From an uncultured Spirochaetia bacterium (lineage in GTDB: Bacteria > Spirochaetota > Brachyspiria > Brachyspirales > Brachyspiraceae): a stretch of DNA of 37,533 bases. The stretch is from contig CAMRCO010000010.1 in the NCBI GenBank assembly GCA_947040945.1, positions 1 through 37,533 on the forward strand, written 5' to 3'. Position 1 is the stretch's first letter. Each line of letters starts with the position of its first letter. Below the pieces are notes generated by a model that was not told the DNA's origin, made no database searches, and worked only from the letters and a program-made list of their open reading frames with translations. Shown here piece by piece: positions 1 through 37,533 of this stretch. A program made the position numbers and the translations under genes.

Positions 1-845
1 GGAGCAAGCTCTCTATTCATATTTTTTACTAATATTTTTTTACAATCAACACAACCAATAGACGCATTTTGGCAAGACTCAAAACATTCTTCTTGATCTT
101 TTTGAGGTGAGAAAATTTTATGCCAACTATACACATTACATATAAGAGGGTTGCCCGGGTCAGATTTTCTTTTTCTATTTTCATCAGTCATAGCTTTTGT
201 TAGAATTAGAGTTTCTGTTTCTTTATCACTTAAGTTAAGCGGAATATGATTATTAAGTGATTTACTCATTTTGCTTTTGCCATCAAGTCCAAGTATTTTA
301 GGTACTTTACTGTAGGCTACTTCTGGTTCAAGAAAACACTCCCCATATCTGTTATTAAACTTTCTTGCAATCATTCGTGTTAGCTCAATATGCTGTGTTT
401 GGTCTTCCCCTACAGGCACATAATGAGGTTTGTAAAGTAAAATGTCAGCTGCCATTAAAGTGGGATATGTGAGTAGCCCCGCATTTATATTCGCTTCATT
501 ACTTTTAGATTTATCTTTATATTGTGTCATTCTTTCAAGTTCAGATACAGGTGTTATAGAATTAAAAATCCAAGCAAGTTCAACATGAGCTCTTACATGA
601 GATTGAATAAATATGCTACATTTATCTGGGTCAAGTCCACATGCCAAATATTCTGTGGCAGCATCGAATATTTTTTTTTGAAACTCTTTAGTGTCATATT
701 CTATAGTGATTGCGTGATAATCAACTATACAAAAATATCCATAATAGTCTTCAGTCATGCTAACCCAATTTTTTATAGCTCCTAAATAGTTGCCTATATG
801 AAGTGAGCCTGTAGGTTGAATTCCGCTTAGCATAACTTTTTTCAT
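1..845 (-). CDS. trpS: Tryptophanyl-tRNA synthetase, C terminus cut by window edge
   Basis: Class I aminoacyl-tRNA synthetase that charges tRNA-Trp in the cytoplasm. The ATG at 845 opens MKKVMLSGIQPTGSLHIGNY, which contains the family's QPTG opening and the HIGN signature. KMSKS lies near residue 200 (about position 270). 281 codons are present of a usual 320-340, so only the C terminus is missing. Cysteines at residues 236, 254, 258, 265 and 268 make a C-x21-C-x6-C-x2-C pattern (plus Cys254). This is nearly identical in position and spacing to the [4Fe-4S] site described in Thermotoga maritima TrpRS. It is the last visible gene of a minus-strand string, 11 bp after ricT. The assignment is very secure; the iron-sulfur cluster is inferred from the cysteine spacing. 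Confidence 0.97.
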   Translation of the reverse strand, partial: MKKVMLSGIQPTGSLHIGNYLGAIKNWVSMTEDYYGYFCIVDYHAITIEYDTKEFQKKIFDAATEYLACGLDPDKCSIFIQSHVRAHVELAWIFNSITPVSELERMTQYKDKSKSNEANINAGLLTYPTLMAADILLYKPHYVPVGEDQTQHIELTRMIARKFNNRYGECFLEPEVAYSKVPKILGLDGKSKMSKSLNNHIPLNLSDKETETLILTKAMTDENRKRKSDPGNPLICNVYSWHKIFSPQKDQEECFESCQNASIGCVDCKKILVKNMNRELA

Positions 846-856
846 AGTAGTTTATA

Positions 857-1762
857 TTATCCTTTCTCTATAATTACATTTTCAAGATCAACATATAAAA
901 GACGTCTGTCTTCTGTTTCTATTAATAATTTTCTGCTTATTGGGTTTATGTCTTTTATAATGGCTTTTGATTCATTAAATTTTACTATAGTGCCTATTTT
1001 GGGTAAATCTTTTTTTATTTCACAATAGGTTTTATATTCATAACCTAGACAACACATAAGCCGTCCACATTGCCCCGATATTTTCGAAGTTGCAAGAGGC
1101 ATTCCTTGTTCTTTAGCCATTTTTATTGTAATTACTTCGAATGCATTACCCATAACATTACAGCATATTTCTCGTCCACAAGGCCCACACCCACCAACTG
1201 ATTTGGCTTCATCTCTGACTCCAATTTGTTTAAGCTCTATTCTAGTCTTAAAGTGAGAGGCTAAATCTTTTACAAGTTCTCTAAAATCAACTCGCTGGTC
1301 TGCTGTAAACTCGAACAGTAGCTTAGCTCTATCTATAAAGTAGTATGAACTCACAAGTTTAAGACTAATGTTATGCTTTAATATTTTTTCTTTAAATACT
1401 TTATAAGCTTCTTTTGAGTCTATATCATTTGTTTCTGCTTGTTTTTTGTCATCAGAAGTTGCGAGTCTTAAAACTGGATATATTCTATTTTTTTTGCTTT
1501 TAGGTTTTTTGTCTGAAGCATTTTTTTCAGGGTCGCATTTACACACATCACAATTCTTTTTTAAGAACAATAAAGTAGAGCCATCTTCTGTGTTAATGCT
1601 TTCCTCTACTTCAACATCTTCAAATACTAAAACAGTACCATACTCTATACCGCTTTCAGTTTCTATAATACATTTATCATGTAATTCTAATTTTTCTATA
1701 TTTCTATATGAAAACTTACATACGTAAGATCTAAATTTTATGCAAGCTATATTTTCTTTCAC
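857..1762 (-). CDS. ricT: PSP1-domain protein, RicT (YaaT)-like
   Basis: Member of the PSP1/RicT family. In Bacillus RicT is part of an iron-sulfur complex that influences RNA maturation; the role in diderms is less clear. The family core is plain: RVDFRELVKDLA near residues 157-168, RIELKQIGVRDEA near 174-186, a GPCGR-x2-CC motif at 193-201, and SGQCGRLMCCLGYEYK near 229-244. Cysteines at 192, 195, 200, 201, 232, 237, 238 and 247 are candidate cluster ligands. A lysine-rich insert at about residues 56-94 adds a CxxCxC motif (71, 74, 76) that I do not recall from typical family members. The start is GTG at 1762 behind a GGAGAG ribosome-binding site. It lies between rseC and trpS in one transcription unit. 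Confidence 0.9.
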   Translation of the reverse strand: MKENIACIKFRSYVCKFSYRNIEKLELHDKCIIETESGIEYGTVLVFEDVEVEESINTEDGSTLLFLKKNCDVCKCDPEKNASDKKPKSKKNRIYPVLRLATSDDKKQAETNDIDSKEAYKVFKEKILKHNISLKLVSSYYFIDRAKLLFEFTADQRVDFRELVKDLASHFKTRIELKQIGVRDEAKSVGGCGPCGREICCNVMGNAFEVITIKMAKEQGMPLATSKISGQCGRLMCCLGYEYKTYCEIKKDLPKIGTIVKFNESKAIIKDINPISRKLLIETEDRRLLYVDLENVIIEKG

Positions 1763-1839
1763 TTAAACTCTCCAATAAACTCTCCAAACATAATCGATAT
1801 ATTCTAACTCTATTTTTTTGAAATAGCAAATATATAAAA

Positions 1840-2247
1840 TTAATTATTATTTATAGATATTATATTTGCTATAACTTTATTACGCTTTTTAGCTATTAAT
1901 AGGGCAGTTACAACATATATTAAGAAAAAAGATGCTGCTGTTATTGAGGTTATTGTTTCTTTACTTGCGATGTCTGTAATATTGCTAATAAAAACACCAA
2001 AGAAATATCCTATAAAAGTGAGCACTATTGGCATTAAATATACAAGAACTAGAGTATGCATTTTGAACTCTGTAATGTCGACAGTTACGTAGCTTCCAAT
2101 TTTCGCATTAATATTATTATACGCAGTGATTCGCATAGGCTTATCAGGTGTACATGCTTTGCATTCGCCACATGCACTAGTACGAACTAGTTCTACTATA
2201 ACTTTGTTATTACTTTTTTCTTCTATAACTAAAGCTTGCTCTATCAT
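1840..2247 (-). CDS. RseC/SoxR-reducing-type membrane protein
   Basis: A 135-residue inner-membrane protein of the RseC/MucC family. Relatives act in SoxR reduction and sit with Rnf electron-transport genes. The N-terminal cytoplasmic part carries cysteines 26, 29 and 32 in ACGECKAC, the family's usual Cys cluster. Two hydrophobic helices follow at about 64-90 and 100-119, ending in a basic KKRNK. The start is ATG at 2247, 5 bp after the rlmE stop, with an AGGA site upstream, so it is probably co-translated with rlmE. No rnf or rpoE gene is in view, so its electron-transfer partner is unknown. Family assignment is good; the function is inferred. Confidence 0.82.
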   Translation of the reverse strand: MIEQALVIEEKSNNKVIVELVRTSACGECKACTPDKPMRITAYNNINAKIGSYVTVDITEFKMHTLVLVYLMPIVLTFIGYFFGVFISNITDIASKETITSITAASFFLIYVVTALLIAKKRNKVIANIISINNN

Positions 2248-2252
2248 TTATT

Positions 2253-2834
2253 TTATTCCTTTTTTGAACTAGCAAGCAAAAATATTTCTCTACTTTCATT
2301 TCTTGAACTTTTAGGTTTGAATGTAGAGACTTTTGTGAAGTGTTCTGATAAGTCCGATTTAAAATCGTTTAAGTCTCTGCCGTCAAATGTTTTTATAAAA
2401 AAATGTCCGCCAGTTTCGAGAACATTAATAGTACTTTTAAATATTATATCACAAAGAGAAATAGAGCGTAGGTGATTTGTTTCTTTATCTGAAGTGGTGT
2501 TGGGCATAGCATCACTTATTATAATATTAAATAGTTTATTCACAGAAACAAATTCATCTAAGTTAATGTCTCTAATATCTCCTTCTATAAAGGTAAATCT
2601 TTCATGTTTGAATGTTGTTGATATTATATCGACTCCAAGAACAGTTCCTGTTTTAAGCACTTTATTAAGCATATACTGACTAAATGATCCGGGAGAACAC
2701 CCTACATCTAGTACAAAGTCAGTTGATTTTATAAAGTTAAATTTTTTTTGTGCTTCTTCTAATTTATAAACACTTCTTGCTTTATAGTTTTCATCTTTCG
2801 CTTTTTTGTAGTAAAAATCGTGTCGATTCTTCAA
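2253..2834 (-). CDS. rlmE: 23S rRNA (uridine 2'-O)-methyltransferase RlmE (FtsJ/RrmJ)
   Basis: SAM-dependent methyltransferase that 2'-O-methylates a uridine of the 23S rRNA A loop (U2552 in E. coli numbering). The N-terminal region has YKARSVYKLEE (residues 17-27), typical for FtsJ. The SAM-binding motif I is VLDVGCSPGSFSQYM (41-55). The catalytic K-D-K-E set is visible as Lys24, Asp in IISDAMPN, Lys in HFFIKTFDG and Glu in SSRNESRE. The 193-residue length is normal. The start is TTG at 2834, overlapping the TPR gene's stop by 4 bp and preceded by GAGGA at a normal distance, which suggests translational coupling. Confidence 0.95.
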   Translation of the reverse strand: MKNRHDFYYKKAKDENYKARSVYKLEEAQKKFNFIKSTDFVLDVGCSPGSFSQYMLNKVLKTGTVLGVDIISTTFKHERFTFIEGDIRDINLDEFVSVNKLFNIIISDAMPNTTSDKETNHLRSISLCDIIFKSTINVLETGGHFFIKTFDGRDLNDFKSDLSEHFTKVSTFKPKSSRNESREIFLLASSKKE

Positions 2835-4234
2835 AATGGTAATTCCTCATCTGATTGATCAATATTAAATTCAATACTAGAAGAAGATACTTTATTTTGT
2901 AGTAGACTTTCAATTTTTTTAAGCCCTATTATTTCTATATGTGAAATTGTGGCATGTCTTATAACTTCAGGGCTTGCCATTGCGTATGTTATTATGGCTG
3001 ATTTCATTATATTAGATTTTTTATTGTATTCAAAAATAGATACTATTTCTTCTATTTGTATCGGTTTAGGTGATTTTCTAATATAAATCATCTTAGTAGG
3101 GGAGTTAGGAGTAATATTTTCTCTTGAAAAAATTACTATAGAGTCTTCTTTTGTATATTGATAACTATATGGGTATAAAAGCATATTAGATACCATATTT
3201 ATAGATTTTTCTAAAAACTCATCTGTAGAACTTTGAAAGAAGTTTAATATAGTATCTGAATATCGTATATTTTGATATTTATTAAGTTTTTCTGAGACAT
3301 CTTTATAGTTTTCATCTAAAAATAAAATATTCTCAAATAATTCAATAGCTTTATTTATTGCTTTTGTTTTTTCATAACATTCAGCTAGTACATACTTTAT
3401 AGTAAGTAACAACTCTTTACCTTTTGGACGCAATCTTAATGCTTTTTCTAAAGACTCTATAGCGTTAGTATAATTTTCAAGTGATGTATAACATAAAGCC
3501 ATTTCATATAAAATACTATCTTTGTATAGTAAATTAGGTAAAGCTTCTTTGTAATACTCTATGGCAGTTGAATAATCTTTTTTATTCATATATGCTCTAG
3601 CAAGCCCATATTTTAGTAAAGTGTCTGTGTACTTAGTTTTTGATATACTACTTAATATGCTAATAGCCTCATCATCTTTATATATAAAAGAAGCAGACAC
3701 TCCTTTATATTTTAAATTTTCCATAAATGTTTTATCTATATTTTCTGTTTTGCTAAAATAATCGTATGCTATACTATATTGTGCATTTTCAAAATATATA
3801 ATACCTATTTCAAAATATATAATTTTTTCATTACTATATTCTTTAATCAGAGATATATACTCTGTAAGAGCGTCTTCTTTATTTGCTATTTTATATAATG
3901 ATTTTGCTAGAGCCAGTTTTCTTTCTAAGGTTTCCCCACCATTTTTTATAGAACTTCTATACTCTATAATAGCATTTGCGTAGCTACCTTTATTAAAATA
4001 TAAATTTCCTATCTCTTCATGTATCTCAGATAATTTGCTTTTATTTCTTGTTCTAGTAAGCATTTTTTTTAGATAGCTTAGTGCTTTGTCATAATTTTTA
4101 TTTTCAAGAATATCTTCAAACTTATCACTTGTGAACTGCCTTTTCTTAAAAGCAAGGTGTGAAATTTTCTTGTACACAAAAATAAGTATAGCAAAAACTA
4201 CTATAAATACTATTATAAATACTAATATATTCAT
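2831..4234 (-). CDS. Membrane-anchored TPR-repeat protein
   Basis: A 467-residue protein with one N-terminal transmembrane helix (about residues 2-24) followed by a basic stretch, so the bulk should face the cytoplasm. Tandem tetratricopeptide repeats run from about residue 40 to 310, with recurring hydrophobic/Tyr-Ala positions such as YANAIIEYRSSI, YSTAIEYYKEAL and YTNAIESLEKAL. The last 150 residues form a separate alpha/beta-looking domain without a family I recognise, ending in an acidic tail (DEELPF). TPR scaffolds bind partner proteins; the partner is unknown. It lies directly upstream of rlmE with a 4-bp overlap. Confidence 0.8.
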   Translation of the reverse strand: MNILVFIIVFIVVFAILIFVYKKISHLAFKKRQFTSDKFEDILENKNYDKALSYLKKMLTRTRNKSKLSEIHEEIGNLYFNKGSYANAIIEYRSSIKNGGETLERKLALAKSLYKIANKEDALTEYISLIKEYSNEKIIYFEIGIIYFENAQYSIAYDYFSKTENIDKTFMENLKYKGVSASFIYKDDEAISILSSISKTKYTDTLLKYGLARAYMNKKDYSTAIEYYKEALPNLLYKDSILYEMALCYTSLENYTNAIESLEKALRLRPKGKELLLTIKYVLAECYEKTKAINKAIELFENILFLDENYKDVSEKLNKYQNIRYSDTILNFFQSSTDEFLEKSINMVSNMLLYPYSYQYTKEDSIVIFSRENITPNSPTKMIYIRKSPKPIQIEEIVSIFEYNKKSNIMKSAIITYAMASPEVIRHATISHIEIIGLKKIESLLQNKVSSSSIEFNIDQSDEELPF

Positions 4235-4289
4235 ACTTTATCCTATAACAATTTCTTTATTATGTAAAGACTTTATAGCTATTCTATTA

Positions 4290-5426
4290 TTAATTTACAC
4301 TACGTATATACTCTTTAATACCAACACCTTTAAAGCTAATTTTATTATCATTTAAAGTTATGTATCCTTCCATTGTCCCTTCTTCTACTTTAGATATATA
4401 ATGTGATACTGTTCCAGATTTATTTTCTATTTTATGATTATCTTTCGTAAAAATAAAACTAAATCCGTTTTTCCTAGAATAATAATCGGTTGATTTTTCA
4501 TAAGAATGAATATCAAAATTATTATAAGTATGCCATTGGTTTTTATAAAAAAATCTAATTATATTGCTATTCTTTGAAAAAGGCTTTGAGCTATATATAT
4601 AAACAGGTACAGGATTTACATCATATTGTATATAAATTAATGCAGCAGTCAGATTGTGAGAATATCTATAAGGAGGATCTCCAACTATATAGTATGATAA
4701 AATATCACTAGTATCATCTAATTTTATAGAATGCCCGGGTATACTAATATTTCCAGAAGGTTTTCCGTAAGCGTTTGCTATATATAATGCTTTGTTTTTA
4801 GACCAATTAGCCATTGAAGCATAGAATTTTTCAAAACTAAAATCAAAACTACCAACTAAAGTATCTTTTATGTTAAATTCAATATCTGAGTTTATATTAT
4901 TAAATGATGGCAACTCTAAGTAAAATGAACCTATATTTTTATTAAATCTTACTTTTGTAAAGTTATCATAAAAATCTAGAAATGTTTTATTACCTTCTTT
5001 TATTGCCAAGTTATTTATATCTTTATCCACTAAGTTGAAAGATACATATTGGAAATCTCTTATATTTCCATTTTTATAAAACTTCCAAAAAAATATATGA
5101 TTATCATTAAATAAATATAGATAAAGAGTTTCACGTGCATTTTCTAAACCATTTACACCAAGTGGGATGCTTTGCGATGGGGTCTTAAAGTCTCCTGTAT
5201 AATATATTCCATCATCATTTGCTATTATATTTTTGCTAATTTCTATAGCAATAGTATCTTTAGGGATTGATTCTTCTGGTATATAAATATAATGATAATA
5301 TAAAATTATTGCAAAAGCAACAACTATAATGGGTGTTATTATGAGTACTGCTTTATATTTGCCTAAGTGGTTTGTAGAGTAAATATAAAGGTCATTTGGA
5401 ATTATGACCATTCTTTTTTTAGACAT
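4290..5426 (-). CDS. Hypothetical single-pass membrane protein
   Basis: A 378-residue protein that I do not recognise. It has a short basic cytoplasmic N terminus (MSKKRMVIIPNDLYIYSTNH), one strong transmembrane helix at about residues 26-48, and a large remainder that should lie outside the inner membrane. The outer part is rich in Tyr, Asn, Phe and Ile, has few charged clusters and no cysteines, and looks beta-rich. No catalytic motif or lipobox was seen. The start at 5426 has only a distant GAGG (13 bases); an internal ATG at codon 6 is an alternative. It lies 8 bp after the DUF1385 gene and 55 bp before the TPR gene, so it is probably part of the same transcript. A cell-envelope role is only a guess. 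Confidence 0.65.
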   Translation of the reverse strand: MSKKRMVIIPNDLYIYSTNHLGKYKAVLIITPIIVVAFAIILYYHYIYIPEESIPKDTIAIEISKNIIANDDGIYYTGDFKTPSQSIPLGVNGLENARETLYLYLFNDNHIFFWKFYKNGNIRDFQYVSFNLVDKDINNLAIKEGNKTFLDFYDNFTKVRFNKNIGSFYLELPSFNNINSDIEFNIKDTLVGSFDFSFEKFYASMANWSKNKALYIANAYGKPSGNISIPGHSIKLDDTSDILSYYIVGDPPYRYSHNLTAALIYIQYDVNPVPVYIYSSKPFSKNSNIIRFFYKNQWHTYNNFDIHSYEKSTDYYSRKNGFSFIFTKDNHKIENKSGTVSHYISKVEEGTMEGYITLNDNKISFKGVGIKEYIRSVN

Positions 5427-5434
5427 ATAAGTAT

Positions 5435-6442
5435 TTATGCCTCATTGAGTATTGTTTCACTTATATTGTTTTTTTCATTTTCAATATCACTTTCTGTTCT
5501 TATCATTACAGAATTATCTAAAAGTTTTTCTAATGCAAATAGGGCAACTTCTATCTCATCTTCTTTTGGCATTTTTGTTGTTATTTTTTGAAGTAGAAGC
5601 CCCGGTAATATAAAAAGTTGTCCTGCCTTAAATTTGTTTAATTTGAATCCTATTTTTAATAGCTCATAAGATATTCCTGAAACAATAGGTAGAAATAATA
5701 TGTTTATAGATAGAACTGTAAGGTTTCCAATTATCTTATTTGGTACTCCAGATGCGAATACAACTGAATATACAAAATAGCTTGTAAACATATAAAGCAC
5801 TATTGAGACACTTAAAACTAAAAATAAAAATGTCGTTCCACATCTTGGGTGTATTGTAGTGTAGTCTACGATATTTTCTTTTGTTGGGTATTTTCCATGC
5901 TCATAAGCATTCACAACCATGTGCTCAGCACCATGATATTCAAAAACACGTCTAATATCTTTAAATAGAGATATTATTAGGAGGTATGATACAAATATGG
6001 CTATTTTTATTAAACCTCTTGTTATATTAAATAATACTATATTGCTTTTCTCATCTATGCCTAAAAGAGTAGTTGCCACATAGGGAAGTGCTATAAAAAG
6101 ACTTACCGCTATTAGAAGTGAAGAGAGTAATGTTAGTGTCATAGCGAGAGGTGTAATCTCTTCTTTTTTTTCTCCTTCAGGCAATGATATGTTAGCTGAA
6201 AAAATTAAAGTGCTATATCCTAGTTTCATCATAGAGACAAAGTTTACAACTCCACGTATGAAAGGTGTTTTTGATAATTTGCTACCTTCGTCTTTTACAA
6301 TGTCTTTTATATAATCTATTTTATTATCAGGCTTTCTTACAGCAACAACATAATGTGTTTTATTTCTAAGCATGATTCCTTCTATAACAGCTTGTCCGCC
6401 AATTCCTTCTTTTATTCTTTCTTTATCTAATTTATTTGTCAT
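5435..6442 (-). CDS. DUF1385 (YqhQ-like) integral membrane protein
   Basis: 335-residue polytopic membrane protein of the DUF1385 family, whose biochemical activity is not established. Three family signatures are visible: GIGGQAVIEGIMLRN near residues 13-27, EYHGAEHMVVNAYEHG in the middle, and HPRCGTTFLFLV soon after. Conserved His, Glu and Cys in these motifs suggest a metal site. About six hydrophobic helices can be seen, including two around residues 100-165 and further ones between about 195 and 290. The start is ATG at 6442 with GAGGAA only three bases away. It follows gpsA by 18 bp and precedes the unknown membrane protein by 8 bp. Confidence 0.9.
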   Translation of the reverse strand: MTNKLDKERIKEGIGGQAVIEGIMLRNKTHYVVAVRKPDNKIDYIKDIVKDEGSKLSKTPFIRGVVNFVSMMKLGYSTLIFSANISLPEGEKKEEITPLAMTLTLLSSLLIAVSLFIALPYVATTLLGIDEKSNIVLFNITRGLIKIAIFVSYLLIISLFKDIRRVFEYHGAEHMVVNAYEHGKYPTKENIVDYTTIHPRCGTTFLFLVLSVSIVLYMFTSYFVYSVVFASGVPNKIIGNLTVLSINILFLPIVSGISYELLKIGFKLNKFKAGQLFILPGLLLQKITTKMPKEDEIEVALFALEKLLDNSVMIRTESDIENEKNNISETILNEA

Positions 6443-6460
6443 GTGTTCCTCTTTTTTTTA

Positions 6461-7465
6461 TTATACTATTTCGCTTTTAGCCTCACGACTCATAAGACTT
6501 ATGACAGCATCTTTTATATTTGCTTTATTAAAAATAATGTCATAAACAGTTTGTGTTATGGGCATATCTATATTATGTTCTATCGCATATTCATGTACGG
6601 CAAGTGCAGCATAAGCTCCTTCTGCGACTTGTCCATAATTTTCTTCTTTTATCTCTTCATAAGTTTTGCCACTTGCAAGAGAATATCCTAGCCTATTGTT
6701 TCTACTTAATTTGCTAGCACATGTTACTATTAAGTCACCAACACCAGAAAGCCCATATAAAGTTTTTTCTTCCGCTCCTTTGTGTAGGGCAAAACGTACA
6801 ATTTCAGCAAGTCCTCTAGTCATAAGGGCGGCTTTTGTGTTGTCTCCAAGTCCTGAACCTTCTAAAATACCAGATGCTATCGCTATAATATTTTTTAATG
6901 CTCCTCCAATTTCTACACCAATTTGGTCATGAGAATTATATACTCTTAAATGAGGAGTTATTATAAGCATGTTTCTAATATGTTCTGATATGTCCTCACG
7001 CCCTGCTATTACTAAAGCTGTGGGTACACCCTTAGCAAGCTCTTCCGCATGAGATGGGCCTGACAATGTTAGTACATGAATATTTTTTTTAATTATAGAG
7101 TATGATATTTCACTCATTGTTTTGCATGTAGATTTTTCTAATCCTTTTGTAGCAATAATTAATGTTTGATTTTCTTCTATGACAGGATTTATTTTTTCTA
7201 ATGTATGCTTAAAAGCAAATGATGGGGTAGCCATTATAATAATTTCTTTACCCTTAATTGCTTCGTCTATACTCATAGTAAAAGTAATATCTTTATCAAG
7301 TGAGATACCTTTTAGGTAGTGAGTACTTTTATTATTTTCTCTAAGCTCATTATAATTATTTTCACTGTGAACCCAAATCGTTATATTATGTTTTTTATTT
7401 AATATATTTCCTAAAGCAAGTCCAAATCCACCTGCTCCTATTATTCCTATAGAACACTCTTTCAA
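6461..7465 (-). CDS. gpsA: NAD(P)-dependent glycerol-3-phosphate dehydrogenase
   Basis: Makes sn-glycerol 3-phosphate from dihydroxyacetone phosphate for phospholipid synthesis. The dinucleotide-binding motif GAGGFG sits at residues 10-15. LSGPSHAEELAKGVPTA and the catalytic-lysine stretch GGALKNIIAIASGILEG are typical GpsA, as is GLSGVGDLIVTC. The 334-residue length is normal. The start is TTG at 7465, chosen because it directly precedes the Rossmann beta strand and has AAGGAAAG upstream. It is the first gene of the minus-strand string that runs to trpS, and a TTGCTA/TATAAT promoter lies about 50 bp upstream. Confidence 0.96.
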   Translation of the reverse strand: MKECSIGIIGAGGFGLALGNILNKKHNITIWVHSENNYNELRENNKSTHYLKGISLDKDITFTMSIDEAIKGKEIIIMATPSFAFKHTLEKINPVIEENQTLIIATKGLEKSTCKTMSEISYSIIKKNIHVLTLSGPSHAEELAKGVPTALVIAGREDISEHIRNMLIITPHLRVYNSHDQIGVEIGGALKNIIAIASGILEGSGLGDNTKAALMTRGLAEIVRFALHKGAEEKTLYGLSGVGDLIVTCASKLSRNNRLGYSLASGKTYEEIKEENYGQVAEGAYAALAVHEYAIEHNIDMPITQTVYDIIFNKANIKDAVISLMSREAKSEIV

Positions 7466-7514
7466 TATGCTTTCCTTACAAATTAATACTTAAAATTTTA
7501 ATAAAGTCCTCTAC

Positions 7515-7543
7515 ATTATATTACATATATATATTCTTAGCAA
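7515..7543 (-). promoter_or_regulatory. Sigma-70-type promoter of the gpsA gene string
   Basis: On the minus strand a TTGCTA -35 box (7543-7538) and a perfect TATAAT -10 box (7520-7515) are 17 bases apart. Transcription would start near 7508, leaving about 43 bases before the gpsA TTG start. This fits a single promoter for the minus-strand genes down to trpS. Confidence 0.65.
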
Positions 7544-7583
7544 TTATATTAAATAGGGGATAGTAGTAATATAAATTAATAGT

Positions 7584-7611
7584 TTGACAAATAGAGTATT
7601 TAATATAGACT
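7584..7611 (+). promoter_or_regulatory. Candidate promoter of the yedF module
   Basis: TTGACA at 7584-7589 is a perfect -35 box. The best-spaced -10 is TAGACT at 7606-7611 (16-base spacer, 4 of 6 matches). A better-looking TATAGAAT at 7611 lies too far away (21 bases). The -35 is convincing; the -10 is not. It would share the divergent region with the gpsA promoter. Confidence 0.4.
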
Positions 7612-7651
7612 ATAGAATCTTTATTTTATACTGCTTTATATAAGGAAAGTA

Positions 7652-8233
7652 ATGAAAACAATTGATGCGAGAGATATTCCTTGTCCAAAACCTTTAATAC
7701 TTACAAGGCAAGCATTAGCAAGTCTGGAAATAAATGAAAAACTAGAAGTTCTTATAAATGATAAACTCTCATATGCTAATATAACTGATTTCTTAAAAGA
7801 TATAGGACTTGAGTTTACTGTAAATGGGCTTAATTTTATTATTACAAAAAATAAAGAAATTAATGGACAAACTGAGTTATTATCTAATGGTGTTGAAAAT
7901 AAAACTGTTATAGTGATAGTTGATAAAAATTATATGGGTAGTGATAATAAAGATTTAGGTTCACTACTTTTAAAAGCATTTTTAGATGCTATAAAATATT
8001 CTAATCCTAAACCAAAAACGGTATATTTTTATAATGAAGGCGTTTTATTAATAAATGATAAGGCTTATAAAAAAATATTAGAAGAATTGCGTGAGTCTCA
8101 AATTAGTCTTAAGTTTTGTGGAGCTTGCCTCAAATTTTTTGAAATAGACACATTAGTTGCTTTTAATGAGCATGCTAATATGCTTTCTATTATTGAAGCA
8201 CAAGCGAATGCTCGCACTATAATTAGGATATAA
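7652..8233 (+). CDS. yedF: YedF-type selenium/sulfur metabolism protein
   Basis: 193-residue two-domain protein. The N-terminal TusA/SirA-like domain has the CPKP motif with Cys11. The C-terminal DsrE-like domain carries CGAC at residues 156-159, at the place where YedF proteins have a Cys pair. This architecture is the one named for selenium-linked YedF proteins, which occur with selD and selenium-dependent hydroxylases. The chemical role is unproven; sulfur or selenium carriage is inferred from TusA. The ATG at 7652 has AAGGA five bases upstream. It leads a three-gene unit, 5 bp before the class V PLP enzyme. Confidence 0.88.
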   Translation: MKTIDARDIPCPKPLILTRQALASLEINEKLEVLINDKLSYANITDFLKDIGLEFTVNGLNFIITKNKEINGQTELLSNGVENKTVIVIVDKNYMGSDNKDLGSLLLKAFLDAIKYSNPKPKTVYFYNEGVLLINDKAYKKILEELRESQISLKFCGACLKFFEIDTLVAFNEHANMLSIIEAQANARTIIRI

Positions 8234-8238
8234 ATAAT

Positions 8239-9357
8239 ATGAATGATAAAACATACTACTATTTTGATAATGCTACAACAAGCTTTCCTAAGCCTCCTGA
8301 AGTATCAATTGCTATGAAAGAGTTTACTTGTAATTTTGGTGGCAGTTATGGGAGAGGCTTTACAGATAGAGCAAAATATACAACGAGTAAAATTGAAGAC
8401 TGTAGAGATGCTGTTGCTAAACTTATTAATGTGGATAAAAGCCAAAATATTGTTTTCTCGTCAGGGGCTACTCGAGCAATAAACGACATACTAAATGGAA
8501 TTGATATTTGTGATGGGGAAGTGCTTATAAGTCATTTAGAGCATAACTCTACACTTCGTCCACTTTATGCCAGAGAAAAAACTCATAATATTAAAATTAA
8601 TTTAATGCCTTCTATACCTGATGGCAGAATTGATTTAGATTTACTAAAAACTGTTATTACAAAAAAAACATTACTTGCTGTTATTAATATGGGCAGTAAT
8701 ATTAGTGGTGTTGTTCAGCCCATAAAAGAAATAAAAGAAATATTAGGAGACATTCCTATTTTGCTAGATGCGACTCAATGTGTTGGTCAAAAAGAAATAT
8801 ACACTTCTCTTTGGAATATTGATTTTCTAGCATTCACAGGTCATAAAAGCATGCTTGGGCCTACAGGTACTGGTGGTTTTTATATAGGTAATGAAAGTTT
8901 AATTAAACCAACTCTTTTTGGTGGCGGACATGGAGAAGGGTACTTTACTCCCTACAGTATGCCAGAATCATTTGAGAGTGGTACTCCGAATACTGTTGGG
9001 CTTATAGGACTTCTTACCGCTTTAGAGAATAAACCATCTTGGCAAATTAGCATAGATGATATGTTTGACACTATTAAAGAAATTGAGGCTATGAATAAAT
9101 GTAGAGTTTTATGTAGTCGTGACAAAAATGCTTCATGTTTTTTATTTTCAATATTGCCTAATAATATTAGCATTGCTGACGTAGCGTACAAACTGTATAA
9201 TGATTTTAAAATAGAATGTAGATATGGGCTTCATTGTGCTTTTTTGGCACATGAGTTTTATGGTAATGATAATGGTGCTTTAAGATTTTCATTTTCTCCA
9301 TACACTACAAAACAAGACTTAGCTTATTTAATTAATTCACTTTGGAGTACTTTATGA
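8239..9357 (+). CDS. Class V aminotransferase-fold cysteine desulfurase-like enzyme
   Basis: 372-residue PLP enzyme that probably removes sulfur or selenium from (seleno)cysteine. It opens with YYFDNATTSFPKPPEV, the usual opening of the subgroup found in selenium-linked neighbourhoods. The PLP lysine is Lys203 in FTGHKSMLGPTG; Asp177 (LLDATQ) should hold the pyridine nitrogen, and His102 should stack on the ring. Cys333 in RYGLHCAFLAHEFYG is at the position of the persulfide-forming cysteine of the SufS/CsdA type. The stop overlaps the start of the DUF3343 gene (ATGA), so the two are translationally coupled. The substrate (Cys or Sec) cannot be decided from the sequence. Confidence 0.88.
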   Translation: MNDKTYYYFDNATTSFPKPPEVSIAMKEFTCNFGGSYGRGFTDRAKYTTSKIEDCRDAVAKLINVDKSQNIVFSSGATRAINDILNGIDICDGEVLISHLEHNSTLRPLYAREKTHNIKINLMPSIPDGRIDLDLLKTVITKKTLLAVINMGSNISGVVQPIKEIKEILGDIPILLDATQCVGQKEIYTSLWNIDFLAFTGHKSMLGPTGTGGFYIGNESLIKPTLFGGGHGEGYFTPYSMPESFESGTPNTVGLIGLLTALENKPSWQISIDDMFDTIKEIEAMNKCRVLCSRDKNASCFLFSILPNNISIADVAYKLYNDFKIECRYGLHCAFLAHEFYGNDNGALRFSFSPYTTKQDLAYLINSLWSTL

Positions 9358-9575
9358 AAAAAACTTTTTGCTATTTACCAACACCAAGAGAACTTATAAA
9401 GGCAGAAAAAATACTGCTTGATGCTGACATAGAAGTTATTGTGCGTCCGTCCCCTGAACCTATATTTGGGTTATGCGGTATGGCTATTGATGTTGATGAT
9501 AATGACATTGGCTATATCGTTTCGCTACTTGAAGCCGCAGGTCTTAAAATTACAATTAAAGAATATATTAAGTAA
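9354..9575 (+). CDS. DUF3343 protein, putative Se/S carrier
   Basis: Small protein of 73 residues opening MKKTFCYLPTPRELIKAEKI and containing RPSPEPIFGLCGMAIDV. The conserved Cys in the GLCGMA stretch is the hallmark of DUF3343, a family often encoded beside yedF and class V desulfurases and proposed to carry sulfur or selenium. A second Cys is at residue 6. I chose ATG at 9354 rather than the upstream TTG at 9342 because GGAG at 9344-9347 is six bases before it and ATGA overlaps the previous stop. The function is inferred from family and context. Confidence 0.8.
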   Translation: MKKTFCYLPTPRELIKAEKILLDADIEVIVRPSPEPIFGLCGMAIDVDDNDIGYIVSLLEAAGLKITIKEYIK

Positions 9576-9581
9576 TTTTTT

Positions 9582-9620
9582 TAGACAAATAAAATATATT
9601 AGTCTATTTCTTAGTTTTTT
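9582..9620 (+). terminator. Rho-independent terminator after the yedF module
   Basis: TAGAC (9582-9586) pairs with GTCTA (9602-9606); after one A-A mismatch, AATA (9588-9591) pairs with TATT (9597-9600) around a five-base loop. A T-rich tail follows to 9620. The stem is AT-rich but correctly placed, 6 bp after the DUF3343 stop and just before the opp promoter. Confidence 0.55.
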
Positions 9621-9622
9621 AT

Positions 9623-9650
9623 TTGACAATTAGAATTTTGGTATTATACT
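9623..9650 (+). promoter_or_regulatory. Strong sigma-70-type promoter of the opp operon
   Basis: TTGACA (9623-9628) and TATACT (9645-9650) are separated by 16 bases. Transcription would begin near 9657, about 31 bases before the oppA ATG at 9688, with GGAGGG at 9675 in between. Confidence 0.75.
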
Positions 9651-9687
9651 GAAGTATTATGTATATTTTTCAATGGAGGGAAGTTTT

Positions 9688-12294
9688 ATGAAGAAAGTAA
9701 TTTTATTTTTTACTATTGTGTTTTCTTTTTTGTTTTTGTCATGTGGTGGGGGAAGTGCTGGAAATGATTTTGGCACAGAGAGTGGTTCAAATGGACCTTT
9801 AGTAGATAAAATTATTTTTGAAACTAGAACAGATATGAATATTGCTATTAAAGATGTTGTTGCGGGCAAGGCAGACTTAATGGCTACTGGTGTTGATGGT
9901 AGTGTTTATTTGTCTCTTAGTGAGGATGACAAATCTAAACTTGAAACTTATGCGGTGCCTTCAGGTTCTTGGACACTGCTTTTAAATCCCTATCCTAATA
10001 AAGCTCCATATACTGTAGAAACTCAAGATGGAAAAACACAGTTTAATCCTCTTGCCATTAAAGAAGTACGTTATGCACTAAATTGGCTAATAGATAGAAA
10101 AAAAATAGTTGATGAAGTACTTAAAGGGGCAGGAGAGCCTAGTTTTACACAAGCAACTGTTGGGCAACCTGGCACTTATCTCTACAACTTAATTCCTGTT
10201 AAACTTGGTATGACGGTTACTGGTAATGAAGTAGAAGCCCTAGAAAAAATTAATAATGCAATGATTGAGGCATCAAATTTGCCTGAAAACAAAGGTAAAC
10301 TTCTTAAAGTTGGTGATTTATGGGAATATAATGGAAAAGCTGTAACTCTTAAAATGATTATTAGAGTTGATGATCCCACAGGGCGTTTACCAGCAGGGCA
10401 AGCTATTGCTGACCTAATTGAAAAAACAGGAATTAAAGTAGATAGGCTTTTGTATGACAGAAGTAAAGCAAGTCAATTAGCTTATAATACTGACCCTAAA
10501 AATTATGAATGGAGTATTTTAACTGAGGCATGGGGGGCAGGGGCTACACGTGCTTGGTGGGATATAACATTAAGACAAATGTATGTTACTACTGGAAATA
10601 ATATGCCTGGGCGTGGAGTTACTAGTTTTTGGAATTATAAAAATGATGAGGCTACTAGGCTAAGTGATAAAAACTCAAATGGGCGGTTTCTTACATCAGA
10701 AGAATATTGGAGAGACAATTTACGCCTTCAAGAAATAGGATTAGATGAAGCGGTTCGTATTTATTTAAACAGTCAAACACAGTTTTTTGTTGCAAATAAA
10801 GAGGCATTTGATAGTCGAATGCTTTATGGTGTGGGTGAGGGTATAAATCATTGGTCGATGAGAACAGCTGATATTAAACCGAATAAAAATGGTGAGAAAG
10901 TGCTTAGAGTGATACAGCATTCATCTCAAGGTTCTTTATTTTTAGCTCCTTGGGACCCAATTGGAGTTGGTGGTTTTAGTGATGTTTATTCAAGCATGAT
11001 TATAGGTTCTGTAACTGATAGCTTAGCTTCTTTTGAATCTCCAAGTACTGCTAAATATGAATTTATACTGGGAGAATTTGATAAAGACACTGTAGAAGTT
11101 GGAGTTCTTGCTAATCCAGTTAAAGGCGGTAAGCCTTTGGGTACTGTAAAAGTTTCACCTGAAGCTATCCTTTATAATCCTTATAAAGGATTGTGGGAGA
11201 AAGGGAAAACTATAAAAATTGATGGCACTAACACTAAATTTGTGAATGATGACAATCCTGTAACTTATGTTAAAGGGGTGTTTAAGCCTAAAAAGTTTAT
11301 GTGGCATCACGGGATTGAGTCGAGCTTAGTTGATTCAATGTACAGAGAAATTTTTATAGCGAATATTGTAACAAAAACTTCAGACAGTGATAAATATTAT
11401 GACGCAGCCCTCGCCTCTCGTTATAGATCCGGTATGGATGGTGCTAGAGGTAGTATAATAAATGATGACGGAAGTTTTGAGTTATATTCAATGTTTTATT
11501 GGCCTATGGACGAGAGTAGACAACTTGGATCTTTAGCTTTGTTTAGAAGTCCTAAAAGTGGTAACCCAAACAGAAATACTTTAGTACCATTTGAGATAAA
11601 TGAAGCTATAATGAAAATGATTACTGAAGGGTCACAGTCGGGTGCAGTATATAGTTTATCGGAAGACCAGTCATTCACTCCAGTTGATGTTAAAAATCCT
11701 ACTTGTGTTGCTGATATAAAAGCTAAGCTTATAGAAATGCGTGACGGCTCTTATATTCCTAAGGGAGTAGAAGAGTGGCTTACAGTTGATCATGCGATAG
11801 AAAGGTATAGTGCTGCAATAAACTTTATTGATAGTTATGGGCATGCTTACATTTCAAATGGTCCTTTTTATATTTCTAAAATAGACACTAAAGCAAATTA
11901 TATTGAATTAACTGCGTTCAGAGATTATCATTATGAAATGAAATATTGGATAGATAAACTTTCTATGACAATGACTAAAATTGAAGACGTTGATATGCCT
12001 AGTATTGCTAAAAAAAATGAAGACTTATTAATTGATATTATTGTGTCGTCTTATGATTATCCAAGTATTGACATTAAAGAGCCTCATGCTGAAACTAAAG
12101 TTAGAGCTTTGCTACAATTACCCAGTGGTGGGGAGCGAGTTTATAACGGAGTTTTTGAAAGTGACATATATAAAATAAATATTTCTAAAGAAGATTTAGA
12201 GGCATTACCTAATGGTAGCTATACTATTGTTTTAGAGTCATCAATAGGAGAAGAAACGCCATCAATTGTTACTAGAAACTTTGCTCTAGAGTAG
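9688..12294 (+). CDS. Oversized peptide-type ABC transporter binding lipoprotein
   Basis: Extracytoplasmic solute-binding protein of the family 5 (OppA/DppA) type. A lipoprotein signal peptide spans residues 1-18 and ends LFLSC with lipidated Cys19, followed by a Gly/Ser-rich linker. Family features include VRYALNWLIDRKKIVDEVL early on, and GPFYISKIDTKANYIEL with AFRDYHY near residues 770-795. At 868 residues it is much longer than the usual 500-600. The last 60 residues look like a small beta-sandwich. The start is ATG at 9688, 15 bases inside the longest frame, because GGAGGG at 9675-9680 serves it. First gene of opp; the transported solute is unknown. Confidence 0.88.
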   Translation: MKKVILFFTIVFSFLFLSCGGGSAGNDFGTESGSNGPLVDKIIFETRTDMNIAIKDVVAGKADLMATGVDGSVYLSLSEDDKSKLETYAVPSGSWTLLLNPYPNKAPYTVETQDGKTQFNPLAIKEVRYALNWLIDRKKIVDEVLKGAGEPSFTQATVGQPGTYLYNLIPVKLGMTVTGNEVEALEKINNAMIEASNLPENKGKLLKVGDLWEYNGKAVTLKMIIRVDDPTGRLPAGQAIADLIEKTGIKVDRLLYDRSKASQLAYNTDPKNYEWSILTEAWGAGATRAWWDITLRQMYVTTGNNMPGRGVTSFWNYKNDEATRLSDKNSNGRFLTSEEYWRDNLRLQEIGLDEAVRIYLNSQTQFFVANKEAFDSRMLYGVGEGINHWSMRTADIKPNKNGEKVLRVIQHSSQGSLFLAPWDPIGVGGFSDVYSSMIIGSVTDSLASFESPSTAKYEFILGEFDKDTVEVGVLANPVKGGKPLGTVKVSPEAILYNPYKGLWEKGKTIKIDGTNTKFVNDDNPVTYVKGVFKPKKFMWHHGIESSLVDSMYREIFIANIVTKTSDSDKYYDAALASRYRSGMDGARGSIINDDGSFELYSMFYWPMDESRQLGSLALFRSPKSGNPNRNTLVPFEINEAIMKMITEGSQSGAVYSLSEDQSFTPVDVKNPTCVADIKAKLIEMRDGSYIPKGVEEWLTVDHAIERYSAAINFIDSYGHAYISNGPFYISKIDTKANYIELTAFRDYHYEMKYWIDKLSMTMTKIEDVDMPSIAKKNEDLLIDIIVSSYDYPSIDIKEPHAETKVRALLQLPSGGERVYNGVFESDIYKINISKEDLEALPNGSYTIVLESSIGEETPSIVTRNFALE

Positions 12295-12310
12295 GGAGGG
12301 CAAACTATTT

Positions 12311-13351
12311 ATGTTTTTATATTTTGCTATTAAAAGAATACTTCGTGGCATATTGATGTTTATTATATTAATGTTTGTAGCATCAGCTTTATTTAATACA
12401 GTTGGCGAGAAAACACTTATATCTCAAATTCATGATATGGTAAATGCTGAAGTTACAAGCCTCACGGATGTTAAAGCTGAAGATATTGAAGCTATAAGAG
12501 AAAGCTTACTTGAGCATTATTATAAACTTTATTGGCTTGACAGGTCGGTTGGAGAGCGAATATTTCTTCGTGCCATAAACACAGTAACGTTTAACTTTGG
12601 GCGTTCAACTATAATGACAACATCAAGTGGAAGTCGTGAAGTTATTAATATTATAGGTGAAGCATTACCAAAATCAGTTATACTTTTTACAACAGCCTCA
12701 TTAATACAAATTATAGTAGGGCTTTTTATAGGTTTAATTAAAGCAAAATATGCTGGCAGTGTTTTTGATCGCTCAACTAGTATAATGACAATGATTGTGT
12801 ATGGCATGCCAAGTTGGTGGTTTGCGATGATTTTAATAATGTTTTTTGTATATAAACTTAATATATTTCCATCAAGTGGACTTCATTCAATACCTCTACA
12901 AACAGGAATAATGTATTATGTAGATATGCTTTGGCACATGATACTCCCTTTATCTACACTTGTAATTTTAGGTTTTTGGGGTATTTCATTTGTTGTACGT
13001 AATATTGTTTTGGGTACTTTACAAGAGGATTATATAATGGCTGCACGTGCACGTGGAGTTCCTGAAAAACTTGTTTTATTTAGCCATACTTTAAGGTGTG
13101 CGGCTCCTCCAATTATTACAATTAGTCTTCTAGGGCTTTTAGGTTCTATTGGGGGATCAATTATTTTTGAGGGTATATTTTCATGGCCGGGTCTTGGTAA
13201 CCTTTATTGGGTGGCAGTTCAACAAAATGACATACCTGTTTTAATGGCTAATCTCGCTATCACAACTTTATTATATCAATTTGGACTTGTAACATTAGAT
13301 TTATCATACGGGTTTTTAGATCCTCGAGTGAAATCTGGAGGAAAACAGTGA
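12311..13351 (+). CDS. Peptide-type ABC transporter permease, DppB-like
   Basis: 346-residue inner-membrane permease of the importer. It has the family's N-terminal helix (residues 8-28), a long extracytoplasmic segment up to about residue 115, then five further helices. The ATPase-coupling EAA loop is seen in YIMAARARGVPEKLVLFSHTLR near residues 238-259. FEGIFSWPGLGNLYWVAVQQND near 290-311 is the usual C-terminal signature. The start at 12311 follows the oppA stop by 16 bp with AGGGAGGG upstream. Its stop overlaps the GTG start of the second permease (GTGA). Confidence 0.93.
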   Translation: MFLYFAIKRILRGILMFIILMFVASALFNTVGEKTLISQIHDMVNAEVTSLTDVKAEDIEAIRESLLEHYYKLYWLDRSVGERIFLRAINTVTFNFGRSTIMTTSSGSREVINIIGEALPKSVILFTTASLIQIIVGLFIGLIKAKYAGSVFDRSTSIMTMIVYGMPSWWFAMILIMFFVYKLNIFPSSGLHSIPLQTGIMYYVDMLWHMILPLSTLVILGFWGISFVVRNIVLGTLQEDYIMAARARGVPEKLVLFSHTLRCAAPPIITISLLGLLGSIGGSIIFEGIFSWPGLGNLYWVAVQQNDIPVLMANLAITTLLYQFGLVTLDLSYGFLDPRVKSGGKQ

Positions 13352-14742
13352 GAATAATATTTAAGTTTTTAGAAAATTTTTGGAGTGAGTTTAAGCAGTA
13401 CAAAACGGGCATTGTCGGGCTTTCAGTTCTTGTTATTGCCATTTTAATAGTGTTGTTTGAGGGCTTCATTATCACATATAAGGAAGCTCCATCAAGGTGG
13501 CGAGACATAACATATTGGCAAGACAATTCAGCGTCAGCTCCACCAGTATGGCTTAATTTTTTTAAGAGCAAAAAATCGCCTATAACAGAAAATATTATTT
13601 ATGAAGATATTGAGATTGATAACTTGGTTTATAAAACTAAATTTGTGTATGATTTTAAGGCAGATGAAGCTCCACTTGACATAATACTACATTCTATGAT
13701 TACAGGAAATGCAGCATTTAATATTAAAGTTACAAGACCTGACGGAACGAGTATTGTTTTGTTTGATGAGTACTACAGCGACTTAAACAATACTGATTTA
13801 CGTGTATCACTTTTCAATGATGCTAAAACTCGTGTGTTTAGATTTTATCGTGAGAGTGTTTCAGCAATTTTTAGAAATAAACTTGATGCTAACACGACAA
13901 GCCCAATGTATGTTTTGTTTAATACTAAGGGTAATGATATGGCATCTGAGTTTATTCCGCTTAAAGGAAAATATATATTTGAAACTAAAACAACATTTTC
14001 TGAAAATTACACTGAAGAGATTCTATTTGAAAATCCTTACATCGTTGCTGTGGGTTCACTTTCAGGTTTTTTAGGAACTGACAACATGAAGCGTGATTTG
14101 TTTTCAGGTTTAGTAATTGGTCTTAAATGGGCTTTATTTATTGGAATGGCTACAAGTTTTGTTTCGGTTATAGTTGGCGTTATGTATGGGATAGTGTCCG
14201 CTTATTTTGGTGGTAAAATTGATGTTTCAATGCAGTTTGTTTATCAATTGTTTATAGGCATACCAACTCTACCTGTTATGATTGTAATGTCAGCTGTTTT
14301 TAAGCCCACAATATGGACGATGATTGCTATGATGATAACTTTTTCATGGACGGGAAGTGTAATGACTGTTCGTTCTATGGCTATGCAAATGAAGGAAGAA
14401 ACATATATTGAGGCGGCTCGTGCTTTGGGGGCAGGTCATAAACGAATAATATTTTCTCATCTTGCTCCTTTGCTTTTACCATTTTCATTTGCTTCAATGG
14501 CATTGGCAGTGCCTTCAGCAATAGTTTATGAATCATCACTCTCACTTCTAGGTTTAGGAGATGCGAGTATTGTAACATGGGGTCAAATACTTCATGACGC
14601 AATGAAAGGTTCTGCTGTTCTTTCAGGGCTTTGGTGGTGGATAGTGCCTCCGGGGCTTTTAATTGCTCTGCTTGGAATGTCTTTTGCATTTTTAGGTTTT
14701 GCTTTAGATAAAATATTACATCCTAAATTAAAGACGAGGTAA
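13348..14742 (+). CDS. Peptide-type ABC transporter permease, DppC-like, with large periplasmic insertion
   Basis: 464-residue second permease. After the first helix (about residues 20-43), roughly 190 residues (about 44-235) lie outside the membrane before the usual core begins at GFLGTDNMKRDLFSGL. This corresponds to the LGTD-x-x-GRD motif of DppC proteins. Five or so helices follow, with the EAA loop YIEAARALGAGHKRIIFSHLAP near 352-373. Usual DppC proteins are about 280-320 residues, so the extra domain is substantial. It contains beta-strand-like stretches and a WQDNSASAPPVWLNFF segment. The start is GTG at 13348, with GGAGG seven bases upstream and coupled to the previous stop. Confidence 0.92.
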   Translation: MRIIFKFLENFWSEFKQYKTGIVGLSVLVIAILIVLFEGFIITYKEAPSRWRDITYWQDNSASAPPVWLNFFKSKKSPITENIIYEDIEIDNLVYKTKFVYDFKADEAPLDIILHSMITGNAAFNIKVTRPDGTSIVLFDEYYSDLNNTDLRVSLFNDAKTRVFRFYRESVSAIFRNKLDANTTSPMYVLFNTKGNDMASEFIPLKGKYIFETKTTFSENYTEEILFENPYIVAVGSLSGFLGTDNMKRDLFSGLVIGLKWALFIGMATSFVSVIVGVMYGIVSAYFGGKIDVSMQFVYQLFIGIPTLPVMIVMSAVFKPTIWTMIAMMITFSWTGSVMTVRSMAMQMKEETYIEAARALGAGHKRIIFSHLAPLLLPFSFASMALAVPSAIVYESSLSLLGLGDASIVTWGQILHDAMKGSAVLSGLWWWIVPPGLLIALLGMSFAFLGFALDKILHPKLKTR

Positions 14743-14744
14743 TT

Positions 14745-15707
14745 ATGTCTCATTTGCTTGAAGTAAAAAATTTATCAATGTTTTATCATACATCTAAAGG
14801 GCGTGTTAAGGCAATTAATGATATTAGTTTTAACATGAATTATGGAGAAACTTTGGGTGTGGTTGGAGAATCAGGATGCGGTAAAACTAGTCTTGGAACT
14901 TCATTGCTTGCTATGCCGACACCTCCAGGGCGTTTTGAAAGTGGTAGTGTTATTTTGGAAGGCGAGAATATTCTTACAATGAAAGATGATTATATTAGAA
15001 AAAATATTAGATGGTCTAAAATATCTATGGTGTTTCAAGGAGCGATGAACTCACTTACTCCAGTTTACACAATAGAAAATCAGATGATTGAAACATTAAA
15101 AGTGCATATTGATATGGATAAAGTGGCAGCTAAAAACTTAATAGCTGAATATTTATCCTATGTTGGACTTTCACCTGACGTGATGAACAGGTACCCTCAT
15201 GAGCTTTCAGGGGGGATGAAGCAACGAGTGGTAATAGCGACGGCGTTGTTCTTAAAACCGAAACTTGTAATACTTGATGAGCCTACCACTGCACTTGATG
15301 TTATTGTTCAGGCTGAAATAATTAATTTACTTAAAAAACTTAAAAGAGATTTTAATTTATCTTTTATATTTATTACTCATGACTTAGCGCTTGAATCTGA
15401 AATATCTGACCGTATTGCTGTAATGTATGCGGGCAAAATTGTAGAAATTGGTAGCAATGAAAATATTTATGGCAGTGTGGGGGCGAAACATCCTTATACA
15501 CAAAAACTTCTTAAAGCAACGCCATCTATAAGTAAAAAAGTAGAACATTTAGAGTTTATCGAAGGCACTCCTCCAGACTTGGTTGGGGATTTTGTTGGCT
15601 GTAGATTTTATGACAGGTGCGAAAAACGTATTGATATATGTGAAGCTAATGACCCATTATTTAAAGAAATGAGTGATGGTCATTTTTGTGCTTGCCACTT
15701 GGTTTAA
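14745..15707 (+). CDS. Peptide-type ABC transporter ATPase, DppD/OppD-like
   Basis: 320-residue cytoplasmic ATPase that powers the importer with its partner OppF-like subunit. Walker A GESGCGKT is at residues 41-48, the signature LSGGMKQ at 154-160, Walker B VILDEP at 175-180, and the H-loop THD follows. The C-terminal oligopeptide-transporter extension has cysteines 286, 292, 299 and 315 (C-x5-C-x6-C-x15-C), spacing known in DppD-type proteins that bind a [4Fe-4S] cluster. The ATG at 14745 is 2 bp after the permease stop, with GAGG overlapping that stop. Confidence 0.95.
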   Translation: MSHLLEVKNLSMFYHTSKGRVKAINDISFNMNYGETLGVVGESGCGKTSLGTSLLAMPTPPGRFESGSVILEGENILTMKDDYIRKNIRWSKISMVFQGAMNSLTPVYTIENQMIETLKVHIDMDKVAAKNLIAEYLSYVGLSPDVMNRYPHELSGGMKQRVVIATALFLKPKLVILDEPTTALDVIVQAEIINLLKKLKRDFNLSFIFITHDLALESEISDRIAVMYAGKIVEIGSNENIYGSVGAKHPYTQKLLKATPSISKKVEHLEFIEGTPPDLVGDFVGCRFYDRCEKRIDICEANDPLFKEMSDGHFCACHLV

Positions 15708-15726
15708 TAATTTTAATGAGGTAAAA

Positions 15727-16743
15727 ATGGAAGATAAAAGGGACATAGCTGTTAGCGTTAAAAACTTAAAGAAATATTTTTTTCCACATCAAAATATAAT
15801 AGAGTCGATTACTCAGAGTAAAAAAAGCACACCAGTTAAAGCGGTTGATGACGTGTCGTTTGATATATACAAAAATGAAATATTTGCACTTATTGGGGAG
15901 TCAGGCTCTGGTAAAACGACTGTTGCTAAACTACTTATGAAGCTAATACCTCCAACTGATGGGGATATTTTTTTTGAAGGAAAAAGTATAGTAAACATTA
16001 GCAAAGAAGAATCGGCAGTGTATAGACGCAATACTCAAATGATATTTCAAGATCCTTATGCTTCAATGAATCCACGTTTCACAGTTAAAAATGTGCTTAA
16101 AGAACCATTATTAATTCATAAAATAAAATGCACTGAAAAAGAAGCAGAAGAGAAAATTATTAAAGCACTTGATGACGTGAAAATATATCCTCCGCATGAG
16201 TTTTTAGAAAGGTATCCGCACATGCTTTCAGGTGGGCAAAGGCAGAGAATAGCAACTGCGAGAACTCTCATTTTAGAGCCTCGTTTTATTATAGCTGATG
16301 AACCTGTTTCGATGATTGATTTGTCAACTAGGGCAGAGATTCTTCACATGATGAAAGAAGTTCAAAAAACTCTTAATTTAAGTTATTTATACATAACCCA
16401 TGATTTGTCTACAGCGAGGTATTTTGCCGACCGCATAGCCGTAATGTATTTGGGGCATATTGTTGAGATTGGGCATTCTGATGAGATAATAGACAATGCG
16501 AAACACCCATACACAAAAGCATTGATTGCTGCAGTGCCTGAACCTCGCACAGGGAATCTTCATAAAATAAAAGAGTTGCCCATTAAGGGTGAGATTCCAA
16601 GTGCCAAAAATATTCCGCAAGGTTGCGTTTTTCATACAAGGTGCCCTTATGCGAAAAATAACTGTTCTGAAACTTTACCTGATTTTGTGAATATAACTGA
16701 CACCCATAAAGCTGCTTGTTTTTACACAGATAGTTTAGTATAG
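15727..16743 (+). CDS. Peptide-type ABC transporter ATPase, DppF/OppF-like
   Basis: 338-residue second ATPase of the importer. It shows Walker A GESGSGKTT, signature LSGGQRQRIATART, Walker B FIIADEPVSMID and H-loop THD. Walker B is followed by MID where most relatives have ALD. A C-terminal Cys cluster (GCVFHTRCPYAKNNC, then a later Cys) parallels that of the OppD subunit. The start is ATG at 15727, not the upstream in-frame ATG at 15673 inside oppD, because GAGG at 15718-15721 is correctly spaced and the family N terminus starts here. It is the last gene of the operon; no convincing terminator was seen after it. Confidence 0.95.
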   Translation: MEDKRDIAVSVKNLKKYFFPHQNIIESITQSKKSTPVKAVDDVSFDIYKNEIFALIGESGSGKTTVAKLLMKLIPPTDGDIFFEGKSIVNISKEESAVYRRNTQMIFQDPYASMNPRFTVKNVLKEPLLIHKIKCTEKEAEEKIIKALDDVKIYPPHEFLERYPHMLSGGQRQRIATARTLILEPRFIIADEPVSMIDLSTRAEILHMMKEVQKTLNLSYLYITHDLSTARYFADRIAVMYLGHIVEIGHSDEIIDNAKHPYTKALIAAVPEPRTGNLHKIKELPIKGEIPSAKNIPQGCVFHTRCPYAKNNCSETLPDFVNITDTHKAACFYTDSLV

Positions 16744-16853
16744 TTATTAGTCAATATTAATATTTTGAGAATATAGAGAATGTTCTTGCTTGAATTTTTT
16801 TACTTGTAATATATTATGTTTTTTAATTAATTAATTTTATGTTGGAGTAATTT

Positions 16854-17714
16854 ATGGCTAGTAAAAAGAAGAAAAATACAAACACTAAAGAAATGAAAAT
16901 TTTACTACCAACAACAAAAATAAAAGAATCAGTTAAATGTAAAAATACAAAGCAAGCATATAAAATATTTCGTGACCTTCTTGATTATGAGGAATACGAA
17001 CTTAAAAGCCAAGAACATTTTTGGATTATGGGTATAGATTCTGCTGGCTATGTGGTGTGTGTTTACATTGCAGCCATTGGGTCTGAAAACAGAATGATTA
17101 TCGACCCCATAGACATTTTTAGTATAGCAATTGCTTGTAAAGCTAGGAAAGTTTTTCTTGCTCACAATCATCCAGACGACAACGAAGACACAGAGTTAAA
17201 ACTAAGTACTGCTGATTTTGATTTTACTAATAAACTTTATCATGCATGTTTGCCCTTTGGAATTACAATACTCGACCACATAATTTTGGGTGATAATATC
17301 TATTATAGTTTTTATGAAAATTCTTACATGGCTATGATTTATTCTGACAAGACACATAAAAGTTATCAGCTACTCGAACCTAAGTTGGAGGAAGAGAAAG
17401 AAACTTATGCGAGGATAAAAGAATTAAAAGGTAAACAAGAAGGACTTGTTGAGGGTAAGGAGATTGGAGAGCATGATAAAGCTGTTGAGATGGCTGAAAA
17501 AATGCTCGCAAAAAAAAGACCTATTGACGAGATACTTGAGTTTACGGGGCTTACGGTAAAAGATATTTATGACATTAAAGGCGGTGTTGATTATTTTATT
17601 GGTGTTGCTAAGAGCATGCTTGCTGATGGTCTTGATATATCTAAAGTTTCAAAATATACAAAACTTACTATAGAGGCTATTAAAAAAATAAAAAAAGATA
17701 TGGGTTTGTACTAA
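16854..17714 (+). CDS. RadC-like JAMM-domain protein with duplicated Rpn-type C-terminal tail
   Basis: 286-residue protein of unknown role. Residues about 25-170 form a RadC-type JAMM metalloprotease-like domain: IDPIDIFSIAIACKARKVFL is followed by HNHP, and S-T-A-D supplies the usual Ser and Asp ligands four residues later than in canonical RadC. ILDHIILGDNIYYSFYE closes the domain. The helix-hairpin-helix N terminus of standard RadC is absent. A charged helix (about 180-208) leads to two copies of a 38-residue repeat (K209-D246, Y247 to the end) with the pattern A-x2-ML-A-x4-I-x8-T-x-LT-x3-I-x2-IK. Such tails are usual at the end of Rpn/PD-(D/E)XK transposase-like proteins. GGAG precedes the ATG. 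A weak TTGCTT/TATATT promoter may lie at 16786-16815. Confidence 0.82.
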   Translation: MASKKKKNTNTKEMKILLPTTKIKESVKCKNTKQAYKIFRDLLDYEEYELKSQEHFWIMGIDSAGYVVCVYIAAIGSENRMIIDPIDIFSIAIACKARKVFLAHNHPDDNEDTELKLSTADFDFTNKLYHACLPFGITILDHIILGDNIYYSFYENSYMAMIYSDKTHKSYQLLEPKLEEEKETYARIKELKGKQEGLVEGKEIGEHDKAVEMAEKMLAKKRPIDEILEFTGLTVKDIYDIKGGVDYFIGVAKSMLADGLDISKVSKYTKLTIEAIKKIKKDMGLY

Positions 17715-17842
17715 ACCGTATCTGCTTCTGACTTCCAAGCTCGTACGTCTGTACAGTGGAACTACACTTAAGTTACATTTATGTTTGTTCGAAAGTGGAG
17801 AGCCCCATTCTGCTAAATACCCAAATGTTTTTGAGGAGCTAG

Positions 17843-17858
17843 TTGCGAGCTTGCGAGC
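17843..17858. repeat. Two tandem copies of TTGCGAGC
   Basis: The octamer TTGCGAGC occurs twice back to back (17843-17850, 17851-17858). It lies inside the GC-rich island left of the restriction-modification genes and within a GAGCT/AGCTC inverted pair. Confidence 0.75.
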
Positions 17859-18010
17859 TCTGTTGCCACAGGCACACAGACGTGCGACGCGACGCAAAAT
17901 ATTTATTTGCTTTATATAAGTGTATCTTGATATTAATGTAAGATATGGTAGTATATGTAAATTGATGAGGTATGATTTAATAAAATAACTGTTAATCATT
18001 CAGTAAAATA

Positions 18011-18030
18011 CTATATTAATTAAAATATAG
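18011..18030. repeat. 7-bp inverted repeat upstream of the methyltransferase gene
   Basis: CTATATT and AATATAG form a perfect 7-bp inverted repeat around AATTAA. It is AT-only except at the ends. It could be an operator or a leader hairpin for the restriction-modification unit. Confidence 0.5.
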
Positions 18031-18046
18031 CGATTAATAATTTTAC

Positions 18047-18060
18047 TTCTAAATTTAGAA
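18047..18060. promoter_or_regulatory. 14-bp perfect palindrome, candidate operator
   Basis: TTCTAAATTTAGAA is a perfect 14-bp palindrome ending 44 bases before the methyltransferase GTG start. The position suits a dimeric repressor, but no controller-protein gene is adjacent, so the role is inferred. Confidence 0.4.
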
Positions 18061-18104
18061 AAATAAATAATTAACAATAAGTTATCTTGTATGGAGTTAG
18101 TCAA

Positions 18105-19268
18105 GTGAAAATAATTTCTCTTTTTAGTGGCTGTGGTGGTTTAGATTTAGGATTTAAAAAAGCAGGTTTCAATATAGTTTGGGCTAATGATTTTGATAAA
18201 GATGCAGTTAAGACTTATCAAAAAAATTTAGGGATGGAAATAGTATTAGGAGATATAACAAAAATTAGTAGTAGTAATATCCCAGATAATCCTGATGTAG
18301 TTTTAGGCGGGTTTCCTTGTCAAGGATTTTCAGTAGCTAATAATAAAAGGTCTATGGAAGATAAGCGAAATTTTTTATATAAAGAGTTATTAAGAGTGGT
18401 AAAAGATAAAAAGCCTAAAGTCGTTTTAGGTGAAAATGTCAAAGGTATTTTATCTATGAATAAAGGAAAAGTCATAGATATGATAATATCAGATTTTAAA
18501 GATATAGGGTATAAATTAAAAGTATATAAAATAGATGCTTCAGAATATGATGTGCCACAAAAGAGAGAAAGAGTTTTATTTATTGCTGTAAAAAATAATA
18601 ATGAGTTTACATTAAACTTGAAAAAGAGTTCGAAAATAAAAACTGTTAAAGATACTATCTTTGATTTATATAATTTACCTATTAGCTATAATCCTATTAT
18701 TGATAACGATAGAATTATATATAATCATATTGCATCAACTAATGTACATGATAAATTTTGGGGTAGAAAATATAAAGTGAACCAATATGATATATGTGAT
18801 TATTTGAAAAAATGGAGAAAAAAAGCAGCCATTTCTACAAAAAAAATAGATGATATTTTTGGATATAAACATACAGCTGGGCATTGGTTTCGAAAAGATA
18901 ATAATTCAGGCAGTATTCCTAAACCAAGTGATTGGTGGAAACTGAAAGGAATATTGAAATTTGATGATACTTATGATAAGCATGTTACAGAATTAGAAGA
19001 AAAAGAAATTAAATTTGAACAATCATTAAGAATAACAAACTGGGATACTCCAAGCGATACTATAACTGCTACATCACCAGAAATACATATAAATAAACAA
19101 AGACGTTTATCAGTTAGAGAATGTGCTAGATTGCAAACTTTCCCTGATGATTTCATTTTCAAAGGTTCATTAAACAGTATGTATAGACAGATAGGTAATG
19201 CTGTGCCACCTGTTTTAAGTTTCAAACTTGCTACTCAAATTAAGGATTTTATAAAAAATGTTAACTAA
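18105..19268 (+). CDS. DNA (cytosine-5) methyltransferase of a type II R-M system
   Basis: Methylates cytosine C5 within the site cut by the adjacent nuclease. All main motifs are in order: I, FSGCGGLDLGF at the N terminus; IV, GGFPCQGFSVAN with the catalytic Cys; VI, ENVKG; VIII, QKRERVLFIA; a target-recognition region including GHWFRKDNNSGSIPKPSDWW; IX, RLSVRECARLQTFPDDF; X, QIGNAVPP. 387 residues is normal. I chose GTG at 18105 rather than TTG at 18087 because GGAG at 18093-18096 lies eight bases upstream and such enzymes begin just before motif I. The recognition region vaguely recalls NlaIV/NgoBV-type enzymes (GGNNCC), an uncertain memory. It overlaps the nuclease gene by 11 bp. Confidence 0.93.
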   Translation: MKIISLFSGCGGLDLGFKKAGFNIVWANDFDKDAVKTYQKNLGMEIVLGDITKISSSNIPDNPDVVLGGFPCQGFSVANNKRSMEDKRNFLYKELLRVVKDKKPKVVLGENVKGILSMNKGKVIDMIISDFKDIGYKLKVYKIDASEYDVPQKRERVLFIAVKNNNEFTLNLKKSSKIKTVKDTIFDLYNLPISYNPIIDNDRIIYNHIASTNVHDKFWGRKYKVNQYDICDYLKKWRKKAAISTKKIDDIFGYKHTAGHWFRKDNNSGSIPKPSDWWKLKGILKFDDTYDKHVTELEEKEIKFEQSLRITNWDTPSDTITATSPEIHINKQRRLSVRECARLQTFPDDFIFKGSLNSMYRQIGNAVPPVLSFKLATQIKDFIKNVN

Positions 19269-20046
19269 TCTTGAATTAGAAAAATTAGAATATAAATATC
19301 TAGAAAAATACTATTATTTTTTAAAATTTTCTATGGATGAAATATTGATAGGATTGAATAGTAAACAAAAAATTAAAAACGATTGGTTTGATATATGGAA
19401 TAAAGATAGCAATTCTAAACAAAGTTTTTCTGTAGGTGCGGAAAGAGTAATATATTATTATATTAGTAACTCTAGAATATTAGGAGAGCCTAATTCAAAT
19501 CCTGTTAGTTCTGACTTAATGTTTGAAGTAGCAGATGCTTTTGTTCATATAGACTTAAAAACTGTACAAACATCAAATATAGGAGATATAAGTACCAGTA
19601 TTTTTATAGGAAACAATCAAAATAGCTATAAGTCTAACGTTGATGTAGGAGGTAAAACTTTATTTTATGATAAAGCTAACTTACCTAAATACTATACTTT
19701 CGAAAATACTAAAAAGCCTTGCTTAACATACTTTATTACGATACTTCATGATAGTGATACGTTAGAGAATATGATGATTAATATTATGTGCATGCCTAAT
19801 GGACAGTTAGAAGAAGTTTATGGATCTAGTGTTTTGCAGGCAGGAAAAACTAAAGATAATATTGATAGAGATAATAATAAATTATCTACTGTTCGTTTTA
19901 AATTTTCAAAAAATGAATATTTCAAATTATTAGAAAATAAAAAGAGAATAAAGATTGCTTATTTGAATGATAATATTAAAAATAATGACATCTATTCTAG
20001 TAAATTAGAACATTTTATTAGAATACATTCAAATCAAAATGATTAA
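19258..20046 (+). CDS. Predicted type II restriction endonuclease
   Basis: 262-residue protein immediately after, and overlapping, a cytosine methyltransferase, the classic arrangement of a type II restriction pair. A PD-(D/E)XK-like core is suggested by SSDLMFEVADAFVHIDLKT (about residues 84-102), with acidic residues followed by D-L-K at the end of a beta strand. GNNQNSYKSNVDVGG follows. I do not recognise the subfamily with certainty; a resemblance to NlaIV/NgoBV-type enzymes is only an impression. AAGGA at 19242-19246 precedes the ATG. Composition is very AT- and Asn/Lys-rich, like the methyltransferase, which suggests that both arrived together. Confidence 0.78.
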   Translation: MLTNLELEKLEYKYLEKYYYFLKFSMDEILIGLNSKQKIKNDWFDIWNKDSNSKQSFSVGAERVIYYYISNSRILGEPNSNPVSSDLMFEVADAFVHIDLKTVQTSNIGDISTSIFIGNNQNSYKSNVDVGGKTLFYDKANLPKYYTFENTKKPCLTYFITILHDSDTLENMMINIMCMPNGQLEEVYGSSVLQAGKTKDNIDRDNNKLSTVRFKFSKNEYFKLLENKKRIKIAYLNDNIKNNDIYSSKLEHFIRIHSNQND

Positions 20047-20307
20047 ATAGAATTTAAATTTATATCACATGTCTTTGTCACTTTCCCTACACGTATGTGT
20101 GCAGGAAGCACGGGACACTGGAAGTGCATGAGACAGACGTAATAACTAAAAACTACTAAACGAACGAAAATCTAATCACAAATACCCACAACAGTATTTA
20201 TGACTTCACTAACCAAGCGTACAAACTAAAAAATTTACAAACAAAAAATATATACTATTAATGAAAGCTATAAGGAATTATTAATTACTACTATACTACT
20301 TTGAGTA

Positions 20308-20318
20308 TGCCGTAGGCA
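20308..20318. repeat. Short hairpin TGCC-GTA-GGCA
   Basis: Four-base-pair stem with a three-base loop. The same stem with loop ACA lies at 17864-17874, on the other side of the restriction-modification genes. Confidence 0.5.
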
Positions 20319-20426
20319 GGTATTGATTTTAGACTAATAAATACTACATATAGAACTAAAAAACAACACACATGTTGAAACATACGCCAAAAGTGTTGGA
20401 TTTGTAGGACTCTATCTACAGAGTGT

Positions 20427-20446
20427 TCCCTACGGGACGCAAAGCG
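20427..20446. repeat. Paired short hairpins (TCCC-TAC-GGGA, CGC-AAA-GCG)
   Basis: Two adjoining small inverted repeats with three-base loops in a locally GC-rich patch. They resemble in style the other short-stem elements flanking the restriction-modification genes. Confidence 0.5.
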
Positions 20447-20464
20447 GGATATTGGGATAACTCA

Positions 20465-20493
20465 TTGACAAAATTGAGCTTTCATATTAACAT
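20465..20493 (+). promoter_or_regulatory. Candidate dgt promoter
   Basis: TTGACA (20465-20470) and TAACAT (20488-20493) are 17 bases apart. Transcription would start near 20500, about 39 bases before the dgt TTG codon. Confidence 0.55.
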
Positions 20494-20538
20494 AACTAAT
20501 GATACTAAATTTATAGCATATAGGAAATAGGGTACAAT

Positions 20539-21552
20539 TTGAGAAAATTAAGACTTGACATAGAAGACCGAGAAAAACTTCACCTAGCATCATTCGCCTC
20601 AAAGTCATCAGATAGTGAGGGCACAGTTAATCCACGTGAAGAGGATAGCATTAGAACTGTGTATATGCAAGACAGAGATAGAATTATACATAGTGAGTAT
20701 TTTAGGCGTCTTAAAGATAAGGCACAGGTTATAATGTTTTCGGATGCACCATTTAGAACAAGGCTTACACATACACTTGAAGTAACTCAAATTGCTCGAA
20801 CAATTGCTCGTGCTTTAAGGCTTAATGAGGACTTAACAGAGTCAATTGCACTTGGGCATGATTTGGGTCATTGTGCATTTGGTCATGCAGGGGAACGTGC
20901 TATACAAAAATATTACCCATACTTTCATCATGCGGCTCATTCACTTAGAGTTGTCGAATGCTTAGAAAAAGGTGTTGGGCTTAACTTGACATTTGAAACA
21001 AGAGACGGAATACTTAAGCATACTAAAGGAAAGAGCGGAAGCCTTATTTCAAAAGATAGTAGCTTTATGCCAAAAACTAATGAGGGGCTTGTTGTTAGAA
21101 TGTCTGATGCCATAGCCTACATTAATCATGATATTGATGACGCTGTTAAGTATGGAGTGCTTACCGAGAATGACTTGCCTAAAGATGTAATAAGTGTTAT
21201 TGGTGACAATTATAGTGACCGAATAAATAATATGGTTATGGGTGTTTTGTCAGCCTCACTAGAAAGTAATGAAGTCTCAATTGAGAGCGAAGTTTTAGAG
21301 GCAATTAATGCTCTGAAAAAGTTTATGTTTGAGAATGTATATGAGTGTAAACCTATTTTAGATGACACTAAAAAAGTATATGAGATAATATCATGCGTAT
21401 TTGACCATTATCTTAAAAATATTGACTTAATATATAAAGATGAGCTTTTTTATAGAGCGGAAAGTTATAAAGATGATGTTCTGCTTGTAAAAGATTATGT
21501 GGCTCACCTAACTGATAATGAAGCTTTAAATATTTATAATAATATAAAATAA
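20539..21552 (+). CDS. dgt: dGTP triphosphohydrolase-like HD-domain protein
   Basis: 337-residue nucleotide hydrolase that splits dNTPs to nucleoside and triphosphate. Metal ligands of the HD domain are visible: His78 (RLTHTLEV), His107-Asp108 (GHDLGHCAFGHAGE) and Asp190 (MSDAIAYINHD). DRDRIIHSEYFRRLKDKAQV at residues 45-64 is the conserved N-terminal part. The start is TTG at 20539, preceded by GGAAATAGGG; the first ATG would remove family-conserved sequence. dNTPases of this family can also limit phage growth; proximity to a restriction system is noted but may be coincidental. A 109-bp gap with its own promoter separates it from glgA. Confidence 0.92.
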   Translation: MRKLRLDIEDREKLHLASFASKSSDSEGTVNPREEDSIRTVYMQDRDRIIHSEYFRRLKDKAQVIMFSDAPFRTRLTHTLEVTQIARTIARALRLNEDLTESIALGHDLGHCAFGHAGERAIQKYYPYFHHAAHSLRVVECLEKGVGLNLTFETRDGILKHTKGKSGSLISKDSSFMPKTNEGLVVRMSDAIAYINHDIDDAVKYGVLTENDLPKDVISVIGDNYSDRINNMVMGVLSASLESNEVSIESEVLEAINALKKFMFENVYECKPILDDTKKVYEIISCVFDHYLKNIDLIYKDELFYRAESYKDDVLLVKDYVAHLTDNEALNIYNNIK

Positions 21553-21596
21553 GTGTTGTTTATAACATTAGTATAGACATAAAGTTCTTTACTTTT

Positions 21597-21623
21597 TTGA
21601 TTAAACAAGGTAAACTTTATAAT
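21597..21623 (+). promoter_or_regulatory. Candidate glgA promoter
   Basis: A perfect TATAAT at 21618-21623 is preceded by TTGATT at 21597-21602 with a short 15-base spacer. The start site would fall near 21630, about 32 bases before the glgA ATG. Confidence 0.5.
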
Positions 21624-21661
21624 CGTGTTTTATTTAAAATAAATTAGAGAGTGTAAAAAAA

Positions 21662-23152
21662 ATGGCTAAAATTAAATCTGTTATAGTCGCATCTGAATCA
21701 ACTCCTTTTATAAAAACAGGCGGTCTTGCCGATGTTGTTGGGGCATTGCCTAAGTACTTAGAAGGATTAGATGTTGATGCTGTTGTGATACTTCCTAAGT
21801 ATAGAGATATTGATTTTACTAATTATAATTTAGAATGTGTACTTCCAAGTATGTGCGTTGTTATGGGATTTGGAGAGGAGTGGGCATCTGTATTTAAGAC
21901 AACAACAGAAGAAGGGGTAACTTTCTATTTTGTAGAACATCATAGATTTTTTAGTCGTGAGGGTCTTTATCATGACAATAACTTAAATGACTATCAAGAT
22001 AATGCCTATAGATTCGGTTTCTTTTGTAGAGCAGCACTTCAATTGTGTAAAGATCTTAAATTAAAACCAAATATAATACATGCTAATGATTGGCAAACAG
22101 CAGCAATTCCTGCTTATATGAAAATATGGCATTGGGATGACGAGATAGGGCGTGCTGCAAGCATACTCACAATTCATAACACTAATTATCAAGGCACTTA
22201 TAATGCTGAGGTTTATAATTATCTTGGTCTTGGTGCTAGTAATTATAGCTCTGACACATTTGAAGATAATGGAAATGTTAATCTTCTTAAAGGTGGAATA
22301 TTTTTTGCTGATGTCGTTACAACAGTAAGTCCAACTTATGCTAAAGAAATACTTACTCCATACGGTGGACATGGACTTTCTCCTTATCTTGCGAATAAAA
22401 CAACTAATTTTTTTGGTATAGTTAATGGAATTGATGACGTTATTTGGAATCCTGAACATGATGAGTATATACCTGAAAATTATTCTATAAAAAGTATGAA
22501 AGGAAAAGCTACTTGTAAAAGAGAGCTTCAAAAAGAGTTCTTGCTTGAAGAAGATGACAGTATTCCAATAATAGGTATTGTTAGCAGGTTTGTTGACCAA
22601 AAAGGCTTTGGCTTAATAACTTCTGTTATAGATAAAGTTGTTGTTAATATGAGGGTGCAGCTTGTTGTTCTTGGTACAGGCGACACATATTTAGAAGGTT
22701 TTTTTGGAAATATGCCAAATTTTTTTGCGGGTCAAGTAGGTTCATATATTGGATATAGCAATAGGCTTTCTCACTTAATTGAAGCAGGAAGTGATTTATT
22801 TCTTATGCCTTCACTTTTTGAACCTTGTGGGCTTAATCAAATGTATTCTAAAGCTTATGGAACTTTACCAATTGTTCATGCGACAGGTGGACTTGAGGAT
22901 ACAGTTCTAAACTTTGACGAGGCAACAAATAAGGGTACAGGATTTAAGTTTTATACTCCTACAGAAAGTGCTTTGTATAATACTATAGGCTGGGCTTTAA
23001 GTGTTTATTATGACAAGCCTAAAGTATTTCAATCTTTACAAAAGTCAGCTATGACTTGTGATCATTCGTGGTTAATCAGTGCGAAGGAATATGTTAAGGC
23101 ATATAAACTTGCTATCAAAAATAAGAAGAGTTATGATAAAATGTGTGACTAA
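21662..23152 (+). CDS. glgA: Glycogen synthase (ADP-glucose type, GT5)
   Basis: Transfers glucose from ADP-glucose to the growing alpha-1,4-glucan. The N-terminal KTGGLADVVGALPKYL motif begins at Lys18, the ADP-glucose-binding lysine. HANDWQTA, TIHNTNYQG and VSPTYAKEI are typical of GT5. The C-terminal nucleotide-binding half has GIVSRFVDQKGF, PSLFEPCGLNQMYSKAYGTL and HATGGLEDTV. 496 residues is full length. The ribosome-binding site is weak (GAGAG). It is followed after 32 bp by a PfpI-like gene; no other glycogen gene is in the window. Confidence 0.96.
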   Translation: MAKIKSVIVASESTPFIKTGGLADVVGALPKYLEGLDVDAVVILPKYRDIDFTNYNLECVLPSMCVVMGFGEEWASVFKTTTEEGVTFYFVEHHRFFSREGLYHDNNLNDYQDNAYRFGFFCRAALQLCKDLKLKPNIIHANDWQTAAIPAYMKIWHWDDEIGRAASILTIHNTNYQGTYNAEVYNYLGLGASNYSSDTFEDNGNVNLLKGGIFFADVVTTVSPTYAKEILTPYGGHGLSPYLANKTTNFFGIVNGIDDVIWNPEHDEYIPENYSIKSMKGKATCKRELQKEFLLEEDDSIPIIGIVSRFVDQKGFGLITSVIDKVVVNMRVQLVVLGTGDTYLEGFFGNMPNFFAGQVGSYIGYSNRLSHLIEAGSDLFLMPSLFEPCGLNQMYSKAYGTLPIVHATGGLEDTVLNFDEATNKGTGFKFYTPTESALYNTIGWALSVYYDKPKVFQSLQKSAMTCDHSWLISAKEYVKAYKLAIKNKKSYDKMCD

Positions 23153-23184
23153 GTTTAACTCAGAGTTTAAGGTATTAAGTAATT

Positions 23185-23703
23185 ATGGAAACTAAAGAAA
23201 AGAATATATTGTTTGTGTTAGCTAATCGAAACTTTCAAGATTTTGAGTATTTTGAAAGTAAAAAATTCTTTGATAAAGAGGGCTATAAAACAAAAACAGC
23301 CTCATCCTATATCAATGAAGCTATTGGTGTGTCAGGAGGCATTGTTAATATTGATATGCTTTTTACTGAAGTAGATGCCTTATTATTTGATGCTATAATT
23401 TACATAGGTGGTCAAGGCGTCATTATGCTTTGGGATGACTGGAGAGCAAAAAATCTTTCTACTATTTTCTTAAATAACAAAAAAATAGTAGCTGCTATTG
23501 GCAGTGGTTGTGTTATTATTTCTAATGCGGGTATGCTTACAAATATGAATGCTACATGTGAAAAAATTGATGAGGGACAATTGATTAGAAATGGTGCGAA
23601 AATGCTTGACGAGGATATTGTTGTTTCAGATAATATTATAACAGCAAGGTCTTCAAGTGCTATAAAAATATTTCCTTCTAAAGTTATTGAACTTATAAAA
23701 TAA
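23185..23703 (+). CDS. DJ-1/PfpI-family protein
   Basis: 172-residue protein of the DJ-1/PfpI superfamily, which contains deglycase/glyoxalase-like enzymes and stress proteins. The central beta-strand-elbow is AAIGSGCVIISNAGML, with the candidate nucleophilic Cys in place of the more usual A-x-C-x-G/A elbow. DAIIYIGGQGVIMLWDD precedes it, corresponding to the GG motif of the family. The activity cannot be predicted. It follows glgA by 32 bp and is probably in the same transcript. Its stop abuts the T-tail side of the convergent tsf terminator. Confidence 0.72.
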   Translation: METKEKNILFVLANRNFQDFEYFESKKFFDKEGYKTKTASSYINEAIGVSGGIVNIDMLFTEVDALLFDAIIYIGGQGVIMLWDDWRAKNLSTIFLNNKKIVAAIGSGCVIISNAGMLTNMNATCEKIDEGQLIRNGAKMLDEDIVVSDNIITARSSSAIKIFPSKVIELIK

Positions 23704-23734
23704 AAAAAGAGGATAGTATTAAAACTACCCTCTT
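23701..23734 (-). terminator. Rho-independent terminator of rpsB-tsf
   Basis: AAGAGG (23707-23712) pairs with CCTCTT (23729-23734), then one mismatch, then TAGT/ACTA around a six-base loop. Read on the minus strand the hairpin is followed by seven T residues, so it ends tsf transcription. On the plus strand the tail is poor, so termination of the pfpI transcript there is less certain. Confidence 0.8.
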
Positions 23735-23751
23735 AAGATATGTAATTTCTA

Positions 23752-24609
23752 TTATGCTGTTATTTCTATAATATGCATACTTTTTATACTACATGTACTT
23801 CCTGTATCTTTTGAAATTTCATCAACTAGACTTTTAATTGTTATTTTATTATCTGTGAATAATTTCTGATCAATTAGTACTGATTCAGAGAACCAAGAGT
23901 TCATCTTGCCTTCCACAATTTTCCCTACCATATCACCTGTTTTACCAGAATCAGTAGTGATTTTTTCAAATATTTCTCTTTGTTCTTTTACAGCAGCCTC
24001 GTCTAAACTATCTCTATTAACAGCTAAAGGTTTTTCACTAGCAGTATGCATAGCAATTTGATTAGCTAATTCAAAAGATTTTTCAGTTTTAGGCTTACAA
24101 TCAAATTCAACTATTGTTAGAAGTTTGTTTGTAAAATGCTTGTAGATTCCAAAGAAACCATCTGTCTTTATGTTCATGACTTTACTTAAAACAGTTTTTT
24201 CGCCCATTTTCTGTATTAAAGCATTAATCATATCAAGTACAGTGTCGCCTGATTCTGTTTTTGTAGCAAGCACAGTGTCTACAGTTGGATTATCAATAGA
24301 AGCTATAATATTAACTATATTATCAGCCAAAGTTTGAAAAGTTTCATTTTTAGCAACAAAATCTGTTTCACACTGAAGCTCAGCATAGGCTATATGGTTT
24401 TTTTCATCGTTTAAAAATATTTTTATAATACCTTCTTTAGCATTACGTTCACTTTTTTTAGCAGCAGTAACAGCTCCACGTTCTTTAAGTAAACGAATAG
24501 CTTTATCAATATCTCCATCAGATTCACTAAGAGCTTTTTTACAGTCCATAATTCCAACGCCTGTACGTTCTCTTAGGTCTTTAATCATATCCATAGTAAT
24601 ATTTGCCAT
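23752..24609 (-). CDS. tsf: Elongation factor Ts
   Basis: Nucleotide exchange factor that regenerates EF-Tu-GTP. The N-terminal UBA-like domain reads MIKDLRERTGVGIMDCKKAL, and the EF-Tu contact motif TDFVAKN is at residues 82-88. 285 residues is normal. AAGGA precedes the ATG. It follows rpsB by 34 bp in the common rpsB-tsf order and ends at a strong terminator. Confidence 0.98.
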   Translation of the reverse strand: MANITMDMIKDLRERTGVGIMDCKKALSESDGDIDKAIRLLKERGAVTAAKKSERNAKEGIIKIFLNDEKNHIAYAELQCETDFVAKNETFQTLADNIVNIIASIDNPTVDTVLATKTESGDTVLDMINALIQKMGEKTVLSKVMNIKTDGFFGIYKHFTNKLLTIVEFDCKPKTEKSFELANQIAMHTASEKPLAVNRDSLDEAAVKEQREIFEKITTDSGKTGDMVGKIVEGKMNSWFSESVLIDQKLFTDNKITIKSLVDEISKDTGSTCSIKSMHIIEITA

Positions 24610-24643
24610 ATTTATTATATCCTTATAATTATCTAATTTTTAT

Positions 24644-25432
24644 TTATTCTGTAGTAGCAACAGTATCATCATCTTTTTTAGTTTCTACTACTGCCTCTTC
24701 TTTAGTTTCAGATACTAATTCTTCTTCTCTTGCTAATGATTCTTTACCAGACTCATTTAAACCTTCAATGATTGCTGATGATATAACATTAGTAAACAAA
24801 GTGATGGCACGTATAGCGTCATCATTTCCGGGAATAGGGTAGTCAATAACATCAGGATTACAGTTTGTATCTACTACAGCAACAACAGGAATACCTAATT
24901 TTCTAGCTTCACTTATAGCAATAGCCTCTTGAACAGGGTCTATTACAAACATCATGTCAGGTAGGTTTTCCATATCTTTTATACCTGAGAAGTTTTTTTC
25001 AAGTTTTTCTTTTTCTTTTAATAATAAAATAACTTCTTTTTTAGGTAATTTGCTAAAAGTGTCATCAATTTCCATTTTTTCAATACGCTTAAGTCTTGCG
25101 ATACTTTTTTTAATTGTTGGATAATTAGTGAGCATTCCTCCTAACCATCTATGATCAATATAGTACATATCACATTTTAGAGCTGAATCTCTAATACTTT
25201 GAGATGCTTGTTTTTTTGTTCCAACAAATAAGAAAGTTCCGCCATTTCTAGCAGCCTCTTTAACAACATTATGTGCTTTTTCAACATACTTTAATGTCTT
25301 CATGAGGTCAATAATATAAATATCATTTCTCTCCTGAAAAATAAACGGCTTCATACGTGGGTCCCATTTTCTTGTTGGGTGTCCGAAATGCACGCCTGCT
25401 TCAAGCAAGTCTTTCATAACTGGTAATGCCAT
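24644..25432 (-). CDS. rpsB: 30S ribosomal protein S2
   Basis: S2 protein of the small ribosomal subunit. Family hallmarks are [21 protein letters not shown]-like opening sequence, [17 protein letters not shown] in the middle and [27 protein letters not shown] in the second half. 262 residues; the last 35 are an acidic Glu/Thr/Val-rich tail ([20 protein letters not shown]), longer than in E. coli. AAGGA precedes the ATG at 25432. Its own promoter and a structured leader lie upstream; tsf follows. Confidence 0.98.
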
Positions 25433-25452
25433 AAAAAATCCTTATAAAAATA

Positions 25453-25471
25453 GAGTACCGACTTGGTACTC
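25453..25471 (-). promoter_or_regulatory. 7-bp hairpin with T-tail in the rpsB leader
   Basis: On the minus strand GAGTACC-AAGTC-GGTACTC is a perfect hairpin followed by TATTTTT, then AAGGA and the rpsB ATG 20 bases downstream. It looks like a terminator or attenuator close to the ribosome-binding site. A second stem, TTACAA/TTGTAA, lies at 25504-25519 in the same leader. Confidence 0.55.
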
Positions 25472-25584
25472 CTTTTCTCAAAATTATTATCATAATGCTT
25501 TGATTACAAATTATTGTAACAACACAACTTTAAGCCGTGTTTCGCTAATTATGGAAGAGTTATACCTAAAAATCGATCTCTTTA

Positions 25585-25612
25585 ATTATATATTATTATG
25601 ATTATTTTACAA
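25585..25612 (-). promoter_or_regulatory. rpsB-tsf promoter
   Basis: On the minus strand TTGTAA (25612-25607) and TATAAT (25590-25585) are 16 bases apart. The -35 box sits just outside the GmhA-like gene's stop. The resulting leader to the rpsB start is about 145 bases. Confidence 0.65.
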
Positions 25613-25617
25613 CTATT

Positions 25618-26253
25618 TTATTCTCGTATTTCTGTAAAAAAATACTTTTCAACTTCTAAACAAATAGTATGATATATTGGCAAATGATATTCTTGTATTC
25701 TGTATGTTTCATTAGATGGAGCTTTAATTCTGATGTCGCTCACAAGTGATAATGCTCCTCCATTTTTGCCTGTCATAGAAATAATTTTTATACCCATAGC
25801 TTTTGCTAATGTTGTTGTATATAAAATATTTTTTGAGTTTCCTGATGTGCTAAAGGCAATAAAAATATCCCCACTTTCGCCAAAGCCTAAAAGTTGCTGT
25901 GCAAAAACAAGATATGGATCTCTATCATTTGAGTATGCGGTGCTTAAACTAGGGTGCGAGGTTAGGGCAACGGCTTTTAATGGGCTTTCTAATGTATTTC
26001 CTATGTATTCGCCATTTAGGGAATCTATTTCTATTAATTTATCTTTAAGTTTTTTATCAATTTTGCGTTTTCTCACAAACGACTTCATGAGCTCTCCTGC
26101 CATGTGCTCGCAGTCAGAAGCGCTTCCTCCATTACCTGCTAAAAGTACTTTGCCATTATTTTTATATGTTTCTATAATAGCTTTTATGGCAGACTCTATT
26201 TCGGGAGCTGTGTCTTTAAGGGCGGGGTATCTTTCTAATAATTTATTAAGCAT
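25618..26253 (-). CDS. SIS-domain phosphosugar isomerase, GmhA-like
   Basis: 211-residue sugar-phosphate isomerase-type protein. KVLLAGNGGSASDCEHMAGEL is the family's phosphate-binding loop; IAFSTSGNSKNIL is the second Ser/Thr-rich loop. EYHLPIYHTICLEVEKYFF contains the catalytic His region. GmhA converts sedoheptulose 7-phosphate to a heptose phosphate for the LPS core. A central stretch of about 25 residues after KSFVRKRK is longer than in E. coli GmhA and matches a broader subgroup, so the substrate is open. It follows recN by 26 bp. Confidence 0.82.
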   Translation of the reverse strand: MLNKLLERYPALKDTAPEIESAIKAIIETYKNNGKVLLAGNGGSASDCEHMAGELMKSFVRKRKIDKKLKDKLIEIDSLNGEYIGNTLESPLKAVALTSHPSLSTAYSNDRDPYLVFAQQLLGFGESGDIFIAFSTSGNSKNILYTTTLAKAMGIKIISMTGKNGGALSLVSDIRIKAPSNETYRIQEYHLPIYHTICLEVEKYFFTEIRE

Positions 26254-26279
26254 AACACTTATTTCCTAATATAAAATAT

Positions 26280-27986
26280 TTAATGAACATTTTTAAGCAT
26301 TTGTGAAGCATGCTCTATGCTTACCTCTGTTATTTCTTTGCCTGCCATCATTCTTGCCACTTCATATATTCTTTCTTCATTTTTTATTTCATTAATTTTT
26401 GAGGTAACAACATCAGAGCCTTCGTCTTTTGTAACCTTAAAATGACTTTTAGCGTAAATCGCTATTTGTGCCAAATGTGTAACAGCAATAACTTGTTTAT
26501 TTTTTGAAAGGGCAGCTATTTTCTCACCTATAACTTCAGCTATCCCTCCACCAACACCAACATCAATTTCGTCAAAAACCATAGTCTCTGTAAAGTCGCC
26601 AGTTGACAAAACTGTTTTAAGAGAGAGCATTATTCTTGATACTTCTCCACCTGATGCAATTTTTCTAAGAGGTAAAAATATAGCCTGTTTATTTGGAGCG
26701 ATAATAAACTCTATATTGTCAATACCTTTGTTTGTTGATTTATATTTTACTCCATCAATTTCAAGGACACCGTCATCACTTTCTTCATTGCTTATTTCTA
26801 TGTCGAATCTTGTCGAAGACATTCCAAGGTCACTCATCTCGCTTTCAATTTTCTGTAAGAATTCAGTTCTTTTTTCTTTTCTAATTGATGACAACTCTTT
26901 TGCTAAACTACTCGCTTCCTTACGGTTTTCCTCAATTTCTATTTTTAGATTTTTTATATCAGTTTCAGAAAAATCAAGTGTGCTAAGTTTTTCTCGAGCA
27001 TTGTTCGCATATTCAAGTATTTCTTTAATGTTTGATCCATATTTTTTCTTCAAAGTATTTATAAAAAATAATCGCTCATTTGACTCTTCAAGCGTTTGTG
27101 GATTATATTTTGTTTTTTGTCTAATTTCGTTTAAAACGTTTTTAATGTCTTCAAGGTTTAAGGTAACTCCTTCAACTTGAGATATAATGTCTTCAATTTT
27201 ATTTTCATATACACTAAGGCTTTGTAATAAACTTAAATCTCTCATAAGTTTTGTGTATGCCCCATTCTCGCTACCAAAAATATCTTTAATAACAGTAGAA
27301 AGTATATTGTCAATATTTTCAGCATTACTCATAACACTAATATCATTTTTTAAGTCTTCATCTTCATTTATTTTTAATTTAGCATTTTCAATTTCTTCTA
27401 AAGCAAATGTCAGAAATGACTTTTCTTTAAGTATAGTGTTTTTATTATTCATTATTTCATTATACTTATTTTCAAGGTTCATAAGTTTTTTGTATGAGGC
27501 TTGATACTTTGAAAGCAGTTTATCTACTTGTAAATAACTGTCATAAAAAAGTATATGATTTTGTTGATTAAATAGTGATTGATGTTCATGTTGTCCATGT
27601 ATATCGACGAGCAAGTCGCCAAGCTCTTTAAGTTCAGCTACACGCACGCCTGTTGAGTTTATAAATGATTTACTTTTTCCGTCTTTGCTAATTTCTCTTT
27701 TTATAATAAGCTCATTACCACTTATATTGATTCCCCATTCGAGTAATTTTTCTTTAATAACAGAATTACCACTTGTAAGTTCAAATGTTCCTATAACAAG
27801 AAGTTTTTCAGCATTAACACCAACAACTCTAACAGATCCTTTCTCGCCTGTTATAAGCTCAAGTGCACTTATTATAATACTTTTTCCAGCTCCAGTTTCT
27901 CCTGTAAGAACATTAAAGCCATTATCAAGTACAATTTTTAATTTATCTATTAAAATAAAATTTCTAATCTCTAAAGATTTAAGCAT
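26280..27986 (-). CDS. recN: DNA repair ATPase RecN
   Basis: SMC-like ATPase of double-strand break repair. It has an N-terminal FNVLTGETGAGKS Walker A (GETGAGKS at residues 29-36), two coiled-coil arms rich in Lys/Glu/Leu between about 150 and 370, then the C-terminal ATPase half with KIASGGEVSRIMLSLK signature and VFDEIDVGVGGGIAEVIG Walker B. DIHGQHEHQSLFN is a RecN hallmark. 568 residues is normal. The ATG at 27986 is 2 bp after the nadK stop with GGGG upstream, so it is co-transcribed with nadK and glmM. Confidence 0.97.
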   Translation of the reverse strand: MLKSLEIRNFILIDKLKIVLDNGFNVLTGETGAGKSIIISALELITGEKGSVRVVGVNAEKLLVIGTFELTSGNSVIKEKLLEWGINISGNELIIKREISKDGKSKSFINSTGVRVAELKELGDLLVDIHGQHEHQSLFNQQNHILFYDSYLQVDKLLSKYQASYKKLMNLENKYNEIMNNKNTILKEKSFLTFALEEIENAKLKINEDEDLKNDISVMSNAENIDNILSTVIKDIFGSENGAYTKLMRDLSLLQSLSVYENKIEDIISQVEGVTLNLEDIKNVLNEIRQKTKYNPQTLEESNERLFFINTLKKKYGSNIKEILEYANNAREKLSTLDFSETDIKNLKIEIEENRKEASSLAKELSSIRKEKRTEFLQKIESEMSDLGMSSTRFDIEISNEESDDGVLEIDGVKYKSTNKGIDNIEFIIAPNKQAIFLPLRKIASGGEVSRIMLSLKTVLSTGDFTETMVFDEIDVGVGGGIAEVIGEKIAALSKNKQVIAVTHLAQIAIYAKSHFKVTKDEGSDVVTSKINEIKNEERIYEVARMMAGKEITEVSIEHASQMLKNVH

Positions 27987-27988
27987 TA

Positions 27989-28855
27989 CTAAATACCCCA
28001 GTTTAATTTGTCAAGAAGTGTGTCATAAAACTTTCTATCATTGTTTTGAAAAATAAGACAACTCTTTTTTGCTGCTGTAATATATATTTTATCCAAATTA
28101 TTTATTTTAGCAATATGGTCTCCGTCTATTGTTATGTTCGCAAGTGAAGATTTTTTATTAAGTTTAATTTCAATATTGTCTTTATCAGGTATAATAATTG
28201 GTCTAAATGTTAAGGAATGTGGAGCAATTGGAACAAATGATAAAGCACGAAGCGAAGGAGACACTATAGGACCTCCTGCACTTAAAGCGTATGCTGTAGA
28301 ACCTGTAGGGGTTGCTATAACAACTCCATCACCTACAAGTCTTGATATTGGTCTTCCTAATATAGTAGCATCTAAATGTATAGGGCGTCCTTCGGGTTTG
28401 CTAACAACAATGTCATTAATAGCATTATAATGTTCAGATGTAGATTGATGATATTCTACTTTAATAGATAAAACAAGACGTTTTTCTATTGTATGTAGTT
28501 CATTTTTACCACTTAAAAAATCTTTTAATATTAAAACAGCATCTTTAGGTACAATTTCTGCTATAAACCCTAAAGTACCATAATATATAGGCAACACTGG
28601 TATATCATACTTTATAGCTATTTTTAATGCTGATAAAAGAGTCCCATCACCGCCAATTGATATTATTAAGAAAGCCGATTTTAGACTTATGCTTGCTTTT
28701 TCTCTGTAAGATTTTTCTCTAATATCATAGTCTATTATTACGATTTTTTTATTATAATACTCAGATATTTCTCTGATTTCAGATACTATACTACCTGTTC
28801 CTTTTTTAGTATTATTAACTACCACCCCAATATGGTCTTTTATCTTTCTGTCCAT
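27989..28855 (-). CDS. nadK: NAD kinase
   Basis: Phosphorylates NAD to NADP. The GGDG motif (residues 68-71, in SIGGDGTLLSALK) and the NAD-binding DGVVIATPTGSTAYALSAGG are plain. 288 residues is normal. The ATG at 28855 shares a base with the glmM stop (TAATG), a sign of translational coupling; recN follows by 2 bp, a common pairing in bacteria. Confidence 0.97.
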   Translation of the reverse strand: MDRKIKDHIGVVVNNTKKGTGSIVSEIREISEYYNKKIVIIDYDIREKSYREKASISLKSAFLIISIGGDGTLLSALKIAIKYDIPVLPIYYGTLGFIAEIVPKDAVLILKDFLSGKNELHTIEKRLVLSIKVEYHQSTSEHYNAINDIVVSKPEGRPIHLDATILGRPISRLVGDGVVIATPTGSTAYALSAGGPIVSPSLRALSFVPIAPHSLTFRPIIIPDKDNIEIKLNKKSSLANITIDGDHIAKINNLDKIYITAAKKSCLIFQNNDRKFYDTLLDKLNWGI

Positions 28856-30213
28856 TATTGTGTCATTTCTAATATATCTTTTACTTTTTGTATATACTCT
28901 TTAGCTTCTTTTACAGTTTTTGCCTCAGCTATAATACGTACTGCATTTTCAGTGTTTGATGCACGTACATGTACCCAAGAGTTTTCAAATTCTACTTTTA
29001 TTCCATCAATGTCTACTATTGTAGCATCCTTAAATAAAGCTTTCATCTTTTTAAGAACTGTTTTTTGATTAAATGATCCTACCTCAATTTTATCTTTCAC
29101 TATTTTATAAAGTGGCAATTCAGCTACAAGCTCTTTTATAGTTTTTTTACTTGTAGCCATAAGTTCTAATATGAGAGCAATACCAAGTAAAGAGTCTCGC
29201 CCGGGAGTTACTTCAGGAACAATTACTCCTCCATTACCTTCTCCACCAAAATATAGTTTATTCTTTCTTAGGTAATCAGATACATTAATCTCACCAATCG
29301 CTGTTCTAAATACTTTACTAGAAGTTTCTTTTGCAATGTCATCTATCATTGATGATGTTGATAGGTTTACGGCAGCATTTCCTTTGCCAACCATCCACAA
29401 ATATTTAGCACATAAAGCAAGTGTGTATTCCTCACTTAAAGCAGTCCCGTCATCTAAAACTATAGCAAGCCTGTCAGCATCAGGATCTTGAGTGAATCCA
29501 ATATCTGCTTTTTCTTTTTTTACAAGATTTGACAGACTAGTCATGCTACTTGGTGAAGGTTCTGCTGTGTGTGCAAATTTACCTGTATTCTCATCATTAA
29601 TAGAAACTTCTTTAACCCCTAATGCTTTAAGTAGAGGAGGAGTTGCGAAAAGTCCTGTCCCATTAACATAATCACATGCAACCTTAAAATTAGCTTTTTT
29701 TATTTTGTCAGCATCTATAAACCTTACAACTCTTTTAACATGCTCATCTATGGCATTATCTATTTTTTCATATTTACCTATTTTTAATGCACTCTTAAAC
29801 GATGTTACTTTATTATTATAGTTTTTAATTAACTGATTAATACTTTCTTGATCAAGAAATCTACCATTTTTACCAACAAGTTTTAATGCATTCCACTCAA
29901 TTGGGTTATGACTTGCTGAAACAATTATAGCACCATGAAGGTTTAATTTATTAGCCATATATAGGGCTGTTGGTGTTGGTATAATGCCTGCATCTATAAC
30001 ATCAACCCCTGATGCTATTAGTGTTGATGAGACTACATTAGATATCATCTCACCTGTAAGCCTTGTATCTCTTGCTAGAAGTACTTTCGGTTTTGATGAT
30101 GTGAGTAAGCTTGTGAATGCTGATGTGTAGTAAACTATTTCTGGTATATTAAGATTGTCTCCTATAATTCCTCTTATTCCAGATACACTTAACTTTAATG
30201 TAGACGTAGACAT
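28855..30213 (-). CDS. glmM: Phosphohexomutase, probably phosphoglucosamine mutase
   Basis: 452-residue alpha-D-phosphohexomutase. The phosphoserine loop is SASHNP with Ser101; the metal loop is DPDADR at 243-248; the sugar-binding loop GGEGNGG is near 323-329; the phosphate-binding loop is RASNTENAVRII near the C terminus. The probable reaction is glucosamine-6-phosphate to glucosamine-1-phosphate for UDP-GlcNAc and cell-wall synthesis. The loops also occur in phosphomannomutases, and manA is divergent next door, so mannose metabolism is a real alternative. AAGGAG precedes the ATG. It leads the glmM-nadK-recN-gmhA-like operon. Confidence 0.85.
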   Translation of the reverse strand: MSTSTLKLSVSGIRGIIGDNLNIPEIVYYTSAFTSLLTSSKPKVLLARDTRLTGEMISNVVSSTLIASGVDVIDAGIIPTPTALYMANKLNLHGAIIVSASHNPIEWNALKLVGKNGRFLDQESINQLIKNYNNKVTSFKSALKIGKYEKIDNAIDEHVKRVVRFIDADKIKKANFKVACDYVNGTGLFATPPLLKALGVKEVSINDENTGKFAHTAEPSPSSMTSLSNLVKKEKADIGFTQDPDADRLAIVLDDGTALSEEYTLALCAKYLWMVGKGNAAVNLSTSSMIDDIAKETSSKVFRTAIGEINVSDYLRKNKLYFGGEGNGGVIVPEVTPGRDSLLGIALILELMATSKKTIKELVAELPLYKIVKDKIEVGSFNQKTVLKKMKALFKDATIVDIDGIKVEFENSWVHVRASNTENAVRIIAEAKTVKEAKEYIQKVKDILEMTQ

Positions 30214-30261
30214 TTATTCTCCTTAAAAAAATAATTTATTACGAAAATTGTATTAGCTCAA

Positions 30262-30290
30262 AGTATAATAGCAAAACACTTTCTTGTCAA
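30262..30290 (-). promoter_or_regulatory. Strong promoter of glmM-nadK-recN
   Basis: On the minus strand TTGACA (30290-30285) and TATACT (30267-30262) are 17 bases apart, close to consensus. Transcription would start near 30255, about 42 bases before the glmM ATG. Confidence 0.8.
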
Positions 30291-30327
30291 AGATTTTTTT
30301 TAATTAATTATGTAATCATTTTTATTG

Positions 30328-30356
30328 TTGTAATAATTAATGTTTCTCTGTATAAT
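30328..30356 (+). promoter_or_regulatory. manA promoter placing the start site on the ATG
   Basis: TTGTAA (30328-30333) and TATAAT (30351-30356) are 17 bases apart. The -10 box ends only six bases before the manA ATG at 30363, so a transcript starting seven bases after it would begin at the start codon. Confidence 0.65.
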
Positions 30357-30362
30357 CATTTT

Positions 30363-31331
30363 ATGTATATAATAGAATTTGAAGATATCGGAAAAGAAAT
30401 TATATGGGGAGGAAATAAACTCGCTTCCACATATAAAAAAGATTTTGATAAATCTAAAAATATAGCTGAAAGCTGGAATATTAGCCCGATTAAAGGTAGT
30501 GAAAGCATTGTTAAAAATGGAGTGTTTAAAGGCAAAGCTATTAATGAGCTTGCTTCTGAAAATATTTTTGGATTAAAATCAAAAGATTATTTTCCTATCT
30601 TTATAAAAATGATTGATGCTAATAAGAAACTTTCAATACAAGTGCATCCTAATGAAGAATATGCTATGAAAACTCATAATGAGCATGGCAAAAATGAAAT
30701 GTGGTATATTATGGATGCGGAACTTGATGCTAAACTTCTTATTGGACTTAAAAGTGGTGTTAGTGTCGATATGCTTAAAAGTGCTTTAGAAAATGATGAG
30801 AATATAGAAGATATGTTTCACTATGAAGACATAAAGAAAGGAGATGTGTTCTATATCCCTTCTGGTTGTATTCATGCTATAATGGGTGGAGCTTTAATAG
30901 CAGAGATACAGACTCCAAGTAACATTACATACAGAATATATGATTGGAATAGAGTTGGAGACAATGGTGAAAAAAGAGAATTACATTTAGAAGATGCTTT
31001 TAATGTAATAGAACCGTTTTGTGTGAATGATACTAAAATAAATAAAACATATAAAAGCTATGATAATTATAAAATATCTCATATCATAGATAATGAGTTT
31101 TTTTGCGTAGACGAGATTATACTAGATGAAGGAAGTGAATATAGTTCTAGCACAAATGCTGAGTGTTTTGAGATAATATTTATTTTAGATGGAATGGGAA
31201 ATATTTCAGCTACAAATAAAATTGATATTTATGCGGGCAAAACATTGCTTATCCCGTCTTCACTTGGTAGCTTTAATGTATGTGCTGACTCTGAATTGAC
31301 TTTTTTAATGATTAAGCGTTTAAGGTATTAA
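30363..31331 (+). CDS. manA: Mannose-6-phosphate isomerase, class I
   Basis: Interconverts mannose 6-phosphate and fructose 6-phosphate. The short (322-residue) type I form opens MYIIEFEDIGKEIIWGGNKL. The zinc ligands are Gln93 and His95 (IQVHPNEEYA), Glu112 (KNEMWYI) and His171 (PSGCIHAIMGG). TPSNITYRIYDW carries the conserved Arg. The ATG cannot move downstream without losing conserved sequence, yet no purine-rich ribosome-binding site precedes it and a promoter abuts it, pointing to leaderless translation. mlaF follows after 2 bp. Confidence 0.95.
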   Translation: MYIIEFEDIGKEIIWGGNKLASTYKKDFDKSKNIAESWNISPIKGSESIVKNGVFKGKAINELASENIFGLKSKDYFPIFIKMIDANKKLSIQVHPNEEYAMKTHNEHGKNEMWYIMDAELDAKLLIGLKSGVSVDMLKSALENDENIEDMFHYEDIKKGDVFYIPSGCIHAIMGGALIAEIQTPSNITYRIYDWNRVGDNGEKRELHLEDAFNVIEPFCVNDTKINKTYKSYDNYKISHIIDNEFFCVDEIILDEGSEYSSSTNAECFEIIFILDGMGNISATNKIDIYAGKTLLIPSSLGSFNVCADSELTFLMIKRLRY

Positions 31332-31333
31332 AA

Positions 31334-32098
31334 GTGGCTTTAATAGAAATACATAATGTACACAAAAAATTTGGTAATCAAGAAGTTTTACGTGGTATTA
31401 ATTTAAGTATTAATAAAGGCGAGACTCTTGCTATAATTGGAAACTCAGGTTGTGGGAAAAGTGTGCTTATAAAACATTTAATAGGATTGCTTCAGCCTGA
31501 TTTAGGAGAGATTTTTATAGATGACAAAAATATAAAAGATCTTGATAGAAAAAATCTTGAGAGTGTTAGGCGAAAATTTGCTATGGTATTTCAAGGGGCG
31601 GCTTTGTTCGATTCCTTAAATGTATATGAGAATGTTAGTTTTGGTTTAAGGCGTATTGAAAAAGATTTAAGTGAAACTAGATTAAAACAAAAGGTTGCTG
31701 AAGTACTTGATATAGTTGGAATGCCTGACACTGAACATAAAATGCCTTCTGAGTTATCTGGAGGTATGCGTAAAAGAGTGGGGCTTGCTCGTGCTGTTGC
31801 TATGAATCCTGAAATACTTTTGTATGATGAGCCGACAACAGGACTTGACCCTATAATGTCACGTGTTATTGATGACTTAATAGTTAAAATGAAAAATATT
31901 TTTAATGTTACGAGTATTGTTGTAACGCATGACATGGTTAGTGTTTTTAGAATGTCAGATAGAGTAGTTATGGTAGATAAAGGTAAAATTATAGAAGGAG
32001 GAAAACCTGAAGACCTATCGAAAATAGACAATGATGTGCTTCAAAAGTTTTTTCGTAGCAGTATTAATGAAAATTTGTCTGTCGATAATATTGGTTAA
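31334..32098 (+). CDS. mlaF: Mla-type phospholipid transport ATPase
   Basis: 254-residue ATPase of the MlaF type, which drives lipid movement between inner and outer membranes together with a permease (MlaE) and MCE proteins. Walker A GNSGCGKS is at residues 36-43; FQGAALFDSLNVYENVSF is the Q-loop region typical for this subgroup; LSGGMRKRVGLARA and LLYDEPTTGLDP complete the site. The start is GTG at 31334 with AAGG eight bases upstream. mlaD follows by 15 bp, but no mlaE is adjacent. Confidence 0.92.
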   Translation: MALIEIHNVHKKFGNQEVLRGINLSINKGETLAIIGNSGCGKSVLIKHLIGLLQPDLGEIFIDDKNIKDLDRKNLESVRRKFAMVFQGAALFDSLNVYENVSFGLRRIEKDLSETRLKQKVAEVLDIVGMPDTEHKMPSELSGGMRKRVGLARAVAMNPEILLYDEPTTGLDPIMSRVIDDLIVKMKNIFNVTSIVVTHDMVSVFRMSDRVVMVDKGKIIEGGKPEDLSKIDNDVLQKFFRSSINENLSVDNIG

Positions 32099-32113
32099 AG
32101 GGGGTATTTTATT

Positions 32114-32815
32114 ATGGATAAAAAAATTAAATTGGGGTTGTTTTTTATACTTACAATAACTCTTTTTGTAATAGGTATTATTGGTTTTGGTAAGATTAAG
32201 CTTAGTAGTAGTGGATATAAAATATATATCGATTATATTTTTACAGGCGACTTACGTGTTAATGGAAAAGTAGCTTATAGAGGTGGCGGTATAGTTATAG
32301 GTTATATTGATGATATTCAAGTTAATAAGGATGGAACTCTAAGAGTTACTACTATTATAACTGATAAAAATATTATTCTTCCAGAAGGAACATTATTTAC
32401 AATTCAGGCTGTAGGTTTTGGTTTAGGCGAGAAATATATTATGTCTACACCACCTGTAGTTGACACTTATGGTATGAAAGGAATAACGCCAGATTCTATA
32501 GTGCGTGGAGTTGACCCTATTAGTTTAGAAAGCACTTTGTCTGGGGTTGATGTTGATAGTCTAAACGAAATTATATTTGATGTGTATGAAGTGTTAGACT
32601 CTTTAAGTACTATGTTAGTGGCAAATGATAAAAATATAACTTCTAGTATAGGTAATATAAATAGTACATTTTCAAATGTAAGTGATATAACAGGTAAATT
32701 ATCTAGTGATGATAAACTTTATAAGGATATACAGGAAACTATAGCTAACTTAAAAGCTTTTAGTGAAGAGATTAAAGATAATCCATCTTCTTTACTTTTT
32801 GCACCTGAAAAATAA
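32114..32815 (+). CDS. mlaD: MCE-domain (MlaD-like) lipid-transport protein
   Basis: 233-residue protein with one N-terminal transmembrane helix (about residues 7-25) and an MCE domain at about 35-120. The stretch including GKVAYRGGGIVIGYIDDIQV corresponds to the family's GLxxGxxVRxxGVxxG motif. A predicted helical tail follows from about 145 to the end. MlaD-type hexamers bind lipid in the periplasm. AGGGGG precedes the ATG. It pairs with mlaF. Confidence 0.88.
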   Translation: MDKKIKLGLFFILTITLFVIGIIGFGKIKLSSSGYKIYIDYIFTGDLRVNGKVAYRGGGIVIGYIDDIQVNKDGTLRVTTIITDKNIILPEGTLFTIQAVGFGLGEKYIMSTPPVVDTYGMKGITPDSIVRGVDPISLESTLSGVDVDSLNEIIFDVYEVLDSLSTMLVANDKNITSSIGNINSTFSNVSDITGKLSSDDKLYKDIQETIANLKAFSEEIKDNPSSLLFAPEK

Positions 32816-32839
32816 TTACAATATTTGGAATAATTACTT

Positions 32840-33664
32840 ATGAATAAAATTATAGAAAAAGAAATTAATAAAATATCTAAAAGATTACTTAATAAGTGTT
32901 TAGAAGAGGCTAGTTTTATAGCAGAGAAAACAGGTAAGTATTCTCTTAAGTTTTTTGGAAGCCCTAAAAAAATTAAAAAAAAAGGTAAAAACGATATAGT
33001 TACAGAAGTAGATATTAAATGTGAAGACTTGATAAGAAAACATTTATCTAAAAAATTTAAGGATTTTACTTTTGTTGGGGAAGAGTCAGAAGAGAATAAT
33101 ACTCATAAAGCATTTTCTTGGATAGTAGACCCAATTGACGGCACTAGCAATTTCGCTCATAATTACCCATTTTATTGTGTTTCTATTGGGCTTGCCTATA
33201 AAAATGTTCCTATATTAGGTGTTGTTTATGCACCATTAACTGACTCGCTTTATAAAGCACATATAAAGTCGAAGTCTTATAAAAACGATAAAGTTATAAA
33301 GGTATCTAAAACAAAAAAATTAGTAGACTCTATGATTAATACAGAGTTTCATTATAATATTACAACTGATGATGAGTTTCTTAAGTGTAGGATGAATGAA
33401 TTTGAAAACGTATCAAGAGAAGTAAGAGGCGTTAGGGGTACTGGTTCTGCTGCACTCAATTTATGCTTCGTGGCTGAAGGTATAGTTGAGGGTTTTTTTG
33501 AGTATAACCTTTCTGCTTGGGACATTTGTGCTGGGATGATTATTATTAAACAAGCAGGCGGTTTAGTCACAGATATTAATTTAGAACCATATGACATATT
33601 TTCAAAAAAACAATTTATATCTACAAATAAATATATACATAAAAGTCTTATAGCATTATTGTAA
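32840..33664 (+). CDS. suhB: Inositol monophosphatase-family phosphatase
   Basis: 274-residue Mg-dependent phosphatase of the inositol monophosphatase family (SuhB/CysQ/FBPase-like). Metal-site motifs are GEES (80-83), VDPIDGTSNF (96-105) and AWDICAGMIIIKQAGG near 227-242. VRGTGSAALNLCFVAEG lies between. The N terminus is slightly extended and Lys-rich. Possible substrates are inositol phosphate, fructose 1,6-bisphosphate or 3'-phosphoadenosine phosphates; the sequence does not decide. Its stop overlaps the convergent ssnA stop by 9 bp. Confidence 0.88.
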   Translation: MNKIIEKEINKISKRLLNKCLEEASFIAEKTGKYSLKFFGSPKKIKKKGKNDIVTEVDIKCEDLIRKHLSKKFKDFTFVGEESEENNTHKAFSWIVDPIDGTSNFAHNYPFYCVSIGLAYKNVPILGVVYAPLTDSLYKAHIKSKSYKNDKVIKVSKTKKLVDSMINTEFHYNITTDDEFLKCRMNEFENVSREVRGVRGTGSAALNLCFVAEGIVEGFFEYNLSAWDICAGMIIIKQAGGLVTDINLEPYDIFSKKQFISTNKYIHKSLIALL

Positions 33665-34987
33665 TTTAGCCCAAAGTTTTTTAGACACTTCTATAGATTT
33701 TTTATATATTTCTTCAATGTCTACTTCTGTAAACTCTCTGTTTTTAATTATTACTTTACCACCAACAATAACAGTATTAGTCATTCTTCCAGAAAGTCCA
33801 AATAGTGTGTGCCCTCCAATATTATTTTTGTTTAGAGTGGTGTAGGGCATATAGTCAACAATTATAATATCAGCCTCATAATCATTTTTAATCATACCAG
33901 TTTTTATACCAAATTGTCGTCTAACTATTTCTCTATTATTTTCTAAAAGCATATTAGGAATTTGAGGCCAACCAATATTAGTGTTCACCATATTATGTCT
34001 TTGTAGGCACATAGTAACTTTAAGAGATTCTAGTATATCAGAGGTATAGCCGTCAGTTCCAAGTCCAACTAAAATTCCTTCTTCAAAAAAACTCATAAGA
34101 GGAGCACATCCAACAGCATTCCCCATATTAGATTCAGGTGCATGACTCATAACAGTATTAGTTTCTTTTAATAATTCATGCTCTCTTTTGTTTGTGTGTA
34201 TTCCGTGTACTGCTATAGTTTTCTCGCCGAGTATATTATAATTAAATAATCTTTCAATGACACGGCAACCTGATTTTTTTAATGAATCATGAACATCAGA
34301 AATATCCTCTGCTGTGTGAACATGAAAACCACTGTCAACTTTGCTTTCAGCTTCTTTACATTTTTTAAGGCTTTCATTTGATAATGTAGATGATGCATGT
34401 AGCCCGAATAATGCTGAAACAAAACCAGATTTTTTTTCTTTTGCATATTTTATAAACTCTATATTCTCATCAATTGAATCTTGAAATTTATCTTTACCAT
34501 CTCTGTCAGATGCTTCAAAGCATAAAGATGCTCTTATTCCCAAATGATTTCGTGCCTCTTCCATAGCCGTTAAACTTCCTCTAACACTTCCATAACTAGC
34601 ATGATGATCAATGACAGTTGTAACGCCATTAAGTAGACTTTCAATAAAAGTAACATAAGCACTATATTTAGTGTCGATAAGTTCTAGTTTACGATCCATT
34701 TTCCACCAAATATTTTGAAGTACATCAGTGAAGTTTTTATTGTAGGCTTCAGGGAATGAACATCCACGAGCAAAAGCACTGTAGGCATGATGATGAGTGT
34801 TTATTAATCCGGGCATTATAATCATACCCAAAGCATCAATCACTTCATGCTTAGCGTACTCGTCAAGATTAGGTGTGCCTTCAGCGACTTTTTTTATTTT
34901 TGAGTTTTCTATAACTACAAAACCGTTTTCTATAAATGGATTTTCTTTATCTAAAGTTATTATTCTACCATTTTTTATTAGCAACAT
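33656..34987 (-). CDS. ssnA: SsnA-type aminohydrolase, selenium-metabolism associated
   Basis: 443-residue cytosolic amidohydrolase of the chlorohydrolase/guanine deaminase class. Metal ligands are seen in THHHAYSA (His65, His67), HVHTAEDISDV, VHGIHTN and GTDGYTSDILE. The stretches NIWWKMDRKLE, VIDHHASYGSVRGSL and CFEASDRDG follow those of E. coli SsnA closely, the protein encoded with the selenium-linked ygfK-xdhD genes. The role is believed to be in purine or hydantoin breakdown, without a proven substrate. The ATG has AGGAG seven bases upstream. The beta-propeller gene lies 24 bp upstream in the same direction. Confidence 0.87.
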   Translation of the reverse strand: MLLIKNGRIITLDKENPFIENGFVVIENSKIKKVAEGTPNLDEYAKHEVIDALGMIIMPGLINTHHHAYSAFARGCSFPEAYNKNFTDVLQNIWWKMDRKLELIDTKYSAYVTFIESLLNGVTTVIDHHASYGSVRGSLTAMEEARNHLGIRASLCFEASDRDGKDKFQDSIDENIEFIKYAKEKKSGFVSALFGLHASSTLSNESLKKCKEAESKVDSGFHVHTAEDISDVHDSLKKSGCRVIERLFNYNILGEKTIAVHGIHTNKREHELLKETNTVMSHAPESNMGNAVGCAPLMSFFEEGILVGLGTDGYTSDILESLKVTMCLQRHNMVNTNIGWPQIPNMLLENNREIVRRQFGIKTGMIKNDYEADIIIVDYMPYTTLNKNNIGGHTLFGLSGRMTNTVIVGGKVIIKNREFTEVDIEEIYKKSIEVSKKLWAKLQ

Positions 34988-35011
34988 AAAAATACTCCTA
35001 AAAAGTTATAT

Positions 35012-36640
35012 TTATTCTTTTAATCCATTTTTAAGTAAATAGATTTTATTTTCTTTTAATGCCAATGTAAGAAAATTAGCTGTTTCATTTGATAAAAATA
35101 CAGATGATATATAGTCGTAGCTTGAACTTTCTTCTCTTTTAGGATTTTTTTTGTCAAAATTAAATTGATAGTATTTATTAAATCTTTTAGCAGTTACGGA
35201 AAATGCATCACCGTCATCTGAAAACTTAAAAGAAATTATTTCTGTGTATGCTGGACTTTCAAAATCAGTTGAGTAGATAAACTTTTTACCATTTTTTTCT
35301 ACACTTAAGGCTAAAATATTGTCAGAATAATAAATATCATAAAGCATTTCTACGCTGTATATTGTAGATCTATTAAGTATTATATTATTTTTGTCTTCAT
35401 AATTAACACCTAAAACAATGTTCTCGCTGTTAGGAGAATATTTATAGGTTATAATTTCACTGTATCCTGCATTCGTGTTGCCCGATTGTGATAAATAATA
35501 TTCATCATTTTCTTTGAATATAAATGTAAGTGTTTTTGAGTTTGGAGAGAATGATAAATCACTTATATTTTCATATTCAGAAAATTTTGTTTTTTCAAGA
35601 AATACACTTGTCATCGTGGAATCATTTGTATTTATATTTGTAGAATCAGAATTTGTGGAGTTAGTATTACTTTGTTCCTGACTTGATATTTCTTCTGTTA
35701 ATATATCATATAAATAAAGTGGTTCTGTTTCGTTTGTATTGATTAGAGCTATTGTGTCAGATGGGCCTATAACCACTATTCCTTCATAATTTTCTGGTAA
35801 CTCATTATTGTTTTCTATTAGTGGTCTATTACTTAGGTTTTTCTCTTCACTCAAAATCTGAATAACAGTTGTTGTCGTTGTTTCATTTGTATTGTCATTT
35901 GTTTCAGGTGATGGGGGTAACATTTTAGCTGTGTATGCTATTAAATTATTATTTGCGAAAGTAATTTCATCAACCATACTATACACTTCGTTTATTTCAT
36001 CATTGACGATAATTGTTTCCGTACCCTCACTAATGAGAACATAAGCGAGCCTTGTTGAATCATCTGAAAATGTAATTTTTTGAGCTTCACCCATAATTTT
36101 TATTTCTACACCATCTATATTTATATAGTATAAATCGTCTCTCATATATGAATAGGCATATCTTTTAGAAGTTATGCTGTAGTCGAATAGAGTGTCATAA
36201 TTATAGTCTTGATACTCGCCATCTACGATGACAAAGCCAACATCAAGTTTTTTTGCGAACATCATTACTCTACTATTATTGTCTGAAAATGTGATACCAT
36301 CAATTGTGTCAAACTCAAACTCGGTGTCGTTATAGATAAAAAACCACATATCTTTAGCAACTGACGTTTTAAGCATTGATGCGACTAACACACCATTGTC
36401 GAGTATTTTAAGAGTGCCTAAGTCTTTATATTCTCTGAGTCTATGCTGATTGTGAACGATATCATATTGTATATTGAAATTTTCTTGATTTTTAACTTCA
36501 AGTATGAAAGCGTAATTGTTTTCTGATAAAATGTATGACTTAGCAATTTTTTCATTAGCCTTAAGTTCATAAACTTGTGCATAAGAAAAAGATGTTAGAG
36601 TAAAAGTTAACAATATAATATTAAGTATAATAGCTTTCAT
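35012..36640 (-). CDS. Secreted beta-propeller (WD40-like) protein, function unknown
   Basis: 542-residue exported protein with a signal peptide ending SFSYA (cleavage after about residue 21, no lipobox). The mature part is built from recurring blocks of about 40-50 residues with FSDDNSR/FSPNSK-type motifs, as in ITFSDNNSRVMMFAKK, ITFSDDSTRLAYVL, LSFSPNSKTLTFIF and FKFSDDGDAFSVTAKR. This indicates a TolB/WD40-like beta-propeller. Two low-complexity Asn/Thr/Ser linkers (around residues 245-262 and 325-348) interrupt it. No enzyme motif is visible. The function is probably binding or scaffolding in the periplasm. Confidence 0.7.
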   Translation of the reverse strand: MKAIILNIILLTFTLTSFSYAQVYELKANEKIAKSYILSENNYAFILEVKNQENFNIQYDIVHNQHRLREYKDLGTLKILDNGVLVASMLKTSVAKDMWFFIYNDTEFEFDTIDGITFSDNNSRVMMFAKKLDVGFVIVDGEYQDYNYDTLFDYSITSKRYAYSYMRDDLYYINIDGVEIKIMGEAQKITFSDDSTRLAYVLISEGTETIIVNDEINEVYSMVDEITFANNNLIAYTAKMLPPSPETNDNTNETTTTTVIQILSEEKNLSNRPLIENNNELPENYEGIVVIGPSDTIALINTNETEPLYLYDILTEEISSQEQSNTNSTNSDSTNINTNDSTMTSVFLEKTKFSEYENISDLSFSPNSKTLTFIFKENDEYYLSQSGNTNAGYSEIITYKYSPNSENIVLGVNYEDKNNIILNRSTIYSVEMLYDIYYSDNILALSVEKNGKKFIYSTDFESPAYTEIISFKFSDDGDAFSVTAKRFNKYYQFNFDKKNPKREESSSYDYISSVFLSNETANFLTLALKENKIYLLKNGLKE

Positions 36641-36711
36641 AAAAATAACCTTAGTATAGTATATCGTAATAATTTAATAATATATAAATTATTTTTTATT
36701 TATATATTCCA

Positions 36712-37533
36712 CTATTCAAATAAATACCAAAGAGGGGACGATTTTTTTACAAACGGTTTAAGTTCATCATACGTAAAATCTATTCCTATAGCTTCAGGAA
36801 TATAATGGCTTATTTCATACTGGTCATATAAAAAAGTTATACCAGTTTCACTTACAATATAGCTGTCACCAAGTCTAATATTTTCAAAGTCAGTATAAAA
36901 CTCATTAATGGTAACATCATCACTTTCAGCATATTCTTTTAATTTTTTTCTCATTAATGCAATCAGTTTATAGTCATCCACATTAATAATTAAATCATTC
37001 ACTGTCAATTTTTTTCCACTAGAGAGGCTGTAGGTAGCAGAGCCCAATCTATAATTCGAACGAGCCCCACCTGTAGAACTCCATTCAACTGAGTCAACTG
37101 ATAATATATTATTATCTATATAGTTAAGATAATTGCTACTCTCAAATAACCACCAATTATATACACTATTAGGATCTTCTTTTATCCATTCTTTCCATTC
37201 AGAATAGAGTGGCTCAAACTCACGCCATTTACGTAATTCTTTATTTATTTTTTCTATACTAGCTGATTTTTTAGAGCTAACTATTTGAAGTATTCGAGAA
37301 TTATAATCAAAACTTGTGTTTTCAAATTTAGCATCACTTTCACTGAATACGTAGTTTTTTATTTCTACAACATTATCTCTTGCTTTTAATTCAAACTCAA
37401 AACTATTTTTATTGTTTTTCCATGTTCCTTTAAATGTATTGTCATCAGAGAATAAACCCGTAAACTCACCTGTAGAGTTTTTTTTATCATTAGCATCACT
37501 AGAACTTCTATATTCTTTTAGTGTTACTGTAGA
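36712..37533 (-). CDS. DUF3298-domain protein, N terminus beyond window
   Basis: 273 codons of an open frame that continues past the right edge. The C-terminal 110 residues match the DUF3298/RsiV-type domain: SATYSLSSGKKLTVNDLI, NEFYTDFENIRLGD, TGITFLYDQYEISHYIPEAI and IDFTYDELKPFV. This domain is found in exported proteins and anti-sigma factors such as RsiV. The preceding part has a GEFTGLFSDDNTFKGTW stretch and a Trp-rich WREFEPLYSEWKEWIKE helix. Any signal peptide or membrane helix lies outside the window. The beta-propeller gene follows by 71 bp. Confidence 0.72.
   Translation of the reverse strand, partial: STVTLKEYRSSSDANDKKNSTGEFTGLFSDDNTFKGTWKNNKNSFEFELKARDNVVEIKNYVFSESDAKFENTSFDYNSRILQIVSSKKSASIEKINKELRKWREFEPLYSEWKEWIKEDPNSVYNWWLFESSNYLNYIDNNILSVDSVEWSSTGGARSNYRLGSATYSLSSGKKLTVNDLIINVDDYKLIALMRKKLKEYAESDDVTINEFYTDFENIRLGDSYIVSETGITFLYDQYEISHYIPEAIGIDFTYDELKPFVKKSSPLWYLFE

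Follow-up and report, generated by a model that had tools for sequence, protein, structure and literature searches.

A RadC JAMM domain on an Rpn-type tail in a dispersed, multicopy protein family of uncultured Brachyspiraceae

Introduction

What does a RadC domain do when it sits on the C-terminal tail of an Rpn protein? This question is raised by one gene in the window that we analyzed, a stretch of 37,533 nucleotides from an uncultured Spirochaetia bacterium (contig C10 of genome G000, which comprises 2.17 Mb in 130 contigs). An earlier note, made from the sequence alone, described the gene's product as a RadC JAMM domain that keeps its metal site, lacks the helix-hairpin-helix (HhH), and ends in two copies of an Rpn-type tail, and suggested a mobile or defense role. 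We know of no RadC JAMM domain with an established activity; to our knowledge, RadC is a widespread bacterial family without settled biochemistry.

For comparison, we used G001, which belongs to the same genus as G000; G002, from a second genus of the same family; and 26 genomes of a third genus (g3), which we take to be probably Brachyspira. We refer to the proteins with this architecture as the RadC-RpnS family.

Results

The fusion gene

The gene, its expression signals, and the restriction-modification (RM) genes next to it are listed in Table 1. The promoter motif is weak if taken alone (10 found versus 7.2 expected), but it is kept among the copies in G000. An Rfam search of the window gave no match.

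Table 1. Features of the fusion gene and of the adjacent RM genes, in window coordinates
Feature	Position	Strand	Evidence or remark
Conserved leader (promoter, 5' untranslated region, and start)	16789-16859	+	Recurrence at contig ends
Sigma-70-like promoter TTGAAT-16-TATTAT, within leader	16790-16817	+	9 of 12 matches
Ribosome-binding site GGAG	16844-16847	+	6 nt 5' of ATG
RadC-RpnS fusion gene	16854-17714	+	286 aa; ATG start
RadC JAMM domain, residues 31-156	16944-17321	+	PF04002; 2QLC by profile and fold
Metal/catalytic codons	E54, 17013-17015; HNH 104-106, 17163-17171; S118-D121, 17205-17216	+	
Helical linker with four-residue (GxxxG) repeats	17367-17471	+	Model helix 171-193; likeness to Rpn tails
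RpnS-type tail copy 1, residues 207-242	17472-17579	+	TIGR01784; family tail model; tail identity to Rpn protein
RpnS-type tail copy 2	17592-17696	+	Tail-model match, residues 249-281; AlphaFold helix from 245
C5-cytosine DNA methyltransferase (type II RM)	18087-19268	+	PF00145, E = 2e-83; PADLOC MTase_II
Type II restriction enzyme gene	19258-20046	+	PADLOC REase_II PDLC03522, E = 2.9e-7

The head of the protein matches RadC (PF04002) with E = 2.4e-25 and 89.3 bits, against a cut-off of 22.1. A profile of 22 family members finds the RadC structure 2QLC in the PDB (E = 1.3e-16), and an AlphaFold2 model of the window protein, run on a shallow alignment of 22 sequences (mean pLDDT 76), matches 2QLC by Foldseek (E = 5e-10). 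In the alignment, the JAMM set of the window copy is complete: E54, H104, H106, S118, and D121. We take E54 to be the JAMM glutamate on the basis of the JAMM motif. A lost glutamate at the tyrosine of "CVYIAAIG", suggested by comparison with 2QLC, was considered and rejected: the housekeeping RadC rows vary at this position, and E54 (in "QEHFW") is conserved.

Aligned with the housekeeping RadC of G000 (L019, on contig C7), which has the HhH, the window protein has no such N-terminus. Full-length RadC models score below their cut-offs (TIGR00608, 71 bits versus 133.85; PRK00024, 83.9 bits versus 180). We found no match to a PD-(D/E)XK head in Pfam or NCBIfam.

The other end of the protein is homologous to the C-terminus of Rpn proteins. 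The Rpn model TIGR01784 matches two stretches of the tail (E = 7e-10), and the 22-member profile finds RpnA-S (7TH0) in the PDB (E = 1.3e-5). By Foldseek, the AlphaFold tail superimposes on 7TH0 with an rmsd of 0.5 Å over 33 residues (probability 0.99; E = 0.99, probably owing to the short stretch; which tail copy was aligned is not specified). The tail of a PD-(D/E)XK Rpn protein from g3 is 43% identical to that of the window protein over 51 residues. With a tail model made without the window protein, from the 21 remaining members, copy 1 scores 25.7 bits and copy 2 scores 38.3 bits; copy 2 alone scores 44 bits, as compared to a best score of 15 among 2,000 shuffles. By these scores, the duplication of the tail in the window protein is real; most paralogs have a single tail.

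The earlier note was right about the JAMM domain and its metal site, the missing HhH, and the doubled Rpn-type tail, and each of the two segments matched its own family. The architecture is directly established, as are the intact active-site set and, for head and tail alike, the homology and the match in structure.

The C-terminal domain of Rpn proteins is a dimeric bundle of three helices that HHpred relates to helix-turn-helix (HTH) motifs, and its first helix contains a variable number of four-residue repeats, which is a hallmark of Rpn; the domain is also made separately by translation and inhibits the nuclease (PMC10327210). Across the 22 copies of the RadC-RpnS family, there are 0 to 7 GxxxG steps ahead of the tail. 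Among these same 22 members, there is no conserved in-frame internal start with a Shine-Dalgarno sequence, so an intragenic RpnS start, as in the gene-within-gene antitoxin of Rpn, is unsupported. We also note that a DUF2887 protein from another genome of this phylum (G042, L103:4369-5190) has an Rpn-like tail, which makes it a further type of head on such a tail.

A paralogous family in place of Rpn nucleases

In the draft assemblies of the three genomes, where copy numbers are approximate, we found about 7 RadC-RpnS loci in G000 (several of them broken or ended by the edge of a contig), 2 in G001, and about 23 in G002. Across 393 genomes of the phylum, and among the matches listed, which include the strongest ones, a head and a tail occurred together in these three genomes only; searches beyond the phylum reached close relatives only. 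The PD-(D/E)XK head of Rpn (PF12784) is absent from G000 and G001, is present once in G002, and has 1-39 copies in 25 of the 26 g3 genomes, where the phylum search did not find the RadC fusion among the matches listed. From this distribution, we read RadC-RpnS as an extensive set of paralogs that takes the place of the PD-(D/E)XK Rpn proteins in the lineage of G000, G001, and G002. Part of the apparent replacement could reflect separate events, in which Rpn was lost and the fusion was gained independently.

The similarity of the heads is uncoupled from that of the tails. Heads that are 93% alike carry tails that are 52-58% alike, and heads that are 29-36% alike carry tails that are 81-87% alike (for instance, 93% and 52% for L085a and L087, and 29% and 87% for L082 and L083b). 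Shared blocks of about 90-100 bp at the DNA level agree with this pattern. Tails have been swapped between paralogs, and heads and tails have separate histories. We considered a recent exchange of tails, at the DNA level, with the PD-(D/E)XK Rpn of G002 and rejected it, as blastn gave no match to the single, broken Rpn gene in that genome.

The leader of the window gene is repeated, over 45-70 bp, at the ends of five more contigs of G000 (C110, C18, C32, C82, and C55), which suggests that G000 contains more, unassembled copies of the family. At the end of C32 (L136) and the start of C18 (L135), the leader precedes another, acidic ORF that begins MADLENEDDLENSEEDDHDLEFECYNYDDNE. Both contigs stop inside this MADLENE-type ORF, so it is probably multicopy as well.

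The heads of close paralogs have dN/dS ratios of 0.05-0.18. Together with the multicopy expansion in place of Rpn and the exchange of tails, this purifying selection is a direct observation.

Inverted repeats in G002

Could the gene be mainly selfish, or a passenger, on a mobile element that is built from repeats and disperses it as a cassette, with a protein that either promotes this dispersal or is of little use to the host? The number of dispersed loci in G002 would fit, as would the breaks of several G000 contigs at near-identical leaders and the presence of pseudogenes and internal-deletion remnants in the family. (One such derivative, at L096:3839-4012 on contig C5 of G002, has the family leader and first codons fused straight to an out-of-frame tail.) A further hint comes from a repeat, CAACTTAAGCSTACGYAGTA, which with up to 2 mismatches occurs at 63 sites in G002; 18 of these are no more than 500 bp from a family gene, versus about 1 expected. 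Using a 64-bp profile, and taking the comparison genes from the loci that we read, we found that 7 of 19 family genes in G002 lie between inverted halves of the repeat, as compared to 3 of 266 other genes (p = 2e-7). At several genes, the right half extends into the 3' end or the stop codon. Halves are also present as short palindromes that enclose no gene. More broadly, this is a palindromic, MITE-like intergenic repeat with the half-site ...AATGTGCAACTTAAGCCTACGCAGTAG (for example, L089:3965-4043, L089:4810-4929, and L112:382-494).

However, the repeat is missing from G000 and G001, and we found no convincing inverted ends at the window locus. A transposase between the repeats was also rejected, as the G002 intervals that we read hold ordinary genes, and we saw no target duplication on visual inspection. 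The purifying selection on the heads argues against this reading, and the related rpn genes are reported to lack inverted terminal repeats (PMC10327210). Overall, we consider a selfish cassette to be unlikely.

Activity of the head

E54, both histidines, and D121 are retained in 15 of the 22 family copies, including the window copy. In the other seven, at least one JAMM residue is lost: the HNH motif reads HNC in two, HNR in one, and HNQ in two, and another two combine R54 with YNV. The HNC pair has a dN/dS of 0.05, so heads are constrained even if the motif is altered. The cysteine of these heads may still bind metal.

The intact JAMM set of the window copy could mean that the head is a metallopeptidase like other JAB proteins, with a tail that dimerizes it or directs it to a protein substrate; the characterized JAB domains are indeed peptidases (PMC5512222). 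On the other hand, RadC JAB domains have been proposed to process nucleic acids, as they are unlikely to have a groove for a ubiquitin-like tail and they occupy the positions of nucleases in other architectures (PMC5512222). Nor did we notice a ubiquitin-like or E1/E2 partner beside the copies, in neighbors that were read and in part searched. We think that a peptidase is less likely still than a selfish cassette. A RadC domain that replaces the Rpn nuclease on a common tail is a further case of RadC in the position of a nuclease.

That some heads are deficient in the metal site and yet constrained might also be explained if the protein is a DNA-binding regulator, in which the HTH-like tail acts at the conserved leader and the RadC head serves for sensing or binding. 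The likeness of RpnS to HTH domains by HHpred (PMC10327210) and the retention of the leader before many copies and before the MADLENE gene would fit. But duplication alone would give a conserved leader, and the RpnS domain whose structure was solved is a module for dimerization and an antitoxin (PMC10327210), so this seems to us quite improbable.

Neighboring genes

The window copy lies 111 bp 3' of an oppF-like gene and 373 bp 5' of the C5 methyltransferase, and the restriction system that had been noticed next door is a type II RM pair. Its restriction enzyme gene has no match in Pfam or NCBIfam, and the fusion protein itself has no match in PADLOC. Two other copies also have defense genes beside them. 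A broken copy on contig C49 of G000 is directly upstream of an HpaII-type RM pair (L015:6913-9030), with a spacing of 193 bp. A copy on contig C144 (L078), which was binned with G002, has a DzbA-like gene 31 bp downstream. Over 549 bp, the RadC gene on C144 and that on contig C110 of G000 share 97% identity, so either it was recently transferred or the contig is misplaced.

We also note that the intergenic stretch downstream of the window gene (17715-17960) folds better than shuffled sequences (z = -2.1). Part of it (17764-17848) is matched at 82%, on the opposite strand, by sequence 3' of the DzbA-like locus (L078:520-606).

Defense genes adjoin 3 of about 24 resolved copies. The 20 or so others are solitary between housekeeping genes, such as those that we take, from reading their sequences, to be mnmG, purD, recN, dxr, and hisA. 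The expected association with mobile or defense genes holds only in part: it is seen at the three copies near defense genes, but not at most copies. We found no instance of the fusion being carried by a phage or plasmid. (No phage or plasmid match covers 80% of the query.) Phage origin was rejected, as there was no match in viral_contigs and the matches in phages and plasmids were partial and to RadC only. An indirect test for an empty site comes from G001: its opp operon and its dgt-glgA block lie on separate contigs, with no RadC or RM genes adjoining them.

A role as an accessory component of the adjoining RM systems is very improbable: a type II RM pair directly follows both the window copy and the C49 copy, but the two pairs differ in type and begin 373 and 193 bp away from the respective copy, the one on C49 is a broken gene, and RM genes are not found beside most copies.

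Discussion

A proposed role

We tentatively propose, with a little less than even confidence, that RadC-RpnS proteins are Rpn-like effectors whose nuclease head was replaced by a RadC JAMM head, which the tail restrains and which harms the infected cell once it is released. The PD-(D/E)XK head of an Rpn-like effector would have been exchanged for RadC. The three-helix domain of the RpnS type would dimerize and restrain the head, and the GxxxG repeats and exchangeable tails would decide recognition between paralogs. The head would most likely be released at phage infection or DNA stress and would then process nucleic acid, which would damage the infected cell; the nuclease chemistry and the defense role are both presumed. 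In the window copy, the doubled tail may act in cis as the inhibitory partner, because we found no internal start that would yield a short product on its own.

In favor of this proposal, we count the homology of head and tail, the JAMM set, the GxxxG repeats, the pattern of replacement, the dN/dS of the heads, the exchange of tails, the published proposal that RadC is a nuclease (PMC5512222), and the defense genes that directly follow three of the copies. Against it, we count the loss of JAMM residues in 7 of 22 copies, including a strongly constrained pair, and the location of most copies away from defense genes. The lack of an established activity for RadC JAMM domains, of an internal antitoxin start, and of a PADLOC match also count against it.

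We doubt, but consider worth stating, a more specific version: that the RadC JAMM domain acts as a toxin with nuclease activity and, in these spirochaetes, took over the chassis of the Rpn toxin-antitoxin systems, that exchange of tails and the number of repeats insulate the ~20 paralogs in a cell from each other, and that the tandem tails are a built-in antitoxin.

Finding RadC in place of the Rpn nuclease on a common tail is an argument for a comparable function of RadC. The assays that are already set up for Rpn (toxicity, DNA damage response, phage plating, and cleavage) become usable for the function of RadC. Also, with ~20 paralogs per genome, tail exchange and variation in repeat number amount to a natural experiment on the insulation of self-inhibiting effectors.

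Comparison with known systems

With RadC (UPF0758; PF04002, 2QLC), the window protein shares the JAMM core, the active-site residues, and the fold; it differs by lacking the HhH N-terminus and by having an additional linker and RpnS tails. Stand-alone RadC JAB genes of prophages and plasmids place the RadC domain in mobile elements (PMC5512222) and were also matched in our searches, but they do not have the RpnS tail.

The other relative is the Rpn family (COG5464, TIGR01784, PF12784/PF04754), which includes E. coli RpnA with its intragenic antitoxin RpnA-S (7TH0). Compared to Rpn, a RadC JAMM head replaces PD-(D/E)XK, no internal start was found, the tail is doubled in the window copy, and inverted repeats flank some copies in one genus (that of G002), unlike rpn genes. 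In common, the two families have the C-terminal three-helix domain and, preceding it, a helix in which four-residue repeats vary in number, and both consist of dispersed single genes in multiple copies with a patchy distribution.
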